Source: Ideonella sp. A 288 (GTDB lineage Bacteria > Pseudomonadota > Gammaproteobacteria > Burkholderiales > Burkholderiaceae_C). Taken from it: DNA of 64,000 bases. Shown here piece by piece: positions 1 through 64,000 of the stretch (the stretch's first letter is position 1; each line of letters opens with the position of its first letter). The stretch is taken from positions 880 to 64,879 of the forward strand of contig NZ_MWLO01000155.1 in NCBI RefSeq assembly GCF_002198735.1. Direction: 5' to 3'. A program made the translations under genes and the position numbers. Below the pieces are notes generated by a model. The model had not been told where the DNA came from. It made no database searches and was given only the letters and a program-made list of their open reading frames with translations.

Positions 1-1960
1 TGGTCAGGGCCGAGAACTGGGTGGTGCCCAGCGCATTCAGGCTGCTGGTGCCCAGGCTGCCGATCTGCGCCGAGGTCAGCGCGGTGAGCTGCGTGGTCGT
101 CAGGTTGGACAGCTGCGTGGTGCCCAGCGCGGCGATCTGCGAGGTCATCAGCGCGGCCACCTGCACGGTGGTCAGCGCGGCCAGGTCGGTGGTCTCGATG
201 GCGGCCACCGCGGTGGTGGACAGTGAGCGCAGCTGGCCGGTGGACAGCGCGGCGATCTGGCTGGATTCGAAGGCGGCGATCTGCGTCGTGCCCAGCACGG
301 CCAGGTCGGCCGTCTGCAGGCCGCGCACCTGGCTGGTGGTCAGCGCGTAGAGGTCGGCGGTTTCGAGATTGGCCACCTGCGTGGTGGTCAGTGCGCCGAT
401 CTGGCCGGTGGTCAGCGCCGCGACCTGCGTGGTTGTCAGGGCGTTGAGGCTGCTGGTGCCGAGACCGCCGATCTGGCCGGTGCCCAGCGCGGCAACTTGC
501 GTGGTCGTGAGGTTGGAGACCTGCGTGGTGCCCAGCGCGCCGAGCTGAGAGGTGCCCAGCGCTCGTACCTGGGCGGTGCCCATCGCGGCGAGGTCGGTGG
601 TCTCGATGGCGGCGATGGCGGTGGTGCCCAGCGCGCGCACCTGGCCGGTGCCGAGCGCGGCGATCTGGCTCGACTCGAAGGCGGCGATCTGCGTCGTGCC
701 GAGCGCGGCCACGTCATTGGTCTGCAGGCTGCGCACCTGGCTGCTGGTCAGCGCATACAGGTCGGCGGTCTCGAGGTTGACGGTCTGCGTGGTCGACAGC
801 GCGGCGATCTGGCTGGTGGTGAGCGACGAGAACTGTGTCGTCGTCAGCGAGTTCAGCGCGGTGGTGCCCAGGCTGCCGATCTGCGCCGTGTCCAGCGCCG
901 TGATCTGCGTGGTGCCCAGGTTGGACAGTTGCGTGGTGCCCAGCGCCGCCACCTGCGAGGTGGTGAAGGCGCGCACCTGCGCAGTGCCCATGGCGGCGAG
1001 GTCGGTGGTTTCGAGGGCGGCGACGGCGGTGGTGCCCAGCGCGCGCACCTGGCCGGTGGTCAGCGCGGCCACCTGGCTCGATTCGAGGCTGGCCACCTGC
1101 GTGGTGCCCAGCGCGGCGATCTCGGAACTCTGCAGGCCGCGGATCTGGCTGGTGCCCAGCGCATAGAGGTCGGCGGTCTCCATCGCGGCGGCCTGGGACG
1201 TGCCCAGCGCAGCGATCTGGCCGGTGGTCAGCGACGCGAACTGCGTCGTGCCCAGTGCATTGAGGTTGGTCGTGCCGAGCGCGGCGATCTGCGCGGTGGT
1301 CAGTGCGGCCACCTGGGTGGTGCCGAGGTTGGCGACCTGGGTGGTGCCCAGCGCGCCGATCTGGCTGCTGGTGAGTGCGCGCACCTGGCGCGTGTCCAGC
1401 GCGGCCAGGTCACTGGTCTCCAGCGCGGCGACCTGCGTGGTGCCCAGGCTGGCCAGCTGGCCGGTGCCCAGCGCGGCGAACTGCGAGGTGGTCAGCGAGT
1501 CGAGGCTCGTCGTGCCCAGCGCGGACAGCTGCGCGGTGGCCAGTGCCCGCACCTGCGCGGTGGTCAGGTTGGACAGCTGCGTGGTGCCGAGCGCGCCGAC
1601 CTGCGTGCTCGTCAGTGCCAGCACCTGGGCCGTGGACAGGGCCGCCAGGTCGGTGGTCTCGACGGCGGCCAGGTCCGTGGTCTCCATCGCCCGCAACTGC
1701 GCACTCGTCAGCGCCGCCACCTGGCTGCTGCCCAGCGCGGCCACCTGCGTGGTGGTCAGGGCGGTGATGCCGGTGGTGCTGAGCGCGCGCACCTGCGACG
1801 AGCCCAGCATCGCCAGGTCGCTGGTCTCGAGCGCGGCCACCGAACTGGTGCCGAGCACGCGCAGACCCGCAGTGGAGATGTAGGGCATCTGCGCCGTGGT
1901 CAGGGCCACGATCTGAGCCGTCGAGAACGCCGCCCAGTCCTGCGTGGTCATGCCGGCGAT
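1..1960. repeat. Nested tandem repeat: 24-bp unit within a 408-bp super-repeat
   Basis: The basic unit is 24 bp (8 codons). On the plus strand the marker AGGTCGGTGGT or a close variant begins at 183, 591, 999, 1407 and 1815, spacings of exactly 408 bp (17 units, 136 codons). A second marker, AGGTCGGCGG, begins at 351, 759 and 1167, again exactly 408 bp apart. The array therefore grew by duplication of 17-unit blocks. The copies nearest the gene start are the most diverged. Confidence 0.9.
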
Positions 1961-2020
1961 CGAGGCCGAGGTGAGGCCTTCGATCTGCGTGGTCGTCAAG
2001 CCAAGAACGATGGAAGCCAT
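1..2020 (-). CDS. Giant octapeptide-repeat protein, N-terminal part (runs off the left edge)
   Basis: The minus frame is open from an ATG at 2020 to base 2, giving the first 673 residues of a longer protein. The start MASIVLGLTTTQIEGL is preceded by AAGGA about 10 bases upstream. After roughly 20 residues the whole chain is an 8-residue repeat of the form x-A-L-x-T-[TSA]-Q-[IVLF], with variants such as ETTDLAAL and ESSQIAAL. No signal peptide, cysteine or enzymatic motif is visible. Leu at position 3 and Ile/Val/Leu at position 8 give a regular hydrophobic stripe, so a solenoid is likely. LTTxQ also resembles a helix-capping box, so an alpha or a beta fold cannot be settled by eye. It lies divergent from flhB with a candidate sigma-28 promoter, suggesting a late flagellar or surface protein. 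The function is unknown. Confidence 0.85.
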   Translation of the reverse strand, partial: MASIVLGLTTTQIEGLTSASIAGMTTQDWAAFSTAQIVALTTAQMPYISTAGLRVLGTSSVAALETSDLAMLGSSQVRALSTTGITALTTTQVAALGSSQVAALTSAQLRAMETTDLAAVETTDLAALSTAQVLALTSTQVGALGTTQLSNLTTAQVRALATAQLSALGTTSLDSLTTSQFAALGTGQLASLGTTQVAALETSDLAALDTRQVRALTSSQIGALGTTQVANLGTTQVAALTTAQIAALGTTNLNALGTTQFASLTTGQIAALGTSQAAAMETADLYALGTSQIRGLQSSEIAALGTTQVASLESSQVAALTTGQVRALGTTAVAALETTDLAAMGTAQVRAFTTSQVAALGTTQLSNLGTTQITALDTAQIGSLGTTALNSLTTTQFSSLTTSQIAALSTTQTVNLETADLYALTSSQVRSLQTNDVAALGTTQIAAFESSQIAALGTGQVRALGTTAIAAIETTDLAAMGTAQVRALGTSQLGALGTTQVSNLTTTQVAALGTGQIGGLGTSSLNALTTTQVAALTTGQIGALTTTQVANLETADLYALTTSQVRGLQTADLAVLGTTQIAAFESSQIAALSTGQLRSLSTTAVAAIETTDLAALTTVQVAALMTSQIAALGTTQLSNLTTTQLTALTSAQIGSLGTSSLNALGTTQFSALT

Positions 2021-2364
2021 GGACGTGGTCCTTAAGTGCGTGCGTCTGTCGGGTCGGGATATCCGGTGGCGGTCGTCGGGCCCGGCCGGCGCCGACTGCG
2101 CGACGCCACGGGACAGGCCTTTCGATCAACCTTCGACGGGATATCGGGTCCGCACCCGGGAACTTGAATCGGCGCGGCGGGTTGGAGATGGCGCGTGCGT
2201 TTCGTCACAAGTGCGGGCGGGCGCGGGTCGATCCGTCGCCATGTCGCCAGGATGCCCGGGTCGGCAAGGTCACCTGGCACCGATGACCCGTCGTTTTCGC
2301 CGCCTTATCCGGACAACCGTTGCGCGGCCGACGGGCACCATCCTGGGGAGGGTTCCACCACACC
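2021..2364. other. Intergenic region between the repeat protein and flhB
   Basis: This 344-bp stretch separates two divergent genes. It holds the sigma-28-like site described separately and the two ribosome binding sites (AAGGA for the minus gene, GGGGAGGG for flhB). No convincing promoter for flhB was found by eye, and no RNA gene or other coding frame stands out. Confidence 0.6.
2141..2167 (-). promoter_or_regulatory. Candidate sigma-28 (FliA) promoter for the repeat-protein gene
   Basis: Read on the minus strand, the site is TCAAGTTC, 11 bases, then CCCGATAT. The FliA consensus is TAAAGTTT-N11-GCCGATAA, so 6/8 and 6/8 bases match at exact spacing and the CCGATA core is intact. The -10 box is about 120 bases upstream of the start at 2020. 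fliA itself lies 6 kb away. The match is partial and no transcript data are available. Confidence 0.5.
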
Positions 2365-3513
2365 ATGGCCGACGCACAAGACCGCAACCTACCCGCCTCG
2401 GAACGCAAGCTCCGCAAGGCCCGTGAAGACGGGCAGGTGGCGCGCTCGCGCGACCTGGCGCACCTGGGGGTCGTCGGCGGTGGCGGTGCGGTGCTGCTGG
2501 CGGCCATGCCCTGGCTGCTGGACGCGACGCAGGACATCCTTCGCGCCGGCCTGCGCTTCGACGCGCACGACCTGCAGGGCGCCGAGGGCATGTTGCAGCG
2601 CCTGGGCGACCTGGTGATGGCCTTCCTGGGCATCGTCGTGCCGATGGGTGCGGTGGTCACGCTTCTGGCCGTGGGCGCGGGCGTGCTGTCGGGCGGCTGG
2701 AACTTCACCTTCAAGCCGCTGGCACCGAAGTTCAGCCACCTCGACCCGCTGGCCGGGCTGGGCCGCATGGTCTCGCGCGACCACCTGGGCAACCTCGTCA
2801 AGTCCTGCGTGCTGGCGCTGGTGGTCGGTGCCATCGGCGCCACCTACCTGGCCTCGCACCTGCAGGACTTCCACGACGCGCTGACCATGTCGCTGCCGGT
2901 GGCCCTGGCCCACACCGGGCAGGCGCTGATCGGCGGCCTGGGCCTGATGGCGCTGGCCCTGGGCGTGTCCGCGATGATCGACGTGCCGCTGCAGCGCGCC
3001 ATGCACGCCCGCCGCCTGAAGATGAGCGTGCAGGAAGTCAAGCAGGAACAGAAGGATTCCGAGGGCAACGTCGAGGTCAAGGCCAAGCTGCGCGCCCGCA
3101 TGCGCGAGATGGCGCAGCGCCGCATGATGGCCGCGGTGCCCGGCGCCGACCTGGTGGTGATGAACCCCACCCACTACGCCGTGGCGCTGAAGTACGAGGA
3201 CGGCAAGATGGCCGCGCCGAAGGTGGTGGCCAAGGGTGCCGACCTGATCGCGCTGCGCATCCGCGACATCGCCCGCGAGGCCAAGGTGCCAGTGCTGCAG
3301 GCACCCGCGCTGGCCCGTGCGCTGTACGCCCACACCGAACTCGACCAGGAGGTGCCGGCCCGGCTGTTTGCCGCCGTGGCGCAGGTGCTGGCCTACGTGT
3401 ACCAGCTGCGCGCGGCGCTGGACGGCCGCGGCGCCTGGCCGAACGCGCTGCCCGAGCTCGACGTGCCGCCGGACATGGACCCGCACCTGAAGCATGAAGG
3501 GGCCGGCGCATGA
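2365..3513 (+). CDS. flhB: Flagellar export apparatus switch protein FlhB
   Basis: Inner-membrane component of the flagellar type III export gate that switches substrate from rod/hook to filament class. The 382-residue protein has the family length. It starts with a basic segment (SERKLRKAREDGQVARS), followed by four hydrophobic segments over about residues 35-215 and a basic cytoplasmic domain. The autocleavage motif NPTH is at about residue 267, followed by the typical YAVALKY segment. The ATG at 2365 was chosen over an upstream in-frame codon because it follows GGGGAGGG and matches the usual FlhB N-terminus. Its last codons overlap flhA by ATGA, so translation is probably coupled. It heads the flhB-flhA-flhF-flhG-fliA operon. 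Confidence 0.95.
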   Translation: MADAQDRNLPASERKLRKAREDGQVARSRDLAHLGVVGGGGAVLLAAMPWLLDATQDILRAGLRFDAHDLQGAEGMLQRLGDLVMAFLGIVVPMGAVVTLLAVGAGVLSGGWNFTFKPLAPKFSHLDPLAGLGRMVSRDHLGNLVKSCVLALVVGAIGATYLASHLQDFHDALTMSLPVALAHTGQALIGGLGLMALALGVSAMIDVPLQRAMHARRLKMSVQEVKQEQKDSEGNVEVKAKLRARMREMAQRRMMAAVPGADLVVMNPTHYAVALKYEDGKMAAPKVVAKGADLIALRIRDIAREAKVPVLQAPALARALYAHTELDQEVPARLFAAVAQVLAYVYQLRAALDGRGAWPNALPELDVPPDMDPHLKHEGAGA

Positions 3514-5606
3514 ACCCACGCCTGATCCTGGCGCAACTGCAGGCCATGGTGGGCCCGCGGGCCGGCGTGCTGCGCGCGCTGATGGCGCCGCTGTTCATCG
3601 TCATGGTGCTGGGCATGATGGTGCTGCCACTGCCGGCGCTGGCGCTGGACGTGCTGTTCACCTTCAACATCACGCTGGCGCTGATGGTCATGCTGGTGGC
3701 CGCGCACATGCTGCGGCCGCTGGACTTCGCCGCCTTCCCGACCGTGATCCTGGTCACCACGCTGCTGCGCCTGTCGCTCAACGTGGCCTCCACCCGCGTG
3801 GTGCTGCTAGAAGGCCACAACGGCACCGGCGCCGCGGGCAAGGTGATCGAGAGCTTCGGCCACTTCCTGATCGGCGGCAACTTCGCCGTCGGCCTGATCG
3901 TCTTCGCCATCCTGGTGGTCATCAACTTCATCGTCGTCACCAAGGGCGCCGAGCGCATCGCCGAGGTCGGCGCGCGCTTCACCCTGGATGCGATGCCCGG
4001 CAAGCAGATGGCCATCGACGCCGACCTCAACGCCGGCCTGATCGACGAGAAGGAGGCCAAGCGCCGCCGCCTCGAAGTGGGCGAGGAGGCCGAGTTCTTC
4101 GGCGCCATGGACGGTGCCAGCAAGTTCGTCCGCGGCGACGCGGTGGCCGGCATCCTGATCCTGTTCATCAACATCATCGGCGGCCTGATCATCGGCATGG
4201 TCGACCACAACCTGTCGGTGGCGGCGGCGGCCAAGTCGTACATCCTGCTGGCCGTCGGCGACGCGCTGGTGGCGCAGATCCCGGCGCTGCTGGTGTCGGT
4301 GGCCGCGGCGATGGTGGTGTCGCGCGTCGGCAAGGAATCCGACATCGGCAGCCAGATCCGCACGCAGGTCTTCGGCAGCCCCAAGGCGCTGGCCATCACC
4401 GCCGGCATCATCGGCGCGCTGGGCACCATCCCGGGCATGCCGCATGTCATCTTCCTGCTCATCGCCGGCGCGGTGGCCTGGCTGGCCTGGTGGCTGGGGC
4501 GGCGCGCCCAGCGCGCGGCGGAAAAGCCCATGCCCTCTGCCGAGGCGCAGCAACCGGCGGCCAATGCCGAGGCCAGCTGGGACGACCTGCAGCCGGTCGA
4601 CACGCTGGGCCTGGAGGTGGGCTACCGGCTCATCGCGCTGGTCGATGCCTCGCGCTCGGGCGACCTGCTCGGCCGCATCAAGGGCGTGCGCAAGAAGTTC
4701 GCGCAGGAGGTGGGCTTCCTGCCGCCGCCGGTGCACATCCGCGACAACCTCGAGCTGAAGCCCAGCGTCTACCGCGTGATGCTGCGCGGCGCGGTGGTGG
4801 GCGAGGGCGAGGCCTTCCCGGGCATGTTCCTGGCCATCAACCCCGGCGGCGCGACGGTGAAGCTGCCCGGCGCCGAGACCGTCGACCCGGCCTTCGGACT
4901 GCCCGCCACGTGGATCGAAGAGCGCCAGCGGGAGCTGGCCCAAATGAATGGATTTACGGTGGTTGATTGCTCGACCGTCGTGGCCACCCACCTTTCACAC
5001 TTGATGCAGGTGAATGCGGCCAGGTTGCTGGGCCGGGTGGAGACCCAGCAACTCGTCGAGCACGTCACCAAACTCGCCCCCAAGCTCATCGAAGACGTGA
5101 TCCCCAAAATGGTCGGCATCTCCACCATCCAGAAGGTCCTCCAGCTGCTGCTGGAAGAAGGGGTGCACATCCGCGACATGCGCTCGATCGTCGAGTGCGT
5201 CGCCGAGTTCGCCGCCACGGTGACCGACCCCGGCGAACTGGCCAAGCGCATCCGCATCCACCTGGCCCCGGTGATCGTGCAGCAGATCTACGGCCCGCAG
5301 CGCGAACTGGACGTCATTGCGCTCGAACCCGAACTCGAGCGCCTCGTCACCCAGGCCCTGACCTCGCCACACGGCGCGGCGCTGGACCCCGGTGTGGCCG
5401 ACACGCTCACCCGCGAGGCGGCCAACACCGCCCGCCGCCAGGAAGACCTGGGCCAGCCGGCCTGCCTGCTGGTGCCGGACCTGATCCGCGCGCCGATGGC
5501 CCGCCTGCTGCGCCGCGCCGCCCCGCGCCTGAAGGTGCTGGGCCACAGCGAGATCCCTGAGACCCACTCGATCCGCATCGGATCGATCATCGGAAGTACG
5601 ACATGA
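3510..5606 (+). CDS. flhA: Flagellar export gate protein FlhA
   Basis: Large export-gate subunit that forms a nonameric ring under the basal body and couples proton flow to protein export. The 698 residues are the family length. The N-terminal half carries about eight membrane segments and the conserved FHIPEP-family loop (TLLRLSLNVASTR, then DAMPGKQMAIDADL and GAMDGASKFVRGDA). The C-terminal half is the cytoplasmic substrate/chaperone-docking domain, including the HLSHLMQVNAARLLGR and LAPKLIEDVIPK segments. The start overlaps the end of flhB, and the stop overlaps the flhF start as ATGA. Nothing unusual was seen. Confidence 0.96.
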   Translation: MNPRLILAQLQAMVGPRAGVLRALMAPLFIVMVLGMMVLPLPALALDVLFTFNITLALMVMLVAAHMLRPLDFAAFPTVILVTTLLRLSLNVASTRVVLLEGHNGTGAAGKVIESFGHFLIGGNFAVGLIVFAILVVINFIVVTKGAERIAEVGARFTLDAMPGKQMAIDADLNAGLIDEKEAKRRRLEVGEEAEFFGAMDGASKFVRGDAVAGILILFINIIGGLIIGMVDHNLSVAAAAKSYILLAVGDALVAQIPALLVSVAAAMVVSRVGKESDIGSQIRTQVFGSPKALAITAGIIGALGTIPGMPHVIFLLIAGAVAWLAWWLGRRAQRAAEKPMPSAEAQQPAANAEASWDDLQPVDTLGLEVGYRLIALVDASRSGDLLGRIKGVRKKFAQEVGFLPPPVHIRDNLELKPSVYRVMLRGAVVGEGEAFPGMFLAINPGGATVKLPGAETVDPAFGLPATWIEERQRELAQMNGFTVVDCSTVVATHLSHLMQVNAARLLGRVETQQLVEHVTKLAPKLIEDVIPKMVGISTIQKVLQLLLEEGVHIRDMRSIVECVAEFAATVTDPGELAKRIRIHLAPVIVQQIYGPQRELDVIALEPELERLVTQALTSPHGAALDPGVADTLTREAANTARRQEDLGQPACLLVPDLIRAPMARLLRRAAPRLKVLGHSEIPETHSIRIGSIIGSTT

Positions 5607-7126
5607 ACGTCAAGCGATTCACCGCGAAAACCTCGCGTGAGGCCCTGGCCCTGGTGCGCAGCGCGCTCGGCGACGACGCCGTGGTGCTGTCCACTCGGCC
5701 CGGTGCCGATGGGGTCGAGGTGCTGGCCATGGCGCCCGACGGCATGCAGCAGCTCGAAGCGGCGGCGGCGCAGACCACGCTGGTGCGGGCCTCGACCAAG
5801 GCCGTGCCCACGCTGCGCGAGGAAGTGCCGGGCCTGCGCCAGGCCCACGCCCAGGCCCAGGCCGCCCAGCGCGCGCCGCAGCGGCCGACCGAGCAGGCCG
5901 TCGACGACGACGTGCAGACCCTGGGCATGAGCACGCTCACCTTCCAGGACTACGTGCGCGAGCGCATGCTCAAGCGCCGCCAGGTCGAGCTCGACCTGGC
6001 CGCCACCACGCGCGGCGATCGGCCCGCGGGGGCGGCGTCGCTGCCGGCCCGCCAGGCCGAGCCCGCGCCGGCGCGCATGGGCGCCACGCCGCGCCGCGAA
6101 CTGCCGGTGCTGCGCGAGGAGATCCGCCTGGCCGAGGCTGACACCAAGCGCAGCGCCGGTGTCGCCGCACAGCGCGACCACAGCGAGATGATCGGCGAAC
6201 TGCGGGCGATGAAGAGCCTGATCGAAGAGCGCTTCGGCATGCTGGCCTTCATGGAGAAGCTGCAGCGCAACCCGCGCCAGGCCGAACTGGCGCAGAAGCT
6301 GCTGGACACCGGCCTGTCGCCGGCGCTGATCCGCAAGATCGTGCAGGGCCTGCCGGCCGAAGTGAGCGACGAGATGGCCTGGGCCGCCTCGGTGCTGGAG
6401 CGCAACGTGCTCACCGACGAGCACGAGATCGCGCTCGAGGACTGCGGCGGCGTGTTCGCCCTGATCGGCTCCACCGGCGTGGGCAAGACCACCAGCACGG
6501 CCAAGATCGCCGCGGCCTTCGCGGCCCGCCACGGCGCCGCGCAGCTGGGCCTGATCACGCTGGACGCCTACCGCGTGGCCGCCCACGAGCAGCTGCGCAC
6601 CTACGGCCGCATCCTCGGCGTGCCGGTGCACACCGCGCACGATCGCGCCTCGCTGGAAGACCTGCTGGAGCTGCTGGCCGGCAAGAAGATGGTGCTCATC
6701 GACACCGCCGGCATGGCCCAGCGCGACACCCGCACCCGCGAGCTGCTCGAGATGCTCTCGCACCCCTCGATCCAGAAGCTGCTGGTCATCAATGCCGCGG
6801 CCCAAGGCGAGACGGTGGAAGACGTGATGGTGGCTTACGGCGCCGCCGCCTGCCGCGGCGTGATCGTCTCCAAGCTCGACGAGGCCGTGAAGCTCGGCCC
6901 CGCGCTCGATGCGCTCATCCGCCACAAGTGCAAGGTCATCGGCGTGGCCAATGGCCAGCGCGTGCCCGAGGACTGGCACCGCCTGTCGGCCCAGGCCCTG
7001 GTGCAGCGCGCCATGCGCGGCGGCGGCAGCTCCTCGTGGCGGCTCGACGCCGGCGAGGTGAACCTGTTGTTCGCCGGCCGCCACGCCGTGCAACCGTCGG
7101 CTGCCGCGTCGGTCGCTCGCGCCTGA
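5603..7126 (+). CDS. flhF: Flagellar placement SRP-type GTPase FlhF
   Basis: FlhF is a signal-recognition-particle family GTPase that sets the site of polar flagella. The 507-residue protein begins MNVKRFTAKTSREAL, typical of the B domain. A variable, Ala/Gln/Arg-rich linker follows to about residue 190, then the N and G domains. Visible G motifs are GSTGVGKTTSTAKIA (P-loop, about 289-303), DAYRVAAHEQL, VLIDTAGM and SKLDEAVKLG. All nucleotide-binding residues are present, so it should be active. It overlaps flhA by 4 bases and is followed 29 bases later by the flhG-like gene, its usual regulatory partner. Confidence 0.95.
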   Translation: MNVKRFTAKTSREALALVRSALGDDAVVLSTRPGADGVEVLAMAPDGMQQLEAAAAQTTLVRASTKAVPTLREEVPGLRQAHAQAQAAQRAPQRPTEQAVDDDVQTLGMSTLTFQDYVRERMLKRRQVELDLAATTRGDRPAGAASLPARQAEPAPARMGATPRRELPVLREEIRLAEADTKRSAGVAAQRDHSEMIGELRAMKSLIEERFGMLAFMEKLQRNPRQAELAQKLLDTGLSPALIRKIVQGLPAEVSDEMAWAASVLERNVLTDEHEIALEDCGGVFALIGSTGVGKTTSTAKIAAAFAARHGAAQLGLITLDAYRVAAHEQLRTYGRILGVPVHTAHDRASLEDLLELLAGKKMVLIDTAGMAQRDTRTRELLEMLSHPSIQKLLVINAAAQGETVEDVMVAYGAAACRGVIVSKLDEAVKLGPALDALIRHKCKVIGVANGQRVPEDWHRLSAQALVQRAMRGGGSSSWRLDAGEVNLLFAGRHAVQPSAAASVARA

Positions 7127-7155
7127 ACGCCCACCACCCCGCACCGCGAGACCCC

Positions 7156-7944
7156 ATGCGATCCTCCCCGTCCCACGCCGCCGCCCCGCGCGACCAGGCC
7201 CATGGCCTGCGCCGCATGTTCGCGGCGACCCGGCGGCGCTTCGTGCAGCTGGCGCACAACCCCTACGCGGCCTATGGCGGCGTGGGGATGGAGCGGCTGT
7301 GCGCCGCCTTCGCCGAGCGCCAGCTGCACACCCTGGTGGTCGACGCCGCCGACACCGCCTCGCCCGCGCACGAACTGGCCAGCATCGACCTGTCGGCCTG
7401 CATCGAGCCACTGTCGGCCAGCGTGTCCTTCATCGCCGCGCGCGGCCTGCCGATGCGCTGGCTCGACGCCCGCGGTTCGACCGCCGGCTTCCTGGCCGCG
7501 CTGGGCGAAGCCGTGCCGCGCGCCGACGTGGTGCTGGTGCACGCCAGCGCCTCCGATCTGGCGCGGATGTTCGCCGGCCGCACGCCCAGGCCGGTGCTGC
7601 TGGCCAGCGACCAGCCCGAAAGCCTGACCCATGCCTACGCCTCGATGAAGCTGCTGACGCAGCGCCTGGGCGTGATGGCCTTCGACCTGCTGCTCACCTC
7701 GGACGGCACCCGGCAGCGCATGGCGCGCATCGCCGAGCGCCTGACCGGCTGCGCCGACCGCTTCCTCGGGGCCGCGCTCGGCGAATGGGCCGTGGCCGAT
7801 CCGTCGCGCGGCGACGGCGAGCCGCCCGATCCCGGCATCTGTCGCCTGGCTGCCGCGCAGCTGACCGGCGACGAGCCCTGCACCCCCTTGCAGCGACCGC
7901 CCGGCCGAATCCGGCCCGGCCTGCACGCCGGTGAAGCGAATTGA
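7156..7944 (+). CDS. FlhG/MinD-like protein with degenerate P-loop
   Basis: Its position between flhF and fliA is that of flhG (fleN/ylxH), the MinD-type ATPase that limits flagellar number through FlhF. The 262-residue product aligns with a MinD fold: NPYAAYGGVGMERLCAAFA sits where SGKGGVGKTT...NLA is expected, followed by LHTLVVDAAD in place of the usual LDAD strand. The Walker A lysine and threonine are replaced (GGVGME), so ATP binding or hydrolysis is probably lost. The C-terminal part keeps the ASDQPESLTHAYASMKLL segment typical of the family. The ATG at 7156 follows a GAGACCCC context; no strong ribosome binding site is present. Shortness and divergence leave some doubt about the family. 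Confidence 0.75.
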   Translation: MRSSPSHAAAPRDQAHGLRRMFAATRRRFVQLAHNPYAAYGGVGMERLCAAFAERQLHTLVVDAADTASPAHELASIDLSACIEPLSASVSFIAARGLPMRWLDARGSTAGFLAALGEAVPRADVVLVHASASDLARMFAGRTPRPVLLASDQPESLTHAYASMKLLTQRLGVMAFDLLLTSDGTRQRMARIAERLTGCADRFLGAALGEWAVADPSRGDGEPPDPGICRLAAAQLTGDEPCTPLQRPPGRIRPGLHAGEAN

Positions 7945-7964
7945 CCTCTCTCCGGAGCCACCCC

Positions 7965-8678
7965 ATGTACACCGCCAAAGGCAGACTCGACGCCAACGCG
8001 ATGCTCAAGCAGTACAGCCCGCTGGTGCGCCGCCTGGCGCACCAGATGATCGCGAAGCTGCCGGCCAATGTCGAACTCGACGACCTGATCCAGGTCGGCA
8101 TGATCGGCCTGTCCGACGCGCTGAGCCGCTTCGACAAGGAGCAGGGCGTGCAGTTCGAGACCTTCGCCACCCAGCGCATCCGCGGCGCCATGCTCGACGA
8201 GCTGCGCGGCACCGACTGGATGAGCCGCGGCGACCGCCGACACCAGCGCTCGATCGAGGCCGCGGTGCACCGCCTCGAGCAGCGCCTGGGCCGGGCCCCG
8301 CACGAGAGCGAGATCGCCAAGGAGATGGGCCTCACGCTCGTCGCCTACCAGGAACTGCTGGGCAAGGTGCGCGGCACGCAGCTGGTCTACCTGGAAGACA
8401 TGACCGGCGACGACGGCGACGACGACTACCTCGACCGCCACGTGGTCGACGAGACCGCCAACCCGCTGGCCATGCTGAAGGACCTGCGCATGCGCGAGGC
8501 GCTGGTCGAGGCCATCAAGAACCTGCCCGAGCGCGAGCAGTACGTGATGAGCATGTACTACGAGCACGACCTGAACCTGAAGGAAATCGCCGCCGTGCTG
8601 AAGGTCACCGAGAGCCGGGTGTGCCAGCTGCACAGCCAGTCCATCGCCCGGCTGCGCAGCAAGCTGCGAGAGTGGTGA
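7965..8678 (+). CDS. fliA: RNA polymerase sigma-28 factor FliA
   Basis: Sigma factor for late flagellar genes, held inactive by FlgM until the hook is complete. The 237 residues have family length. Region 2 includes QYSPLVRRLAHQM and DDLIQVGMIGLSDALSRFD, region 3 includes the HESEIAKEMGL helix, and region 4 ends with LKEIAAVLKVTESRVCQLHS. The ATG at 7965 (MYTAKGRLDAN) follows TCCGGAG by 7 bases and was preferred to an in-frame codon at 7941 that overlaps the previous gene. Two candidate FliA promoters occur in this window, before flgM and before the repeat-protein gene. Confidence 0.95.
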   Translation: MYTAKGRLDANAMLKQYSPLVRRLAHQMIAKLPANVELDDLIQVGMIGLSDALSRFDKEQGVQFETFATQRIRGAMLDELRGTDWMSRGDRRHQRSIEAAVHRLEQRLGRAPHESEIAKEMGLTLVAYQELLGKVRGTQLVYLEDMTGDDGDDDYLDRHVVDETANPLAMLKDLRMREALVEAIKNLPEREQYVMSMYYEHDLNLKEIAAVLKVTESRVCQLHSQSIARLRSKLREW

Positions 8679-8715
8679 TCCCCGTGCGCTGAACCGCACC
8701 GGGCGACCGGGCGCG

Positions 8716-10764
8716 TCAGCGGTGGCGCTGGCTCAGCGTGAACTCGAACCGGGCGCCCCGCCCGGGCCGGCCCGTCGCCGAGATGCGGCCGCCGTGCCGC
8801 TGCACGATGCGCTGGACGATGGTCAGTCCGAGGCCGGTGCCGTGGTATTCGTCCTGCCGGTGCAGGCGCTGGAAGGGCTTGAAGAGCCGCTCGGCCAGGT
8901 CTTCGTCGAAACCGGCCCCGTTGTCCTCCACCGCCAGCGTCAGCAGGCCCGCGGCGTCGCGCCCACCGTCCACGCGCACCCAGGGCCGTTCGGTGTGGCG
9001 GGTGAACTTGGCGGCATTGCCCAGCAGGTTGTGCAGCACGATGCGCAACTGCGACGCACTGGCCCAGGCCACCAGGCCCGGCTGCACCTGCCACTGAACC
9101 GGCGCCACGCGCTCGATCGGTGGCAGCTCGCCGATCACCCGCTGCGTCAGGGCGCTCACGTCCACCTCGTGCCGTTCGATGCCCTCGGTCGATGAGCGCG
9201 CCAGGTCGAGCAGGGCTTCCAGCGTGCCGAGCATGGTGGTGGCCGCGCGGCGCTGCAGATCGAGCAGCTGGCGGTCGTCGGTGCCCAGCCGCTCGCCCAG
9301 CTTCAGGGTGAGCAGGTTGGCCAGCCCCTGGACTTCGCCGATCGGCGTGCGCAGCTCGTGCGCGAGGTGGCGCGCGAAATCGTCCAGGTCGTGGTTGGCC
9401 AGTTGCAGCTCGCGCGTGCGGGAGGCCACCGCATGCTGCAGTTCCTGGTTGTGCTTGACGAGCATCGACTCGGCCGCCTTGCGCAGCGAGATGTCGCGTC
9501 CCACGCCGTGATAGCCGACGAAGTGGCCGTCCTCGTCGTGCCGCGGCGCCCCCGCCAGTGAAATCCAGACGATGCGGCCGTCGTCGCGCCGCATGGGGAA
9601 CTCGAGCGCGCGGAAGGGACGCCGCGCGTCGAGGTCCTCGCGGTGCGATTGCCATTGCGGCGCCGAAATCGCGTCGGGGTAGGCCTCCCAGAGCGTCTGC
9701 CCGGTGCAGCGGTGGGCCAGCGAGCCGAAGCGGCGCAACTGTTCGGCATCGGGCGCCGGGCAGCGGTGCTGCGCATCGGTCGACCAGTACCAGTCGGACG
9801 ACAGCCCGGCCATCACCGCATGCCGCTGCTCGCTGTCCTTCAGTCGCTGGTAGGCCTGCTTGGGCTCGGTGACGTCGCTGCCCACGCCCTCGTAGCCGCC
9901 GAAGTGGCCATCGCGCCGCCAGCGCGGCCGCCCCGACAGGGCCACCCAGCCGTGGGCGCGCCCGGCCATGCCGGCGACCTGCACCTCGACATGGCGGAAG
10001 GTCTCGCGCCGGCCCATGCGGGCGTGGAAGGCGTCCCAGCCGCCCTCTGGCGCCTGCAGAAAGTCGAGTTGGTCGTGGCGCCGGCCCAGCACGTCGCCCA
10101 GGGCCCGCCCGGCGGGCTTGATGATCGGCGCATCGGCCGACATCGACGACAACCGGCCGTACTCGTCGGTCTCCCAGAACCAGTCGGACGACAGCTCGGC
10201 CCGGGCACGCCAGCGGCGGTCGGATTCGCCCATGACGCCCTCGACCTGCTCGGCCAGGTCGGCGAAGGCCGAGGGCATCTGCCGCCGGGCCGGCCGGCGC
10301 AGGATGTCCACTGCCGATTCCCAGGCGCCGCGCCGCAGGTGGTGGGCGGTGTCGCGCAGCGCCTGTCCGGCTTGCCGCTGGCGACGCCATTGCCAGGCCA
10401 CGGCCAGCGCCAGGGCGGCCAGACAGCCGGCGCCGGCGGCCAAGCCCTGCCACAGCGCGGCGCGCTGGGCCCCGCCGACCGCGCCGTCGACGAGCACCGG
10501 CAGCAATCGCCAGGCGGCGATCAGCGCCAGCAGGGCCGACAGGCCCAGCAGGCCCGGCCACCAGGCCGAAGGCCGCTCGGTCGGCGTGGCGGGCAGACCC
10601 GAGTCCGGGCTGGTGTCGAGGGCGAACGGCTGGGTTTCAGCGGTCGGTCCGGGCCGCAGGCCCGGGCGCAAGCGGCGGGGCGCCCGGCGCGCGCCTGCGG
10701 GGTCGTCGGGACCGGTGTCGGCCCGACCGGCCCTGGCGGCGCTCGAGAGGTGCTGCGATCCCAA
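8716..10764 (-). CDS. Membrane-bound PAS-PAS sensor histidine kinase
   Basis: Two-component sensor of about 682 residues. A disordered Arg/Pro-rich start of about 65 residues is followed by two membrane helices (about 68-90 and 104-124) with only a short loop between them, so the signal is probably not periplasmic. Two PAS domains follow; both contain an SSDWFWETDE or SSDWYWSTDA start and a GYxGVGxDxT end. Then come a HisKA segment with LAHELRTPIGEV (His near residue 470) and a HATPase domain with LHNLLGNAAKF, DNGAGFD and GTGLGLTIV. No receiver gene adjoins it. The start is uncertain: the frame opens with TTG at 10764 and has no early ATG. It points toward fliA, with the two genes tail to tail. 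Confidence 0.88.
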   Translation of the reverse strand: MGSQHLSSAARAGRADTGPDDPAGARRAPRRLRPGLRPGPTAETQPFALDTSPDSGLPATPTERPSAWWPGLLGLSALLALIAAWRLLPVLVDGAVGGAQRAALWQGLAAGAGCLAALALAVAWQWRRQRQAGQALRDTAHHLRRGAWESAVDILRRPARRQMPSAFADLAEQVEGVMGESDRRWRARAELSSDWFWETDEYGRLSSMSADAPIIKPAGRALGDVLGRRHDQLDFLQAPEGGWDAFHARMGRRETFRHVEVQVAGMAGRAHGWVALSGRPRWRRDGHFGGYEGVGSDVTEPKQAYQRLKDSEQRHAVMAGLSSDWYWSTDAQHRCPAPDAEQLRRFGSLAHRCTGQTLWEAYPDAISAPQWQSHREDLDARRPFRALEFPMRRDDGRIVWISLAGAPRHDEDGHFVGYHGVGRDISLRKAAESMLVKHNQELQHAVASRTRELQLANHDLDDFARHLAHELRTPIGEVQGLANLLTLKLGERLGTDDRQLLDLQRRAATTMLGTLEALLDLARSSTEGIERHEVDVSALTQRVIGELPPIERVAPVQWQVQPGLVAWASASQLRIVLHNLLGNAAKFTRHTERPWVRVDGGRDAAGLLTLAVEDNGAGFDEDLAERLFKPFQRLHRQDEYHGTGLGLTIVQRIVQRHGGRISATGRPGRGARFEFTLSQRHR

Positions 10765-10821
10765 CGCGAAACCTTGTCCGGTGCCGGCCCCTGGGCGGGG
10801 TCAGCGAATGAAACGCCTGTG

Positions 10822-10878
10822 CCTGAATGTGTTCAGGTGGCGGCAGTGTGCCCCCGCGATCAGGGGGCGGTACCGCCC
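10822..10878. promoter_or_regulatory. Two palindromes upstream of the PAS kinase gene
   Basis: CCTGAATGTGTTCAGG (10822-10837) is a 6-bp inverted repeat with a 4-base centre, and GGGCGGTACCGCCC (10865-10878) is a perfect 14-bp palindrome. They lie 27 bases apart in the 298-bp gap between flgN and the kinase gene, both on the minus strand. They could be operators for the kinase gene. The second could also be a hairpin ending the flgMN transcript, but no T-run follows it on the minus strand. Confidence 0.4.
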
Positions 10879-11062
10879 TTGCAGGCGCCGCTCCGGGGCC
10901 TTGTGTGGCATTTCGCACGGGCAACGGCCATGTGGGCATCCGGTCCGAAGGTATCGGGTCGAGATGCCCTGCCAGCCCTGTGGGGCGAGGACTGTGAGGC
11001 TGAGCGTGCAGACCGAGGCACGCGGGCCGCGACCGCTGGCCAGGTGCCGCGGCGACGGACCG

Positions 11063-11485
11063 TCAGGCGCGCAGCATGCCGCCGCGCGTGGACGACGACT
11101 GCAGGCCGTTCGACGCGTACAGGCCGGCCGACACGTGCGGCGCGGGCATCAGCACGTCGATGGCGCGGTCCAGGGCGGCCGTGGCACGGGCCAGGCTTTC
11201 GCGCTGGCGGGCCACCGTGGCACTGGCGCGGGCCAGGCGGCGCCGCAGCGGTTCGGGCACGCCGCCGTGCTCGGCCACGTGCATGAAGCACTGGACGGCA
11301 TTGGCCAGGGCCCGGTGCAGTTCACCGGCTTCGTGTTCGATGGCCGCGCCATCGCGCTCGCGCAGGGCGTCGGCCAGGGACACCAGCCCCTGCTCGACGT
11401 GCTGGACGACCTGCTCCAGTTCCACGGTGCGTGACGACGGCGAACCGGCGGTGGACGAGGCAATGGACTTGGCAGGAGGGGCCAT
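11063..11485 (-). CDS. flgN: Flagellar export chaperone FlgN-like protein
   Basis: FlgN escorts the hook-filament junction proteins FlgK and FlgL to the export gate. The 140-residue product is mostly helical and charged, with coiled segments VELEQVVQHVEQGLVSLADA and RRRLARASATVARQ, as in FlgN. It ends with a Ser/Gly-rich LYASNGLQSSSTRGG tail, which resembles the usual FlgN C-terminus (YGxxG). The identification rests partly on position, 7 bases downstream of flgM in the common flgMN pair. Its start at 11485 follows an AGGAGGG-type site (complement context GCCTGACGCC is weaker). Confidence 0.75.
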   Translation of the reverse strand: MAPPAKSIASSTAGSPSSRTVELEQVVQHVEQGLVSLADALRERDGAAIEHEAGELHRALANAVQCFMHVAEHGGVPEPLRRRLARASATVARQRESLARATAALDRAIDVLMPAPHVSAGLYASNGLQSSSTRGGMLRA

Positions 11486-11492
11486 GGTGGCG

Positions 11493-11780
11493 TCAGGCCT
11501 TGCGGCCGGGGCTGAGCAGTTCCTGGGCGTTGGCGATCAGCTTGTCGGCGATCGCGTCCGCGTCGATTTCGTACTTGCCGTCGCGTATCGCGTCGGCGAT
11601 GCGCTTGACCTTCTCGGCGTCGAAGACGGCATCGCCGCCCCCCGCGCCCATGAGCGCCGTGCTCGACAGTTCGACCTTGGCACTGGGCTCTGCTCCTGTC
11701 CCGGCGGGCGCCGAGGTGGACTTGCGCTCAGTGACTGCCGGACCGACCGCAGCCTTGTTTTCGAATTGACCGATCTTCAT
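11493..11780 (-). CDS. flgM: Anti-sigma-28 factor FlgM
   Basis: FlgM binds FliA until it is exported through the finished hook. The 95-residue protein begins MKIGQFENKAAVGP, has a disordered Ser/Ala/Thr-rich middle, and ends with the conserved sigma-binding helices (DAEKVKRIADAIRDGKYEID and ADAIADKLIANAQELL). An in-frame ATG 33 bases upstream exists, but the start at 11780 gives the standard N-terminus. A sigma-28 promoter lies 54 bases upstream, giving the known feedback loop in which FliA drives its own inhibitor. Confidence 0.93.
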   Translation of the reverse strand: MKIGQFENKAAVGPAVTERKSTSAPAGTGAEPSAKVELSSTALMGAGGGDAVFDAEKVKRIADAIRDGKYEIDADAIADKLIANAQELLSPGRKA

Positions 11781-11833
11781 GATGGACTCCAGCGGGGCGG
11801 GTCGCCTGACCAAACCCTTGCGACATGCTCGGT

Positions 11834-11861
11834 GTATCGGCCGCTCCGGAGCGCGACTTTA
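11834..11861 (-). promoter_or_regulatory. Sigma-28 promoter of flgMN
   Basis: On the minus strand the sequence reads TAAAGTCG, 12 bases, then GCCGATAC. This matches the FliA consensus at 6/8 and 7/8 bases, with a spacer one base longer than the usual 11. The -10 box ends 54 bases before the flgM start. The TAAAG and GCCGATA cores are both perfect. Confidence 0.75.
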
Positions 11862-11946
11862 GTGCTTTCCAGATGTAAATGCACCGAACCCCCGGTTCCG
11901 GGGATCGGGCCGTCGGTCTCGAGGCGCCCGGCGTGGCGTCCCTGCG

Positions 11947-12753
11947 TCACAGCGGCACCTCCACGCGGCGGTCGCCGGCCGGCATGCCGGTGAGGATGCG
12001 GCCCGATTCGGTGCGCACCCGCGCCGGCTGGCCCTCGAAGCCCGGGCCCATGGCCTGGCCGTCGGCGCTGACGGCAAAGCCCGCGCCCTGCGCGACGATG
12101 CGCACGGCATCGCCGGCGGCGAACCACTGGCGTGGCTTGAGGTCGCCGCGGCGCACCGCCTCGCCCGCGGCCAGTGGCCGGGCCAAGGTGCGGCCGACGA
12201 TGGCATCGGCGTCGCCAAGGGCCGGATCGGGGCTGGCCGCGAGGTCCACCTCGGCCTCGGCCAGGTGGTGCACGCGCAGCACGGTGCCGGCGGGCAGCGA
12301 GGTGCTGGTCACCAGCGAGCGGGCGATCACCTTCACCGTCACCGGGATCGAGACGTTCCAGCGCGTCGGCCCCTGCAGGCAGCGCAGGCCCATGCGGCTG
12401 CGGCCCAGCAGGCGCGTGCCGGCCGGCAGGTAGGGTTCGATGCGCTGGCAGGGGGCCAGCGTGAGGCGCGGATCGAGCTGGCCGACCTCGACCTCGATGC
12501 GCGCCGGTGCCTGGGTGGGGCCCCAGCTGGCGCCGGCCGATTCGCGCGCCAGGCGCTGCAACTGGCCGGCCAGGGTGGGATCGAGGGCGGCGCTGGCGTT
12601 GGCAGGTTCCACCGGCGCGGTCAGCACGGCGGGCGCCGACAGCGTCAGCAGGCCCAGCACCGCGGCCTTGGCCAGCAGGCACAGCACGGCGCCGAGCGCG
12701 GCATCGCGCAGTTCGGACGGGGCAGGGGGACGGACGGGGGTCATGGTCGACAT
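11947..12753 (-). CDS. flgA: Flagellar P-ring chaperone FlgA
   Basis: Periplasmic chaperone that helps FlgI assemble the P ring. The product of about 268 residues has a hydrophobic signal or anchor segment (LGAVLCLLAKAAVLGLLTLSAPA) after a Pro-rich start. It then has the SAF/FlgA domain: PCQRIEPYLPAGTRLLGRSRMGLRC, VTVKVIARSLVTSTSL-type strands, and the LPAGTVLRVHHLAEAEVDL repeat. The closing segment includes AVSADGQAMGPGFEGQPARVR, typical of FlgA. The start at 12753 is one of two nearby ATGs (the other is 12744). It is divergent from flgB, and the 141-bp gap should hold both promoters. Confidence 0.9.
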   Translation of the reverse strand: MSTMTPVRPPAPSELRDAALGAVLCLLAKAAVLGLLTLSAPAVLTAPVEPANASAALDPTLAGQLQRLARESAGASWGPTQAPARIEVEVGQLDPRLTLAPCQRIEPYLPAGTRLLGRSRMGLRCLQGPTRWNVSIPVTVKVIARSLVTSTSLPAGTVLRVHHLAEAEVDLAASPDPALGDADAIVGRTLARPLAAGEAVRRGDLKPRQWFAAGDAVRIVAQGAGFAVSADGQAMGPGFEGQPARVRTESGRILTGMPAGDRRVEVPL

Positions 12754-12894
12754 GGTGTCCGGGCGGGGCCCGGCCCGGTGGTTCGAAATGACCGGCAATG
12801 GTCCCCTTGTTCGCGCTCATGTTCGCGGCAGGCCCTGCCCACAATCCCGAACACCGGGACCATGCCGCCATGGCCCCCTGGCAGAGGTGCCGCG

Positions 12895-13305
12895 ATGCAA
12901 CGACTGACCCAAGCGCTCGATTTCCAGGCCAATGCCCTCGTGCTGCGGGCCGAGCGGCAGCGCCTGATCGCCAGCAACATCGCCAACGCCGACACCCCGG
13001 GCTACGTGGCCCGCGACATGGATTTCGCCCGTGCGCTGCGCGAGGCCACCGGCGCGCAGCGCGTGGACGGCGCGATGGCCACCACGCAGGCCGGGCACAT
13101 GGCCCTGGCGGCCGGCGCCCGCGACGAACCCGACCTGCTGTACGCCAGCCACGCGCAGGACAGCGTCGACCGCAACACCGTCGACCTCGACCGCGAGCGC
13201 AACAGCTTTGCCGACAACGCCGTTAAGTACGAGGCCACGCTGCGCTTCATCAACGGCAGCGTGCGCTCGATGCTCGACGCCATGAAGAGCCACAACCAGG
13301 GTTGA
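12895..13305 (+). CDS. flgB: Flagellar basal-body rod protein FlgB
   Basis: Proximal rod subunit. The 136 residues have family length and include the rod-protein signature ASNIANADTPGYVARDMDF at about 22-40, then a central Ala/Gly-rich part and the C-terminal ERNSFADNAVKYEATLRFINGSV helix needed for assembly. The ATG at 12895 follows GAGGTGCCGCG. It starts the plus-strand operon flgBCDEFGHIJKL, whose internal gaps are mostly below 60 bases. Confidence 0.95.
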   Translation: MQRLTQALDFQANALVLRAERQRLIASNIANADTPGYVARDMDFARALREATGAQRVDGAMATTQAGHMALAAGARDEPDLLYASHAQDSVDRNTVDLDRERNSFADNAVKYEATLRFINGSVRSMLDAMKSHNQG

Positions 13306-13310
13306 TCGCC

Positions 13311-13718
13311 ATGACGATGCTCAAGATCTTCGACGTCTCCGGCAGCGCCGCCAGTGCGCAGAGCCAGCGGCTCAGCACCGTGGCCTCCAACCTGGCCAAT
13401 GCCGACACCGTGGCCGGGCCCGACGGCCAGGCCTACAAGGCGCGGCAGGTGGTGTTCCAGACCACCCTGATGGGCGAGGTGGGCGCGGCCGGGGTGCGCG
13501 TGTCCAACGTCATCGAGGACCAGACCCCCGGCCGGCGCGTGCACGACCCCAAGCACCCGGCCGCCGACGCGCAGGGCTATGTCACCTACAGCAACGTCAA
13601 CCCGGTGGAGGAGATGGTCAACATGATCTCGGCCTCGCGCTCGTACCAGAACAACATCGAAGTCATGAACACGGCCAAGAGCCTGCTGCTCAAGACCCTG
13701 CAACTGGGCCAGTCCTGA
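13311..13718 (+). CDS. flgC: Flagellar basal-body rod protein FlgC
   Basis: Proximal rod subunit of 135 residues. The N-terminus IFDVSGSAASAQSQRL and VASNLANADTVAGPDG match the rod signature. The C-terminus has the SNVNPVEEMVNMISASRSYQ segment shared by rod and hook proteins. ATGs at 13311 and 13317 are both possible; 13311 is 9 bases after AGGG. It lies 5 bases after flgB. Confidence 0.95.
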   Translation: MTMLKIFDVSGSAASAQSQRLSTVASNLANADTVAGPDGQAYKARQVVFQTTLMGEVGAAGVRVSNVIEDQTPGRRVHDPKHPAADAQGYVTYSNVNPVEEMVNMISASRSYQNNIEVMNTAKSLLLKTLQLGQS

Positions 13719-13740
13719 GCCCTGCTGATCGGACACCGCC

Positions 13741-14430
13741 ATGGCCGTCACCGCCACCACCCCCACTCCCACCACGCCTGCCTCGCCGTTCGCGGCCTTC
13801 AGTACCGCCACCAACGGCGACAAGTCCACCGCCGCTTCGGCCAGCAAGTCGGCGCAGGAGCAGAGCGACCGCTTCCTCACGCTGCTGGTCACGCAGATGA
13901 AGAACCAGGATCCGCTGAACCCGATGGACAACGCGCAGATCACCACGCAGATGGCGCAGATCAGCACCGTCAGCGGCATCGACAAGCTGGCCGCGTCGGT
14001 CGGCGACATGAACGGCCTGCTGCTGCAGATGCAGTCGCTCGAGGGCGCCGCGCTGGTCGGCAAGGACGTGCTGGTGGCCGGCAAGCAACTGGTGCCGGGT
14101 GCCGAGGGTGCCACCACCGGCGGCTTCGACCTCAACGGCTCGGCGCGCAACGTGGTGGTCAGCGTCAAGGACGCCGGCGGCAAGGTCATCGACACCATCG
14201 ACCTGGGCCAGCTGCCCGCCGGCCGACACACCTTCGACTGGACCGCGCCCGACCCGAAGGCCGTCGGGCTGACTTTCGAAGTGAGCGCACTGAACGGCGC
14301 CCAGCCGGTGACCAGCACGCGGCTGATGGCCGACCGCGTGCAGGCCGTGCATACCGAGGCCGGCCAGCTTACCGTCGAGCTGCTGCGCAGCGGCAACGTC
14401 AAGTACAGCGACGTCAAGGCCGTGTCCTGA
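13741..14430 (+). CDS. flgD: Hook capping (scaffold) protein FlgD
   Basis: FlgD caps the growing hook and is needed for FlgE polymerisation. The 229-residue protein has a Thr/Pro/Ala-rich start, then the conserved SAQEQSDRFLTLLVTQMKNQ-type block and DPLNPMDNAQITTQMAQIS (about residues 55-75). The FLIK/Tudor-like C-terminal part contains GGFDLNGSARNVVVSVKDAG and AGRHTFDWTAPDPK. Length and order fit the family. Confidence 0.95.
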   Translation: MAVTATTPTPTTPASPFAAFSTATNGDKSTAASASKSAQEQSDRFLTLLVTQMKNQDPLNPMDNAQITTQMAQISTVSGIDKLAASVGDMNGLLLQMQSLEGAALVGKDVLVAGKQLVPGAEGATTGGFDLNGSARNVVVSVKDAGGKVIDTIDLGQLPAGRHTFDWTAPDPKAVGLTFEVSALNGAQPVTSTRLMADRVQAVHTEAGQLTVELLRSGNVKYSDVKAVS

Positions 14431-14482
14431 CGCGCCTGCCCATCCCACACGACCCCGTTTCGACCCACACAAGGAGCCCACC

Positions 14483-15757
14483 ATGGCCTTCCAGCAAGGA
14501 CTCTCCGGACTCAACACCACGTCCAAGAACCTCGGCGTCATCGGCAACAACATCGCCAATGCCAACACCTACGGCAACAAGTCCTCGCGGGCGGAGTTTG
14601 CGGACCTCTACGCCACGTCGATGAACGGCAGCGGCAGCAACGGCATCGGCATCGGGGTCAACCTGACCGGCGTGGTGCAGCAGTTCTCGCAGGGCAACAT
14701 CACGACGACGCAGAGCACGCTGGACATGGCCATCAACGGCAACGGCTTCTTCCAGCTCGACAACAACGGCACCAGCGTGTACTCGCGCAACGGCCAGTTC
14801 CAGGTCGACAAGGACGGCAATGTCGTCAACGCTGCCGGCCACAAGCTGCTGGGCTACGCGGCCAACTCCGATGGCCTGATCATCCCGTCGACGGTGCAGG
14901 CGCTCAAGCTGCCCACCGCCGGCGTGGCGCCGCTGGCCACCTCGGAGGTGCGGCTGGAGTACAACCTCGATTCGCGCGAGAAGATCAAGAGCCCGGCTGG
15001 CGCGGTGGCCATCGACTTCCAGGACCCGGACACCTACAACAGGGCCACCTCGATCCGCGTCTACGACGTCAAGGGCCAGGAGGTGGCGCTGACGATGTAC
15101 TTCCAGCGCACCGGCGACAACACCTACGACGTCTACGCCACGGCCAACGGCAAGAACTGGCCGGACCCGGCAAACCCGGCCACCGCCCTGGTCACCGGCC
15201 TGGAATACGACGTGGCCGGCACCACGCTGGTGAACCCGCCGCCGAACGCGCCGTTCACCATTCCGGGCGGCATCCAGTCGGTGCCGCTGCCGGACGGCGG
15301 CAATTCCATCCCGATCGATCCGATCACGATCGACTTCTCCAAGTCCACGCACTTCGGCAGCGGCTTCTCGGTGACCGACCTGGCGCAGAACGGCTACGCG
15401 CCCGGTCAGCTCACCGGCATCAACATCGACAAGACCGGCGTCATCAAGGCCCAGTACTCCAACGGCGAGAGCACCAATGCCGGCCAGGTGGTGCTGGCCA
15501 CCTTCCGCAACCCGCAGGGCCTGCAGCCGCTGGGCGGCAACGGCTGGGCGTCCAGCTTTGCCTCAGGCGATCCGATCGTCGGCGCGCCGGGCCAGGGCAA
15601 CATCGGCAGCGTGCAGTCGGGTGCGCTGGAGGAATCGAACGTTGACCTCACCGCCGAGCTGGTCAACATGATCGTCGCGCAGCGCTCGTACCAGGCCAAC
15701 GCGCAGACCATCAAGACCGAGGACCAGGTGCTGCAGACGCTGGTCAACCTGCGCTGA
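14483..15757 (+). CDS. flgE: Flagellar hook protein FlgE
   Basis: Subunit of the hook. The 424-residue product starts MAFQQGLSGLNTTSKNL with the signature GNNIANANTYGNKSSRAEF. It has the central hook domains and ends with NVDLTAELVNMIVAQRSYQA and the coiled C-terminal helix. The start follows AAGGAGCC. The length is usual for a simple hook protein without extra domains. It is 52 bases after flgD. Confidence 0.95.
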   Translation: MAFQQGLSGLNTTSKNLGVIGNNIANANTYGNKSSRAEFADLYATSMNGSGSNGIGIGVNLTGVVQQFSQGNITTTQSTLDMAINGNGFFQLDNNGTSVYSRNGQFQVDKDGNVVNAAGHKLLGYAANSDGLIIPSTVQALKLPTAGVAPLATSEVRLEYNLDSREKIKSPAGAVAIDFQDPDTYNRATSIRVYDVKGQEVALTMYFQRTGDNTYDVYATANGKNWPDPANPATALVTGLEYDVAGTTLVNPPPNAPFTIPGGIQSVPLPDGGNSIPIDPITIDFSKSTHFGSGFSVTDLAQNGYAPGQLTGINIDKTGVIKAQYSNGESTNAGQVVLATFRNPQGLQPLGGNGWASSFASGDPIVGAPGQGNIGSVQSGALEESNVDLTAELVNMIVAQRSYQANAQTIKTEDQVLQTLVNLR

Positions 15758-15803
15758 CGCCGGCCCGGCCGACGATCGCTGACACGCCACCGGACCGCCC
15801 CGC

Positions 15804-16529
15804 ATGGACCGCCTCATCTACCTGTCGATGGCCGGTGCCAAGGCCACGATGCAGCGCCAGGAGGTGCTCGCGCACAACCTGGCCAATGCCTCGACCACGG
15901 GCTTCCGCGCCGAGCTCACGGCCTTCCGCGCCGTGCCGGTGCTCGGCGACGGCGCCAGCACGCGGGTCTATGCGCTGGAATCCACGCCCGGCTACAACCC
16001 CGATCCGGGCCCGGTGGCGGCCACCGGCCGCAACCTCGACGTGGCGATGAAGGGCAACGCCTGGCTCGCCGTGCAGGCACTCGACGGCACCGAGGCCTAC
16101 ACCCGGGCCGGTGCGCTGGACGTCAACGCCGAGGGCCTGCTGGTGACGAAGAACGGCCTGACCGTCGTCGGCGACGGCGGCCCCATCACCGTGCCGGCCA
16201 ATGCCGAGGTGCTGATCGCCGCCGACGGCGGCATCAGCGCCAAGGTGGGCAACGGCCGGCCACAGGGCATCGGCCGGCTCAAGCTGGTGACGCCCGAGGC
16301 GCCGCTGAACCGCGGCACCGACGGCCTGTTCCGCGCGGCCGAAGACCTGCCCGCCGACGCCACCGCGCGCGTGCAGGACGGAGCGCTCGAGGGCAGCAAT
16401 GTCAGCCCGGTCGAGTCGATGGTGGCCATGATCAGCGCGGCGCGCCAGTTCGAGCAGCAGATGAAGCTGCTGCAGACCGAGCAGGAGAAGGAGCAGTCGG
16501 CCACCCGGCTGCTGTCCAACCAGTCCTGA
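15804..16529 (+). CDS. flgF: Flagellar rod protein FlgF
   Basis: Proximal rod subunit of 241 residues. The signature AHNLANASTTGFRAELTAF is at about 20-38, the LDVAMKGNAWLAVQ segment lies in the middle, and the C-terminus is EGSNVSPVESMVAMISAARQ. It follows flgE by 46 bases. A hairpin with a T-run follows it before flgG, unusual inside this operon. Confidence 0.95.
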   Translation: MDRLIYLSMAGAKATMQRQEVLAHNLANASTTGFRAELTAFRAVPVLGDGASTRVYALESTPGYNPDPGPVAATGRNLDVAMKGNAWLAVQALDGTEAYTRAGALDVNAEGLLVTKNGLTVVGDGGPITVPANAEVLIAADGGISAKVGNGRPQGIGRLKLVTPEAPLNRGTDGLFRAAEDLPADATARVQDGALEGSNVSPVESMVAMISAARQFEQQMKLLQTEQEKEQSATRLLSNQS

Positions 16530-16551
16530 TCGCGCGCCCCGCACGCCAGAG

Positions 16552-16575
16552 AAGCGCCGCTCCTGCGGCGCTTTT
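16552..16575 (+). terminator. Hairpin with T-run between flgF and flgG
   Basis: AAGCGCCGC, loop TCCT, GCGGCGCTT forms a perfect 9-bp stem (16552-16573), with TTTT at 16572-16575. It has the form of an intrinsic terminator or attenuator and lies 22 bases after the flgF stop. It could reduce read-through into flgG or protect the upstream mRNA 3' end. Confidence 0.65.
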
Positions 16576-16637
16576 CGCTTCATGGGCGGGCTTCAGTTGG
16601 TTCGATCATCGACGCATCAACTGCCAGGAGTGCGGCC

Positions 16638-17426
16638 ATGATCCGCTCGCTGTGGATATCGAAGACCGGGATGGAGGCCCAGCAGACGCAGCTGGACGCC
16701 ATCTCGCACAACCTCGCCAACACCGCCACCAACGGCTTCAAGCGCGGCCACGCCGTGTTCGAGGACCTGATGTACCAGAACCTGCGCCAGTCGGGGGCCA
16801 ACACCTCCGAGCAGACGGCGTTGCCCACCGGCCTGCAGATGGGCCTGGGCGTGCGCTCGGTGGCGATGTCGCGCAACTTCACGCAGGGCGCGCTGCAGCA
16901 GACCGGCAGCAAGCTCGACATGGCCGTCAAGGGCACCGGCTTCTTCCAGGTGCAGATGCCCGACGGTACCGTGGCCTACACCCGCGACGGCGCCTTCCAG
17001 CGCAACTCGCAGGGCCAGTTGGTGACCAACGGCGGCTACCTGGTGCAGCCCGGCATCACCATCCCGGCCAATGCCGACCCCGAGTCGCTCACCGTCTCGT
17101 CCGACGGCACGGTGCAGGTGATGCTGCCCGGCCAGACCGCGCCGCAGGTGCTGGGCCAGATCCAGCTGGCCGGCTTCATCAACCCCGCCGGCCTCGAGCC
17201 GCGCGGCGAGAACCTGTTCAGCGAGACCGCGTCGTCCGGCACGCCCGCCGGCGGTGCCCCCGGCACCAACGGGCTGGGCCTGCTGTCGCAGGGCTTCGTC
17301 GAGACCAGCAACGTCAACGTGGTCGAGGAACTGGTGGCGATGATCCAGACGCAGCGCGCCTACGAGATCAACTCCAAGGCCATCAGCACGGCCGACCAGA
17401 TGCTCTCGCGCCTGGCGCAGCTGTGA
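16638..17426 (+). CDS. flgG: Flagellar distal rod protein FlgG
   Basis: Distal rod subunit of 262 residues. The signature [20 protein letters not shown] is at about residues 23-42, [19 protein letters not shown] follows at about 95, and the end is [20 protein letters not shown]. The family length fits. The gap of 108 bases from flgF is the largest in the operon and contains the terminator-like hairpin, so an own promoter is possible, though none was clear by eye. Confidence 0.96.
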
Positions 17427-17442
17427 TGCCACGAGACCCGTC

Positions 17443-18126
17443 ATGACCGGATCGATGTGTTTCGCCGCGCTGGCCGCCCTCGCCCTGCTGGGCGGCTGCC
17501 AGTCGATGAGCCGCCTGCCCGAGGTGGAACTGGTGCAGCCCACCAGCGCCATCGGCGTGCCCACGGTGATGCCGCGGGCCAAGTCGGCCAACGGCGCCAT
17601 CTACCAGCCCGAGCGCTACCGCCCGCTGTTCGAGGACTACCGCGCCCGCCTGGTGGGCGACACGCTCACCGTGCAGATCGCCGAGAAGGTGAGCGCGGTG
17701 CAGCGCTCGACCAGCAAGGTGGAGAAGGCAGCCACGGTGGATGCGGCGCTGACCGCGCTGCCGCTGTTCAAGAGCAACTCGTTCGGCAAGGCCGCCGCCG
17801 GCGGCAACCAGAGCAACAACTTCGAGGGCAAGGGCACCACCGAGAACAGCAACGACTTCTCCGGCACGATCACCGCCACCGTGGTGCAGGTGCTGCCCAA
17901 CGGGCACCTGGTGATCTCCGGCGAGAAGCAGATCGGCGTCAACGCCAACGTCGATGTGCTGCGCTTCTCGGGCCAGGTCGATCCGCGCGCCATCGCGCCG
18001 GGCAACAACGTGCAAAGCACGCAGGTGGCCAACGTGCGCATCGAACAGCGCGGCCGCGGCCAGCAGGCCGAGGCGCAGTCGATGGGCTGGCTGGCCCGCT
18101 TCTTCCTCAACATGATGCCCATCTGA
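17443..18126 (+). CDS. flgH: Flagellar L-ring lipoprotein FlgH
   Basis: Outer-membrane ring subunit of 227 residues. The lipoprotein signal is MTGSMCFAALAALALLGGC, with the lipobox LGGC and modified Cys at about 19. The L-ring segments YRPLFEDYRARLVGDTLTVQ, GTTENSNDFSGTITATVV and QVLPNGHLVISGEKQIGVN are conserved. It begins 16 bases after flgG and is followed by flgI after 2 bases. Confidence 0.95.
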   Translation: MTGSMCFAALAALALLGGCQSMSRLPEVELVQPTSAIGVPTVMPRAKSANGAIYQPERYRPLFEDYRARLVGDTLTVQIAEKVSAVQRSTSKVEKAATVDAALTALPLFKSNSFGKAAAGGNQSNNFEGKGTTENSNDFSGTITATVVQVLPNGHLVISGEKQIGVNANVDVLRFSGQVDPRAIAPGNNVQSTQVANVRIEQRGRGQQAEAQSMGWLARFFLNMMPI

Positions 18127-18128
18127 CC

Positions 18129-19292
18129 ATGACCACAACCCCCCCGGGCCGCCCGTCCCCGATCGTGCCCCGCAGCGAACGCCTGGTGCGATGGCTGGTG
18201 CTGGGCACGGCGGTGCTGGCCAGCGCCGCCGTGTGGTGGCCGGTGCAGGCCGCCCGCATCAAGGAGGTGGCCAGCGTGCAGGGTGTGCGTGCCAACCAGC
18301 TCACCGGCTTCGGGCTGGTGTTCGGCCTGGACGGCACGGGCGACCAGTCGACCCAGTCGCCCTTCACGCCGCAGGCCTTGGCCGCCTTCCTCGAGAAGAA
18401 CGGCATCGCGCTGCCGCCCGGCGTGACGATGCAGCCGAAGAACCTGGCCGCGGTGGTGGTGACGGCCGAGCTGCCGGCCTTCGCGCAGCGCGGCCAGCGC
18501 ATCGACGTCAATGTCTCGTCGGCCGGCAACGCCAAGAGCCTGCGCGGCGGGATGCTGCTGTCCACGCCGCTGCGCGGCGCCGACGGCCGCGTCTACGCCA
18601 TCGCGCAGGGCAACCTGATCGTCGGCGGCGCGGGCGCCTCGGCCGGTGGCTCCAAGGTGCAGATCAACCACCTCGCCGCGGGCCGCGTGCCCGAAGGCGC
18701 GATGGTCGAGGAGGTGGTGGCCACCTCGCTGGGCGAAGACGGCGTGCTGCAACTCGACGTCAACGCCAACGATTTCGCCACCGCCCGCGCGGTGGCCGGC
18801 GCGATCAACGAATCGAAGGGCGCCGGCACGGCGCAGGCCATGGATGGCCGCGTCGTCAAGGTCAGGCTGCCGGCAGACGAGTCCGAGCGCGTGGGCTTCA
18901 TCGCCGACCTCGAGAACCTGCCGGTGACGCTGGCCAAGCCGGCGGCCCGCATCGTGCTCAACGCCCGCACCGGTTCGGTGGTGGTCAACGAGGCGGTGAC
19001 CCTGGCCGACTGTGCGGTGGCCCACGGGGCGCTGTCGGTGACGATCAACGCCATGCCGGTGATCAGCCAGCCCTCGCCGCTGTCGCAGGGCGGGCAGACG
19101 GTGGTCAGCGAGAAGGCCGACATCACCATCCAGCAGCAGGGCGGGGCGCTGATCCAGCTGCCGGCCGCGGCCAAGCTGTCCGACGTGGTCAAGGCGCTCA
19201 ATTCGCTGGGTGCGACGCCGCAGGACCTGCTCGCCATCCTGCAGGCCATGAAGGCCGCCGGGGCGCTGAAGGCCGAGATCGAGGTGATCTGA
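18129..19292 (+). CDS. flgI: Flagellar P-ring protein FlgI
   Basis: Periplasmic ring subunit of 387 residues. The signal sequence (LVLGTAVLASAAVWWPVQAA) is somewhat late because of a 20-residue Pro/Arg-rich N-terminus. Conserved parts are RIKEVASVQGVRANQL, GFGLVFGLDGTGD, KNLAAVVVTAELPAFAQRGQ and the SLSVTINAMPVISQPSPLS-like block. The C-terminus LNSLGATPQDLLAILQAMK is typical. The start ATG at 18129 is 2 bases after the flgH stop, suggesting translational coupling. Confidence 0.95.
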   Translation: MTTTPPGRPSPIVPRSERLVRWLVLGTAVLASAAVWWPVQAARIKEVASVQGVRANQLTGFGLVFGLDGTGDQSTQSPFTPQALAAFLEKNGIALPPGVTMQPKNLAAVVVTAELPAFAQRGQRIDVNVSSAGNAKSLRGGMLLSTPLRGADGRVYAIAQGNLIVGGAGASAGGSKVQINHLAAGRVPEGAMVEEVVATSLGEDGVLQLDVNANDFATARAVAGAINESKGAGTAQAMDGRVVKVRLPADESERVGFIADLENLPVTLAKPAARIVLNARTGSVVVNEAVTLADCAVAHGALSVTINAMPVISQPSPLSQGGQTVVSEKADITIQQQGGALIQLPAAAKLSDVVKALNSLGATPQDLLAILQAMKAAGALKAEIEVI

Positions 19293-19294
19293 CC

Positions 19295-20170
19295 ATGGCC
19301 AACATTTCACTGCAGCGACAGAACAGCGGCCTGGCCGGCGACGTGCGCGGCCTGGACAGCCTGCGGCACAGTGCCGCCAAGGACCCGAAGGCCGCTGTGC
19401 GCGAGGCGGCCAGGCAGTTCGAATCGCTCTTCATGCAGGAGATCATGAAGAGCATGCGGGCCACGACCATGAACTCGGGCCTCACCGACAACGAGGCCAC
19501 CAAGCTCGGCACCGAGATGCTCGATTCGCAGCTGGCCACCAAGATGGCCGGGCTGCCCGGCGGCCTGTCGGACGTCATCGCGCGGCAGCTCGAGCGGCAG
19601 ATGGGCTTGTCGCCCGGGCCGATCCCGTCGACCACGCCGGCCAACCGCAGCCTGCCGCTGGTGTCCACGCCCGGCAGCACGCCGAAGATCCCCGAGAAGA
19701 GCGCGGCCGGCTTCATCGACCAGCACGGCGCCGCGGCCAAGGCGGCCGAGCAGGCCACCGGCATCCCGGCCACCTTCATGCTGTCGCAGGCGGCGCTGGA
19801 AACCGGCTGGGGCCGCAAGGAAATCACCGCATCCGACGGCACGCCGTCGAACAACCTCTTCGGCATCAAGGCCGGTGCCAGCTGGAAGGGCGCGGTGGCC
19901 GAGGTCATGACCACCGAGTACGTCGGCGGCAAGGCACAGAAGGTGGTGCAGCGCTTCCGCGCCTACGGCAGCCACGCCGAGTCGTTTGCCGACTATGCGA
20001 AGCTGATGAAGGACAGCCCCCGCTACCAGGGCGTGGTGGCCGCCGGCGCCGACGCCAAGGGCTTCGCGCAGGGCCTGCAGCGCGCGGGTTACGCAACCGA
20101 CCCGGCCTATGCCGACAAGCTGTCGCGGGTCATCAACACCACGCTGCGGCTGCAGCGCAGCCAGAGCTGA
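19295..20170 (+). CDS. flgJ: Dual-domain FlgJ: rod cap and peptidoglycan hydrolase
   Basis: The N-terminal half (about 1-100) is the rod-binding cap domain with KAAVREAARQFESLFMQEI and DNEATKLGTEMLDSQLA. The C-terminal half (about 135-285) is a GH73-type glucosaminidase that opens the cell wall for the rod. It contains TFMLSQAALETGWGRKEI with the catalytic Glu, then NNLFGIKAGASWKG and the FADYAKLMKDSPRY segment. The 291-residue length fits the two-domain form of beta- and gammaproteobacteria. It starts 2 bases after flgI. Confidence 0.95.
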   Translation: MANISLQRQNSGLAGDVRGLDSLRHSAAKDPKAAVREAARQFESLFMQEIMKSMRATTMNSGLTDNEATKLGTEMLDSQLATKMAGLPGGLSDVIARQLERQMGLSPGPIPSTTPANRSLPLVSTPGSTPKIPEKSAAGFIDQHGAAAKAAEQATGIPATFMLSQAALETGWGRKEITASDGTPSNNLFGIKAGASWKGAVAEVMTTEYVGGKAQKVVQRFRAYGSHAESFADYAKLMKDSPRYQGVVAAGADAKGFAQGLQRAGYATDPAYADKLSRVINTTLRLQRSQS

Positions 20171-20196
20171 CGCTCGGGCCACAGGGAGGCTGAACC

Positions 20197-22107
20197 ATGT
20201 CGATGCTGATGTCGCTGGGCACACGGGCCATGTTCGCCGCGTACGCGCAGCTGAACACGATCGGCCACAACATCGCCAACGTGAACACGCCGGGCTACTC
20301 GCGCCAGCAGACGCTGCAGGCCGCGACCGAAGGCCAGTTCACGGGGTCGGGCTACTTCGGCCGCGGCGTCACCGTGCAGACGGTGACGCGGGCGACCAAC
20401 ATGTTCCTCACCCAGCGGGCCGAATCGGCGCGCGCGGGCGCGGCCGCCGACGGCGTGCGGCTGGACATGCTGCAGCAGCTGGAGAAGGTCTTCGGCACCG
20501 GCGAGGCGGGCGTGGGCCATGCCGCCACGCAGCTGTTCAATGCCTTCAACGACCTGGCCGCCTCGCCCGCCGACCTGTCGGCCCGGCAGGCCGTGCTGGC
20601 CCGCGGCGAAGACCTGGCGTCGATGATGCGCTCGTACAGCGACCAGATCGACGTGGTGCAGGCCAACGTGCGCAGCGACGTCGAGAACTCGGTGCGCGAG
20701 GTCAACACGCTGGCCGACGAGGTGGCCGGCCTGAACCTGCGCATCATCGACGCGATGGGCTCGGGCAGCACCCCGAACGACCTGCTCGATGCGCGCGATC
20801 ACCTGGTCAGCCAGATCGCCGAGAAGATCGAGGTGCACACCTTCACCTCCAGCGACGGCAGCATGAGCCTGTTCGTCGGCGGCGGCCAGAGCCTGGTGCT
20901 GGGCGGCAGCGCCAACCACTTGGTGGCCGCACGGAACGAGTACGACCCCACCCGCTCGTCGCTGGGCATGCTGGTGGGCGGGCAGGAATCACCGCTCGAC
21001 GCCGGGTCGCTGTCCGGCGGCTCGCTGGCCGGGCTGATGGCTTTCCAGGACGACGACCTCGTCGAGGCCCGCAACCGGCTCGGCCAGATGGCCGCCGGGC
21101 TGGCCGAGGCGATGAACCTGCAGCAGTCCTTCGGCATCGACCTGACCGGCGCCACCGGCGCCGACATGTTCGGCATCGGCGACCCGGTGGCCCTGCCGGC
21201 CGCCAGCAACGACAAGGTGGCCGGCGCCTTCGTCGCCAGCGTCGATCTGGCCATCGTCGACGCCACCGCGCTGAAGGCCAGCGAGTACACGATGGTCAAC
21301 GACCCGGCCAACGCCGGCATGTTCATCGTCACCCGGCTGGCCGACGACAAGGTCTTCCAGCCGGTGGCCAGCGGCGACGTGATCGACGGGTTCTCGATCA
21401 CCGTCGGCGCGCCGCCGCCGGGGCCGTCCGACCGCTACCTGCTCAAGCCCAGCAGCGCCGCTGCGTCCGGCATGGAGCTGACGATCGGCAACCCGCGCGC
21501 CATCGCCGCCGCGGCACCGGTGACGGCCGTGGCCGCCATCGCCAACACCGGGTCGGCGTCGGTGGCCTCGCTCACCGTCGTGGCCGCACCGGCGGCGGCG
21601 TACCAGGCGCTGACCCTGAACTTCATCGACAACCTGGGCGGCTACGAACTGCGCGATGCCGGCAACGCCGTGGTGGACGCGAACACCTGGACCGCGGGCA
21701 CGCCCATCAGCTACAACGGCTTCGAGCTGAAGCTCGACGGCCGGCCGGCCCAGGGGGACGTCTTCACGCTGGCGCCCACCGCATTCCCTTCGGCGAGCAA
21801 TGGCAACGCGCTGGCCTTCGACGGCCTGGCCGCGCGCCTGCTGGTTGACGGCCAGAGCTTCACCGACGCCTACGCGCAGACCCTGTCCGAGGTGGGGGTG
21901 CGCGTGCAGGGCGCCACCGCCGCGGCCGACACCAGCGGCGCCGTCGCGTCCCGTGCCAGCGAGGCCCTGTCCAGCGAGACCGGCGTGAACCTCGACGAAG
22001 AGGCCGCCAAGCTGATCCAGTACCAGCAGGCCTACCAGGCCGCCGCCAAGATGCTGCAGACCGCGCAGAGCGTGCTCGACACGCTGCTCAGTCTCGGCGG
22101 GCGCTGA
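20197..22107 (+). CDS. flgK: Hook-filament junction protein FlgK (HAP1)
   Basis: First hook-associated protein, 636 residues. The start MSMLMSLGTRAMFAAYAQL leads to the signature GHNIANVNTPGYSRQQTL (about 24-41). Coiled segments around 100-200 include DVENSVREVNTLADEVAGLN. The end is LDEEAAKLIQYQQAYQAAAK, shared with flagellin-like proteins. The middle (about 400-560) is Ala/Val-rich and variable. It is 26 bases after flgJ, preceded by AGGGAGG. Confidence 0.95.
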   Translation: MSMLMSLGTRAMFAAYAQLNTIGHNIANVNTPGYSRQQTLQAATEGQFTGSGYFGRGVTVQTVTRATNMFLTQRAESARAGAAADGVRLDMLQQLEKVFGTGEAGVGHAATQLFNAFNDLAASPADLSARQAVLARGEDLASMMRSYSDQIDVVQANVRSDVENSVREVNTLADEVAGLNLRIIDAMGSGSTPNDLLDARDHLVSQIAEKIEVHTFTSSDGSMSLFVGGGQSLVLGGSANHLVAARNEYDPTRSSLGMLVGGQESPLDAGSLSGGSLAGLMAFQDDDLVEARNRLGQMAAGLAEAMNLQQSFGIDLTGATGADMFGIGDPVALPAASNDKVAGAFVASVDLAIVDATALKASEYTMVNDPANAGMFIVTRLADDKVFQPVASGDVIDGFSITVGAPPPGPSDRYLLKPSSAAASGMELTIGNPRAIAAAAPVTAVAAIANTGSASVASLTVVAAPAAAYQALTLNFIDNLGGYELRDAGNAVVDANTWTAGTPISYNGFELKLDGRPAQGDVFTLAPTAFPSASNGNALAFDGLAARLLVDGQSFTDAYAQTLSEVGVRVQGATAAADTSGAVASRASEALSSETGVNLDEEAAKLIQYQQAYQAAAKMLQTAQSVLDTLLSLGGR

Positions 22108-22142
22108 GCCCCCCCATGTTCTCCAACAGGCGCTGATCCCCC

Positions 22143-23342
22143 ATGAGAGTCTCCACCGCCAGCCGCTACGAAACCACCGTCGACAGCCTGCAGCGCCGCC
22201 AGGCCGACCTGAGCGAGGCCCAGATGCAGATGGCCAGCGGCAAGCGCGTCAACCGGCCCAGCGACGACCCCACCGCGGCCGCGCGGGCGGAGCGCGCGCA
22301 CATCGCGCAGCAGCGCCTGGTGGCCGAGCAGCGCTCGGTCGACGTGAGCCGCAACGCGATGGCGCTGGCCGAGGCCGCGCTGGGCCAGGCCGGCGAGGTG
22401 ATGCAGCAGGCCCGCGAGTCGATGGTGGCCGCCGGCAACGCCAGCTACGGGCCGGGCGAGCGCGCCGCCGTGGCCAAGCACCTGCAGCAGATGCGCGGGC
22501 AACTGCTGTCGCTGGCCAACCAGCACGACGCCGCCGGCGGCTACACCTTCGGCGGCCAGGGCAGCACCTCGCAGCCCTTCCTCGACGCCATCGGCGGCGT
22601 GGTCTTCGCCGGCACCGCGGGCCAGGCGCAGGTCTCGGCCAGCGAGCAGATGCCGGTCACCGTCGACGGCGAGAACATCTGGCTCGGTGCGCGCAGCGGC
22701 AATGGCGTCTTCGTCACCGGCGCGGCCGCGGCCAACACCGGCAAGGCCTGGGTCGATGCCGGTGGCGTCACCAGCCCGGGCGCGCTCACCGGCGACCCGT
22801 ACGAGATCGTCTTCTCCGACAGCGGCGGCGGCGTCATGGTCTACGACGTGCTGCAGAACGGCGCGCCGACGGCCATCGTCGGCGCCCCCTACACCTCCGG
22901 CGCGTCGATCACCGTCGACGGCATGAGCTTCGACATCAGCGGCACGCCGGCGGCCGGCGACGTGTTCACCCTGGACCCGGCGGCCCCCGGGCTCGACGTC
23001 TTCGATGCGCTCGACCGCGCCATCGCGGTGCTGCAGGACGGCACCTCCAACGGTGGCGAGGTGTCGCAGGCGGTGAGCAACGGCCTGCGCGACCTCGACG
23101 GCGTGATGGGCCACCTGCAGGCCGCGCGATCGGTGGCCGGCTCGGCGCTGTCGCGCCTGGATTCGATCGATTCGCGCAACCAGGATCGTGCGCTGTGGGC
23201 GAAGTCGGTACAGTCCGATGCAGAGGATCTCGACATGGTCCAGGCGGTGTCCGATTTCCAGAACCAGCAGACCAGTTACCAGGCCGCGCTGCAGACCTAC
23301 GCCATGGTGCAGCGCCTGTCGCTGTTCGACTACATCAAATGA
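22143..23342 (+). CDS. flgL: Hook-filament junction protein FlgL (HAP3)
   Basis: Second junction protein, 399 residues. The N-terminus MRVSTASRYETTVDSLQRRQ and KRVNRPSDDPTAAARAERA match flagellin D0/D1. The middle has the FGGQGSTSQPF-type FlgL segment. The C-terminus is AVSDFQNQQTSYQAALQTYA. It is the last gene of the rod/hook operon; the next gene follows after 37 bases and may be co-transcribed. Confidence 0.94.
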   Translation: MRVSTASRYETTVDSLQRRQADLSEAQMQMASGKRVNRPSDDPTAAARAERAHIAQQRLVAEQRSVDVSRNAMALAEAALGQAGEVMQQARESMVAAGNASYGPGERAAVAKHLQQMRGQLLSLANQHDAAGGYTFGGQGSTSQPFLDAIGGVVFAGTAGQAQVSASEQMPVTVDGENIWLGARSGNGVFVTGAAAANTGKAWVDAGGVTSPGALTGDPYEIVFSDSGGGVMVYDVLQNGAPTAIVGAPYTSGASITVDGMSFDISGTPAAGDVFTLDPAAPGLDVFDALDRAIAVLQDGTSNGGEVSQAVSNGLRDLDGVMGHLQAARSVAGSALSRLDSIDSRNQDRALWAKSVQSDAEDLDMVQAVSDFQNQQTSYQAALQTYAMVQRLSLFDYIK

Positions 23343-23379
23343 ACGCCGCGCACCGCGCAGCGGCTCGGGGAGAACGCAC

Positions 23380-24579
23380 GTGGGCATGAACGACCATCCG
23401 GTGCTGGGGCAGGTGGCCCTCGGCTACTCGCCGATGATCGACAAGCACCGCGCCATCACGGCGCTGCGCCTGACCGTGTTCCCCATGCGCCCGGACGTGA
23501 CGCCAGACGCGGTGCACCTGCTCGAGGCCCTGGGCGAGACCTGGCCGGCCGACGCCGGGCGGGTGTCGCTGAACATCGTCGGAGAGTCGCTGCTGCAGGG
23601 CCTGATGCAGGCCGAACTGCCCACCAACCTGATGGTCGAGGTGCCGGCCTTCATGGCCGCCGACCCGGTGCACTCCGAGGCGCTGCAGACGCTGTACAAG
23701 CGCGGCAATACGCTGCTCGTGAAGGGCCGGCCGACGGCGCCCCTGCCGCGCGAGGTGCTGCCCTGCTTCGCCTACTCGATCATCGACCTGGCCGACGAGC
23801 GCCGCGACGGTCTGCCGCCGCCTGGGGGCGTGTCGCGCACCATCCCGCACGTGCAGGCCGGCGTGCGCACGCTGGTGGAGATGACCGAGGCCTTCGGCCG
23901 CGGCGCCATCGCCGTACTGGGCTGGCCCATCGACGACGCCGTGGCCTCCCGCAGCAAGGCGGCCGGCCAGCCGCAGATGCAGACCATCGTCGAACTGATC
24001 AACCGCGTCGACCGCGAGGAATCGGGCGACCGCATGGAGGCCGTGCTGCGCAACGACCCCACGCTGGCCTTCAAGCTGATGCGCTACATCAACTCGCCGG
24101 CCTTCGGCCTGTCGGTGGAGATCTCGTCCTTCCGGCATGCGCTGATGATCCTGGGCTACCAGCGGCTCAAGCGCTGGCTGGCGCTGCTGCTGGCCTCCTC
24201 CAGCCGCGACCCCGACCTGCGCCCGGTCATCTTCGCCGCGGTGCGCCGCGGCCTGCTGATGGAAGAACTGGGCCGCGCCAGCGGCGCCGACGACGAGCAC
24301 CGCAGCGAACTCTTCATCTGCGGCGTGTTCTCGCTGCTCGACCGCATGATGGGCCAGCCCTTCGCCCAGTTGCTGGCCTCGATCCCGGTGCCCGAGGCGG
24401 TGCGCTCGGCGCTGGCCGATGGCGCCGGGCCGCATCACCCCTATCTCGAACTGGTGCGGGCGGTGGAGTCGGCCTCGGTCTACGACATCCGCGGCGCCGC
24501 CGAGGTGCTGATGCTGGGCGTGGCCGAGGTCAACCGCGCGGTGATGCGCGCGCTCGCCGCGGCACGGCAGCTCGATTGA
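23380..24579 (+). CDS. YuxH-like degenerate EAL plus HDOD signalling protein
   Basis: The 399-residue protein has an N-terminal degenerate EAL-like region (about 10-205, no EAL motif and no metal ligands) and a C-terminal HDOD domain (about 205-395). The latter contains VLRNDPTLAFKLMRYINSPAFGL, SFRHALMILGYQRLKRWLALL and LLMEELGRASGADDEHRSELF. Such proteins act as signalling or regulatory adaptors rather than phosphodiesterases, and several control motility. The GTG at 23380 was chosen because GGGGAGA lies 6 bases upstream; an ATG at 23386 is also possible. It may be the last gene of the flg transcript. Confidence 0.85.
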   Translation: MGMNDHPVLGQVALGYSPMIDKHRAITALRLTVFPMRPDVTPDAVHLLEALGETWPADAGRVSLNIVGESLLQGLMQAELPTNLMVEVPAFMAADPVHSEALQTLYKRGNTLLVKGRPTAPLPREVLPCFAYSIIDLADERRDGLPPPGGVSRTIPHVQAGVRTLVEMTEAFGRGAIAVLGWPIDDAVASRSKAAGQPQMQTIVELINRVDREESGDRMEAVLRNDPTLAFKLMRYINSPAFGLSVEISSFRHALMILGYQRLKRWLALLLASSSRDPDLRPVIFAAVRRGLLMEELGRASGADDEHRSELFICGVFSLLDRMMGQPFAQLLASIPVPEAVRSALADGAGPHHPYLELVRAVESASVYDIRGAAEVLMLGVAEVNRAVMRALAAARQLD

Positions 24580-24635
24580 GCTGAAGCCCGATCTGCACGC
24601 CGTCGCAGGGCGTGCGCGCCGCTAAACTCGGCGGC

Positions 24636-27600
24636 ATGTCCGTGCTCTCGCGCGCTTCGGCCGCCCCCACCCATGCGCAGCTGGGGGCGCTGCTCGACAG
24701 TGCCGACGAGGCGCTGGTGCTGGTCGACCCGCGCCACCGCGTCACCTACGCCAACCGCGCCGCGACGCGGCTGTTGGGCTGCGAGGCAGGGCAGGGTCTC
24801 GACGTCGCCTTCGCCCGGCTGGCCGAGCCGCAGCGCAGCGAACTGCGCGACGCCGCCGCCGGGTCGGCGGCCTGGCAGCGCGACGCCACGCTGGTCGACG
24901 GCCACCCGGTGCACCTGGCGCTCGCCCCCGGGCCGGGCGGCATGCGCCTGCTGCGGGCCCGCAGCGGTGCCTCGCTGTCCCAGGCGCCCCGGCTCGACGC
25001 CCGGGCCACCGGCGAGGTGGTGCGGCTGCTCTGGGACGCGCCGCAGCCGCTGATCGTGCAGGACGCCCGGCACGTCATCGTCGCGGCCAATCGCGCCTTC
25101 CTGACGGCGCTGGGCCGACCGCTGCCCGAGGTGCTCGGGCACGACCCGGTGGAGTTCGTGCCGCCCGAAGACCGCCCTGAGGTGCGCGCCGCGCGGCTCG
25201 AGCGGCCCAGCCTCGGCCGGCCCGGGCAGACGCTGCCCCTGGTGGAGCGCCGCCTCAGCGACGCGCAGGGCCAACTGCGCTGGTTCCGCGTGCTGCCCCG
25301 CGAGGTGAGCGCCGACGACGGCAGCCCGCTGCTGCTGTCGGTGCTGGTGGACATCACGCACGAGCGCGAGGCGCGGGTGCGCATCGACCGCTCGGTGCAC
25401 GAGCTCGAGCACTGGTTCGACCTGAGTCCGGTGGGCATGCTGGTGTACGACCAGACCGGCCTGGTGCTGCGCAGCAACGCCGCCTTCGGTGCGCTGGTCG
25501 GCCGGACGCCGGTGATGCTGCACGAGGCCGCCGCCGACCTGCGCCAGCTGCTGGCCTGGGAGGGCGACCGCCCGCACGCCGAACTGCGCGTCGACGGCCC
25601 GACGCTGGAGGTGCGCGCCACGGTGCAGGCGCCCGACGGCCGCATGCCGCGCCTGCGGGCCCGGCTGCGCGCCTTCCACAGCGACGACGGCCCGATGCGC
25701 GTGATGGCCGTCGTCGAGGACCGCAGCCTCGAGGACGAGCGCGACCTGGCCCAGCTCGAGATCGGCGCGCTGATGGACACCGCCGGCGTCGGCGTGGCCA
25801 CCTTCGAGGCCTCGCGCGGCTGGCTGCCCAGCCGGGCCGGCCCCGGCAAGGGCAGCTCGGGGCTGCAGCCGGGGCTGCAGTCGATCCGCCGCGAGCAGGT
25901 CGAGCCCTCGTCGCTGCCCGAGTTCGAGCGGCTGCAGCAGGCCCTGCGCCATGGCGAGCGGGTGCAGGTGCGCTACGAGGTGCGCGCGCCCGAGCTCGGC
26001 CGGCGCTGGCTGCTCACTCGGGTGGAACCCGGCGAGCTCACCGGCGGCCGCACCGCGGTGTCGGTGGTCACGCTCGACATCACCGAGCAGGAAGAGTCGC
26101 ACCGCCGCAGCGAGCAGCTGCTGCGCGAGCTGTCGGCCATCCTCGACGGCACCAGCGCTGGCATGGCCTACCTGCGCGGCGAGCGGCTGGTGCGCTGCAA
26201 CCAGCGCTTCGAGGCCATGCTCGGGCTGCCGGCCGGGGGGGCAGCCGGCGCCACGCTGGAAACGCTCTTCGCCGACCACGCCGCGGCCCTGGCGGTGGCG
26301 CGGCGTGCGCTCGGCATCGAAGGGCGCTTCGAGACCGAACTGCACCTGGGCGAGCGCTGGTACTCGCTGTCGATCAGCCGCGCCGCGTCGCTGGGCGAGC
26401 CCGAGGCGGTGGCCGTGCTCACCGACGTGTCGCGGCTGAAGGCCCAGCAGGCCGAGCTCGAGACCATGGCCCGCGAGCGCGAGCTGATGTTCAACCTGTC
26501 CGACGTGGGCATCGCCCATGTTCGCGACGGCTGCATCGGCCGCGCCAACGACGCGCTGGCCCGGCTCACCGGCCGCCGCGCCGACGAGCTGGCCGGCCTG
26601 CCGCTGGCCGAACTGTTCGAAGACCCGCAGGCGCATTCCGTGCAGTGGGCCGAGCAGGAGACCGAACTGGCCCGCACCGGCCAATGGCTGGGCGAACGGC
26701 GGCTGCGCCGGCGCGACGGCTCGATGCTGTGGGTGCAGGTGACCAAGCGGCGGGTCGACGGCGGCGACGACCAGGCCGGTCTGATCTGCTCTTATGTCGA
26801 CATCGACGAGCGCCGCAGTGCCCGCGAGGCGCTGCAACTGCAGGCCGAGCGCACGCGCGCCATCCTCGATTCGGTGCTGGTGGGCATCGTCACCGTGGGC
26901 GACGGCGGCATCGAGTGGATGAACCGCTCGGCGCGGCGCATGTTCGGCGGCGAACTGACCGATTTCGTCGGCGCGCCGATCGCCACCGTGGCCACCGACG
27001 AGCCCGACCACCCGTTGCGCGCCACGCACTACCGGCGCTCGCTGGCCGAGGGCCAGGCCGAGACCTTCGAGTGCCGGCTGCGGGCCCGCGACGGCCGCGA
27101 GTTCTGGGTGGTGGGCAATGCGGTGGTCACCGGCCGCGAATCCACCGGCAGCCAGATCACCTTCGCGCTGCTCGACATCGAGCGGCGGCGCCAGGCCGAG
27201 ATCAGCATCGCGCAGGCGCAGGCCTCGCTGCAACGCATCATCGACACCGCGCCGCTGGCCATCGCGCTGTTCGACGGGCCCAGCGGCCGCGTGCTGCGGC
27301 TCAATGCGATGGCCGGGCTTTATTTCGACCAGCCGGTCGACGACCTGCTGGAGCGCACGCCCGAGCAGTGCTTCGATGCGGGGCAGGCCGCTGCGCTGCA
27401 CGCCGACCTGCGCGCGGCGCTGGCCAGCGGCGAGGTGCTGCACCGCGAGCGGCAGCGGCCGTCGGCCGACGGCGCCGGCTCGCCGCGGGTGTGGGACACG
27501 CGCATCGTGGCCATCGGCTCGGCCGGCGAGCCGCAGTTGCTGCTGGTGGCCAGCGACGTGACCGAGCAGCGCGCGGCCGAGCAGGCCCGCTTCGATGCCG

Positions 27601-28217
27601 CGGTGTCGCAGCGCGAGATGCTGGTCAAGGAAGTGCACCACCGCATCAAGAACAACCTGCAGGGCGTGGCCGGCCTGCTGCAGCAGACGGCGGCGCGCCG
27701 GCCCGAGGTGGCCGCACTCATCAGCGAGGTGGTCGGCCAGGTGCAGGCCATCGCGCAGGTGCACGGGCTGCAGGTGGGCGTGACCGGGCCGCTGCGCATC
27801 AGGCCGCTGGTCGAGGCGGTGGCCGCCTCGGTGCAGCGCACCTTCGGCCGGGCCGTGGCGGTGCAGGTGGGCGGCAGCCCGGCGCACCGCTACGCGTTGC
27901 CCGAGGCCGAATCGATCCCGATCGCGCTGACCATCAACGAGCTGCTCACCAACGCGATGAAGCACAGCACGCCGGGCGACATCACCTGCCGGCTGCACTG
28001 CACCGACACCGAGGTGAGCTTCCGCATCGACAGCCCGGGCACGCTGCGCGAGGGCTTCTCGCTGGCCCAGGTGCCGCCCGGGGTGTCGGGCCTGGGCCTG
28101 GTGCGGGCGCTGTTGCCGCGGCGCACGGCGACGATGACGCTGGCGCAGGACGGTGCCGTGGTGGCCGCCGAAGTGCGGTTGCGGCCGCCGGGCTTCACGG
28201 TGCTGGAGCCCTTGTAG
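24636..28217 (+). CDS. Large multi-PAS HisKA_2-type sensor histidine kinase
   Basis: A soluble-looking sensor of 1193 residues with no clear membrane segment. About seven or eight PAS-like modules run in tandem from residue 20 to about 985; examples begin LLDSADEALVLVDPRHR, HWFDLSPVGMLVYDQTG, REAIL-type TRAILDSVLVGIVTVGDG and QRIIDTAPLAIALFDGP, with ENDs such as SVLVDITHEREARV. The kinase core has MLVKEVHHRIKNNLQGVAGL (phospho-acceptor His near 1001) and TINELLTNAMKHSTPGD as N box, the HisKA_2 type. The last strand reads VSGLGLVRALL. The gene is followed after 41 bases by its likely partner, an ANTAR response regulator. The ATG at 24636 (MSVLSRAS) was preferred over 24612. Confidence 0.9.
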   Translation: MSVLSRASAAPTHAQLGALLDSADEALVLVDPRHRVTYANRAATRLLGCEAGQGLDVAFARLAEPQRSELRDAAAGSAAWQRDATLVDGHPVHLALAPGPGGMRLLRARSGASLSQAPRLDARATGEVVRLLWDAPQPLIVQDARHVIVAANRAFLTALGRPLPEVLGHDPVEFVPPEDRPEVRAARLERPSLGRPGQTLPLVERRLSDAQGQLRWFRVLPREVSADDGSPLLLSVLVDITHEREARVRIDRSVHELEHWFDLSPVGMLVYDQTGLVLRSNAAFGALVGRTPVMLHEAAADLRQLLAWEGDRPHAELRVDGPTLEVRATVQAPDGRMPRLRARLRAFHSDDGPMRVMAVVEDRSLEDERDLAQLEIGALMDTAGVGVATFEASRGWLPSRAGPGKGSSGLQPGLQSIRREQVEPSSLPEFERLQQALRHGERVQVRYEVRAPELGRRWLLTRVEPGELTGGRTAVSVVTLDITEQEESHRRSEQLLRELSAILDGTSAGMAYLRGERLVRCNQRFEAMLGLPAGGAAGATLETLFADHAAALAVARRALGIEGRFETELHLGERWYSLSISRAASLGEPEAVAVLTDVSRLKAQQAELETMARERELMFNLSDVGIAHVRDGCIGRANDALARLTGRRADELAGLPLAELFEDPQAHSVQWAEQETELARTGQWLGERRLRRRDGSMLWVQVTKRRVDGGDDQAGLICSYVDIDERRSAREALQLQAERTRAILDSVLVGIVTVGDGGIEWMNRSARRMFGGELTDFVGAPIATVATDEPDHPLRATHYRRSLAEGQAETFECRLRARDGREFWVVGNAVVTGRESTGSQITFALLDIERRRQAEISIAQAQASLQRIIDTAPLAIALFDGPSGRVLRLNAMAGLYFDQPVDDLLERTPEQCFDAGQAAALHADLRAALASGEVLHRERQRPSADGAGSPRVWDTRIVAIGSAGEPQLLLVASDVTEQRAAEQARFDAAVSQREMLVKEVHHRIKNNLQGVAGLLQQTAARRPEVAALISEVVGQVQAIAQVHGLQVGVTGPLRIRPLVEAVAASVQRTFGRAVAVQVGGSPAHRYALPEAESIPIALTINELLTNAMKHSTPGDITCRLHCTDTEVSFRIDSPGTLREGFSLAQVPPGVSGLGLVRALLPRRTATMTLAQDGAVVAAEVRLRPPGFTVLEPL

Positions 28218-28258
28218 CCCGCGGCCTGGGCGACAATGGCGTCTGATCGACGGGGCAA

Positions 28259-28900
28259 ATGGCGATGGCCGGCAAGGGCAGCATCCTGGTGGTGGACGAC
28301 GACCGGCTCGTGCTGGCCACGCTGACCCACGGCCTGGCGCAGGCCGGCTACGACATCATCGACGCCGACAACGGCGACGACGCCATCCTGCTGGCCCGCG
28401 AGCACCTGCCCGACCTGGCCCTGCTCGACATCCGCATGGAAGGCAAGAGCGGCTTCGACGTCGCCGCCTACCTGCGCGAGGTGCTGCACATCCCCTTCAT
28501 GTTCCTGTCGGCCTTTGCCGACGAGGACACCGTGCGGCAGGTGCGCGCGCTGGGCGCGGTGGCCTACCTCGTCAAGCCGCTGGACATCGGCCAGATCGTG
28601 CCCACCGTCGAGGCGGCCTTTGCCAACCTGCCGAAGCGGGCCGAAGGCACCCTGATCCGGCCTGCCTCGGCGCCGGGAGCGCCAGGCGCGGTGCCGGGGA
28701 TGGCCATGCCAACGCCGGGCGCCGGGATCGACATCGTCTCGGTGGCGGTGGGCGTGCTGATGCACCGCTATTCACTGCCGCGGGCCGAGGCCCTGGCCCG
28801 CCTCACCCGGCTGGCGGCCGACGAGCAGCGCGGGCTGGCCGACCAGGCCGGGCGACTGGTCGACGCGGTGGAGTTGCTGGCGCGGCCCGGGCGCGACTGA
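28259..28900 (+). CDS. ANTAR-domain response regulator (RNA-binding antiterminator)
   Basis: The 213-residue product has an N-terminal receiver (about 8-125) with ILVVDDDRLVL, LALLDIRMEGKSGFD (phospho-Asp in LLDIR) and YLVKPLD. A Pro/Ala linker follows, then a C-terminal ANTAR helix bundle: IVSVAVGVLMHRYSLPRAEALARL and AADEQRGLADQAGRLVDAVE. ANTAR regulators bind paired hexaloop hairpins in mRNA leaders and prevent termination. With the preceding HisKA_2 kinase it forms a complete two-component antitermination pair, like EutW/EutV. Two ATGs (28259, 28265) are possible. The RNA target is unknown and was not seen nearby. Confidence 0.9.
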   Translation: MAMAGKGSILVVDDDRLVLATLTHGLAQAGYDIIDADNGDDAILLAREHLPDLALLDIRMEGKSGFDVAAYLREVLHIPFMFLSAFADEDTVRQVRALGAVAYLVKPLDIGQIVPTVEAAFANLPKRAEGTLIRPASAPGAPGAVPGMAMPTPGAGIDIVSVAVGVLMHRYSLPRAEALARLTRLAADEQRGLADQAGRLVDAVELLARPGRD

Positions 28901-28936
28901 TCGGCCGCCGGGTCGGTCGCCGGGTCGGTCGCCGAA

Positions 28937-30247
28937 TCAGCCGCCGAGCGTGAAGTAGAAGCGCGCGCCGCGCCCCACTTCGGCTTCGGCCCAGATCTCG
29001 CCGCCATGCCGGCGCACGATGCGCCGCACCGATGCCAGGCCCACGCCCGAGCCCTGGAACTCGCTGCTGCTGTGCAGGCGCTGGAACACGCCGAACAGCC
29101 GGTCGGCGAAACGCATGTCGAAACCGGCGCCGTTGTCGTGCACCACGAACACCGGCCGCCCGTCCTGCACCGTCTGCTCGAAACCGATCTCGGCATCGGC
29201 GCGGCGCGACGAATACTTCCAGGCGTTGCCGAGCAGGTTGTCCAGCACCATGCGCAGCAAAGTAGGGTCGCCCTGCACGCCCAGACCGGGCTGGATGCGC
29301 ACCGCCACGCTGCGCTCGGGCGCGCCGCTGCGCAGGTCGTCGACCACGTACTTTGCCAGTTGCGACAGGTCGACCGGCTGCCGCAGCAGCGGCTGCATCG
29401 ACAGTTTCGACAGCGCCAGCAGCGAGTCGATCATGTGGTTCATGCGCGCCGCGGCAGCCACCATGCGGTCGAGGTGGTCGTTGCCGATGCGGTCGAGCAC
29501 GTGGCCGTAGTCTTCTTTCAGGATGCGGCCGAAGCCCTCCACCACCCTCAGCGGCGCCCGCAGGTCGTGCGAGACGGTGTAGGTGAAGGCGGCGTGCTCG
29601 TCGGCCAGGGTGGCGGCGTCGGGCTGGCCGGAGGGCGCGGCCGGGGCCGGGGCGGGTGCTTCGACCACCGCCGCCATCGCGACGGCGGTCGGCTCGGGCC
29701 GGGCCACGCCCAGGTGGCCGGCGAAGCGTCCCTGGCTGTCCAGCCTGGGCAGGCCGCGCATGCGCCAGGTGGCGCCGGTGCCCTGGGTGGCCGCCACGGT
29801 GGTGTCCGGCACCTGGGCCTGTGCCTGCAGGCGCCCGGCCAGCGCGCCCTCGGCATCGACGAAGCGATCCCAGAGCAGTTCGCCACTGAAGGCGCCGCCC
29901 GCCCACGACGACGCCGGCGCACCCAGCGGAGGCTGCCAGCGCACCAGCCGGTGCTGCGAATCGGTCTGCCAGACCCAGGCATCCGACAACTGCATCAGCA
30001 GGTGCTGCTGCTGGCGGGCATCGGCCAGCCTGTCGGCCACCTTCTGGCGGTGCCACAGGGCCCCCGCGGCGGTGCAGGCCGCGGCGGTGAGCACCAGCGC
30101 CAGACCGGCCAGCACCCCAGGCAGCGCTGCATGCGTCGCCAGCATGGCCGCCACGATGGCTGCCGCCGCCAGGGTCAGGGGCACCACGGGCAAGGCGGGG
30201 CTTGCCAGCTTCGCGCCGGGTTCACGGTCACGCGACATGCGCGGCAT
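28937..30247 (-). CDS. Membrane PAS sensor histidine kinase (phytochrome-like core)
   Basis: About 436 residues. Two membrane helices (VVPLTLAAAAIVAAMLATH and LAGLALVLTAAACTAAGAL) are followed by a PAS-like region starting LLMQLSDAWVWQTDSQHRL. HisKA contains TYTVSHDLRAPLRVVEGF (His about 228) and ILKEDYGHVLD. HATPase shows VLDNLLGNAWKYSS, DNGAGFDMRFADRLFGVFQR and SGVGLASVRRIV. The FTYTVSHDLRAPLR and FGVFQRLH pattern is the phytochrome-type kinase core, though no chromophore domain is present. Start codons at 30247 and 30238 are both possible. A TACAAT box abuts the first ATG, which favours 30238 or a leaderless message. It is convergent with the ANTAR regulator gene. Confidence 0.88.
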   Translation of the reverse strand: MPRMSRDREPGAKLASPALPVVPLTLAAAAIVAAMLATHAALPGVLAGLALVLTAAACTAAGALWHRQKVADRLADARQQQHLLMQLSDAWVWQTDSQHRLVRWQPPLGAPASSWAGGAFSGELLWDRFVDAEGALAGRLQAQAQVPDTTVAATQGTGATWRMRGLPRLDSQGRFAGHLGVARPEPTAVAMAAVVEAPAPAPAAPSGQPDAATLADEHAAFTYTVSHDLRAPLRVVEGFGRILKEDYGHVLDRIGNDHLDRMVAAAARMNHMIDSLLALSKLSMQPLLRQPVDLSQLAKYVVDDLRSGAPERSVAVRIQPGLGVQGDPTLLRMVLDNLLGNAWKYSSRRADAEIGFEQTVQDGRPVFVVHDNGAGFDMRFADRLFGVFQRLHSSSEFQGSGVGLASVRRIVRRHGGEIWAEAEVGRGARFYFTLGG

Positions 30248-30650
30248 TGTAAGGACGGGGTGTACCGTCGTTGGCCAGGGGCGGGGTGGCCACGGACGCG
30301 CCGGATCCGGCCGGCGCCGGCCCCCCGGGCTGGCCCGAGGGGAGGCCTGCCCGGGGGCCGGCTCGGTCGGCCACGCGAGCGGCACGCCGACAGGGCCTTG
30401 GCGGGCCGATTCGGGGCGGGCGACGTGGGCCCGCGGCGGGCTCGCCGGGTCCCCCTGCAGGTGTGGTGTTGTCGCATCACCGCCGCAAGCGGTGCGAGGC
30501 AGGTGGTCGAAGGGTGCGGTGTCCTGCACGGTGGCCGCCATTCGTCGACTTCACCCGCTTGACTGGGACGCTGCGGCGCACCATGCTCGGCTCGATTCCA
30601 TCCCATCCCACAGGTTGGGCCTTGCGCGACATCCGCTCCCGTCCCGAACC
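30248..30650. other. Intergenic region between kinase and Hpt genes
   Basis: This 403-bp stretch lies between the divergent minus-strand kinase and the plus-strand Hpt gene. A TACAAT box next to 30247 on the minus strand may be the kinase -10 element. Frames across the stretch have the composition of shadows and no conserved motif. No further gene or RNA was recognised. Confidence 0.5.
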
Positions 30651-31037
30651 ATGACGATCGTTTCAGTGGCCAGCTTCGAGGACGAGTCCGAGGTGCTCGA
30701 TCGCACGTCGCTGGCCAAGCTCGCCCAGCTCGATCCCTCCGGCCAGAGCCGGCTGGTCGAGCGCGTGCTCACCACCTACCAGGGCTCGCTGGCGCGGCTG
30801 CGGCAGCAGATCGTCGTCGGCGGCGTCGGAGCCGATCCGTCGGCGCTGCGGATGGGTGTGCACACCTTGAAGTCGTCGTCGGCCAGCATCGGTGCGCTGC
30901 AATTGTCGCAACTGTGCGCCGAGGTCGAACAGACGCTGCGCGAGGGCCGCACCGAGCAGCTGCCAGGGCTGGTCGCTCAGCTTCAGCGGGAGGCCGACCG
31001 TGTCGATGCGGCCGTTCGCCGCCTGATGGCCGTCTGA
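30651..31037 (+). CDS. Histidine phosphotransfer (Hpt) protein
   Basis: A 128-residue single-domain Hpt protein, which relays phosphate between hybrid kinases and receivers. The signature MGVHTLKSSSASIGALQLSQ holds the acceptor His near residue 71, followed by the LCAEVEQTLREG helix. The N-terminal helices (LAKLAQLDPSGQSRLVERVL) complete the four-helix bundle. It is 12 bases upstream of a receiver-GGDEF-EAL gene, so it may feed phosphate to that receiver. The ATG at 30651 lacks a strong ribosome binding site. Confidence 0.88.
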   Translation: MTIVSVASFEDESEVLDRTSLAKLAQLDPSGQSRLVERVLTTYQGSLARLRQQIVVGGVGADPSALRMGVHTLKSSSASIGALQLSQLCAEVEQTLREGRTEQLPGLVAQLQREADRVDAAVRRLMAV

Positions 31038-31049
31038 TCGACCGCGCCC

Positions 31050-33296
31050 ATGATCCTGCCCCACGCCTTCGACACCGATGACATGCCCGAGCGGCCGCGG
31101 GTGCTGCTGGTCGACGACGACGAAGTCAACCTGATGCTCACGGCGGTGGCCTTGCGCGACCGCGGCTTCGACATCACCGAGGCGTCCAGCGGCGAGCGCG
31201 CGCTGGCCCTGCTGGCCAACTGGTCGCCCGACATCATCGTGCTCGACGCGATGATGCCCGGGCTCGACGGCTTCGACACCTGCCGGGCCCTGCGCAACCA
31301 GGCCGCCTTCGAGAACATGCCGGTGCTGATGCTCACCGGCCTGGACGACGACGCCTCGATCACGCGGGCTTACCAGGTGGGCGCCACCGACTTTTTCGTC
31401 AAGAGCCCGCAGTGGAGCCTGCTGGCCGGCCGGCTGCGCTACCTGCTGCGCTCGTCCAACACCCGGCAGGAACTCGAACGCAGCAAGGCCAAGCTGGCCC
31501 GCGCGCAAGATCTGGCCCGCATGGGCAGCTTCGACTGGCGCCTGCCCACGCCGGCCCACCGCGGCGGCCTGACGCTGGCGCCCGAGGGCCTGCGCGTGTT
31601 CGGCTTCGGCCCGCAGGATCAGGTGTCGCTGCGCCGCCTGCTGCGGCTGGTGCCCATGCCCGAGCGCCGCGGCATGGTGCGCATGCTGCACGACGTGCTG
31701 GCCCACGGCTCGGTGCTGGCCATCGACGTGCCGGTGCAGATGGAGCAGTCGCGCCAGAAGATCGTCCACGTCGAGGCCGAGCCCGAGTTCAACGAACAGG
31801 GCCACGGCATCGGCTACACCGGCATCGTGCAGGACGTGACCGACCGCCGCGTCGCCGAAGACCGCATCCGCCACCTCGCCAATTTCGACGCGCTCACCGG
31901 CCTGCCCAATCGCCGCCAGCTCATCTGGCGCACCGAGCGGGCGCTCGACCACGCGCGGCGCATGGGACACCAGGCGGCGCTGCTGCTGATCGACCTGGAC
32001 CGCTTCAAGGTCATCAACGACACGCTCGGCCACGCCTCGGGCGACGAGTTGCTGGTGGAAGTGGCGCGTCGCCTGCGCTCCTGCGTGCGCCACTCCGACC
32101 AGGTCAGCGACACGGCGCTGGACACCATCGCCACGCGCTCGCACCGCTCGCTCGAGGCCGTCGGCCGGCTGGGCGGCGACGAGTTCATCGCGCTGCTGCC
32201 CGAGATCGTCGACGTCAGCGATGCCGAGCGGGTGTCGCAGCGCATCCTCGACGCGATGCGCGAGCCCATCTTCGTCGGTGGCCAGGAATGTTTCGTCACG
32301 GCCAGCGTGGGCATCGCGCTGTTCCCGCGCGACGGCGGGTCGGTGGCCGACCTGATGCGCAATTCCGACGTGGCCATGTATTCGGTCAAGTCGGCCGGTC
32401 GCAACTCATCGGCCATCTATGCGCCCGAGCTCGCCGGCCGCGGCCGAGAGAAGCTCGAGCTCGAGAGCGCGCTGCACAAGGCCATCGAACGCAACGAGCT
32501 GGTGCTGCACTACCAGCCCAAGGTCGACGTGCGCGGCTCGCGCATGGTGGGCGCCGAGGCGCTGATGCGCTGGCAACGCGGCCACACGCTGGTGCCGCCC
32601 GGCGACTTCATCCCGCTGGCCGAGGAAACCGGCCTGATCGTGCCGCTGTCCGAATGGGCCCTGCGCGAAGCCGCCCGCCAGGCCAAGGTCTGGAGCGTGA
32701 GCTTCGGCTTCAACGACTCGATCGCGGTGAACCTGCCCAACCGGCTGTTCGAGCGCAGCGACCTGGTCGAGCACATCCACCAGTCGGTCTCGGCCTACGG
32801 CGTGCCGCACCGCGCCATCCAGCTCGAGATCACCGAGACGGGCCTGATGAAGGACCTGCAGAACGTCATCCCGTCGCTGCACCGGCTGAACGAGATCGGC
32901 GTCGAGATCTCGATCGACGACTTCGGCACCGGCTACTCGTCGCTGGCCTACCTGACCACGCTGCCCATCTCCGAGCTGAAGATCGACCGCAGCTTCGTGC
33001 GCGACCTGGGCATCACGCCGCAGAGCTCGGCGGTGGTCACGGCCATCATCGCGTTGGCCCGGTCGCTCGGTTTGCGTGTCATCGCCGAAGGCGTCGAGAA
33101 CCTGCGCCAGATGGAGGTCCTGCACCGGCTGGGCTGTGGCGTCATGCAGGGCTTCCTGTTCAGCCGGCCGATCCCGCCCGACGAACTGGAACGCTGGCTG
33201 CAGCAGACCGTGCTGCCGCGCAAGGCGCCCTGGATCGCGCAGGCCGGTGCCGAGCCGGCCATGGAAGCCCATCGCCCCGGCGGCCGTCGGGGCTGA
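31050..33296 (+). CDS. Receiver-PAS-GGDEF-EAL c-di-GMP protein
   Basis: The 748-residue protein has a receiver (about 15-130; LLVDDDEVN, IIVLDAMMPG), a PAS-like region (about 150-270), GGDEF (about 285-450) and EAL (about 470-715). The GGDEF motif is intact (GRLGGDEF near 374) but the expected RxxD inhibitory site reads RSLE. EAL appears active: AEALMRW, LEITETGLMKD, ISIDDFGTGYSSL, LKIDRSFV and IAEGVE are all present. It can probably hydrolyse, and perhaps also make, c-di-GMP under phospho-control from the adjacent Hpt protein. An alternative ATG lies at 31083. The next gene is a diguanylate cyclase. Confidence 0.93.
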   Translation: MILPHAFDTDDMPERPRVLLVDDDEVNLMLTAVALRDRGFDITEASSGERALALLANWSPDIIVLDAMMPGLDGFDTCRALRNQAAFENMPVLMLTGLDDDASITRAYQVGATDFFVKSPQWSLLAGRLRYLLRSSNTRQELERSKAKLARAQDLARMGSFDWRLPTPAHRGGLTLAPEGLRVFGFGPQDQVSLRRLLRLVPMPERRGMVRMLHDVLAHGSVLAIDVPVQMEQSRQKIVHVEAEPEFNEQGHGIGYTGIVQDVTDRRVAEDRIRHLANFDALTGLPNRRQLIWRTERALDHARRMGHQAALLLIDLDRFKVINDTLGHASGDELLVEVARRLRSCVRHSDQVSDTALDTIATRSHRSLEAVGRLGGDEFIALLPEIVDVSDAERVSQRILDAMREPIFVGGQECFVTASVGIALFPRDGGSVADLMRNSDVAMYSVKSAGRNSSAIYAPELAGRGREKLELESALHKAIERNELVLHYQPKVDVRGSRMVGAEALMRWQRGHTLVPPGDFIPLAEETGLIVPLSEWALREAARQAKVWSVSFGFNDSIAVNLPNRLFERSDLVEHIHQSVSAYGVPHRAIQLEITETGLMKDLQNVIPSLHRLNEIGVEISIDDFGTGYSSLAYLTTLPISELKIDRSFVRDLGITPQSSAVVTAIIALARSLGLRVIAEGVENLRQMEVLHRLGCGVMQGFLFSRPIPPDELERWLQQTVLPRKAPWIAQAGAEPAMEAHRPGGRRG

Positions 33297-33305
33297 GGGG
33301 TCGGT

Positions 33306-35009
33306 TTGGCCGAGACCCCGCAAACCGCTGGCGGTGCGCCGGCTGCATTGGCCAAGGGCGCGTTGCGCCGCCTGGCTGCGGCCAAGCTGGAGCCCACGCC
33401 GGCCAACTTCGCCCGCGCCTACGCCGAGGAGGCCGGCGAGCCGCCCTCGCGCAACGAACCGCTGCCGGCGCGCGCACGGCCGCTGGTCGAACGCCTGGCT
33501 GCCCGCGCCACCGACGACCCCGCGCTGCGCACCGACCTGGCCACCGCGCTGCTGGAGGGCCGCTACGACGACCTTCAGCGGGCGCTGGACCGCGGTGCCG
33601 ATGGCGCTGCCGCCCAGGCCCAGGCCTGGGCCTCGCTGATCGAGCGGCTGTCGCGCGCGCTGGATCGCGGCAACCGCCAGTGGACGCCCGGCCGCAAGAA
33701 GGAAAGCCTGCAGCGTGTGCTCGACGGCAGCCGCAGCGATGCACAGCGGCTGCAGCAGCGCCTGCGCCAGTTGATCTCGGCCTGGGAAGAGGGCAGCGAG
33801 GACCCCGGCGCGCCCGTCGACGAGCATCCCCGCATCGCCGGCTCGCTGCAGCAGGCGCTGCGCGCCGGGCTGCCGCCCGATGAACCCCGCGCGGTCGAGC
33901 TGGCCGACGAACTGGCCGTGCTGGCCGACCGCATCCACGACGAAGGGGCTACGGTCGACCTGGCCCAGCAGGTGGCCGCGGTGTGCGGCCGCGCCGAACG
34001 CCTGTTCGCCCACCGGCATCAGCTGGTCGACGAGCTGATGCAGCTGTGCCGATCGCTCGGCGACGGGCTCATCGAGCTGGCCGAGGACGGCAGCTGGGCC
34101 CAGGGGCAGGGGGCCAGCCTGCGGGCGCGGCTGGACGACACCGCCAGCGTGCGCGCGGTGAAGGCTGCCCGCGAACTGCTGGACCACACGCGGCAGCGCC
34201 AGCGCGAACTGCGCGTCGAGCGCGACCGCGCCCGCGACGCGCTGAAGACGATGATCCAGCACATGCTGGTCGAACTGGGCGAGCTGGGCGACGTCACCGG
34301 ACGCTTCAACGACCGCATCGCACGCTATGCCGGCGTCATCGAGGCCGCCGACACGCTGGACAGCCTGGCCGGCGTGGTGCGCGAGATGGTCGGCGACACC
34401 CGCACCGTGCACGAGGTGGTGGCCGGCACCCGCGAGCGCCTGGCCGCCGAGCACGCCCGTGCCGGCGAGCTCGAGTCGCGCGTGCGCGAGCTCGAGGGCG
34501 AACTGCGCCGCCTGTCCGACGAGGTGTCCACCGACGTGCTCACCCAGGTGGCCAACCGGCGCGGCATGGCCACGGCCTTCGAGGCCGAGCGCGCGCGGGT
34601 CGAGCGCGATGGCGCCACCCTGGCCGTCGGGCTGATCGACATCGACAACTTCAAGAAGCTCAACGACACGCTGGGCCATGCCGCCGGCGACGTGGCCTTG
34701 AAGTCGCTGGCCGCCCGGGTGAAGGAGTGGCTGCGCCCGGTGGACCACATCGCCCGTTTCGGGGGCGAGGAGTTCGTGGTGCTGCTGCCGGCCACCCCGC
34801 CCGACGAGGCCCAGCAGGTGCTGACGCGTTTGCAGCGGCGGCTGACCGCCAGCCTGTTCATGCACGACGGGCGCGAGGTCTTCGTCACCTTCTCCGCTGG
34901 CGTCACGGGCTATCGGCCAGGTGAGACACTCGATCTCGCGCTCGAACGCGCGGACGAAGCCCTCTATGAAGCCAAACGCACCGGCAAGAACCGCACCTGC
35001 ATTGCCTGA
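33306..35009 (+). CDS. Diguanylate cyclase with helical N-terminal domain
   Basis: The 567-residue protein has a long charged helical N-terminal region (about 1-390), including coiled segments such as RERLAAEHARAGELESRVRE, and a C-terminal GGDEF domain (about 395-560). The domain has LTQVANRRGMATAFEAERAR, IDIDNFKKLNDTLGHAAGD and the active-site motif RFGGEEF. An inhibitory RxxD site is present (RPVD, four residues before the R of RFGGEEF). The start appears to be TTG at 33306, 6 bases after GAGGGG. No membrane segment is visible. It is paired with the upstream phosphodiesterase-type gene. Confidence 0.9.
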   Translation: MAETPQTAGGAPAALAKGALRRLAAAKLEPTPANFARAYAEEAGEPPSRNEPLPARARPLVERLAARATDDPALRTDLATALLEGRYDDLQRALDRGADGAAAQAQAWASLIERLSRALDRGNRQWTPGRKKESLQRVLDGSRSDAQRLQQRLRQLISAWEEGSEDPGAPVDEHPRIAGSLQQALRAGLPPDEPRAVELADELAVLADRIHDEGATVDLAQQVAAVCGRAERLFAHRHQLVDELMQLCRSLGDGLIELAEDGSWAQGQGASLRARLDDTASVRAVKAARELLDHTRQRQRELRVERDRARDALKTMIQHMLVELGELGDVTGRFNDRIARYAGVIEAADTLDSLAGVVREMVGDTRTVHEVVAGTRERLAAEHARAGELESRVRELEGELRRLSDEVSTDVLTQVANRRGMATAFEAERARVERDGATLAVGLIDIDNFKKLNDTLGHAAGDVALKSLAARVKEWLRPVDHIARFGGEEFVVLLPATPPDEAQQVLTRLQRRLTASLFMHDGREVFVTFSAGVTGYRPGETLDLALERADEALYEAKRTGKNRTCIA

Positions 35010-35940
35010 TTCACCGTCGCGCGGCGCGCGACGAGCCCGCTGGTGGGCCACCGCCGTGGTGGCGGCCGTGCCGCTGGCCCTGGCCACCGGCTGCGCCAGC
35101 CTGGTGGGCACGCCGCCCGACACCTTGATCGACGTGTCCACCGGCCGCCACCTCGACCGCGACGAACTGCTGCGCCGCCTGGCCGCCGCCGACGTGGTGC
35201 TGCTGGGCGAGCAGCACGACAACCCAATGCACCACGCCCGCCGCGGCGAGATCATCGACGCGCTGCGGCCCACGGCCGTCGTCGCCGAGCAGATGCCCAG
35301 TGGCGCCCCGCGCCGGCTCACCGGCGACCTGCGCGCGGCGTTGGTCGACGCCGGCTTCGATGCCAAGGCCTGGGGCTGGCCGCTGCACCAGCCGGTGTTC
35401 GCCGCCGCCGCCCGGGGCGACGTGCCGGTGCAGGGCGCCAACGTCACGCGCGACCAGGCCCGCGCCATCGCCCGCGGCGGCGAGGCCGCGTGGCCGGAGG
35501 CGCTGCGGTCCACGCTGGAACGCGCCCCGCTGGACGACCGCTCGCGCGAGGCGCTGGACAAGGACCTGATCGCCGGCCATTGCGGCCACCTCGGCCCCGA
35601 TCGATTGCCAGGCATGCGCGCGGCCCAGCGCGCACGCGACGCGGCCATGGTGCAGGCGCTGCTGGAGGCACCGGCCGGCCGGCCGGCCGTGCTGATCGCC
35701 GGCAACGGCCATGTGCGGCTGGACTACGGCGTCGGCCAGTTGCTGGCCACGCTCAAGCCCAGCGCTCGGGTGGCCAGCGTCGGTTTTGCCGAGGCCGGCA
35801 AGCCGCTGCCGAGCCCGATCCCGTTCACCTACGTCTGGGTGACGCCCGCGGTGAAGCGGGTGGACCCCTGCGCGGGGTTCACGATGCCGCCGCGCCCAGC
35901 CAGCCCGACCTCGGCCGCCGCCACCGTGCCGCGCACCTAG
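34966..35940 (+). CDS. ChaN-like haem-binding/Tiki-fold lipoprotein
   Basis: A 324-residue predicted lipoprotein. After a basic N-terminus the signal WWATAVVAAVPLALATGC has the lipobox ATGC. The mature part has the ChaN (cofactor/haem-binding) family motifs: VVLLGEQHDNPMHH, VVAEQM, a long helical insert, and VLIAGNGHVRLDYGV near the end. The family is thought to bind haem or act as a Tiki/EreA-like enzyme; the role here is unproven. The gene starts 44 bases inside the diguanylate cyclase gene, so co-transcription is likely. Confidence 0.8.
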   Translation: MKPNAPARTAPALPDSPSRGARRARWWATAVVAAVPLALATGCASLVGTPPDTLIDVSTGRHLDRDELLRRLAAADVVLLGEQHDNPMHHARRGEIIDALRPTAVVAEQMPSGAPRRLTGDLRAALVDAGFDAKAWGWPLHQPVFAAAARGDVPVQGANVTRDQARAIARGGEAAWPEALRSTLERAPLDDRSREALDKDLIAGHCGHLGPDRLPGMRAAQRARDAAMVQALLEAPAGRPAVLIAGNGHVRLDYGVGQLLATLKPSARVASVGFAEAGKPLPSPIPFTYVWVTPAVKRVDPCAGFTMPPRPASPTSAAATVPRT

Positions 35941-36089
35941 GCGCGGGCGAGCACCCTCTGCCGCCGGGCCAGCCCGCTGCGGTGGGGGCGGCGCGAGGCC
36001 GCGTCGTACAGTGCGATCCCCCCCTGTGACGAGCCGACCGCGGTGTGCGGGCGGGCATCGATCACCACCTCAACACCGAGAGGGACCCC

Positions 36090-36989
36090 ATGTCGTCATC
36101 CCCAACCTCCACCGCCCAGCGCGCCGTGCGCTGGTCCGGCCTGGCCCTGGCCGTGCTGGCCGCCGTGGGCTGTGCCCAGCTGCCGCCGCCGGGTGCCGCC
36201 GCGGTGCCGACCGCCGCGCCTGCCAACACCAATGGCCCGGCGGGCGACGGCGTCAACAACCTGCTGGTCGGGGCGGTGGCCTGGAAGCAGACGGCCGCCG
36301 AGTACCGCGCGCTGTACCACCAGGGCTTCAACGTGGCGCGCATGCATGTCGAGGCCGCGCTGAAGGCCCGCAAGCCCGGCGACAGGCCGCTGGCGGTGGT
36401 CACCGACATGGACGACACGATCCTGCTGCCGCTGGCCTACTGGGGCCACCTGATCGAGCGCAACAAGGACTTCTTCGACGACGCCGTCTGGGACCAGTGG
36501 GTGCCGCGCAACCAGATCGTGCCCTCGCCGGGCTCGCAGGACTTTCTGCGCTTCTGCAAGGACAACGGCGTCGAAGTGTTCTATGTGACCAGCCGCGACC
36601 AGGGCGAGCGCACCTACGAGTACGCGATGGAGCACCTGAAGCTGCTGGGCGCGCCCTATGCCGACACCGCCCACCTGACGGTGCTGCGCGACAGCAGCAA
36701 CAAGCAGCCGCGGCAGGACGAGATCGCCAAGGCCTTCGAGATCGTGGTGTACCTCGGCGACAACCTCAACGACTTCCGGCGCAAGTACTACACCAAGAGC
36801 GTCGACGATCGCCTGAAGCTGATGGAGGAGGACCGGGCGATGTATGGGCGCAAGTACGTGGTCTTCCCGAACCCCACCGATGGCCACTGGATGCGCGCGA
36901 TTTTCGGCGATTCCGAGCCGCCGCCGAGCAACGACAACCGTGCCACGTTCAAGCGCGCGGCCACGCGCAACGCCTGGGACGGCAAGTAG
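36090..36989 (+). CDS. Class C acid phosphatase / 5'-nucleotidase lipoprotein e(P4) family
   Basis: HAD-superfamily outer-membrane phosphatase of 299 residues. The signal LALAVLAAVGC gives a lipobox AVGC. The catalytic motif is VVTDMDDTIL, the family DxDxT block, with the first Asp as nucleophile. Further motifs are EVFYVTSRDQGERT (motif II) and EIVVYLGDNLNDF (motif III). The closing GRKYVVFPNPTDGHWM is typical of e(P4). Such enzymes dephosphorylate nucleotides for uptake. The ATG at 36090 follows GAGAGGG. It is 149 bases after the ChaN-like gene. Confidence 0.9.
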   Translation: MSSSPTSTAQRAVRWSGLALAVLAAVGCAQLPPPGAAAVPTAAPANTNGPAGDGVNNLLVGAVAWKQTAAEYRALYHQGFNVARMHVEAALKARKPGDRPLAVVTDMDDTILLPLAYWGHLIERNKDFFDDAVWDQWVPRNQIVPSPGSQDFLRFCKDNGVEVFYVTSRDQGERTYEYAMEHLKLLGAPYADTAHLTVLRDSSNKQPRQDEIAKAFEIVVYLGDNLNDFRRKYYTKSVDDRLKLMEEDRAMYGRKYVVFPNPTDGHWMRAIFGDSEPPPSNDNRATFKRAATRNAWDGK

Positions 36990-37035
36990 GCTGAGCCGAA
37001 CGGTCGGCGGCGGCGCGGGGCCGTGTGCGACGGTC

Positions 37036-37902
37036 TCAGCCGTAGGCCTCGAATCGCAGGTCGCAGGTGAACTGCGTGAGCACGGTGCCCTGCGGGCATT
37101 TGTCCCAGGTCAGCTGATAGGCCTCCCGCGGCCAGTTCAGGATGTTGACGATGGCGTTGTCCGGACCGCGGTTCCAGTAGGCCTTGAGCCGCTGCCAGTT
37201 CGACAGCGACCTGAATGCGAACGCGGCCGCGTCGTCGTCCAGGTTCAGGGCGCGAGGGGGTGCATAGGCGCCCATCGCGTCGAACCATGGCGTGGCCTCG
37301 GTGCCGTCGGCGGGCTGGCTGACAAGGGGCGGCGGCAGCCGATCGATCGGGCGTCCTTCCCTGGGCGGGTGCTGCCGCACCCAGGCCGCCAGCGTGTCTG
37401 CGCTGTCGAACCCGTTCAGTCGCAGGACGTAGTGGATGTCGTGGCGCCAGTAGGCCACCTGGAAATGGTCAGCGAGTTCCCGCAGCTGCGATGCGTCCAG
37501 GCCGTGCAGCGGCCCCGGCTGGTGATACCGCATCGTGCGCCGCGACAGCAGGCGCTGCAGCACCCACGACACCGCGGGTTCGCCGATGCCCACCAGTTCG
37601 ATCGTGTAAGCCTTGTGGTGTCGGCCGGCTTGGACGACCTGGGCTTCGACCGCGTCGTGCACCCAGCGCGGCAGGCCGTGGGTGGGCGGGAAGGCACGGT
37701 CGGGACCGGTGTGGACGGGCTCGCTCAGGAAGCGCTCGAGCAGGCGTCCCTCGCCCGTGCGCACGATCTTGCGCTCGGTGCTGAACGCATGCGATGGCAC
37801 GGCCAGCGCAAAGTGGCTCTCGAAGAGGTCGCCTTGAATCTGACCTGTCGACAGCATCACCGCCAGGTCGGCGCGACCGTTGTGCAGGATGGGGTGACCC
37901 AT
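37036..37902 (-). CDS. Hypothetical protein, not recognised
   Basis: A 288-residue soluble protein with no signal peptide or membrane segment. It is rich in Trp, His and Asp (VAYWRHDIHYVLRLNGFD, LSNWQRLKAYWNRGPDN), and its cysteines are confined to the C-terminus (DKCPQGTVLTQFTCDL). I know no family for it. Codon use is close to that of the host. It is convergent with the phosphatase gene and lies just outside the left end of the integrated element. A GGAG site precedes the ATG at 37902. Confidence 0.6.
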   Translation of the reverse strand: MGHPILHNGRADLAVMLSTGQIQGDLFESHFALAVPSHAFSTERKIVRTGEGRLLERFLSEPVHTGPDRAFPPTHGLPRWVHDAVEAQVVQAGRHHKAYTIELVGIGEPAVSWVLQRLLSRRTMRYHQPGPLHGLDASQLRELADHFQVAYWRHDIHYVLRLNGFDSADTLAAWVRQHPPREGRPIDRLPPPLVSQPADGTEATPWFDAMGAYAPPRALNLDDDAAAFAFRSLSNWQRLKAYWNRGPDNAIVNILNWPREAYQLTWDKCPQGTVLTQFTCDLRFEAYG

Positions 37903-38160
37903 GGTGGGCTCCAGTCGGATCGATCGCCCCGCCCGTCCCGGACATCGACGATGGCAGGGGCCATGTCAGGCGATTCGAACCGTGCACTCCAGGCGCACCG
38001 GCGTCACTCACTGCGGGCGGCATCCCTTGCGGCACTGTCCGCAGCCCCGACCCGGGCCACCTCACCATGCGTGCGCGACCTCGGATCACCTCTGCGGAGG
38101 AGCTTCGCCGATCACGGCCGGTCGGGAATTGAGTTGACCCAATGATTCGCGCCGGTCGGG

Positions 38161-38174
38161 TGGCGGAAGCGGTG
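38161..38174. repeat. Left attachment repeat
   Basis: TGGCGGAAGCGGTG is identical to 43962-43975, the 3' end of the tRNA-Ser gene including the encoded CCA. The flanking bases differ on both sides, so exact identity is 14 bp. The repeat lies 158 bases upstream of the integrase start. Confidence 0.7.
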
Positions 38175-38302
38175 TCCGCATCCGCCATATCCGATGGCGT
38201 CTCAGCGCACCGCAAGACTGCATGAAATCGCGGCAATCTTGCTGCTAAGAAGTCCCAGCGCTTGATTTAACCCGTCGCAGGCCATAGCATCCTGTCACAA
38301 CC

Positions 38303-38314
38303 TCTATGTGGGGT
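38303..38314. repeat. Candidate integrase arm-type site, left
   Basis: TCTATGTGGGGT occurs here and again, in the same orientation, at 43916-43927 near the right end. Directly repeated 12-mers near both ends of an element are what arm-binding sites of a DUF4102-type integrase look like. Confidence 0.45.
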
Positions 38315-38331
38315 TGTTTGGGGGGATGGAT

Positions 38332-39582
38332 ATGCCGCGAATCGCCAAGGAACTCGGGCCGCTTGCCGTCAAGGCGCTCACCACTGCCGGACTGCATCCC
38401 GTCGGCGGCGTGGCGGGCCTGATGTTGCAGGTTTCGCCTACCGGTAGCCGCTCCTGGCTGCTGCGCGTGAAGGTAGGCCACAAGCGGCGCGAGATTGGCC
38501 TGGGAGCGTTCCCTGGCGTCACGCTTGCGATGGCCCGCGCGAAGGCGCAGGAAAAGCGCGACGACATAGCCAACGGCATCGACCCGGTGGCGCAACGGGC
38601 AGCGGCGCGGCAGAGCATCGTTGAGCAACAGCAGGAAGCGAAGGCGCTGGCCTGGACGTTCAAGCGCTGCGCCGAGGCGTACATCAAGGCCAAGAAGCCC
38701 GGTTGGCGCAACGCCAAGCACGGCACCCAGTGGGAGAACACGCTGGCCACCTATGCCTATCCCGTCATCGGCGACGTGCTGGTGCGCAACGTCAACATCA
38801 CGCACATCACGAACATCGTCGAGCCGCACTGGGCGACGAAGAACGAGACCATCAACCGCGTGCGCAATCGCATCGAGTTGGTGCTGGACTGGGCCACGGT
38901 GCGCAAGCTGCGCAGCGGCGACAACCCGGCACGCTGGAAGGGCAATCTCGACAAGTTGCTGGCCGACCGGAAGACCGTGGGCGCTGTCACCGGGCACAAG
39001 GCAATCGCATCATGCGACCTGTACGGGTTCATGCAGGCACTGAAGGCCGTATCAGGTACGTCTGCACGTTGCCTGGAATTCGTCGTGCTGACCGCCTGCA
39101 GATCTGGCGAGGCACGACTGGCCACCTGGGCCGAGATCGACATCAAGACCAAGACATGGTCGATACCGGGCTCGCGCATGAAGTCAGGCCGGCCACACAG
39201 CGTGCCGCTGTCTGACGACGTTGTGGCGCTGCTGAAAGTGCTGCCGAGGCTTGAGGGTTCCGATCTTGTTTTTCCCGGCGCCAAGGAGGGCAAGCCGCTG
39301 TCCGACATGAGCTTGACCGCTGTCATGCGCCGGATGGGCGTCGATGCCGTTCCGCATGGGTTCCGTGCCAGTTTCTCAAGCTGGTGCGCGTCATCGACTG
39401 CCTACCCCTCAGAGGTGCGGGAGATGGCTCTGGCGCACGCCATTGGAGACGGCACTGTGGCGGCATATCAGAGAAGTGACCTGTTCGAGAAGCGGCGCAA
39501 CCTGATGGCCGATTGGGCCAAGTTCCTCTACACCGCGCCTGCCGTCGGCGACAACGTCGTGTCGATGCATAAGGCGGCGTGA
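38332..39582 (+). CDS. int: P4-type tyrosine recombinase (integrase)
   Basis: Site-specific recombinase of 416 residues. The N-terminal arm-binding DUF4102 domain (about 1-90) includes GLMLQVSPTGSRSWLLR and IGLGAFPGVTLAMARAKA. A SAM-like core-binding region is followed by the catalytic domain. Catalytic residues are visible: Arg257 in TACRSGEARLA, Lys in RMKSGRPHSVPLS, HGFR at 342-345, the second His in LAHAIGDGT, and Tyr379 in AAYQRSD. The ATG at 38332 lies about 7 bases after GGGGGG and gives the usual MPRIAKEL start; upstream GTG and ATG codons are alternatives. It probably integrates the element at the tRNA-Ser 3' end. Confidence 0.93.
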   Translation: MPRIAKELGPLAVKALTTAGLHPVGGVAGLMLQVSPTGSRSWLLRVKVGHKRREIGLGAFPGVTLAMARAKAQEKRDDIANGIDPVAQRAAARQSIVEQQQEAKALAWTFKRCAEAYIKAKKPGWRNAKHGTQWENTLATYAYPVIGDVLVRNVNITHITNIVEPHWATKNETINRVRNRIELVLDWATVRKLRSGDNPARWKGNLDKLLADRKTVGAVTGHKAIASCDLYGFMQALKAVSGTSARCLEFVVLTACRSGEARLATWAEIDIKTKTWSIPGSRMKSGRPHSVPLSDDVVALLKVLPRLEGSDLVFPGAKEGKPLSDMSLTAVMRRMGVDAVPHGFRASFSSWCASSTAYPSEVREMALAHAIGDGTVAAYQRSDLFEKRRNLMADWAKFLYTAPAVGDNVVSMHKAA

Positions 39583-40145
39583 TGGCCACCAGACCCCCCC
39601 AAGCAAAGTCGCATCGCAAACCGCGCCGAATACCGCTTTTGGCCAGCGAGGCAGAGCGATCGGCCATCATGATGCGATGGGTTCAGGAGGACGACGACCA
39701 ATTGGTCCTGCTGGCCGAAGAACTTGGCATCGCCGATAACCCGAGCCGCTGGTATCTCCTTGCGCTGGCTCTGGCGCGCAAATACGAGCCGGCATTCAGG
39801 GAGCAGCGCATTCCGCAAACTAAGTGGACTTGGCTGACACGTGGGCTGCTAGTCGTTGAAGTTGAGCGCCTGATTGCCGACAAGCGCCTGGCTGGGAATG
39901 AGAAGTGCCCTGCGAATCCGGGCCACACGGCAACATGGGCAGCGGGAATCCTAGCGAAGCGCCCAGAGTGGAAGAACTACCTGCATGGTGGAAAGGACCC
40001 TGCCGAAGCGCTGCGGATCCAGTACAGCAGGTTTCACAAGGACCCGAGGGCACAGGCAGGGCGCGATTGGTTCAGGTATCACTTGCTCTTGAAGACCGTC
40101 GCTGAGTGGGACGAGCTTCTGCACGACGCACTAGCACGCGATTAG
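39582..40145 (+). CDS. Hypothetical element protein
   Basis: A 187-residue protein whose start overlaps the integrase stop (TGATG). It is basic at the N-terminus (PPQAKSHRKPRRI), with Trp-rich helical segments such as RWYLLALALARKYEPAF and RRPEW-like RPEWKNYLHGG. No enzymatic motif or membrane segment is seen. I do not recognise a family, though similar proteins often follow integrases in proteobacterial islands. Codon use is less G/C-biased than in the host genes. Confidence 0.65.
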   Translation: MATRPPQAKSHRKPRRIPLLASEAERSAIMMRWVQEDDDQLVLLAEELGIADNPSRWYLLALALARKYEPAFREQRIPQTKWTWLTRGLLVVEVERLIADKRLAGNEKCPANPGHTATWAAGILAKRPEWKNYLHGGKDPAEALRIQYSRFHKDPRAQAGRDWFRYHLLLKTVAEWDELLHDALARD

Positions 40146-40201
40146 ACAAAGGCGTGAAATCGCCTCCCATTGCCGTTTTCATGCTCAGAATTAGAAACCT
40201 C

Positions 40202-40249
40202 AATTGCAGTCGGATCGGCGCGCAATTAGGGGTCGCATACCGCAACCCC
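40202..40249. promoter_or_regulatory. Two inverted repeats ahead of the AlpA-like gene
   Basis: AATTGC, 14 bases, GCAATT spans 40202-40227, and GGGGT, 11 bases, ACCCC spans 40229-40249. They are adjacent, lie 33-80 bases before the AlpA-like start, and fall in a relatively A+T-rich patch. They are candidate operators for the control region of the replication operon. Confidence 0.4.
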
Positions 40250-40281
40250 GGCGCGTCGAAAGGACTGCGGAAGGGGTTTCG

Positions 40282-40485
40282 ATGGCACAGCGAGTTATCC
40301 GTATCGCCGACCTGGCGACCACGAAGGGCAGAAGGGGGCGCCTACCGATAAGCCCGGCCACGGTCTGGCGCTGGGTGAAGGAAGGCAAGTTCCCGGCACC
40401 GTTCAAGCTGGGGCCAAACACCACCGTGTTCGATCTCGACCAAGTCGAGGCATTCCTGGCGCAGCAGGCCGAGGTGCAATCTTGA
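40282..40485 (+). CDS. AlpA-family regulator / excisionase-like DNA-binding protein
   Basis: A 67-residue winged-helix protein. RIADLATTKGRRGRLPISPA and TVWRWVKEGKFPAPFKLGP form the MerR-like helix-turn-helix of AlpA/excisionase proteins, and VFDLDQVEAFLAQ is the usual end. AlpA activates integrase in P4-like elements, and related proteins act as excisionases. It is preceded by GGAAGGGG and by two inverted repeats that may be its operators. Confidence 0.85.
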   Translation: MAQRVIRIADLATTKGRRGRLPISPATVWRWVKEGKFPAPFKLGPNTTVFDLDQVEAFLAQQAEVQS

Positions 40486-40558
40486 GGGCCGCCGTCATGG
40501 CGCTGGCGCTGCGCATCTGGTGCGCCACCCCGAGCACTTGGTTTCGGAGGGCCGCAAG

Positions 40559-40819
40559 ATGAACGTACCCAAAGAAGTGGGGGGCGGCGATTGCGGCGCC
40601 AACCCCCCGAAGACATACCAAGAATCACAGCCGAATTTTGCCAACGACGGCGACTCCGGTAAAGCGCTGGCCACGATGAAGGCGCGTGCCGCACTCTGCG
40701 GCTGCACGCTGCACGAACTGTCCGATGGCGCGTTCCTGGTTTGCCGCTGGAACTACAGCAAGGCCGTGCCGTGTCTTCGGGCCGTGGGCGACCTGCTGCG
40801 CCAGATTGGAGGCCGCTGA
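40559..40819 (+). CDS. Small hypothetical element protein
   Basis: An 86-residue protein, MNVPKEVGGGDCGANPPKTY, with a C-terminal part (ALCGCTLHELSDGAFLVCRWN) common in small phage and island proteins of unknown role. The start follows GGAGGG by 8 bases. The stop overlaps the next start (TGATG), so it belongs to the replication operon. Confidence 0.65.
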   Translation: MNVPKEVGGGDCGANPPKTYQESQPNFANDGDSGKALATMKARAALCGCTLHELSDGAFLVCRWNYSKAVPCLRAVGDLLRQIGGR

Positions 40820-41241
40820 TGGTGGCCGACACATTGTTGTCTCGCTTGCAGCGCGTGAGGCGCACCGGCCCCGGAAAGTGGATCGCCAGTTGCCCGACCC
40901 GTGAGGACAAGTGCCCGTCTCTGGCCATCCGCGAGATGGACGACGGCAGGGTGCTGCTCCACGACTTCGGCGGCGATAGCGTCGAGGCCATCCTGGCCGC
41001 TGTGGGCCTGTCGTTCACTGACCTGTACCCTACCCAGCCCGGCGCCGCCACGAAGCCCGCCAGGAGGCCGTTTAGCGCGTCCGACGTGCTGTCGCTGGTG
41101 GCGTTCGAGTCCACGGTGGCCGTCGTCGTCATCTCGGACGTTGTGAACGGCAAGGGCGTGACCGAGCAGGACTTCAATCGCCTGCTGGTGGCCGCGAGGC
41201 GCCTGGGCAACGCTGCGGAGGTCTGCAATGGACCGCGTTGA
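40819..41241 (+). CDS. Primase-like zinc-finger protein
   Basis: A 140-residue protein. WIASCPTREDKCPSLAIRE resembles the CHC2/Zn-binding start of phage primases, and RVLLHDFGGDSVEAILAAVGL is the segment that normally follows it. No Toprim domain is present, and only two cysteines of a possible metal site are seen, with no His between them. It could provide DNA recognition for the downstream helicase. It overlaps the helicase gene by 14 bases in another frame. Confidence 0.65.
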   Translation: MVADTLLSRLQRVRRTGPGKWIASCPTREDKCPSLAIREMDDGRVLLHDFGGDSVEAILAAVGLSFTDLYPTQPGAATKPARRPFSASDVLSLVAFESTVAVVVISDVVNGKGVTEQDFNRLLVAARRLGNAAEVCNGPR

Positions 41242-42256
41242 TCCCGTCGCGCTGGCTGCCACCGCCGACAAGTTGGAATCGATCATCCGCACTGACGTTC
41301 GCCAGCAGTTGCCGATGACGCAGCCGCTTCGCGCGTTGAACGTCATGCAGTTGGGCGCGCATCAGTTCCCAGAGCGCGTGCAATTGCTGGGGCCGTTGAT
41401 CCATGCCGGTGATCTGGCAATGGTGTTTGCCGGGCGCGGGGTGGGAAAGACTCAAGTGTGTCTTTCCATCGGCGCGGCGCTGGCCTTCGGTGCCGTGTTC
41501 CTGCGCTGGAAGGCGGCGCAACCGGTCGGCGTGCTGTATCTCGACGCCGAGATGGCCGGCGCCGTCATGCAGCAGCGCGTGGCGTCGTTCATCCCGGCTG
41601 ACGCGGGCGACGACCTGGCCGAAAACTTCCGTCTGTTCACACCGGACCTGCTGCCCGAAGGGCAGGCGCTGCCGGACCTGTCCACCGTAGCAGGCCAGCA
41701 GATGGTCGAGCCGCTTATCGACGACAAGACCCGCGTCATCGTGATCGACAACCTGTCGGCGTGGTGCCGCACTGGCAAAGAGAACGAGTCCGAAAGCTGG
41801 ACCCCGGTCAGCAATTGGCTGCTAACTTTGAGAAGGCGAGGCATTGCAGTGGTGCTGGTGCATCACGCTGGCAAGAACGGCGAGCAGCGCGGCAACAGCA
41901 AGAAGGAAGACCTGCTCGATATCGTCATCCAGTTGAAGCGCGCGGGCGACTATGACCCACGCACGGGAGCGGCGTTCACCTGGGCCGTGACCAAGGGCCG
42001 GCACCTGCACGGCGACGATGCCGCCGAACTAGACCTTGTGCTGACCATCGACGACGGCGTGGCGCGCTGGACGTTCAAGGAGGCAGAGGCGTCGAGCGCC
42101 GAACGCATCATCGCGCTGGCCGACGAAGGCTTGACGGGGCCGCTGATTGCCGAGGAACTGGGCATCAACCGCAGCACCGTGTGGCGGGCTTTGAAGAAGG
42201 CAGGGAGGTTGCCGGCCAAGACCAGCAGCGTGCGCAAGACCCCGGAGGCGCACTGA
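41228..42256 (+). CDS. RepA-like hexameric helicase/ATPase with C-terminal helix-turn-helix
   Basis: The 342-residue protein has a RecA-type AAA domain: Walker A FAGRGVGKTQ (about 67-76), VLYLDAEMAG, Walker B VIVIDNLSAW and VVLVHHAGKNGEQRGNSKKED. This is the RepA/RSF1010-type or AAA_25 helicase pattern. The C-terminus (TGPLIAEELGINRSTVWRAL) is a helix-turn-helix that could bind the adjacent GCAAC/GTTGC cluster. It is the likely replication protein of the element. It begins inside the preceding gene and is followed by a TGATG overlap. Confidence 0.85.
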   Translation: MDRVDPVALAATADKLESIIRTDVRQQLPMTQPLRALNVMQLGAHQFPERVQLLGPLIHAGDLAMVFAGRGVGKTQVCLSIGAALAFGAVFLRWKAAQPVGVLYLDAEMAGAVMQQRVASFIPADAGDDLAENFRLFTPDLLPEGQALPDLSTVAGQQMVEPLIDDKTRVIVIDNLSAWCRTGKENESESWTPVSNWLLTLRRRGIAVVLVHHAGKNGEQRGNSKKEDLLDIVIQLKRAGDYDPRTGAAFTWAVTKGRHLHGDDAAELDLVLTIDDGVARWTFKEAEASSAERIIALADEGLTGPLIAEELGINRSTVWRALKKAGRLPAKTSSVRKTPEAH

Positions 42257-42801
42257 TGGGCCTGCGTGATCGCTACCTATCGGCGCTCGCTTCGCGTTGC
42301 GTCGTTGCAGTACCTAGGCCATGCAACACGCAACAGCCCGCCAAGTTGTTGCGCGTTGCAGCACCTAAGGAAGTGCAACACGCCACGAACGACTACGGGC
42401 CGGCAATGCCCGCGACCGTCACCCGGTTGCACGCAACAAACCACGCAACGGCCACGCAACACGCGCAACACGCTGACCACGAAGCCAAGGTCGAGCGCAG
42501 TGCCATCGTCAGCGCCGACGGCGCGCCCTACTGGGTGGCCGACGACCTAGCGGGCCTGCCGGCCTGGACTGATGCCGAGATTGTTTCGTTCGAGAAGCGC
42601 GTGGCGCGCAGCACTTGGCTGGGCTACCCCGAGGCCAAGGGGCGCGCTGAGAGGCTGCTGCACCGTGACCGTGGCGCAGACGACCGCCGTCTCTGCGTTG
42701 AGTGCCAGCACGCCGGGCCTGGGTGGCGTTGCGCGCAGCGCGGGGCGTTCCTGCTCGACCAATTGCAGCGCTGCCCGATGTTCAAGGAGAATCCTCTATG
42801 A
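42256..42801 (+). CDS. Hypothetical element protein with Cys cluster
   Basis: A 181-residue protein. Its first 75 residues are low-complexity (His, Ala, Thr, Gln-rich), because the DNA there carries a dense GCAAC/GTTGC array. The C-terminal part has LCVECQHAGPGWRCAQR and LQRCPMF, a possible four-cysteine metal site. The middle (APYWVADDLAGLPAWTDAEI) resembles small island proteins without a known role. It overlaps the helicase stop by TGATG. Confidence 0.65.
   Translation: MGLRDRYLSALASRCVVAVPRPCNTQQPAKLLRVAAPKEVQHATNDYGPAMPATVTRLHATNHATATQHAQHADHEAKVERSAIVSADGAPYWVADDLAGLPAWTDAEIVSFEKRVARSTWLGYPEAKGRAERLLHRDRGADDRRLCVECQHAGPGWRCAQRGAFLLDQLQRCPMFKENPL
42296..42471. repeat. GCAAC/GTTGC iteron-like cluster, candidate replication origin
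   Basis: Twelve copies of a 5-mer occur in 176 bp: GTTGC at 42296, 42304, 42348, 42355 and 42426, and GCAAC at 42323, 42330, 42375, 42433, 42445, 42456 and 42465. CGTTGCAGTACCTAGG and CGTTGCAGCACCTAAG are near-duplicates. Such density is far above chance and follows the helicase gene directly, the usual place for an iteron origin. Confidence 0.55.
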
Positions 42802-43259
42802 CCAAGCCGATAGACGACCGTCAGAAATCCGGCGACCGTGGCCCCGGTGGTCGCTTTGCGCCGGGCAACAAGGCATCCCCTGGCCGACCGCCTGGACGTG
42901 GGCCGGTGGCAGAGATGCGCGCCACGCTGGCGACGGATCTGGACAAGATCATCGACACGCTGAGGTCGCAGGCACTGGCCGGCGACGCACAGGCCATCCG
43001 CATCATTCTCGACCGCGTGTTGCCAGCGCTGCGTCCGGTGGACATGCCGGCGACGCTCGCGCTGCCGACGGACGGCACGCTGGCCGAGCAAGCCCGCGCT
43101 GTCGTGCAAGCCGCAGCAGACGGCGAACTGGCACCGGCGCAGGCTGCACAGATCATCACCGCGCTGGGCGGCGTGGCGAAGATCATCGAGGCAACGGAGC
43201 TTGTGGCCCGTATCGAGGCATTGGAGGCGCGCAGCGCCGTGGCAAGGGGGAGACCATGA
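42798..43259 (+). CDS. DUF5681-like protein
   Basis: A 153-residue protein starting MTKPIDDRQKSGDRGPGG. The segment GRFAPGNKASPGRPPGRGP is the DUF5681-type signature, often in genes near phage terminases. The rest is helical (EMRATLATDLDKIIDTLRSQ, LDRVLPALRPVDMPA). It is preceded by AAGGAGA. The function is unknown; no terminase large subunit follows. Confidence 0.75.
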   Translation: MTKPIDDRQKSGDRGPGGRFAPGNKASPGRPPGRGPVAEMRATLATDLDKIIDTLRSQALAGDAQAIRIILDRVLPALRPVDMPATLALPTDGTLAEQARAVVQAAADGELAPAQAAQIITALGGVAKIIEATELVARIEALEARSAVARGRP

Positions 43260-43453
43260 CTGCGTCGATCAATTTGCGCCTGCGTGCGCTGGAGCGGCCA
43301 TACAGCGGGCCGTGCGCGTCGTGCGAGCTTGAACGCCTGAACCGAGCGGCTGCAAAGCAAACGGAGCGGCCGGTGATCTGCACACATTGGCCGCGCAGAG
43401 ATGCCGCCGAAGAACTGAGGGAACTCAACAGCATTGGAAGGGTGAAACCATGA
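43256..43453 (+). CDS. Small hypothetical element protein with CxxC
   Basis: A 65-residue protein, MTASINLRLRALERPYSGPC, with CASC near residue 20 and a further Cys before HWPRRDA, giving a possible small metal site. Its start overlaps the previous stop (ATGA), and its stop overlaps the next start. Confidence 0.6.
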   Translation: MTASINLRLRALERPYSGPCASCELERLNRAAAKQTERPVICTHWPRRDAAEELRELNSIGRVKP

Positions 43454-43725
43454 CCAACACCGTCGAGAAGCGCATCGAGGCGCTAGAGGCCCACCTTTGC
43501 GGAAAGGAGCCCATCACCATCATCCGCATCATCACGCTGGCGGAGGACAAGAACGCCGAGCCCGCCAGAGCCGATGTGCGCGGCGAATCGTTGGAGCGCG
43601 AAGACCACGAAACCGTCGAGGCGTTCCTGGCGCGAGTGGAAGCTGTGGCGAGGCTTGCGGCACTCCCCGGCCGCATCGGCACTGCGCTGGTTTGGCCCGA
43701 GATGGAAAGCGGAGATGGTGACTAG
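43450..43725 (+). CDS. Small hypothetical element protein
   Basis: A 91-residue protein, MTNTVEKRIEALEAHLCG, with acidic helical segments and IIRIITLAEDKNAEP. Its first residues resemble those of the preceding small protein (INLRLRALE versus VEKRIEALE), so the two may be diverged duplicates. It overlaps the previous stop and is the last gene before the right end. Confidence 0.6.
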   Translation: MTNTVEKRIEALEAHLCGKEPITIIRIITLAEDKNAEPARADVRGESLEREDHETVEAFLARVEAVARLAALPGRIGTALVWPEMESGDGD

Positions 43726-43915
43726 CGGCGGAGCGATCCTCCGCCATGTTTACCTATGGGAACAGCGATCGGAAACGGTCCAACCCATCAACCAACCCAC
43801 CATCCCGAAACCGGACCAAGTCCGTCGCGGCCGCCATCGCCAACGTTGAAGGGTTGGCGGAAATGGTGATGTTCGAACCCTGGCGTCTCATCCAAGCGCA
43901 GATTTTTTGGCGGGT

Positions 43916-43927
43916 TCTATGTGGGGT
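43916..43927. repeat. Candidate integrase arm-type site, right
   Basis: TCTATGTGGGGT is the same 12-mer, in the same orientation, as 38303-38314. It lies 34 bases inside the right attachment repeat. Confidence 0.45.
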
Positions 43928-43961
43928 AGAGCCAAATTGCGCGCCATCTTCATAGGTGAAA

Positions 43962-43975
43962 TGGCGGAAGCGGTG
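43962..43975. repeat. Right attachment repeat (tRNA-Ser 3' end)
   Basis: TGGCGGAAGCGGTG, identical to 38161-38174. On the minus strand it is the last 14 bases of tRNA-Ser including CCA, so the element regenerates or preserves the tRNA 3' end on integration. Confidence 0.7.
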
Positions 43976-44051
43976 AGATTCGAACTCACGGACGGGATGA
44001 ACCGTCGCCGGTTTTCAAGACCGGTGCCTTAAACCGCTCGGCCACGCTTCC
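43962..44051 (-). tRNA. tRNA-Ser (anticodon UGA)
   Basis: A 90-base class II tRNA on the minus strand. The acceptor stem GGAAGCG pairs with CGCTTCC and is followed by G-CCA. The D-arm is GCCGAGCGGTTTAAGGC, the anticodon loop is CTTGAAA with anticodon TGA, a long variable arm follows, and the T-arm is GTGAGTTCGAATCTCAC. CCA is encoded. Confidence 0.95.
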
Positions 44052-44408
44052 ACTGTTGACGGCCTGATCGTAGCGCCGGTTTTGCCTGCACTCACATCGC
44101 AATGCGATATGAGTTCCGGCGCAGCGCCGGTGGCGCTGAGCAAGACCGGTGCCTTAAACCGCTCGGCCACGCTTCCAACGGGAGAAGCGGATTGTGGCCC
44201 AAGCCGGCGGCGCCGTCGCCGCTGGCTCGCACTCGCCGGATTTGCCGACGGCCGGTTGGCTGCGGCCCCTCGAATGAGGGGTGGGTTGACCCGCAATGTT
44301 GACATCCGTCAAGTTGGAGTGCGACTTCTGCACGGATGGCCCGCGGCTTTGGGGTTCAGTCTCCATTCAGAATCGGCCGCGTCGAATGGCTGTCTCTGGA
44401 GTTGTCGC
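44052..44408. other. Gap between tRNA-Ser and the sensor gene
   Basis: A 357-bp stretch with no credible gene. It contains the duplicated tRNA half (44141-44176) and a GCGCAGCGCC-type inverted repeat just left of it. TACGAT on the minus strand near 44070 may be the tRNA -10 box. The end holds GGAG for the gene at 44409. Confidence 0.5.
44141..44176 (-). pseudogene. Duplicated 5' half of tRNA-Ser
   Basis: These 36 bases are identical to 44016-44051, offset by 125 bp and in the same orientation. The copy covers the tRNA from its first base to the first two anticodon-arm bases after the stem (ending CTTG) and then diverges abruptly inside the anticodon loop. The 3' half is absent, so it cannot make a tRNA. 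A breakpoint in the anticodon loop fits tyrosine-recombinase crossover points. Confidence 0.8.
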
Positions 44409-45113
44409 ATGAAGTCCTATCTCAGCACCGCCACGGTGGGCGTCGCCATCCTGATCGCCCTGATGGTCGCCGGCGTGCTCTGGGGCAGCGCGGTCACCCA
44501 GTCGGGCGTGGAGCGCGCCGTGCGCCAGAACTTCACGGCCGCAGGACTGTTGTCGCGGTTGCAGGTCGAAGGCGAGAAGATGCGTCGGTTCGAGAAGGAG
44601 ATGTTCATCTACGTGGCCCAGGGTGACCGCCGCGCCGCCTACGTGAAGGAGTTCGACGGGGCGTACTCCCAACTGCTGGCCTTGCTCGACGAGATGCTGC
44701 TGCCGAGCAGCAAGGTGTTCACCGACGATGAGCGCGACGCCGTCATGTCGTGGAAGAAAGCGGCGGCCTTCTACGCCGCCGAGTTCAACCAGCTGGCGTT
44801 GAAGGCCGACTCGACGCCGCCCCAGGGCCTCTCGGCCGAACAGCGCGGTGGACTGACGGTGGTCTACAACGATGCCATCAAGGCCGGCAAGGACCGCTTC
44901 CGCGAGTTGCTGGTCGGCACCGATCGCATGCGGCGCGCCAAGGAGCAGGCGGCGCAGCAAATTGCCGTGGACATCGATGCCACGTTCTTCAGGCTGCGGT
45001 TGGGTGTGCTGTTTGGCGGCCTCGTCGTGGTGGGCACGGTGCTGATTGCACTGCGCGGTGGCGCGTCTTCGGCGGTGCCCGGCACCGCGCACGTGGCGTC
45101 GCGGATGGTTTGA
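44409..45113 (+). CDS. Orphan chemoreceptor-like membrane sensor without signalling domain
   Basis: A 234-residue protein. An N-terminal helix (VGVAILIALMVAGVLWG) is followed by a helical periplasmic domain of about 160 residues, with MRRFEKEMFIYVAQGDRRAAYVKEF near the start. A second helix (LRLGVLFGGLVVVGTVLIAL) follows, then only about 20 cytoplasmic residues. This matches the four-helix-bundle sensory half of methyl-accepting proteins, but HAMP and the methylated signalling region are missing and no continuation is found downstream. It may be a truncated receptor or a stand-alone sensor. GGAG precedes the start. Confidence 0.75.
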   Translation: MKSYLSTATVGVAILIALMVAGVLWGSAVTQSGVERAVRQNFTAAGLLSRLQVEGEKMRRFEKEMFIYVAQGDRRAAYVKEFDGAYSQLLALLDEMLLPSSKVFTDDERDAVMSWKKAAAFYAAEFNQLALKADSTPPQGLSAEQRGGLTVVYNDAIKAGKDRFRELLVGTDRMRRAKEQAAQQIAVDIDATFFRLRLGVLFGGLVVVGTVLIALRGGASSAVPGTAHVASRMV

Positions 45114-45251
45114 GCGGCGTCGACGCGTTCGGCCTGTCCGGGGGCGGATCATTGCGGTGGCGGCCGATGGGCCGCGGCCTGGCCGCACGGGCCTTTCGCT
45201 GGCTTGGCGCCGGCGCTAAAGTGCCAGGTGATCGACCGGAGGACCACCGAC

Positions 45252-46946
45252 ATGCTCTCACACGTTCCCCACGCCATGCCACCGTCCCCTGCCGTTCGCG
45301 CGGCATCCTGGTCGCGCCGGCCCTGTCGTCCGCCGGCCGCCGCGGTTGGCGGGCTGGCGCTGATCGTGGGCCTGCTGGCGGGTCCGCCGGTGCGGGCGGC
45401 TGACCCCAGGGTGGGCGTGGGGGCCGACTTCCTCGTGGTGTCGCGCACCGATGGCACCGCCTGGGCCTGGGGACTGGGCAACGATGGGCAGTTGGGCGAC
45501 ACCACGCGCACCTCCAGCAGCCGCCCAGTGCGGGTGATCGGCCTGACCGGCGTCGTCGACGTGGTGGCCGCCGACGGCGTGGCCGCGGCCCTCAAGGCCG
45601 ATGGCACCGTGTGGGTCTGGGGCTCGGGCGCCAACGGCATCTTCGGCAGCACGCAGGCCGACAACGCGATCCGCGCGACGAGCCCGGTGCAGATTCCCGA
45701 GTTGACCGGCATCCGTGCGCTGGCGCTGGGCCGCAACGGCCCCAGTGCGCTGGCCGTCGACACGGCGGGCCGCGTGTTCCAGTGGGGCAACAACTTCAGC
45801 GGACAGGCCGGTGACGGCACGTCGGGCAGCAATGGCGAGGTGCGCAAGCTGCCTCTGCCCATCGCATCGCTGACCGGCACGGCCGCGCTGGCGGCGGCTG
45901 ACACCAGCTTTCTGGCGGCCAGCAGCAACGGAGCGGTGTCCGCTTGGGGATTGAACCCGCAGGGGGGCCTGGGCACGGTGTCGCGGACGACCCCGGGTGG
46001 TGCGCCGCTGGCCGTGCAGGCCGTGGCGGCCACCGGCGACGTGGTGGCCCTCGCGGTGGCCGACATCAACGACAACGCCCACTTTGCATTGCGCCGCGAC
46101 GGCAGCGTGGCGGGCTGGGGCACCAACTCGGGCCTGCACGCCGGCTGCGGGCAGGTGTCGCAAGGCACGCCCACATTGACGGCCCCACGCACCGTCACCG
46201 GGTTGACGGGGGTGGTCGGCCTGGCGGCGGGTTCCGCACACGCGCTGTTCCTGAGTGCCGGCGGCGAGGTGTCGGGGTGCGGTGCCAATGCCGGCGGTCA
46301 ACTGGGCGACAACAGCACCACCGGTGTTGACCTGGTCAAGCCGGGCCCCGTGCGCGCGGCGCTGGCGGTGGCGGCACAGACCGTGGGTGCCGGGCGCCAG
46401 ATCAGCGCGGCCATCGGCCGCGACGGCAGCGCCTGGGTCTGGGGCTCGGTGGCCAATGGCGCAGCCGGTAACGGCGGCGCCATTGCCGGTGCGTCTGCCC
46501 AGCGGGTGATCACCGCGCCGCAGGCCGTGGTGGGCGAGGGCACGCGGCCACTCTTCGACGCTGGCGCCGTGGCGAGTGCGCCGCCGCTGTACGCGGGCAC
46601 GCAGACCGGGCCGCTGTCGGCTGCCACTGTCAACGTGGGCGTGGCGCCGGTCCCGGCCGACGTGGGTCGGGTCGGTCGCACCTATCTGGCGGCATTCCTG
46701 CCAGACGGGCAGATCTATGGCTACCAAAGCGGCGCCTGGGTGCTGTTTGCCGGCGGGTTGCTGCCGCCTTATTCGGCCGGGCCCTTGCCCCGTCACCAGC
46801 CGATGCCGCTGTTCACCGGGGCCGACCTCCGGTTCGTGTCGGGCGTGCGCCTGTTCACCGGCTATGGCGTCGGCGACACCGATGCGGCGGCGCAAGACGA
46901 TCTGCTCGGTCGCCTGCACTACGGCGAGGCGCTGCTGCTGCAGTGA
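45252..46946 (+). CDS. Secreted RCC1-repeat (seven-bladed propeller-like) protein
   Basis: A 564-residue protein with a signal peptide (VGGLALIVGLLAGPPVRA, cleavage about residue 49). Repeats of the RCC1 type follow, such as DGTAWAWGLGNDGQLGDTT, DGTVWVWGSGANGIFG, AGRVFQWGNNFSGQAGDGT, DGSVAGWGTNSGLHAG and DGSAWVWGSVANGAAG. The C-terminal 120 residues (RTYLAAFLPDGQIYGYQSG) form a separate domain. Bacterial RCC1 proteins have no uniform function; here it is exported. GGAGGA precedes the start. Confidence 0.85.
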   Translation: MLSHVPHAMPPSPAVRAASWSRRPCRPPAAAVGGLALIVGLLAGPPVRAADPRVGVGADFLVVSRTDGTAWAWGLGNDGQLGDTTRTSSSRPVRVIGLTGVVDVVAADGVAAALKADGTVWVWGSGANGIFGSTQADNAIRATSPVQIPELTGIRALALGRNGPSALAVDTAGRVFQWGNNFSGQAGDGTSGSNGEVRKLPLPIASLTGTAALAAADTSFLAASSNGAVSAWGLNPQGGLGTVSRTTPGGAPLAVQAVAATGDVVALAVADINDNAHFALRRDGSVAGWGTNSGLHAGCGQVSQGTPTLTAPRTVTGLTGVVGLAAGSAHALFLSAGGEVSGCGANAGGQLGDNSTTGVDLVKPGPVRAALAVAAQTVGAGRQISAAIGRDGSAWVWGSVANGAAGNGGAIAGASAQRVITAPQAVVGEGTRPLFDAGAVASAPPLYAGTQTGPLSAATVNVGVAPVPADVGRVGRTYLAAFLPDGQIYGYQSGAWVLFAGGLLPPYSAGPLPRHQPMPLFTGADLRFVSGVRLFTGYGVGDTDAAAQDDLLGRLHYGEALLLQ

Positions 46947-46984
46947 TTTGCGGCGGCGTGCCTGCAGGCCGCACCGCAGGGCGC

Positions 46985-47815
46985 TCAGTTCGAGGCGCCC
47001 GGCGTCTGGGCCCGATCGCAACGCACCTGCGTCACCTCGCGGCGCCCACCGTCCACGCGCACGGCGGTGAGCGCGCCGCCCCACACGCAGCCGGTGTCCA
47101 GCGCCAGCAGGTCGGGCTGGTTGCGCAGGCCCAGCGTCGACCAGTGACCGAAGGCGATGGGCGTGCCTTCGGTGCCGCGGCCGGGCACCTCGAACCAGGG
47201 CATCAGGCCGGGCGGCGCGGTGTCGGCGCCTTCCTTGGCCTTCAGATCCATCGTGCCATCGGCGGCGCAGAAGCGGATGCGCGTGAGCACGTTGATGACG
47301 AAGCGCCAGCGGTCGGGGCCCTGCAGCGCCGCGTCCCAGCGCAGCGGCTCATTGCCATACATGCGGCGCAGGAATGCTGCCAGGTCGGGCCCGCGCAGCA
47401 ATGTGTCCACTTCGGTGGCCAGGGCCAGCGTCTCGGCGGCAGACCATTGCGGCACCACACCGGCGTGCACCAGCAGCCAGCCGTGGGCGCTGTCCGCCAT
47501 GCGGCGGTGGCGCACCCAGTCGAGCCAGGCTTCCCGGTCGGGCGAATCGAGGATGTCGCCGATGGTGTCGGTGCGGTGCAGTGGCCGCACGCCCTCGGCC
47601 GCGGCCAGCAGGTGCAGGTCGTGGTTGCCGATCAGGCAGGTGGCCGACTGGCCCAGGCCGCGCAGGCGCTGCAGCGTGCGCAGCGATTGCGGCCCGCGGT
47701 TGACCAGGTCGCCCAGCACGTGCAGCGAATCGCGCGACGGCGAGAAGCCGATTTCCGCGAGCAGGCGGTCGAATGCGTCGCAGCAGCCCTGCAGATCACC
47801 GATGAGGTAGTGCAT
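46985..47815 (-). CDS. apaH: Symmetrical bis(5'-nucleosyl)-tetraphosphatase ApaH
   Basis: ApaH hydrolyses Ap4A to two ADP and removes Np4-type RNA caps. The 276-residue product shows the phosphoesterase motifs GDLQGC (residue 6), HVLGDLVNRGP and CLIGNHDLHLL, all intact, and later HAGVVPQW. The length is usual. It is convergent with the RCC1 gene and divergent from the CNNM/CorC gene. Confidence 0.95.
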   Translation of the reverse strand: MHYLIGDLQGCCDAFDRLLAEIGFSPSRDSLHVLGDLVNRGPQSLRTLQRLRGLGQSATCLIGNHDLHLLAAAEGVRPLHRTDTIGDILDSPDREAWLDWVRHRRMADSAHGWLLVHAGVVPQWSAAETLALATEVDTLLRGPDLAAFLRRMYGNEPLRWDAALQGPDRWRFVINVLTRIRFCAADGTMDLKAKEGADTAPPGLMPWFEVPGRGTEGTPIAFGHWSTLGLRNQPDLLALDTGCVWGGALTAVRVDGGRREVTQVRCDRAQTPGASN

Positions 47816-47880
47816 GGGCCGATTCTGCTACGCTCGTCTGCTTGTTTTTCTCTCTGGGGCGCCGGCAGCGGCGCCGGCGC

Positions 47881-49185
47881 ATGGACGTAGCCCTGCTGGT
47901 CTTTCTGATCCTGATCAACGGCTTGTTCGCGATGTCGGAGATGGCCCTCACGGCCTCTCGCAAGGCGAGGCTGGCCGTGATGGTGGAAAGCGGTGAGCGC
48001 GGCGCCCAGGTGGCCATGGACCTGCATGAGCACCCGACCAAGTTCCTGTCGACCGTGCAGATCGGCATCACCTCGATCGGCGTGCTCAACGGCATCGTCG
48101 GCGAGGCCGCGTTCTCCAGCCCGCTGGCGGCCTGGCTGCTGGGGGTGCTGCCCCTGACGCCGAAGGTGGCCGACGTGACGGCCACCGCGCTGGTGGTGCT
48201 GATCATCACCTTCCTGACGATCATCTTCGGCGAGCTGGTGCCCAAGCGCGTCGGCCAGATGCACCCCGAGACGGTGGCCCGGCTGGTGGCCACGCCGATG
48301 GAATGGCTGTCGACCGCGACGCGGCCCTTCGTCTGGCTGCTGTCGGCCTGCACCGAGGGCATGCTGCGCGTGCTGGGCATGCGGCACGCGCCCTCGCGCA
48401 GCGTCACCGAAGAGGAGATCGCCGCCAGCCTGGAAGAAGGCCTGGACGCCGGCGTGATCGAGGCCCAGGAGCACCAGATGGTGCGCAATGTGTTTCGACT
48501 GGACGACCGGCAGATCGGCTCGATGATGATCCCGCGCGCCGAGATCACCTGGCTCGACCTCAATGCCCCGCTGGAGCAGTTGCTGTCGCAGATGTCCGAA
48601 GAGGGCCACTCGCGCTACCCGGTGTGCCGCAACGGGCTGGACGACGTGGTCGGCGTGGTCGAGGCGCAATCCCTGCTGGCGCCCTTGGCCCGCAACGAGC
48701 CGCCGGTGCTGGCCGATCTGATGAAGCAGCCGGTGTTCGTGCCCGAGACCCTGTCCGGGATGGAACTGCTGGAGCATTTCCGCGCCAGCAGCACCGAGCT
48801 GGTGTTCGTCGTCGACGAGTACGGCGCGGTGCAGGGCGTGATCACCGTGCGCGACGTGCTCGAAGCCATCACCGGCGAGTTTTCCACGCCCAGCGCCGAC
48901 GACGCCTGGGCCGTGCGCCGACCCGACGGCAGCTGGCTGCTCGACGGCCTGATCCCGGTGCCCGAGCTGAAAGACCGGCTCGAGATCCGCGAACTGCCGG
49001 AAGAAGACCGGGGGCGCTACAACACGCTGGCCGGCATGGTGATGCTGCTGCTGGGCCGGCTGCCCCGTACAGCCGATGTGGTGGAATGGGATGGTTGGAG
49101 ATTCGAGGTGGTCGACCTCGACGGCAAACGCGTGGACAAGGTCCTGGTCTCCCGCCCCGAACAACCCGAGGAATCGACTTCATGA
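47881..49185 (+). CDS. CNNM/CorC-type integral membrane protein (DUF21-CBS-CorC)
   Basis: The 434-residue protein has a DUF21 membrane domain (about 1-185; LLVFLILINGLFAMSEMALT, STVQIGITSIGVLNGIVGEA, LTIIFGELVPKRVGQ), two CBS domains (about 205-330, DDRQIGSMMIPRAEITWLDL) and a C-terminal CorC/HlyC domain (DGSWLLDGLIPVPELKDRL). Such proteins move or regulate Mg2+/Co2+ and other cations. The ATG at 47881 gives a normal membrane start; an upstream TTG is possible. It overlaps the next gene by ATGA. Confidence 0.92.
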   Translation: MDVALLVFLILINGLFAMSEMALTASRKARLAVMVESGERGAQVAMDLHEHPTKFLSTVQIGITSIGVLNGIVGEAAFSSPLAAWLLGVLPLTPKVADVTATALVVLIITFLTIIFGELVPKRVGQMHPETVARLVATPMEWLSTATRPFVWLLSACTEGMLRVLGMRHAPSRSVTEEEIAASLEEGLDAGVIEAQEHQMVRNVFRLDDRQIGSMMIPRAEITWLDLNAPLEQLLSQMSEEGHSRYPVCRNGLDDVVGVVEAQSLLAPLARNEPPVLADLMKQPVFVPETLSGMELLEHFRASSTELVFVVDEYGAVQGVITVRDVLEAITGEFSTPSADDAWAVRRPDGSWLLDGLIPVPELKDRLEIRELPEEDRGRYNTLAGMVMLLLGRLPRTADVVEWDGWRFEVVDLDGKRVDKVLVSRPEQPEESTS

Positions 49186-49949
49186 TCAACGAACAGCTGC
49201 ACAAAAGCCCCGCGGCGCTGGACCGCGTCAAGCACCGCACGCTCAAGCTCGACCGCAACGCGCGCGACATGTCCGCCCTGAAGAAGTTCAATGCCTTCTT
49301 CGTGACGGTGGGCGAGTTTGCCGAAGCCTGCAAGGACTTCCCCGTGGTGTGGGTCACGGCCGGAAATGGCGCCAACGGCAAGCCGCAGGTTGCCCCGCTG
49401 GCCCTGTTCGGCCTGCACAACCAGGAGAACCTGTGCATCGAGGGCGACGAGTGGCGCGTGCGCTACGTGCCCGCGCTGCTGCGCTTCTACCCCTTCGCTG
49501 TGGCGCGCACCTCGCCCACCGAAATGGTGCTGTGCATCGACGAAGCGTGGCAGGGCCTGGGCCACGAGGTCGGCGATCCACTGTTCGGTGCGGACGGCGA
49601 GCCCACCGAGCTGACCGTCAACATCAACAAGCAGCTGCAGGAACTGGAGGTCGACATCGAGCGCACACGCCAGGTGGGCGAGCGGCTCGGCGAACTGGGC
49701 CTGTTGCGCGAAATGCGCTTCGATGCCACCTTGCCCGATGGCAGCAAGATCGGCGTGGACGGATTCCTGACCATCGACGAGGAGAAGCTGGCCAAGTTGG
49801 GCGATGCCCAGGCGCTGGAACTGGCCCGCAACGGCCTGTTGGGCATCATCCATGCGCACCAGATTTCGCTGACCAACATGACGCGCCTGGCCGAATGGCA
49901 GGTGGCGCGCTCGGGCCAGGGCACACCGGCCGCGACCCCGGTCGCCTGA
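49182..49949 (+). CDS. SapC family protein
   Basis: The 255-residue protein matches the SapC family: LKLDRNARDMSALKKFNAFF, VWVTAGNGANGKPQVAPLALFGL, ENLCIEGDEWRVRYVPALLRFYPF and LCIDEAWQGLG are the conserved blocks. SapC was named from an S-layer secretion locus, but most members are cytoplasmic proteins of unknown role. There is no signal peptide. The start overlaps the CNNM/CorC stop, so the two are translationally coupled. Confidence 0.88.
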   Translation: MINEQLHKSPAALDRVKHRTLKLDRNARDMSALKKFNAFFVTVGEFAEACKDFPVVWVTAGNGANGKPQVAPLALFGLHNQENLCIEGDEWRVRYVPALLRFYPFAVARTSPTEMVLCIDEAWQGLGHEVGDPLFGADGEPTELTVNINKQLQELEVDIERTRQVGERLGELGLLREMRFDATLPDGSKIGVDGFLTIDEEKLAKLGDAQALELARNGLLGIIHAHQISLTNMTRLAEWQVARSGQGTPAATPVA

Positions 49950-49955
49950 CTCGAC

Positions 49956-49980
49956 GCCGACGGCCTGACCGGCCGTCGGC
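49956..49980. terminator. Hairpin between sapC and marR
   Basis: GCCGACGGCC, loop TGACC, GGCCGTCGGC forms a perfect 10-bp stem between two convergent genes (stops at 49949 and 49993). There is no T-run, but the strength and position suit a bidirectional terminator. Confidence 0.6.
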
Positions 49981-49992
49981 CAGCGCCGTGTC

Positions 49993-50469
49993 CTAGGCTC
50001 GGCGCCGGCGCCCCTGCGGCATCTGAGCGGCGAGCAGCCGATCGAACAAGTCGCCCAGCAGGGCCTGCTCGTCGACCGAGAGCACGCCGAAGATCTCCTG
50101 GTTGCGGCGCTCGATCAGGGCCATCACGCGCCGGTGCAGCGGCCGGCCGGATGGCGTCAACGACAGCTGCACGCCGCGCCCATCGGCCTCGCTCGAGGCC
50201 TTGGCCACCCAGCCGCGATCGACCAGCACCTGGGCCGCGCGGCTGGCCTGGCCCTTGTCCAGGTTGGCCAACTGCGCCAGGTCCACCACCGACAGCGGCG
50301 CGAAGGCGCCGATCGCCGCCAGGCAGCGCGCCTCGCCGAGGGCCAGGCCGCACTCGGTGGCGTAGGTGTCGGCGCTGACGCGATCGGACCACTTGTGCAA
50401 CTGGTGCAGGCGATAGGTGAGCGTGCGGTCGAGCGGCAGCGCAGGGGTGGCGGCAGCGCGGCGGGGCAT
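49993..50469 (-). CDS. MarR-family transcriptional regulator
   Basis: A 158-residue winged-helix regulator. Helix 1 is TLTYRLHQLHKWSDRVSADT, the recognition part is LSVVDLAQLANLDKGQASRAAQVLVDRGWV, and the wing is EADGRGVQLSLTPSGRPL. MarR proteins bind aromatic or other small ligands and control divergent genes. Divergent to it is a flavin monooxygenase gene, with two 16-bp palindromes between them. The start at 50469 was chosen over one at 50514 that lies in the operator. Confidence 0.92.
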   Translation of the reverse strand: MPRRAAATPALPLDRTLTYRLHQLHKWSDRVSADTYATECGLALGEARCLAAIGAFAPLSVVDLAQLANLDKGQASRAAQVLVDRGWVAKASSEADGRGVQLSLTPSGRPLHRRVMALIERRNQEIFGVLSVDEQALLGDLFDRLLAAQMPQGRRRRA

Positions 50470-50487
50470 GGTGGTCTTCGTCGAGGT

Positions 50488-50533
50488 GGTTGCGCGCGCA
50501 ACCAAGTTCGGCATAATGGATGCGTGCGCAACC
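50488..50533. promoter_or_regulatory. Paired MarR operator and overlapping promoter
   Basis: GGTTGCGCGCGCAACC (50488-50503) is a perfect 16-bp palindrome, and GGATGCGTGCGCAACC (50518-50533) is a 14/16 copy of it, centred exactly 30 bp away (about three helical turns). On the plus strand TTGCGC (50490-50495), 16 bases, CATAAT (50512-50517) forms a promoter whose -35 overlaps the first palindrome and whose start region overlaps the second. Binding by the adjacent MarR would block it. Confidence 0.75.
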
Positions 50534-50671
50534 AGTTTGCCACAGGCCATCGACCGATGCCGTGCAGCCCCACTGCCTCTCGACCCCGCAGCCCGTGGCG
50601 CCGGCCCTGGGAAGGGTCGGGCTGTGAGCCGTCCGGTTGCCCTGTCCCCGATTCGCCCAGGACCCTTCCAG

Positions 50672-52342
50672 ATGCACCAGCCCCACGCCCAGCCCCGCGC
50701 ATCCATCTACTACCGATACGAAGTGTTCCCCGCCGCACCGCGGCCGGATGTCGAGACCCATGTGCCGGTGGTGGTGGTCGGCGCCGGGCCGATCGGACTG
50801 CACGCGGCGCTCGACCTGGCCCGTCACGGCGTGCCGGTGCTGCTGCTGGCGGCCGAGCGGCAGGTCAGCGAGGGCAGCCGGGCCATCGTCTACACCCGGC
50901 GCTCGATGGAGATCCTGCACACCGTCGGCGTGGCCGAGGCCATCGAGCGCCGCGGCCTGTCCTGGCGCCACGGCAACTCGTTCGTGCGCGGGCAGTGCGT
51001 GTTCCGCATGGAGGCGCCGCACGACGACGACGAGCGCTTCATGCCGATGACCAACCTGCAGCAGCAGTTCCTCGAGCAGACCCTTGTCGAGGCCGCGGCG
51101 CGCCAGCCGCTGGTGTCGATCCGCTGGGGCCACAAGGTCATCGGTGTGTCGCAGACGGCGCGGGGCGCGGTGCTCGAGGTCGATACCGCCGACGGTCCGT
51201 ACCGGCAGCCCTGCGACTGGGTGGTGGCCGCCGATGGCGCACGCTCCACGCTGCGCCAGCAGCTGGACCTGCGCATGGAGGGCGCGGCCTACGAAGGCCG
51301 CTTCGTCATCGCCGACATCCGCATCGACCTGCCGTACCCCACCGAGCGCCGGGCCTACTTCGAGCCCGACTGGAACCCCGGCAACACCGTGCTGATGCAC
51401 CGCGAGCCCGAAGGCATCTGGCGCATCGACTACCAGTTGCCCACCGGCGAGACGCCCGAGCAGGCGCTGGCGCCCGAGTCGCTGAAGGCGCGAATCGACG
51501 CGCAGCTGGCGATGATCGGCCACGCCGGCCTGCCGTGGCAGATGGATTGGTGCTCGGTGTACTCGGCCCGCGCGATGACGCTGCCCGACTACGTGAGCGG
51601 CCGGGTGATCTTCACCGGCGACGCCGCGCACCTGCTGCCGATCTTCGGCGTGCGCGGCGCCAACACCGGCTTCCAGGATGCGCAGAACCTGGCCTGGAAG
51701 CTTGCCGCGGTGGTCAAGGGACAGGCCGGGCCGGGGCTGCTGGCCAGCTACAGCCACGAGCGGGTCGGCGCGGCCCGGGAAATCATCGACGAGGCGGGCA
51801 AGAGCACCCGGTTCATGACCCCGCCCACCCGTGGCTATCGCCTGCTGCGCGACGCGACGCTGTCCTTGTCGCTGTCGCAAGACTTCGTGCGGCCGCTGTT
51901 CCACTGGCGCACCTCGCGGGCCCATGTGTATGCCCGGTCACCCTTGAACTGCCTGGACGACGACGACGGGCGATTCACCGCCGGCCCGGCCGTCGGCGCA
52001 CCGATGCTCGACGCGCGGCTGTCGCCCGGTGGCCACCTGATGGACGGCTTTGCACCCGCAAGCCACCTGTTGGTGTTCGGTGCCGGCGCCGTGGCGGCGG
52101 CTCGCGACGCGGCAGCCCGCACCGCGCTGCCGGTGAAAGTGTGGGCCGTCACTGCCGATGGCCGGGCCGCCGGCGCCGACCGCGGGGTGGCCGACCCGGA
52201 AGGCCGCCTGGCCCGCCGCCACGGCGTGCCGAGCGACGGCGCGGTCTACCTGATCCGGCCCGACCAGCATGTGGCCGCGCGCTGGTTGCAGGCCGACAGC
52301 CCACGCATCTCGGCCGCGCTGCGGCGCAGCCATGGTCATTGA
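50672..52342 (+). CDS. FAD-dependent aromatic-type monooxygenase
   Basis: A 556-residue flavoprotein of the FAD_binding_3 type (MhpA/PheA-like). The Rossmann motif VVVVGAGPIGLHAALDLARH is at about 30-49, the middle motif DWVVAADGARSTLR matches the DG motif, and FTGDAAHLLPIFGVRGANTG plus FQDAQNLAWKLAAVV is the second FAD motif. A C-terminal thioredoxin-like part follows. Such enzymes hydroxylate aromatic substrates with NAD(P)H; the substrate is not evident here. It is divergent from marR and followed by a DUF2783 gene. The ATG at 50672 is favoured by protein alignment. Confidence 0.88.
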   Translation: MHQPHAQPRASIYYRYEVFPAAPRPDVETHVPVVVVGAGPIGLHAALDLARHGVPVLLLAAERQVSEGSRAIVYTRRSMEILHTVGVAEAIERRGLSWRHGNSFVRGQCVFRMEAPHDDDERFMPMTNLQQQFLEQTLVEAAARQPLVSIRWGHKVIGVSQTARGAVLEVDTADGPYRQPCDWVVAADGARSTLRQQLDLRMEGAAYEGRFVIADIRIDLPYPTERRAYFEPDWNPGNTVLMHREPEGIWRIDYQLPTGETPEQALAPESLKARIDAQLAMIGHAGLPWQMDWCSVYSARAMTLPDYVSGRVIFTGDAAHLLPIFGVRGANTGFQDAQNLAWKLAAVVKGQAGPGLLASYSHERVGAAREIIDEAGKSTRFMTPPTRGYRLLRDATLSLSLSQDFVRPLFHWRTSRAHVYARSPLNCLDDDDGRFTAGPAVGAPMLDARLSPGGHLMDGFAPASHLLVFGAGAVAAARDAAARTALPVKVWAVTADGRAAGADRGVADPEGRLARRHGVPSDGAVYLIRPDQHVAARWLQADSPRISAALRRSHGH

Positions 52343-52358
52343 CCGGGAGCCCACGACG

Positions 52359-52574
52359 ATGAGCACCACCTCTGACACCACCGCCCCCGAGGGCCTGCGC
52401 CTTGCCGATCTCGAGCAGGTCTACGATCACCTGGCCGAAGCCCTGGACACGGCCGGGCCGGCGCATGGTGAACTGTTCCTGGTCAAGCTGGCCTTGCTGC
52501 TGGCGCAGCGCCTGGGTGACGCCCACGCCTTCGACGAATGCGTGCGGCAGGCGCTGGTCGAACTGCCCGGCTGA
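52359..52574 (+). CDS. DUF2783 small protein
   Basis: A 71-residue protein. LADLEQVYDHLAEALDTAGP, then ELFLVKLALLLAQRLGD and AFDECVRQALVEL are the DUF2783 pattern. In Burkholderiales this small protein commonly follows flavin monooxygenase genes; its role is unknown. It begins 16 bases after the monooxygenase stop, with GGGAG upstream. Confidence 0.8.
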   Translation: MSTTSDTTAPEGLRLADLEQVYDHLAEALDTAGPAHGELFLVKLALLLAQRLGDAHAFDECVRQALVELPG

Positions 52575-52824
52575 TCGGGCGCGATTGGGGCAATCGCCGA
52601 ATCGCGTGCGCTGCCCGGCGGCCCACAATGGCCGGGCAACACGCCCTGCGGCGAGGTCGATCCTGTCGGCCGACAGCTCGGCCCGGACCGACGGCGGACA
52701 GCGAAGCGGGCCATCGGTCGGGCGCTGTGGCTCGGGCCGACGCTGTTGCTGATCGACGACCCGATCGAAGGCCCGGTGGCCATCGTTCATCCCGCAGCAT
52801 GACCATGATCCCCGGAGACACGCC

Positions 52825-53943
52825 ATGACCGCACGAGCCACCCCCCCGTTTCGCGCCGACCATGTCGGCAGCTTCCTGCGCCCGAAGTACCTGCTCGACG
52901 CGCGCGAGCAGTGTTTCGTCAAGAAGGAGATCAGCGCCGAGCAACTGCGCGCGGTCGAAGACCGGGCGATCGCCGAGATCGTCGCCTTCCAGCAGGACGT
53001 GGGCCTGCAGAGCATCACCGACGGGGAGTTCCGTCGCACCTATTTCCACATCGACTTCCTCGAGCAACTGAGTGGCGTGCAAACCGACATCCCGGTGACC
53101 GTGACGAAGCCCGACGGCACCGAGGAACTGGCCCCGCCGGTGATCCGCGTGATCGACAAGGTGCGCCACGCCAAGAACATCCAGCTGGCCGACTTCGAGT
53201 ACCTGAAGTCGCAGGTCCGGGCCGGACTGACGCCGAAGGTGACGATCCCGTCGCCGACCATGCTGCACTTCCGCGGCGGCCGCGCTGGCATCAGCCGCAC
53301 CGCCTACCCCGAGCTGGACCCCACGTTCTACGACGACGTGGCCAAGGCCTACGGCGAAGAACTGCAGTCGCTGGCCGACGCCGGCTGCACCTACGTGCAG
53401 ATGGACGACACCAACATGGCCTACCTGTGCGACGAGAAGATGCGCGAGGCGGCGCGACAGCGCGGCGACGACCCCAACGAACTGCCGCACCGCTATGCCG
53501 GCTTCATCAACAAGGTGGCGGCGCACAAGCCCGCCGGCATGACGCTGGCCATGCACCTGTGCCGCGGCAACTTCAAGAGCACGCACGCCGCCGCCGGCAA
53601 TTACGAGCCGGTGGCCGAGGCGCTGTTGGCGGAGATGAACCTGGACGCGTTCTTCCTGGAGTACGACGATGACCGCTCGGGCGACTTCCGGCCCTTGCGC
53701 TACCTGCCCAAGGGCAAGATCGTGGTGCTGGGCCTGGTGACCACCAAGTTCGGCGAGATGGAGAGCAAGGATGCGCTGAAGCGCCGCATCGACGAGGCGT
53801 CGAAGTACGCGCCGCTCGACCAGCTGTGCCTGAGCCCGCAATGCGGCTTCTCCAGCACCGTGCACGGCAACAACATCGCGGTCGAGGCGCAACGGGCCAA
53901 GCTGCGGCTGGTGGTGGAGGTGGCGCAGGAGGTCTGGGGTTAA
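52825..53943 (+). CDS. MetE C-terminal-like methyltransferase (UROD/MetE fold)
   Basis: A 372-residue protein like the C-terminal half of cobalamin-independent methionine synthase. Motifs are RADHVGSFLRP at the start, ITDGEFRRTYFHIDF, TIPSPTMLH, YVQMDDTNMAYL and LAMHLCRGN, with the zinc ligands likely His/Cys of HLCRGN, Glu of FLEYDD and Cys of SPQCGFSS. Stand-alone members transfer methyl groups from various donors, and a true MetE reaction is not certain since the N-terminal half is absent. A 250-bp gap separates it from DUF2783, so it may have its own promoter. Confidence 0.85.
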   Translation: MTARATPPFRADHVGSFLRPKYLLDAREQCFVKKEISAEQLRAVEDRAIAEIVAFQQDVGLQSITDGEFRRTYFHIDFLEQLSGVQTDIPVTVTKPDGTEELAPPVIRVIDKVRHAKNIQLADFEYLKSQVRAGLTPKVTIPSPTMLHFRGGRAGISRTAYPELDPTFYDDVAKAYGEELQSLADAGCTYVQMDDTNMAYLCDEKMREAARQRGDDPNELPHRYAGFINKVAAHKPAGMTLAMHLCRGNFKSTHAAAGNYEPVAEALLAEMNLDAFFLEYDDDRSGDFRPLRYLPKGKIVVLGLVTTKFGEMESKDALKRRIDEASKYAPLDQLCLSPQCGFSSTVHGNNIAVEAQRAKLRLVVEVAQEVWG

Positions 53944-53976
53944 ATCCCGTCATCGATCCCAACGAAGGAGACACCC

Positions 53977-54771
53977 ATGTCGGAACCCCTGGTCCTGATC
54001 ACCACCGATGGCCCGGTGCGCACGCTCACGCTCAACCGCCCGGCCGCGCTCAACAGCTTCACCGGCGCGATGCATGGCGAGTTGCTGCCGGCATTGGAGG
54101 CGGCGGCCGGCGATGCGGCCGTGCGCTGCGTGGTGATCACCGGGGCGGGACGGGGCTTCTGCGCCGGCCAGGACCTGAACGACCCCGACATGGGCTCGGC
54201 CGATGGCGGCCCCCCCGACGTCGGCAGCGTCATCGACCGCCTGTACCGGCCGCTGGCGCTGCGCATCCGCACGATGCCCGTGCCGGTGATCGCGATGGTC
54301 AATGGCGTGGCGGCCGGGGCCGGGGCCAATTTCGCGCTCGGGTGCGACGTGGTGCTGGCGGCCCGATCGGCGAGCTTCATCCAGGCATTCTCGAAAATTG
54401 GACTGATCCCCGATTGCGGCGGCACCTGGCTGCTGCCGCGGCTGGTCGGTCGTGCCATGGCGCTCGGACTGGCCATGACCGGCGACAAGCTGCCGGCCGA
54501 GGAAGCGCAGCGCATCGGCCTGATCTGGCGTTGCGTCGACGATGCCGCGCTGGCCGACGAGACGCGAGCCCTGGCCCTGCGCTTGGCGGCCATGCCGTCC
54601 AGGGCCCTGGCCGCCACGCGCCAGGCCCTCGACGAGGCGATGCCGGCCAGCTACGCCGAGGCGCTGGGCATCGAAGCGCGTGTGCAGGGCGCACTGGGTC
54701 GCGGCGGCGACTTCGCCGAGGGCGTGTCGGCCTTCCTGAACAAGCGCGCACCGGTCTTCCGCGACCGCTGA
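53977..54771 (+). CDS. paaG: PaaG-type enoyl-CoA hydratase/isomerase
   Basis: A 264-residue crotonase-fold enzyme. GRGFCAGQDLNDPDM is the oxyanion-hole start, and NGVAAGAGANFALGCDVVLA and SFIQAFSKIGLIPDCGGTWLLPR hold the second oxyanion residue and the acidic Asp. The KIGLIPDCGGTW and GDKLPAEEAQRIGLIWRCVDD segments match PaaG, the ring-epoxide isomerase of phenylacetate degradation. The other paa genes are not in this window, so it may serve a different CoA-thioester path. It is 33 bases after the MetE-like gene, preceded by AAGGAG. Confidence 0.82.
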   Translation: MSEPLVLITTDGPVRTLTLNRPAALNSFTGAMHGELLPALEAAAGDAAVRCVVITGAGRGFCAGQDLNDPDMGSADGGPPDVGSVIDRLYRPLALRIRTMPVPVIAMVNGVAAGAGANFALGCDVVLAARSASFIQAFSKIGLIPDCGGTWLLPRLVGRAMALGLAMTGDKLPAEEAQRIGLIWRCVDDAALADETRALALRLAAMPSRALAATRQALDEAMPASYAEALGIEARVQGALGRGGDFAEGVSAFLNKRAPVFRDR

Positions 54772-54833
54772 GCCGCCCTGCGACGGGTTGCCGGACGGCA
54801 GCTGCCGATCCCGTTCAGCTTGGCGGGAAGGAC

Positions 54834-54849
54834 TGGCGCGACGATTGCT
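54834..54849 (+). promoter_or_regulatory. Candidate sigma-54 promoter of the five-haem cytochrome gene
   Basis: TGGCGCG, 4 bases, TTGCT, against the consensus TGGCACG-N4-TTGCW: 11 of 12 positions match, and GG-N10-GC spacing is exact. It lies 33 bases before the start codon at 54883. Confidence 0.75.
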
Positions 54850-54882
54850 TTCCCTGCTGCACCTGCAGGAGGAGTACCGACA

Positions 54883-55824
54883 ATGAAATTGACCCAGATC
54901 AAGCCTTGGAGTCAAGCGGCGGTTCGAGGGGCACTGGTTGCCTTGATGTTCGGTTCGGTCATGACCGTCAGCGCGGACGTTGATCTGCCCACCAAGTTCG
55001 ACAACGCGCGGAGCATCTCGAACACCCGTCACAACCTGACCCAGCGGCAGGCCGCAGGTGGTCCGGTCAGCACGACGATGGACCGCTTCCGCAACGACTA
55101 CGGCGAAGTCTGCGTGTACTGCCACACGCCGCACGGCTCGAACGCCAACGTCGTGCTGCCGCTTTGGAATCGCACGATCAAGGCGACCACCTACAACACC
55201 TACGACCAGCTCGGCACGTCGACCATCACGCAGCAAGTGTCCCAGCCCGGGCCCAACTCGCTGTCGTGCCTGTCCTGCCACGATGGTCAGGTGGCGGTGG
55301 ATTCCGTCATCAACATGCCCGGTGCCGGCGGCTATCTGGCGGCGCAGGCCACGGTGCAGAACAACACCTTCCTGAACGCTTGGACCAACCCCAGCGGCAT
55401 CGACGCCACGGTGCACGTGGGTCTCGATCCTGTGGTGGCCAATGGTTGCCTGTCCTGCCATTCCGCGGGCGCTGGCATCAACGGAACGGGCGCCACCGAC
55501 TTCGCCGCCTTCGTCATCGGCACCGACCTGCGCAACGACCACCCGGTCGGTGTGCGCTTCCCCACCCCCGGGCCGGGCGTCGACTTCAACACGCCAGGCG
55601 CCACGCGGCCGGGCCTGCGCTGGTTCGACAACAACGGGAACAACTTCCCCGATCCGCGCGAGGTTCGCCTCTATGACAGCGGCGAAGGCTTCGAGGTGGA
55701 ATGCGCGTCCTGCCATGACCCGCACGGCGTGCCGTCGGCAGGGGTGGGCAGTTCATTCAACCCGTCGTTCCTGCGTGTGTCCAATGCAGGCAGCGCGGTC
55801 TGCCTGACCTGTCACACGAAGTAA
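54883..55824 (+). CDS. Secreted five-haem cytochrome c, OmcE-like
   Basis: A 313-residue protein with an N-terminal signal (VRGALVALMFGSVMTVSA). It has five CXXCH sites: CVYCHTPHG (about 77), CLSCHDG, CLSCHSAG, CASCHDPHG and CLTCH near the end. The order HNLT...EVCVYCHTPHG...PLWNRTI...SCLSCHDG...NDHPVGV...CASCHDPHG...NAGSAVCLTCHTK is that of the doubled-CXXCH family that includes the wire-forming Geobacter OmcE. The extra third haem distinguishes it from the four-haem paralogue at 61228. AGGAGGAG precedes the ATG. A 12-bp hairpin lies just past the stop codon. Confidence 0.9.
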   Translation: MKLTQIKPWSQAAVRGALVALMFGSVMTVSADVDLPTKFDNARSISNTRHNLTQRQAAGGPVSTTMDRFRNDYGEVCVYCHTPHGSNANVVLPLWNRTIKATTYNTYDQLGTSTITQQVSQPGPNSLSCLSCHDGQVAVDSVINMPGAGGYLAAQATVQNNTFLNAWTNPSGIDATVHVGLDPVVANGCLSCHSAGAGINGTGATDFAAFVIGTDLRNDHPVGVRFPTPGPGVDFNTPGATRPGLRWFDNNGNNFPDPREVRLYDSGEGFEVECASCHDPHGVPSAGVGSSFNPSFLRVSNAGSAVCLTCHTK

Positions 55825-55827
55825 TTG

Positions 55828-55855
55828 CCACCGTTCCCGATTCCGGGAACGGTGG
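55828..55855. promoter_or_regulatory. 12-bp palindrome, candidate enhancer site or transcript-end hairpin
   Basis: CCACCGTTCCCG, loop ATTC, CGGGAACGGTGG forms a perfect 12-bp stem, 4 bases after the cytochrome stop. Its core TTCCCG-N4-CGGGAA recurs at 61080-61095. It is centred 77 bp upstream of the -24 element of the next sigma-54 promoter. No T-run follows, which argues against a simple terminator. Confidence 0.55.
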
Positions 55856-55916
55856 ATCGCGGTTCCCCCTACAGAGAATTTCTGGGCGCGGCGACACCCT
55901 GAGTGTGGGAAATTTC

Positions 55917-55934
55917 AAGGCATGCACCTTGCTC
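55917..55934 (+). promoter_or_regulatory. Candidate sigma-54 promoter of the small cytochrome gene
   Basis: AGGCATG, 4 bases, TTGCT. The -12 box is perfect, the -24 box matches 5 of 7 and the GG-N10-GC spacing is exact. It is 54 bases before the start codon at 55988. Confidence 0.6.
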
Positions 55935-55987
55935 AAGGGTCGGGTCAATCCCTAGTTTGACCCCAACCCCAACCAAGGAGTGCTCCC

Positions 55988-56290
55988 ATGAAGTCGATTT
56001 CTGTTGTTGCCGCGGTCGCGGCAGTGCTGCTCAGTCCGGTGGCTCAGGCCGCCGACGGCAAGGCTGTTTACGAGGCCACCTGCGTTGCTTGCCATGCCAG
56101 CGGAGTGGCCAATGCGCCCAAGCTGGGTGACAAGGCGGCCTGGGCGCCCCGCGTGGCCACCGGCAAGGATGCGCTGGTCAAGTCGGTGCTCACCGGCAAG
56201 GGCGCCATGCCCCCGAAGGCCGGCAACGCCAACCTGAAGGACGACGACATCAAGGCCGCCGTCGACTACATGCTCGCCAGCGTCAAGTGA
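55988..56290 (+). CDS. Periplasmic monohaem cytochrome c (c5/c555-like)
   Basis: A 100-residue precursor: signal MKSISVVAAVAAVLLSPVAQA, then ADGKAVYEATCVACHASGV with the haem site CVACH at about residue 33. The distal Met lies in GKGAMPPKAGNAN. It is the small class I soluble carrier and could shuttle electrons between the inner membrane and the outer-membrane haem proteins. AAGGAG precedes the start. Confidence 0.93.
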   Translation: MKSISVVAAVAAVLLSPVAQAADGKAVYEATCVACHASGVANAPKLGDKAAWAPRVATGKDALVKSVLTGKGAMPPKAGNANLKDDDIKAAVDYMLASVK

Positions 56291-56350
56291 CGCTTTGGCC
56301 GCAGACCGTCCGCGCCTGGCGCGACGGGCTGCGGCGCACTGCCCCGCCGC

Positions 56351-57487
56351 TCATCGTGTCGGGGCAGTGGTCCTGGGTCGCTTGCGGTCTGATTCCGCCT
56401 GTTCGACCATGCGCTGGCCTTCGGATTCTCCGACGGGCCGCAGCACCTCCACCTTGTTGAAGAACTGATCGACGATGTAGACCCGTCCGGTCTCGTCGAC
56501 AGCCACGCCATGCGGCAGGCCGTAGTGGCCGGGCAGGTCGCGGCGGCTGCTGCGGCCCAGCGCGATCAGCAGTTCGCCGTCCGGCGAGAACACCTGGACA
56601 TTGCCGAACGATGCATCGCTCACGTACACCTGGCCCTGCGGGTCGCAGGCGATGCCCCGCGGTCTGGCGAACTGGCCGAGGCCGGTGCCCACCTGTCCGA
56701 ACGCGCGGATGAATCGGCCGTCGCGGTCGAAGGCCTGCACCCTGAAGTTGCCGGCATCCAGCACCCACAAGCGGTTCTGGCCGTCCACGGCGCCCTGCAC
56801 CGGGATGTTGAACTGGCCGTTCTGCTTGCCACGGGTGCCGATCTCCTGCAGGCGCTTGCCGGTCGCGTCGTAGGCGATGACCCGGTGACGGTCGCCCTCG
56901 ACATCGCCGCGGTCGATCACGTACACGCGCTCGCCCGAGGGCTCCACGGCGACGCCGGTCGGGCGCTCCAGGTCTTCGGGCGCGCCGATGGCCCGCTGGA
57001 ACAGGCCAAGGCTGTCGTAGACCATCACCTTGCGCAGGGTGGCGTCGGCCACATAGACCTGCCGATTGCCGTCGACAGCCACCGAGATCGGTTTCTGCAG
57101 CGTGCCGGGCGTGCGAAGCCCCATGGCGAAAACCTTTCGACGCGGCACGTCGAACACAATGATGCGCCGTTGCACGCTGTCGGCCACATAGATGCGGCCA
57201 GCCCGCGCGGCCACGGCGATGGGCTTCTCGAAGGCCGCCTCGCGTGGCACACGCTCGCCTGCCAGCATGCGCACCGTGCGCGAGCGCTCATCGTTCTCGA
57301 ACAGGTCGCCCACCGTGCGCAGGTCGGTCTCCCAGGCGTAACGCGGACGCTCGGGCGGGCGCGGCCAGAGGCGGTCACCCGTGTCGTCGACGGGGGGCTC
57401 GGGCGCTGGGGGGGCCGCGCAGCCGGCAGCGGCCAGAGTCACTGCCAGCGCGGCGTGGCGCCGAGTGAGGCCCATGGGGTTTGCCAT
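56351..57487 (-). CDS. NHL-repeat six-bladed beta-propeller lipoprotein
   Basis: A 378-residue predicted lipoprotein with a signal ending LAAAGCAAP (lipobox AAGC). NHL-type repeats include RIYVADSVQRRIIVFD, QVYVADATLRKVMVYDS, RVYVIDRGDVEGDRHRVIAY, RLWVLDAGNFRVQAFDRDG and QVYVSDASFGNVQVFSPDG, followed by RVYIVDQFFNKVEVLR. The conserved V-D-x-x-N-x-R-V turns are clear. Its paralogue lies at 59943. Propellers of this type accompany multihaem cytochromes in other genomes, perhaps as scaffolds. It is the last gene of a three-gene minus operon, 5 bases after the four-haem gene. Confidence 0.9.
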   Translation of the reverse strand: MANPMGLTRRHAALAVTLAAAGCAAPPAPEPPVDDTGDRLWPRPPERPRYAWETDLRTVGDLFENDERSRTVRMLAGERVPREAAFEKPIAVAARAGRIYVADSVQRRIIVFDVPRRKVFAMGLRTPGTLQKPISVAVDGNRQVYVADATLRKVMVYDSLGLFQRAIGAPEDLERPTGVAVEPSGERVYVIDRGDVEGDRHRVIAYDATGKRLQEIGTRGKQNGQFNIPVQGAVDGQNRLWVLDAGNFRVQAFDRDGRFIRAFGQVGTGLGQFARPRGIACDPQGQVYVSDASFGNVQVFSPDGELLIALGRSSRRDLPGHYGLPHGVAVDETGRVYIVDQFFNKVEVLRPVGESEGQRMVEQAESDRKRPRTTAPTR

Positions 57488-57492
57488 CGCAG

Positions 57493-58686
57493 TCACGCCC
57501 CCTGGATCGGATGGAAGACGCGGTGGATGTAGGCCACCAGGGCGTCGATGTCGCGGGCACTCAGCACGTGCTTCCAGCCAGGCATGGAGGTGCCGTCGAG
57601 GCCCTCCTGGATCACGCGCACGAGTCGCTCGCGGGTCATCGTCGACATGGCCGCGGGGTCGGTCAGATCGCGTGGATGCGGTTCGAGGAACCGGCCGATC
57701 CAACTCTTGGCCGTGCCGTCGGCGGCGTGGCAGAAGGCGCAGTTCTGTTGATAGAGCGATTCCCCCAGGCGCTCGCGCGCAGTCGCCTTGGCCAGAAGAG
57801 GCGGCGTGTCGTGCACCCGGTAGGTGTTGTCGGCGCGCACGGCGGACGCCGCCCGGCTGCCTTCGAAAGCCCCGGCGGGCGTGTTGCGCACCGGCGGATG
57901 GCCGGCGGGTGGCGGCGTGGTGGGGCGCTTGCCGCTGCCATCGGCATGGTCGTGGCAACTGGTGCAGTAGGCATCGCGTGGATAGCTCATCGCCCGCGTT
58001 TCCCAGACGGCGCCGGGCTGCTCGACCCGCCCGTGGTCGTGGCACGTCACGCAGGCGGTGAGGAACAGGCGCTTGCCACGCTGGTGCGCCTCATCGAGTT
58101 GCTCCCATGGCGTGTCGAGCGCAACCTCTCCACGTGCGAACGGGAAAGCCTCACGATGACGGTCGTGGTCGGGCCAGCCGTTCTCGGGGGTGTGGTAGCG
58201 CGTGTTGGGGGCCCGCGATTCGATGAACTCTCGACGCAGAAAGGCCGCGACGGCACGCACTTCGTCGGATCGCAGGATGCCATCGAAGCCCTTCATGGCC
58301 GTTCCGGGTTTGCCGTGGCTGATCACCTGCACCATGGCGTCCATCGACAGGGCGTCGGGCGCCGTCCGCGTGAAATCGCGGGGCGGCGGCTGCAGGTAGG
58401 TGGCGGCCAGCGTGCGCGCGTCGCCCGAATAGCCGTGGCAGAAGTAGCAACGGAAATTCCAGATCTTGCGGCCGAGTTCATGCTGCGCAAGGTCAGCAGG
58501 CGCCATCACCGCGACCGCGGCGCTGGCGGAACTGGCGGCCACGGCACTGGCGGTCGCTTTGGCTGGAGCACTGGCGCTTGACGCAGCCAGCGGCCCTCTG
58601 GCATCGTCCACCGGGCCAGCCGGTTGGCAGCCCGCCAGGGCCAGCAGCGCGTACGCCGCCAGCCCTGCCCACTGCGCGAGGTTCAT
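57493..58686 (-). CDS. Four-haem c-type cytochrome lipoprotein
   Basis: A 397-residue protein with the signal LAAYALLALAGC (lipobox LAGC). Four CXXCH sites: CYFCH (about 90), CVTCH, CTSCH and CAFCH (about 330). The N- and C-terminal modules are class I-like with Met ligands in TAMKGF and TSMPGW and a shared LQPPPRDFT or LEPHPRDLT motif; the middle pair (CVTCHDHG, CTSCHDHADG) is a separate dihaem part. A low-complexity Ala/Ser linker follows the lipid Cys. The start overlaps the preceding gene's stop (ATGA). It is probably anchored to a membrane facing the periplasm. Confidence 0.9.
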   Translation of the reverse strand: MNLAQWAGLAAYALLALAGCQPAGPVDDARGPLAASSASAPAKATASAVAASSASAAVAVMAPADLAQHELGRKIWNFRCYFCHGYSGDARTLAATYLQPPPRDFTRTAPDALSMDAMVQVISHGKPGTAMKGFDGILRSDEVRAVAAFLRREFIESRAPNTRYHTPENGWPDHDRHREAFPFARGEVALDTPWEQLDEAHQRGKRLFLTACVTCHDHGRVEQPGAVWETRAMSYPRDAYCTSCHDHADGSGKRPTTPPPAGHPPVRNTPAGAFEGSRAASAVRADNTYRVHDTPPLLAKATARERLGESLYQQNCAFCHAADGTAKSWIGRFLEPHPRDLTDPAAMSTMTRERLVRVIQEGLDGTSMPGWKHVLSARDIDALVAYIHRVFHPIQGA

Positions 58687-59798
58687 GGGTTCTTGCGCGT
58701 CGCCACCCGCGCCGTTCCGGCCGGCTGCACGAAGGTTTGGAACACGTACTCCGAGACGTTGGCCATTTCCTGTGGTTCGAGCACCTTGCTCCACGCGGGC
58801 ATTTCGGTACCCAGTTTGCCGGCGAAGACCGCGGCATAGATCGCCGGCCGGTTGAACATCGCCCGACTGTCGGCCGAAATGAGGATCCGCGGCTTCGGGT
58901 TGATGAAGTAGGCGCGTGGTCCCTTGCCATCGCCCTTCACGCCATGGCAGGTGGCGCAGTTGGCGTCATAGAAGCGCCGGCCTGCGGCCGCATCGCCCAC
59001 CAGGCCGGATGGCAAGGGCAGGCTCATGTCCACCTTGACCGGACGTGCCGGTGCGGTCATCGGTGCCGCCGCGACCGGCGGGGCTGCGCCGGCGGTGCTG
59101 CCGTGGGCCTGCGTGCCCGAAATGCCGACGTCGCTGTCCACGCGCATGAAGGCCAGACGGATGTAGTCGACCACGGCTTCGATTTCGGGGGCCTTGAGCT
59201 GCGTGGCAAAGCCAGTCATCGCCGTGCCGGGGCGGCCCGCGGCCACCGAGGCGATCATCCGGTCGCGCGTGAGTTCGGCCTGAGCCTGCGGCGTGGAGAA
59301 GTCTCGGGGCGCGGGGCGCAGGTTCGAACTGGCCCAGACCGAGCCGGTGCCGCGATCGCCATGGCAGACGGAGCACGTGCGGGCGTAGATCTGGCGCCCC
59401 CGACTGGCATCGGCCTGGCTGCTGGCCTTCATGAAGCGATCGCGGACGTAGTCGACGACCGCTTCGATCTGCTTGTCGTCGAGTTGCGAGCGCCAGCCCA
59501 CCATCGCGGTGCCGGGAACGCCGCCCTTGACGGCGGCGATCATCCGGTCGCGGGTGAGTTCGGACAACGCCTGTGCGGTGGTGAAGTCGCGCGGCGGCGG
59601 GTTCAGGCTGCCGCGCGCGCGGCTCTGGCCGTCGCCCTTGTCACCATGGCAAACGGAGCAATAGTTGTGATAGACCGCAGACGGCGGTGAATCCTTGCCC
59701 GACCCAGGGGTCGCCGGTGCGGCCCAGGCGCCGACAGCCAGCAACAGCCCGCTGAACAGGCAGGCCAGGGTGTGTCCCCATCGATCAAAACCCAGCAT
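58683..59798 (-). CDS. Three-domain trihaem cytochrome c
   Basis: A 371-residue exported protein with a signal (LACLFSGLLLAVGAWA). It has three tandem class I domains, each with one CXXCH: CSVCHGDKGDG, CSVCHGDRGTG and CATCHGVKGDG. Met ligands follow in TAMVGW, TAMTGF and TEMPAW. The first two share LNPPPRDFT or LRPAPRDFS plus ELTRDRMI and are clearly duplicates. It is the first gene of the minus operon and is preceded by a strong sigma-54 site. Its products could relay electrons to the outer-membrane cytochromes. Confidence 0.9.
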   Translation of the reverse strand: MLGFDRWGHTLACLFSGLLLAVGAWAAPATPGSGKDSPPSAVYHNYCSVCHGDKGDGQSRARGSLNPPPRDFTTAQALSELTRDRMIAAVKGGVPGTAMVGWRSQLDDKQIEAVVDYVRDRFMKASSQADASRGRQIYARTCSVCHGDRGTGSVWASSNLRPAPRDFSTPQAQAELTRDRMIASVAAGRPGTAMTGFATQLKAPEIEAVVDYIRLAFMRVDSDVGISGTQAHGSTAGAAPPVAAAPMTAPARPVKVDMSLPLPSGLVGDAAAGRRFYDANCATCHGVKGDGKGPRAYFINPKPRILISADSRAMFNRPAIYAAVFAGKLGTEMPAWSKVLEPQEMANVSEYVFQTFVQPAGTARVATRKNP

Positions 59799-59831
59799 CG
59801 TTTGTCCCGAAGATGTACTGGGTCGTTCGAG

Positions 59832-59847
59832 TGCAGGTTCCGTGCCA
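59832..59847 (-). promoter_or_regulatory. Candidate sigma-54 promoter of the minus-strand cytochrome operon
   Basis: On the minus strand: TGGCACG, 4 bases, CTGCA. All 7 bases of the -24 box match, 4 of 5 of the -12 box match and GG-N10-GC spacing is exact. It ends 33 bases before the start codon at 59798. Confidence 0.8.
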
Positions 59848-59875
59848 TCGGAGTGCAGCGCAGTGGCGAGCGCGA

Positions 59876-59891
59876 TGGCATGCCTCTTGCG
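59876..59891 (+). promoter_or_regulatory. Candidate sigma-54 promoter of the second NHL gene
   Basis: TGGCATG, 4 bases, TTGCG. The -24 box matches 6 of 7, the -12 box 4 of 5, with exact GG-N10-GC spacing. It is 51 bases before the start at 59943. It lies back to back with the minus-strand site at 59832, 28 bases away, so one activator could serve both. Confidence 0.7.
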
Positions 59892-59942
59892 TTTTACCGC
59901 GCTGTCGCCGCGTACCTCCTTGACAGTGCGGCGTGGAGGACA

Positions 59943-61034
59943 ATGCTGATCGAACCCACTCTCCCGCGTCGGCATCTGCTGCTGGCGCCATTGGCCCTGG
60001 GCCTGCTGTTCCAGGGATGTGCCGAGGCGCCTCGGCAGGCCAAGCCCATCGAGCCACCGGCCTTCCCGCCTCCTCCCGAGGCTCCGCGCTTCATTTTCGA
60101 GCGAAGTCTCTACAGCAGCGCCGACGTCATGCCCGACGACAAGGACGGGGCCTTTCGGCGCCTTGTCACTGGCGAGGTGCGCACCGGGGAAGGCTTGGCC
60201 AAACCCTACGGCGTGGCCGTCCGGCAGGGCAAGCTGTATGTCGGTGATACCGTCAATCGGCACGTCGTCATGTTCGATCTGGCCGGCAGTCGATTCAAGC
60301 GCATCGGCGTCGACGAGCCCGGCGGCCTGCGGATGCCCTTCGGCATCGACATCGACGACGAGGGTCGCGTCTACGTCGTCGATGGCACGGCCAAGCGCAT
60401 CCAGGTCTATGACGCCGAGGGCGTGTACATCAAGACCCTGGCCCAGGATCTGAAGTGGAGTCGGCCCGCCGGCATCGCCGTCGACACCGTGCGCAAGCGC
60501 CTGTACATCACCGATGCCGGTGGGGTCGGCACCGACGATCACCTCGTGCGCGCGCTCGACCTCGAGACCGGAAAGATGCTGTTCGACATCGGCCGGCGCG
60601 GCGACGGGCCGGGCCAGTTCAATCTGCCGCGTGACGCGGTCGTGGCCAATGGCGGGCAACTCTACGTGGTCGATGGCGGCAACTTCCGCGTCCAGGTGTT
60701 CGATGCCGATGGCAAGTTCGTCAAGACCTTCGGTGCGGTCGGTCGGCAGAGCGGCCAGTTCTCGCGTCCCAAGGAGATCGCTGCGGACAAGCAGGGCAAC
60801 CTGTACGTGGTCGATACGGCCTTCGGCAATTTCCAGATCTTCGACGCCGAAGGTCGACTGTTGCTCGACGTGGGCGTGCGTGGCGCGAGCGACGGTCCCG
60901 CGCGCTTCATGCTGCCTTCGGGCATTGCGGTGGATGTCGACGGGCGTGCCTACATGGTCGATCAATTCTTTCGCAAGGTCGACGTCTTCCGGCCCGCGAC
61001 ACTGCCCGCAGGCAGCCCGTACGGCGCGCGCTGA
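59943..61034 (+). CDS. NHL-repeat six-bladed beta-propeller lipoprotein (second copy)
   Basis: A 363-residue lipoprotein: signal LLLAPLALGLLFQGC with lipobox FQGC. It has NHL repeats like those of its paralogue at 56351: KLYVGDTVNRHVVMFDLAG, RVYVVDGTAKRIQVYD, RLYITDAGGVGTDDHLVRA, QLYVVDGGNFRVQVFDADG and NLYVVDTAFGNFQIFDAEG, ending AYMVDQFFRKVDVFRP. The two proteins share order and ending, so they are diverged duplicates. A perfect GGAGGA precedes the start at 59943. Confidence 0.9.
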   Translation: MLIEPTLPRRHLLLAPLALGLLFQGCAEAPRQAKPIEPPAFPPPPEAPRFIFERSLYSSADVMPDDKDGAFRRLVTGEVRTGEGLAKPYGVAVRQGKLYVGDTVNRHVVMFDLAGSRFKRIGVDEPGGLRMPFGIDIDDEGRVYVVDGTAKRIQVYDAEGVYIKTLAQDLKWSRPAGIAVDTVRKRLYITDAGGVGTDDHLVRALDLETGKMLFDIGRRGDGPGQFNLPRDAVVANGGQLYVVDGGNFRVQVFDADGKFVKTFGAVGRQSGQFSRPKEIAADKQGNLYVVDTAFGNFQIFDAEGRLLLDVGVRGASDGPARFMLPSGIAVDVDGRAYMVDQFFRKVDVFRPATLPAGSPYGAR

Positions 61035-61078
61035 TTCCCGATTTGTGATCTCTCGAATGGGAACATTGAAAAGTCGGA

Positions 61079-61096
61079 CTTCCCGCTTTCGGGAAG
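61079..61096. promoter_or_regulatory. Palindrome upstream of the four-haem OmcE-like gene
   Basis: CTTCCCG, loop CTTT, CGGGAAG is a perfect 7-bp inverted repeat. The core TTCCCG-N4-CGGGAA (61080-61095) is the same as at 55834-55849. It is centred about 81 bp upstream of the -24 element of the next sigma-54 promoter. A second, looser TTCCC...GGGAA pair lies at 61035-61063. Confidence 0.55.
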
Positions 61097-61167
61097 GGTG
61101 GGGCGCAAAGTTTGAGGTAGATCAATCTTCACGCCCTGCCGGATGCCATTCAGCCCGTTCAGCTCCA

Positions 61168-61183
61168 TGGCACGCAACCTGCA
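61168..61183 (+). promoter_or_regulatory. Candidate sigma-54 promoter of the four-haem OmcE-like gene
   Basis: TGGCACG, 4 bases, CTGCA, nearly identical to the minus-strand site at 59832. The -24 box matches 7 of 7, the -12 box 4 of 5, and GG-N10-GC is exact. It is 45 bases before the start at 61228. Confidence 0.8.
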
Positions 61184-61227
61184 GAACAGACATCGCGTCT
61201 TCGCAATTCACCCAAGGAGAGAGCGAC

Positions 61228-62097
61228 ATGGGAAAGTGGAAATCGTGGAGTCTGGGCGGGAGCGGACGCTCCCGGGCTGCGGCAGTCGCCGTCGGCCTGC
61301 TGATGACGGTGGGGGGCACCTTGGTGTCCATGCCGGCTGAAGCGCAGATCACAAACACCAAGCACAACCTCGGCACCACGCCGGGCGGCACTGGTGTCAA
61401 CAAGTTCAGCGGCACGGCCGAAATCTGTGTCTTCTGCCACACGCCGCACGGTGCTGACACCAGCGCTGCCGTGCCTCTGTGGAACCGCACGCTGCCGGCC
61501 CCGGCATCGTTCACCACCTACGACAGCCTCGGCACCTCGACGCTGGACGGCAAGGTGGCGCCGGTTGGTTCGGTGTCCATCGCCTGCCTGTCCTGCCACG
61601 ACGGCGTCACGTCGATGAGCGCGGTCATCAACGCCCCGGGCTCCGGCACGACGGGCGATGCCGCCTGGCAGGCCGGCACCTGGACCGGTGCCAATCAGGT
61701 CGCGGGCAAGATCGCCCCCGGACTGATCACCAACATCGGCACCGACCTGAAGAACGATCACCCGATCGGCATTCAGTACGGCGGCGGTGGCCTCAAGGTG
61801 AGCGCGCCCTCCGGTGCCACCACTGACCCCGACTTCAAGTCGGCCACCAGCCAGGTGATCGGCTCCAATCGCGTGTGGTGGGTCGACACCGAAGCGGCGC
61901 CGAATGGCACGCGTCAGAAGACCGACATGGTGCTGTACACCCGCGCCGCCGGTGCTGGCAGTGGCTACACGGGTCAAACCGAGGCCGAGCCGTTCGTCGA
62001 GTGCGCCAGCTGCCACGATCCGCACACCGCCAACGCCACGTTCCTGCGCATCTCCAATGCGGGTAGCGCGGTCTGCCTGGCCTGCCACGTCAAGTAA
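61228..62097 (+). CDS. Secreted four-haem cytochrome c, OmcE-like
   Basis: A 289-residue precursor with a signal ending SMPAEA, cleaved before QITNTKHNLGT (residue 40). Four CXXCH sites: CVFCHTPHGAD (about 67-71), CLSCHDG, CASCHDPH and CLACH at the very end. The motifs PLWNRTL, TLDGKV, NDHPIGIQ and FLRISNAGSAVCL match the family that contains OmcE, and the small size with four haems fits an OmcE-type protomer. Polymerisation is inferred by family only. AAGGAGAGA precedes the start. The PpiC gene follows after 38 bases. Confidence 0.9.
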   Translation: MGKWKSWSLGGSGRSRAAAVAVGLLMTVGGTLVSMPAEAQITNTKHNLGTTPGGTGVNKFSGTAEICVFCHTPHGADTSAAVPLWNRTLPAPASFTTYDSLGTSTLDGKVAPVGSVSIACLSCHDGVTSMSAVINAPGSGTTGDAAWQAGTWTGANQVAGKIAPGLITNIGTDLKNDHPIGIQYGGGGLKVSAPSGATTDPDFKSATSQVIGSNRVWWVDTEAAPNGTRQKTDMVLYTRAAGAGSGYTGQTEAEPFVECASCHDPHTANATFLRISNAGSAVCLACHVK

Positions 62098-62135
62098 ACC
62101 AACCCGTACGCCTCGGCACTCATCAGTTGTTCGCC

Positions 62136-63215
62136 ATGACCCATTCGAATCGCCCTACCGTTCACACCGCGTCCCCGCGCAGCGAATCGTCGCCGCGCCC
62201 CTGGCGTTGGTCGTTGATCGGCGTGGCGTTGACGATGGGCTGGTGGATGCTGGTGGTGGCCGAGGCGCGCGCGGCCGACAAGGACGGTGCCTCTGCTGTC
62301 TTTGCCCGCGTCGGCGACGTCGTGATTTCGCAGCAGGCCTATGACCAGGCCTATGCGATCGCGGCGCGCAACAAGTTCTACCATGGCAAGCCGCCCGAGC
62401 AAGAGGTGGCGCGCCTGCAGCGCGAGGTGGGTGATTCGCTCGTCAATGAAACCTTGCTGATGAAAGAGGCGCGTCGGCGCAAGCTGCAGCCCGACCACGC
62501 CGACATCGCCAAACAACTCGATGTGTACGAGGCGCGATACAAGAGCAGCCCCATGTGGCAATCGAACAAGGCCACGGTGCTGCCGCCGCTGAAGAAGAAA
62601 CTCGAGGACACCAGCATCCTCGACCAATTGCAGGCCTCGGTTCGAAAGGTGGCCGAGCCCACCGAGCGCCAGATCGAGGCCTATTACGACAGCCACAAAG
62701 AAAAGTTCACCGAGCCCGAGCAGGTGAAGATCTCGGTGATCCTGCTGAAGGTTGATCCGTCTTCTCCGCAGGCCAAGTGGAATGGTGCCTTGGAAGAAGG
62801 CACCGCCATTTCCAAGCGCTTGCGCGGTGGTGCCGATTTTGCGGCCCTCGCCCATCTGCATTCCGGCGACGATTCCGCCAGCAAGGGTGGTGCGATGGGC
62901 TACACCCACCGCGGCATGCTGCCCGAGCCTGCGCAGCAGGCCATCGACAAGCTTCAGCCGGGTCAGGTGTCCGACGCGGTGGCTTTGCTCGAAGGTGTGG
63001 GTGTGTTCCGGCTGGAAGATCGCAAGTTGCCGAAGCTGAATCCGCTGTCGGCCGTCCGGCAGCGGGCGAAGGATCTCTTGCAGCGCGACATGGCCGATCA
63101 GGCGTGGACCGATTTCCTGGCGCGCCTGCGCCGCGAAACGCCCACTCGCATCGATGAAACCCGCTATCTGCCGCTGGCCACCCCAGTGGCCAATGCCCGG
63201 CCAGCCAGTAAGTAA
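62136..63215 (+). CDS. Periplasmic PpiC/SurA-type peptidyl-prolyl isomerase
   Basis: A 359-residue exported protein with the signal WSLIGVALTMGWWMLVVAEARA. An N-terminal SurA-like helical part (VARLQREVGDSLVNETLLM) is followed by a parvulin domain (about 185-290): VKISVILLKVDPSSPQ, ADFAALAHLHSGDDSASKGG and MGYTHRGMLPEPAQQAI. It is placed with the haem proteins and a beta-barrel gene, so it may fold or chaperone those secreted proteins. The ATG at 62136 was chosen over a TTG at 62127. It probably shares the transcript starting near 61195. Confidence 0.9.
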   Translation: MTHSNRPTVHTASPRSESSPRPWRWSLIGVALTMGWWMLVVAEARAADKDGASAVFARVGDVVISQQAYDQAYAIAARNKFYHGKPPEQEVARLQREVGDSLVNETLLMKEARRRKLQPDHADIAKQLDVYEARYKSSPMWQSNKATVLPPLKKKLEDTSILDQLQASVRKVAEPTERQIEAYYDSHKEKFTEPEQVKISVILLKVDPSSPQAKWNGALEEGTAISKRLRGGADFAALAHLHSGDDSASKGGAMGYTHRGMLPEPAQQAIDKLQPGQVSDAVALLEGVGVFRLEDRKLPKLNPLSAVRQRAKDLLQRDMADQAWTDFLARLRRETPTRIDETRYLPLATPVANARPASK

Positions 63216-63227
63216 AGGGCATGGGCG

Positions 63228-64000
63228 GTGCGACGATCGCCTGCTTGGGTTCTGCTGTGCTCGGTCGCTTCCACTGCGTTCGCTCAGGTCGAGAGCCCTC
63301 AGCCCCCCGCGGCGCCGGTCGCGCCGCCACCGGCGCCTGTGTCGTCGTCGGGCGCAGGCGCCATTTCGACCACCGCAGCGCCTGTCGAGCCCGTGGGTGG
63401 CGGCGTGCGGTGGCAATTGCCGCCCTTGCTGTGGACCGGGTCGCTGGCATTCGACATCCGTCGGGACCAACTCGACACAGAAGGCGTTCGGCAACAGCGG
63501 CTGGTGACGGCCACGCTCGGAACGGCAACCTACCTGTATGCGCCTTGGTTGGCGATCGTCAACGGCACGGTCGGCCTGACCCGTGGCACTGTCCAGGGCG
63601 ATGCCCCCGACGATTCATCGGGCGGCAGCCGATTTGTCACCGGCAAGCTCCAGTTGTCCCTGCTGCCGCGCAGCCGGTTCCCGTCGGAGTTGCGCTACGA
63701 GGTGTCCGACAGCCGCATCGACAGTTCACTCGGCGGCGGCGTGGACTATCGGTCGCGCAACGTCTCGGTGCTGCAGCGCTATCGCCCGGTCAATGGCGAG
63801 TTCTCTGTGTCGGCAAGCTACGAACGGCGATCTCAGGACAGCGCCGACTTCGGCCAGGACACTCAAGACTCCTTTCTGGCGGACTTCGCCAGCCACTGGA
63901 AGCGGCATCAGCTCACGGCCAGCCTCACCCGCAGCGCCAATCGACGCGGCAGCACGGGAGAGGAAAGCGATTTCACTTCGCTGGTGGCGCGCCACAGCGC
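63228..64000 (+). CDS. Outer-membrane beta-barrel protein, N-terminal part (runs off the right edge)
   Basis: The frame from GTG at 63228 is open to the window end (257 codons). A signal peptide (VRRSPAWVLLCSVASTAFA, then QVE) is followed by a Pro/Ala/Ser-rich linker. Alternating strands come next, such as LAFDIRRDQLDTEG, QRLVTATLGTATYLY, RFVTGKLQLSLLPRSR and GEFSVSASYERRSQDS, typical of a porin. No CXXCH is present. AAAGGG is the ribosome binding site and the gap to the isomerase gene is 12 bases. It is a candidate porin for the electron conduit; the family cannot be named from this part. Confidence 0.75.
   Translation, partial: MRRSPAWVLLCSVASTAFAQVESPQPPAAPVAPPPAPVSSSGAGAISTTAAPVEPVGGGVRWQLPPLLWTGSLAFDIRRDQLDTEGVRQQRLVTATLGTATYLYAPWLAIVNGTVGLTRGTVQGDAPDDSSGGSRFVTGKLQLSLLPRSRFPSELRYEVSDSRIDSSLGGGVDYRSRNVSVLQRYRPVNGEFSVSASYERRSQDSADFGQDTQDSFLADFASHWKRHQLTASLTRSANRRGSTGEESDFTSLVARHS

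Follow-up and report, generated by a model that had tools for sequence, protein, structure and literature searches.

The Uet (undecahaem electron transfer) system was reportedly named by Eddie et al. in 2022. According to the parts of the published descriptions available, the genes uetABCDEFGHIJ are found in Ca. Tenderia and other Tenderiales, which oxidise cathodes, and also in some Gallionella and mobilis-type Leptothrix. As described there, they encode a tetrahaem cytochrome (UetA), a PPIase (UetB), a porin (UetC), three trihaem c7 carriers (UetDEG), NHL proteins (UetHI) and an undecahaem cytochrome (UetJ), and the UetF place in Tenderia is occupied by a TPR gene, Tel_16525. In OmcE polymers, as the quoted part of PMC9473688 has it, haem is ligated by a histidine from the adjacent subunit. 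How such wires are linked to the cell across the outer membrane is poorly understood, a statement made for Geobacter in the corresponding section of PMC10553843.

The DNA analysed here (the window) is 64,000 nucleotides long, and positions 54834-64000 are the left end of a large gene cluster of the Uet type, a kind that has already been described. The Uet assignment applies to positions 61228-73944 on the same contig and is made because the gene order fits the published Uet descriptions, as far as these go; both parts and order match uetABCDEFGHIJ (Table 1). Genes outside the window were called by a coding-score script, and the start of E and the whole of F were set by hand. Taken as a whole, the locus is very probably a Uet porin-cytochrome cluster by which the cell exchanges electrons with an outside donor or acceptor, working in the way proposed below.

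Table 1. Genes and sigma-54-like sites of the cluster (E-values follow profile or structure names; site scores are matches out of 11).
Feature	Position	Strand	Remarks
A, secreted pentahaem OmcE-family cytochrome (by homology)	54883..55824	+	5 CXXCH; 7tfs 5.6e-18; 9yuq_N 4.3e-19
B, monohaem class-I cytochrome c	55988..56290	+	PF13442 2e-18
C, NHL propeller lipoprotein, partner of A	56351..57475	-	PF01436 2.2e-25; start 57475 or 57487
D, four-haem lipoprotein	57493..58686	-	4 CXXCH; lipobox LAGC; PF13442 2.9e-28
E, trihaem class-I cytochrome	58683..59798	-	3 CXXCH; PF13442 1.3e-36
F, NHL propeller, partner of tetrahaem protein	59943..61034	+	PF01436 2.9e-26
G, UetA-type tetrahaem OmcE-family cytochrome (by homology)	61228..62097	+	4 CXXCH; 7tfs 1.8e-28; profile 2.4e-42
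H, UetB-type PpiC peptidyl-prolyl isomerase	62136..63215	+	PF00639 1.2e-12
I, UetC-type outer-membrane barrel	63228..64000, cut by window end; to 65129 on contig	+	predicted beta-barrel
NHL genes at UetHI place	69402-70391 and 70397-71461		before undecahaem gene
Undecahaem UetJ-type cytochrome	71461-73944		11 CXXCH
Sigma-54-like site TGGCGCGACGATTGCT	54834..54849	+	10/11; 33 nt upstream of pentahaem gene
Weak sigma-54-like site	55918..55933	+	9/11; 54 nt upstream of monohaem gene
Sigma-54-like site TGGCACGGAACCTGCA	59832..59847	-	10/11; 33 nt upstream of E-D-C
Weak sigma-54-like site	59876..59891	+	9/11; 51 nt upstream of F
Sigma-54-like site TGGCACGCAACCTGCA	61168..61183	+	10/11; 44 nt upstream of tetrahaem gene
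Sigma-54-like site	62880	-	inside PpiC gene

The original prediction was of an extracellular electron-transfer cluster in a betaproteobacterium, with OmcE-family cytochromes and propeller, isomerase and barrel genes, and sequence matches and domain calls support it. The 17 CXXCH motifs in about 9 kb and every gene that it listed are present, as the motif count and the domain calls agree. Of 18 matches to the nucleotide pattern TGY-N6-TGYCAY in the 64-kb window, 17 fall at 55111-62088, while the full window, dinucleotide-shuffled 100 times, gave a mean of 5.62 and a maximum of 11; in frame, the CXXCH motifs are split over five genes as 5+1+4+3+4. The domain calls identify the two secreted proteins at 54883-55824 and 61228-62097 as doubled-CXXCH proteins. 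Two NHL lipoproteins had been claimed, and both NHL genes are there, the lipobox of the second (59943) being poor by eye. Two further claims have to be given up. The cluster is of the Uet kind, which contradicts the view that no described operon has exactly this set, to the extent that Uet is described in the accounts available; and 54834-64000 does not contain the entire periplasm-to-surface conduit: beyond 64000 lie the c7 carriers and the undecahaem cytochrome, together with the genes for maturation and the regulator.

The PpiC isomerase and the barrel porin adjoin the tetrahaem gene, as in Uet. The barrel protein (633 aa) was modelled with a pLDDT of 87.5 and 28 long strands, and the Foldseek matches of the model are barrels, MtrB being third with a TM of 0.41. 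It had no NCBIfam match at 0.01 or better, the MtrB/PioB model included, and the genome's own MtrB/PioB gene is on another contig; membership in MtrCAB, MtoAB or PioAB is rejected on these grounds. OetABI identity is set aside on the published description in PMC10553843, as far as it extends. A conduit of the Mtr/Mto/Pio, PCC3 or OetABI type would have the same general plan of a barrel with multihaem cytochromes, and OetABI cassettes are also accompanied by wire-type cytochromes in the part of PMC10553843 concerned, but the barrel and contig results argue against it, the haem numbers 4, 3 and 11 agree with Uet, and we consider such a conduit very improbable. In the Uet-type cluster, the place of the trihaem carriers UetDEG is filled by c7 proteins, of which there are four, one carrying a fused monohaem domain; TIGR04257 was above cut-off in the three c7 carriers scanned. 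The two genes at the UetF place (66607-67560 and 67557-68465) had no Pfam match, and a TPR protein is found after ResB rather than at that place. The absence of a match at UetF and the fused carrier both count against the Uet reading. Two NHL genes precede the undecahaem gene, as UetHI do in Uet.

A genome scan with one of the c7 carriers returned 138 relatives, and 80 loci were kept. The tetrahaem gene is present in 69 of these 80, the PpiC gene in 74, the barrel gene in 71, the undecahaem gene in 63, the trihaem E type in 60 and the four-haem lipoprotein D type in 58; a c7 protein is present in 76 by construction because it was the scan query. Because the set was cut from 138 to 80 and includes several short contigs, a gene missing from a locus is not necessarily missing from the genome. 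Named isolates bearing the cluster include Ramlibacter lithotrophicus RBP-1 (L032) and Sphaerotilus mobilis DSM 10617 (L087), and Uet could therefore be tested outside the uncultivated Tenderiales. The patterns of neighbouring genes are also consistent: an F-type NHL gene adjoins 92 of the 98 tetrahaem ORFs, the C-type NHL gene adjoins the pentahaem A type in 7/7 genomes, and an NHL neighbour stands beside 163 of the 169 OmcE-type genes.

Judged by their sequences, the tetrahaem protein, the pentahaem protein and the N-terminal ~220 residues of the undecahaem protein belong to the OmcE family, a family with known electrically conducting filaments. The OmcE filament entry 7tfs matches all three (Table 1; 3.7e-25 for this part of the undecahaem protein), and together with the pattern of haem ligands this makes a strong case for homology of the cluster's outer cytochromes with OmcE. 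The tetrahaem protein has a signal-peptide-like start and is predicted to be extracellular. Exactly eight histidines are invariant in 44/44 tetrahaem proteins, the four of the CXXCH motifs and four others, one of them N-terminal, and the latter are placed as in the 7tfs alignment. The undecahaem-type ORFs of the relatives have exactly 11 CXXCH in 59 of 64 cases; the other five, from three loci (L036, L048 and L084), have 8, 6, 5, 4 and 3. Among the open-licence matches listed, no paper was found that ties UetA or UetJ to OmcE.

The pentahaem protein forms a separate clade (support 100/100) in a tree of a 61-row subsample, made of one third of the tetrahaem and undecahaem rows, half of the second tetrahaem copies and all six pentahaem rows of the sampled loci; the position of the second tetrahaem copies is unsure because 12 of the 13 such rows fill less than half of the columns. 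In the pentahaem alignment, the L115 and L118 rows are two tandem copies from one genome, each cut by the locus end, L117 and L081 are near copies, and the TPH histidine is replaced by Asn in one copy (the second of G168), a point against the proposed working. The pentahaem protein and its NHL partner (A and C) are an accessory module outside uetA-J as these are described in the accounts available.

It is quite possible that in the same Uet conduit the OmcE-type proteins are monomers or short surface complexes that do not polymerise. That the module also works beyond a plain filament is seen from the insertion in the pentahaem protein and from the undecahaem fusion, and the AlphaFold model of the tetrahaem protein (44 sequences) was too poor to be used as evidence (pLDDT 54.6; no Foldseek hit reached 0.001). 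On the other hand, the N-terminal and three other non-CXXCH histidines are invariant, and the two best solved relatives of the tetrahaem protein are the filament 7tfs and 9yuq, a structure of 16 chains. Our tentative suggestion is that Uet is a nanowire system, with the UetA-type and pentahaem proteins as filament subunits, UetJ as the adaptor between filament and porin, the NHL proteins for export or assembly and sigma-54 as the switch. The adaptor role is suggested because the OmcE-type module of UetJ is fused to a part with seven further haems.

With one mismatch at most, the 64-kb window has six sigma-54-like sites, and as shuffles had a mean of 2.78 and 10 of 100 reached six, the window alone is not above chance. 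Four of the six fall in 54834-64000, and three of these stand 33-44 nt upstream of genes. In the relatives, the sites (9 or more of 11) are enriched over shuffles in which two-base blocks were dealt out, being found upstream of the tetrahaem gene in 63/92 and upstream of the monohaem gene type in 31/45; singly, a score of 9/11 is weak, there being 48 sites at 9 or better in the 129,120 bases scanned. Upstream of the first c7 gene, 28 of 80 relatives score 9 and only 2 score 10. Inside the cluster and beyond the window lies a sigma-54 activator (PF00158, 6.9e-70). The case therefore rests on the sites of the relatives and the regulator outside the window, which support the sigma-54 link made in the original prediction; candidate -24/-12 sites precede transcription units, a feature of a putative sigma-54 regulon.

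We propose the following working for the cluster. The UetC-type barrel would span the outer membrane, its folding aided by the PpiC isomerase, and the UetJ-type protein would connect this barrel with the exterior; as an OmcE-type four-haem module, the N-terminal ~220 residues of UetJ could provide the contact that a wire subunit does. The UetA-type protein may stack on UetJ as an OmcE-like filament or a short chain, with the pentahaem paralogue as an alternative subunit bearing one extra haem. Electrons would be carried in the periplasm by the c7 and class-I cytochromes, the NHL propellers may assist export, assembly or anchoring of the OmcE-type proteins, and sigma-54 and the kinase/regulator pair nearby would turn the cluster on.

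Electron uptake is the more likely direction of flow. The source genome encodes RuBisCO, and Uet is reported, in the descriptions available, from cathode-oxidising Tenderiales and from iron oxidisers; both points count against a conduit used mainly for electron discharge (metal reduction) in the source organism, which we regard as unlikely. Discharge would fit the Dechloromonas loci (L063 and L069), which bear the cluster, and the undecahaem cytochrome that is cited, in the published passages concerned, from the manganese reducer Ca. Dechloromonas occultata.

What is added here is the OmcE-family membership, assigned by homology, of three proteins of a Uet-type cluster. A natural fusion between a wire subunit and a conduit cytochrome, if that is what the undecahaem protein represents, would offer a testable model of the junction between wire and porin.

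Among known systems, the Occ cluster of Ca. Dechloromonas occultata is reportedly an undecahaem cytochrome cluster in a betaproteobacterium and is probably of the same kind as ours. The OetABI/OmcX/OmcS cassette of the Desulfobacterota also encodes a porin-cytochrome conduit with wire-type cytochromes, but its porin and cytochromes differ, going by the part of the description in PMC10553843. The OmcE filament of Geobacter sulfurreducens (7tfs) shares the sequence family and has four CXXCH and four further histidines in matching places, whereas the source proteins are longer and include the fused undecahaem and five-haem forms. Compared with Uet as the available descriptions present it, the source cluster shows some differences, which may in part already be known. 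It has in addition the pentahaem-NHL pair, the divergent three- and four-haem genes and an extra c7 gene, and close to it are genes for maturation and for a sigma-54 regulator; one of its carriers is a four-CXXCH fusion with a monohaem domain instead of a trihaem protein, and its UetF place is without a TPR match. According to the same descriptions, the two share the tetrahaem protein, the PPIase, the porin, the c7 carriers, the two NHL genes and the undecahaem cytochrome, in the order implied by the gene letters and Tel_ tags.

By gene content and order, the multihaem cluster of Ideonella sp. A 288 is a newly found member of the Uet (undecahaem electron transfer) kind; it also has a pentahaem module as an accessory. 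The features listed for it in the original prediction were all found: 17 CXXCH motifs at 55111-62088, spread over five reading frames with 5, 1, 4, 3 and 4. Domain calls show two NHL proteins and a PpiC isomerase as well as a barrel of which the window holds the first part. Contrary to the original claim, the conduit is not complete within 54834-64000: the cluster runs past the right edge of the window (G000:C63:880-64879; genome size 6.98 Mb). Reading the contig onward to 129 kb in window coordinates revealed the barrel remainder and c7, undecahaem, maturation and regulator genes.

Features of the cluster in window coordinates, extended rightwards past 64000
Feature	Position	Strand	Remark
A, pentahaem	54883-55824		
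Monohaem	55988-56290		
C, NHL lipoprotein	56351-57475	-	
D, four-haem lipoprotein	57493-58686	-	
E, trihaem	58683-59798	-	
F, NHL	59943-61034	+	
G, UetA-type tetrahaem	61228-62097		
PpiC	62136-63215		
Barrel	from 63228		
Barrel, remainder	to 65129		right of the window
c7 trihaem	65143 or 65227 to 65652		
c7-monohaem fusion	65663-66595		four CXXCH
Two genes without Pfam match	66607-67560, 67557-68465		
Two further trihaem genes	68465-69034, 69031-69408		
Two NHL proteins	69402-70391, 70397-71461		
Undecahaem, 827 residues	71461-73944		11 CXXCH
ResB, cytochrome c assembly protein, TPR protein, CcmE, CcmF, thioredoxin-like, CcmH			in this order after the undecahaem gene
Histidine kinase	83070-84491		
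Response regulator	84597-86018		sigma-54 interaction domain, PF00158 6.9e-70

Beyond the window, at 73941-80073 (L010), system II-like ResB and cytochrome c assembly protein directly precede system I-like genes (CcmE, CcmF, thioredoxin-like protein, CcmH), so that parts of two maturation systems adjoin. A regulator-propeller protein at 86941-88005, also beyond the window, is 71% identical to its counterpart near the cluster in G012, a genome of the same genus.

The AlphaFold model of the barrel (43 sequences; pLDDT 87.5, 28 long strands) supports a predicted large barrel. In Foldseek it matches outer-membrane barrels, with MtrB (6r2q_B) third (E 1.7e-8, TM 0.41), a match that leaves MtrB membership unsupported.

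Relationship to the OmcE family is seen in phmmer searches of PDB sequences. The tetrahaem protein matched 7tfs (1.8e-28) and 9yuq_N (3.3e-23), the pentahaem protein matched the same entries (5.6e-18 and 4.3e-19), and residues 13-226 of the undecahaem protein matched 7tfs (3.7e-25). We take 7tfs to be the Geobacter OmcE filament (its database entry is named cytochrome c). A profile of 44 tetrahaem proteins gave 2.4e-42 for 7tfs and 7.4e-41 for 9yuq_N. Exactly eight histidines are invariant in the alignment of these 44: 71, 124, 263 and 287 belong to CXXCH, and 46, 74, 178 and 266 align with TKH, TPH, NDHP and KVH of 7tfs. According to PMC9473688, a haem in OmcE and OmcS is ligated by a histidine from the adjacent subunit. 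All 59 undecahaem proteins with 11 CXXCH have a histidine at most 40 residues before CXXCH-TPH, in a stricter motif in 48 and with an NDH-type motif in 56.

The pentahaem proteins form one clade (support 100/100), with the fifth CXXCH inserted ahead of NDHP. Twelve of 13 rows share one alignment column for the histidine upstream of it (four columns earlier in L116), and Asn replaces the TPH histidine in L115. Of the 399 genomes from the order, seven have the gene, always adjoined by a C-type NHL gene (7/7). Six of the seven also have the c7 marker (one-sided Fisher test 3.8e-9, or 9.4e-8 when the own genome is left out, with no correction for relatedness); in G034 the pentahaem gene and the c7-to-ccm part are on different contigs.

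A scan of genome contigs, for which three c7 orthologues were aligned as the query, gave 138 relatives; the best 80 were kept as loci. In these best 80 of 138, an NHL ORF lies within 1.5 kb of 163 of 169 OmcE-type ORFs or pieces (pentahaem-C 5/5, tetrahaem-F 92/98, undecahaem-Q 66/66), and two of the six exceptions are near contig ends. The NHL proteins may have a role for their OmcE-type partners. A second, distant tetrahaem OmcE-family gene (30-34% identity) occurs in 27 loci (L034-L080, about position 3000-4300), mainly in Rhodocyclales-like records; it is also near F and shares it.

For the genes of the loci, we scored matches to TGGCAC-N5-TTGCW, with GG and GC fixed, over the 200 bases that precede each start. 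Sites of at least 9 of 11 precede 63/92 tetrahaem, 31/45 monohaem, 19/40 E, 28/80 first c7, 15/62 F and 4/5 pentahaem genes (controls for these six types: shuffles 0.06-1.7, reversed sequence 0-2). The counts were 1/6 for C, 0/15 for D, 7/69 for PpiC (reversed 3), 1/47 for the barrel, 1/53, 3/92, 5/70 and 0/66 for gene types K, M, N and O, 3/65 for Q, 3/62 for R and 2/47 for ResB. The own contig (129 kb) has six sites at 10 of 11; A, E, G and the gene for CcmE each have one of these 33-50 nt upstream. For the window by itself, the number of sites is within chance expectation. Sigma-54 control of the cluster is likely, since a sigma-54-type regulator is encoded in it and upstream sites recur.

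By record title, the best 80 of the 138 are mostly Betaproteobacteria, with some other Gammaproteobacteria, Magnetococcales and a few others. Among them the tetrahaem gene is present in 69, PpiC in 74, the barrel in 71, the undecahaem in 63, trihaem E in 60, four-haem D in 58, ResB in 54 and the pentahaem in 5, and 59 of 64 undecahaem-type ORFs have exactly 11 CXXCH. Counting the own genome, the c7 marker is present in 14 of 399 sampled genomes of the order and the tetrahaem protein was matched in 3 of 40. Within the genus, one of 20 further genomes matched it. In the tree, the tetrahaem and undecahaem proteins from the own genome cluster with Ramlibacter (100/99, 100/88), and those of L096 with Sphaerotilus and Piscinibacter. 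L096 is presumably the locus of G012, the only other genome of the genus in which the cluster was found. That same-genus copies group apart points to horizontal exchange. L090, titled Planctomycetota, has a betaproteobacterial-looking Uet locus, either a mis-binned contig or a transfer.

The genome encodes RuBisCO (436 bits) and an MtrB/PioB homologue (437 bits). As to the direction of electron flow, uptake is likelier, since Uet has been described for Tenderiales that oxidise cathodes and for iron oxidisers; discharge is less likely, though an undecahaem cytochrome is cited from a manganese reducer (PMC13264449). The MtrB/PioB-family porin (G000:C163:16067-18145) and RuBisCO large subunit (G000:C6:8426-9346) lie outside the window, and with them the genome may have a second conduit and CO2 fixation.

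Eddie et al. 2022 is said to be the paper that named Uet, and Occ of Ca. Dechloromonas occultata is presumably a synonym. An undecahaem cytochrome in that organism is cited by PMC13264449, and the name uetABCDEFGHIJ is given in PMC12575090. Uet was reported from Tenderiales and six Gallionella, with undecahaem UetJ, extracellular tetrahaem UetA, trihaem UetDEG, PPIase UetB, NHL UetHI and porin UetC (PMC10734462). PMC5371394 reports trihaem genes Tel_16515, 16520 and 16530, TPR gene 16525 and undecahaem 16545. UetJ is reported for mobilis-type Leptothrix (PMC13386937), and Sphaerotilus mobilis is among our loci (L087). Specialist attention is warranted for the link to OmcE, the pairing with NHL genes and the repeated occurrence of sigma-54 sites. 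The original interpretation as an electron-transfer cluster was right in kind, and wrong in calling it undescribed as well as complete. The own cluster differs from described Uet in the absence of a TPR match at the UetF place, in an extra c7 gene and in a carrier made as a fusion with four CXXCH, but its parts and the gene order of 61228-73944 fit those described.
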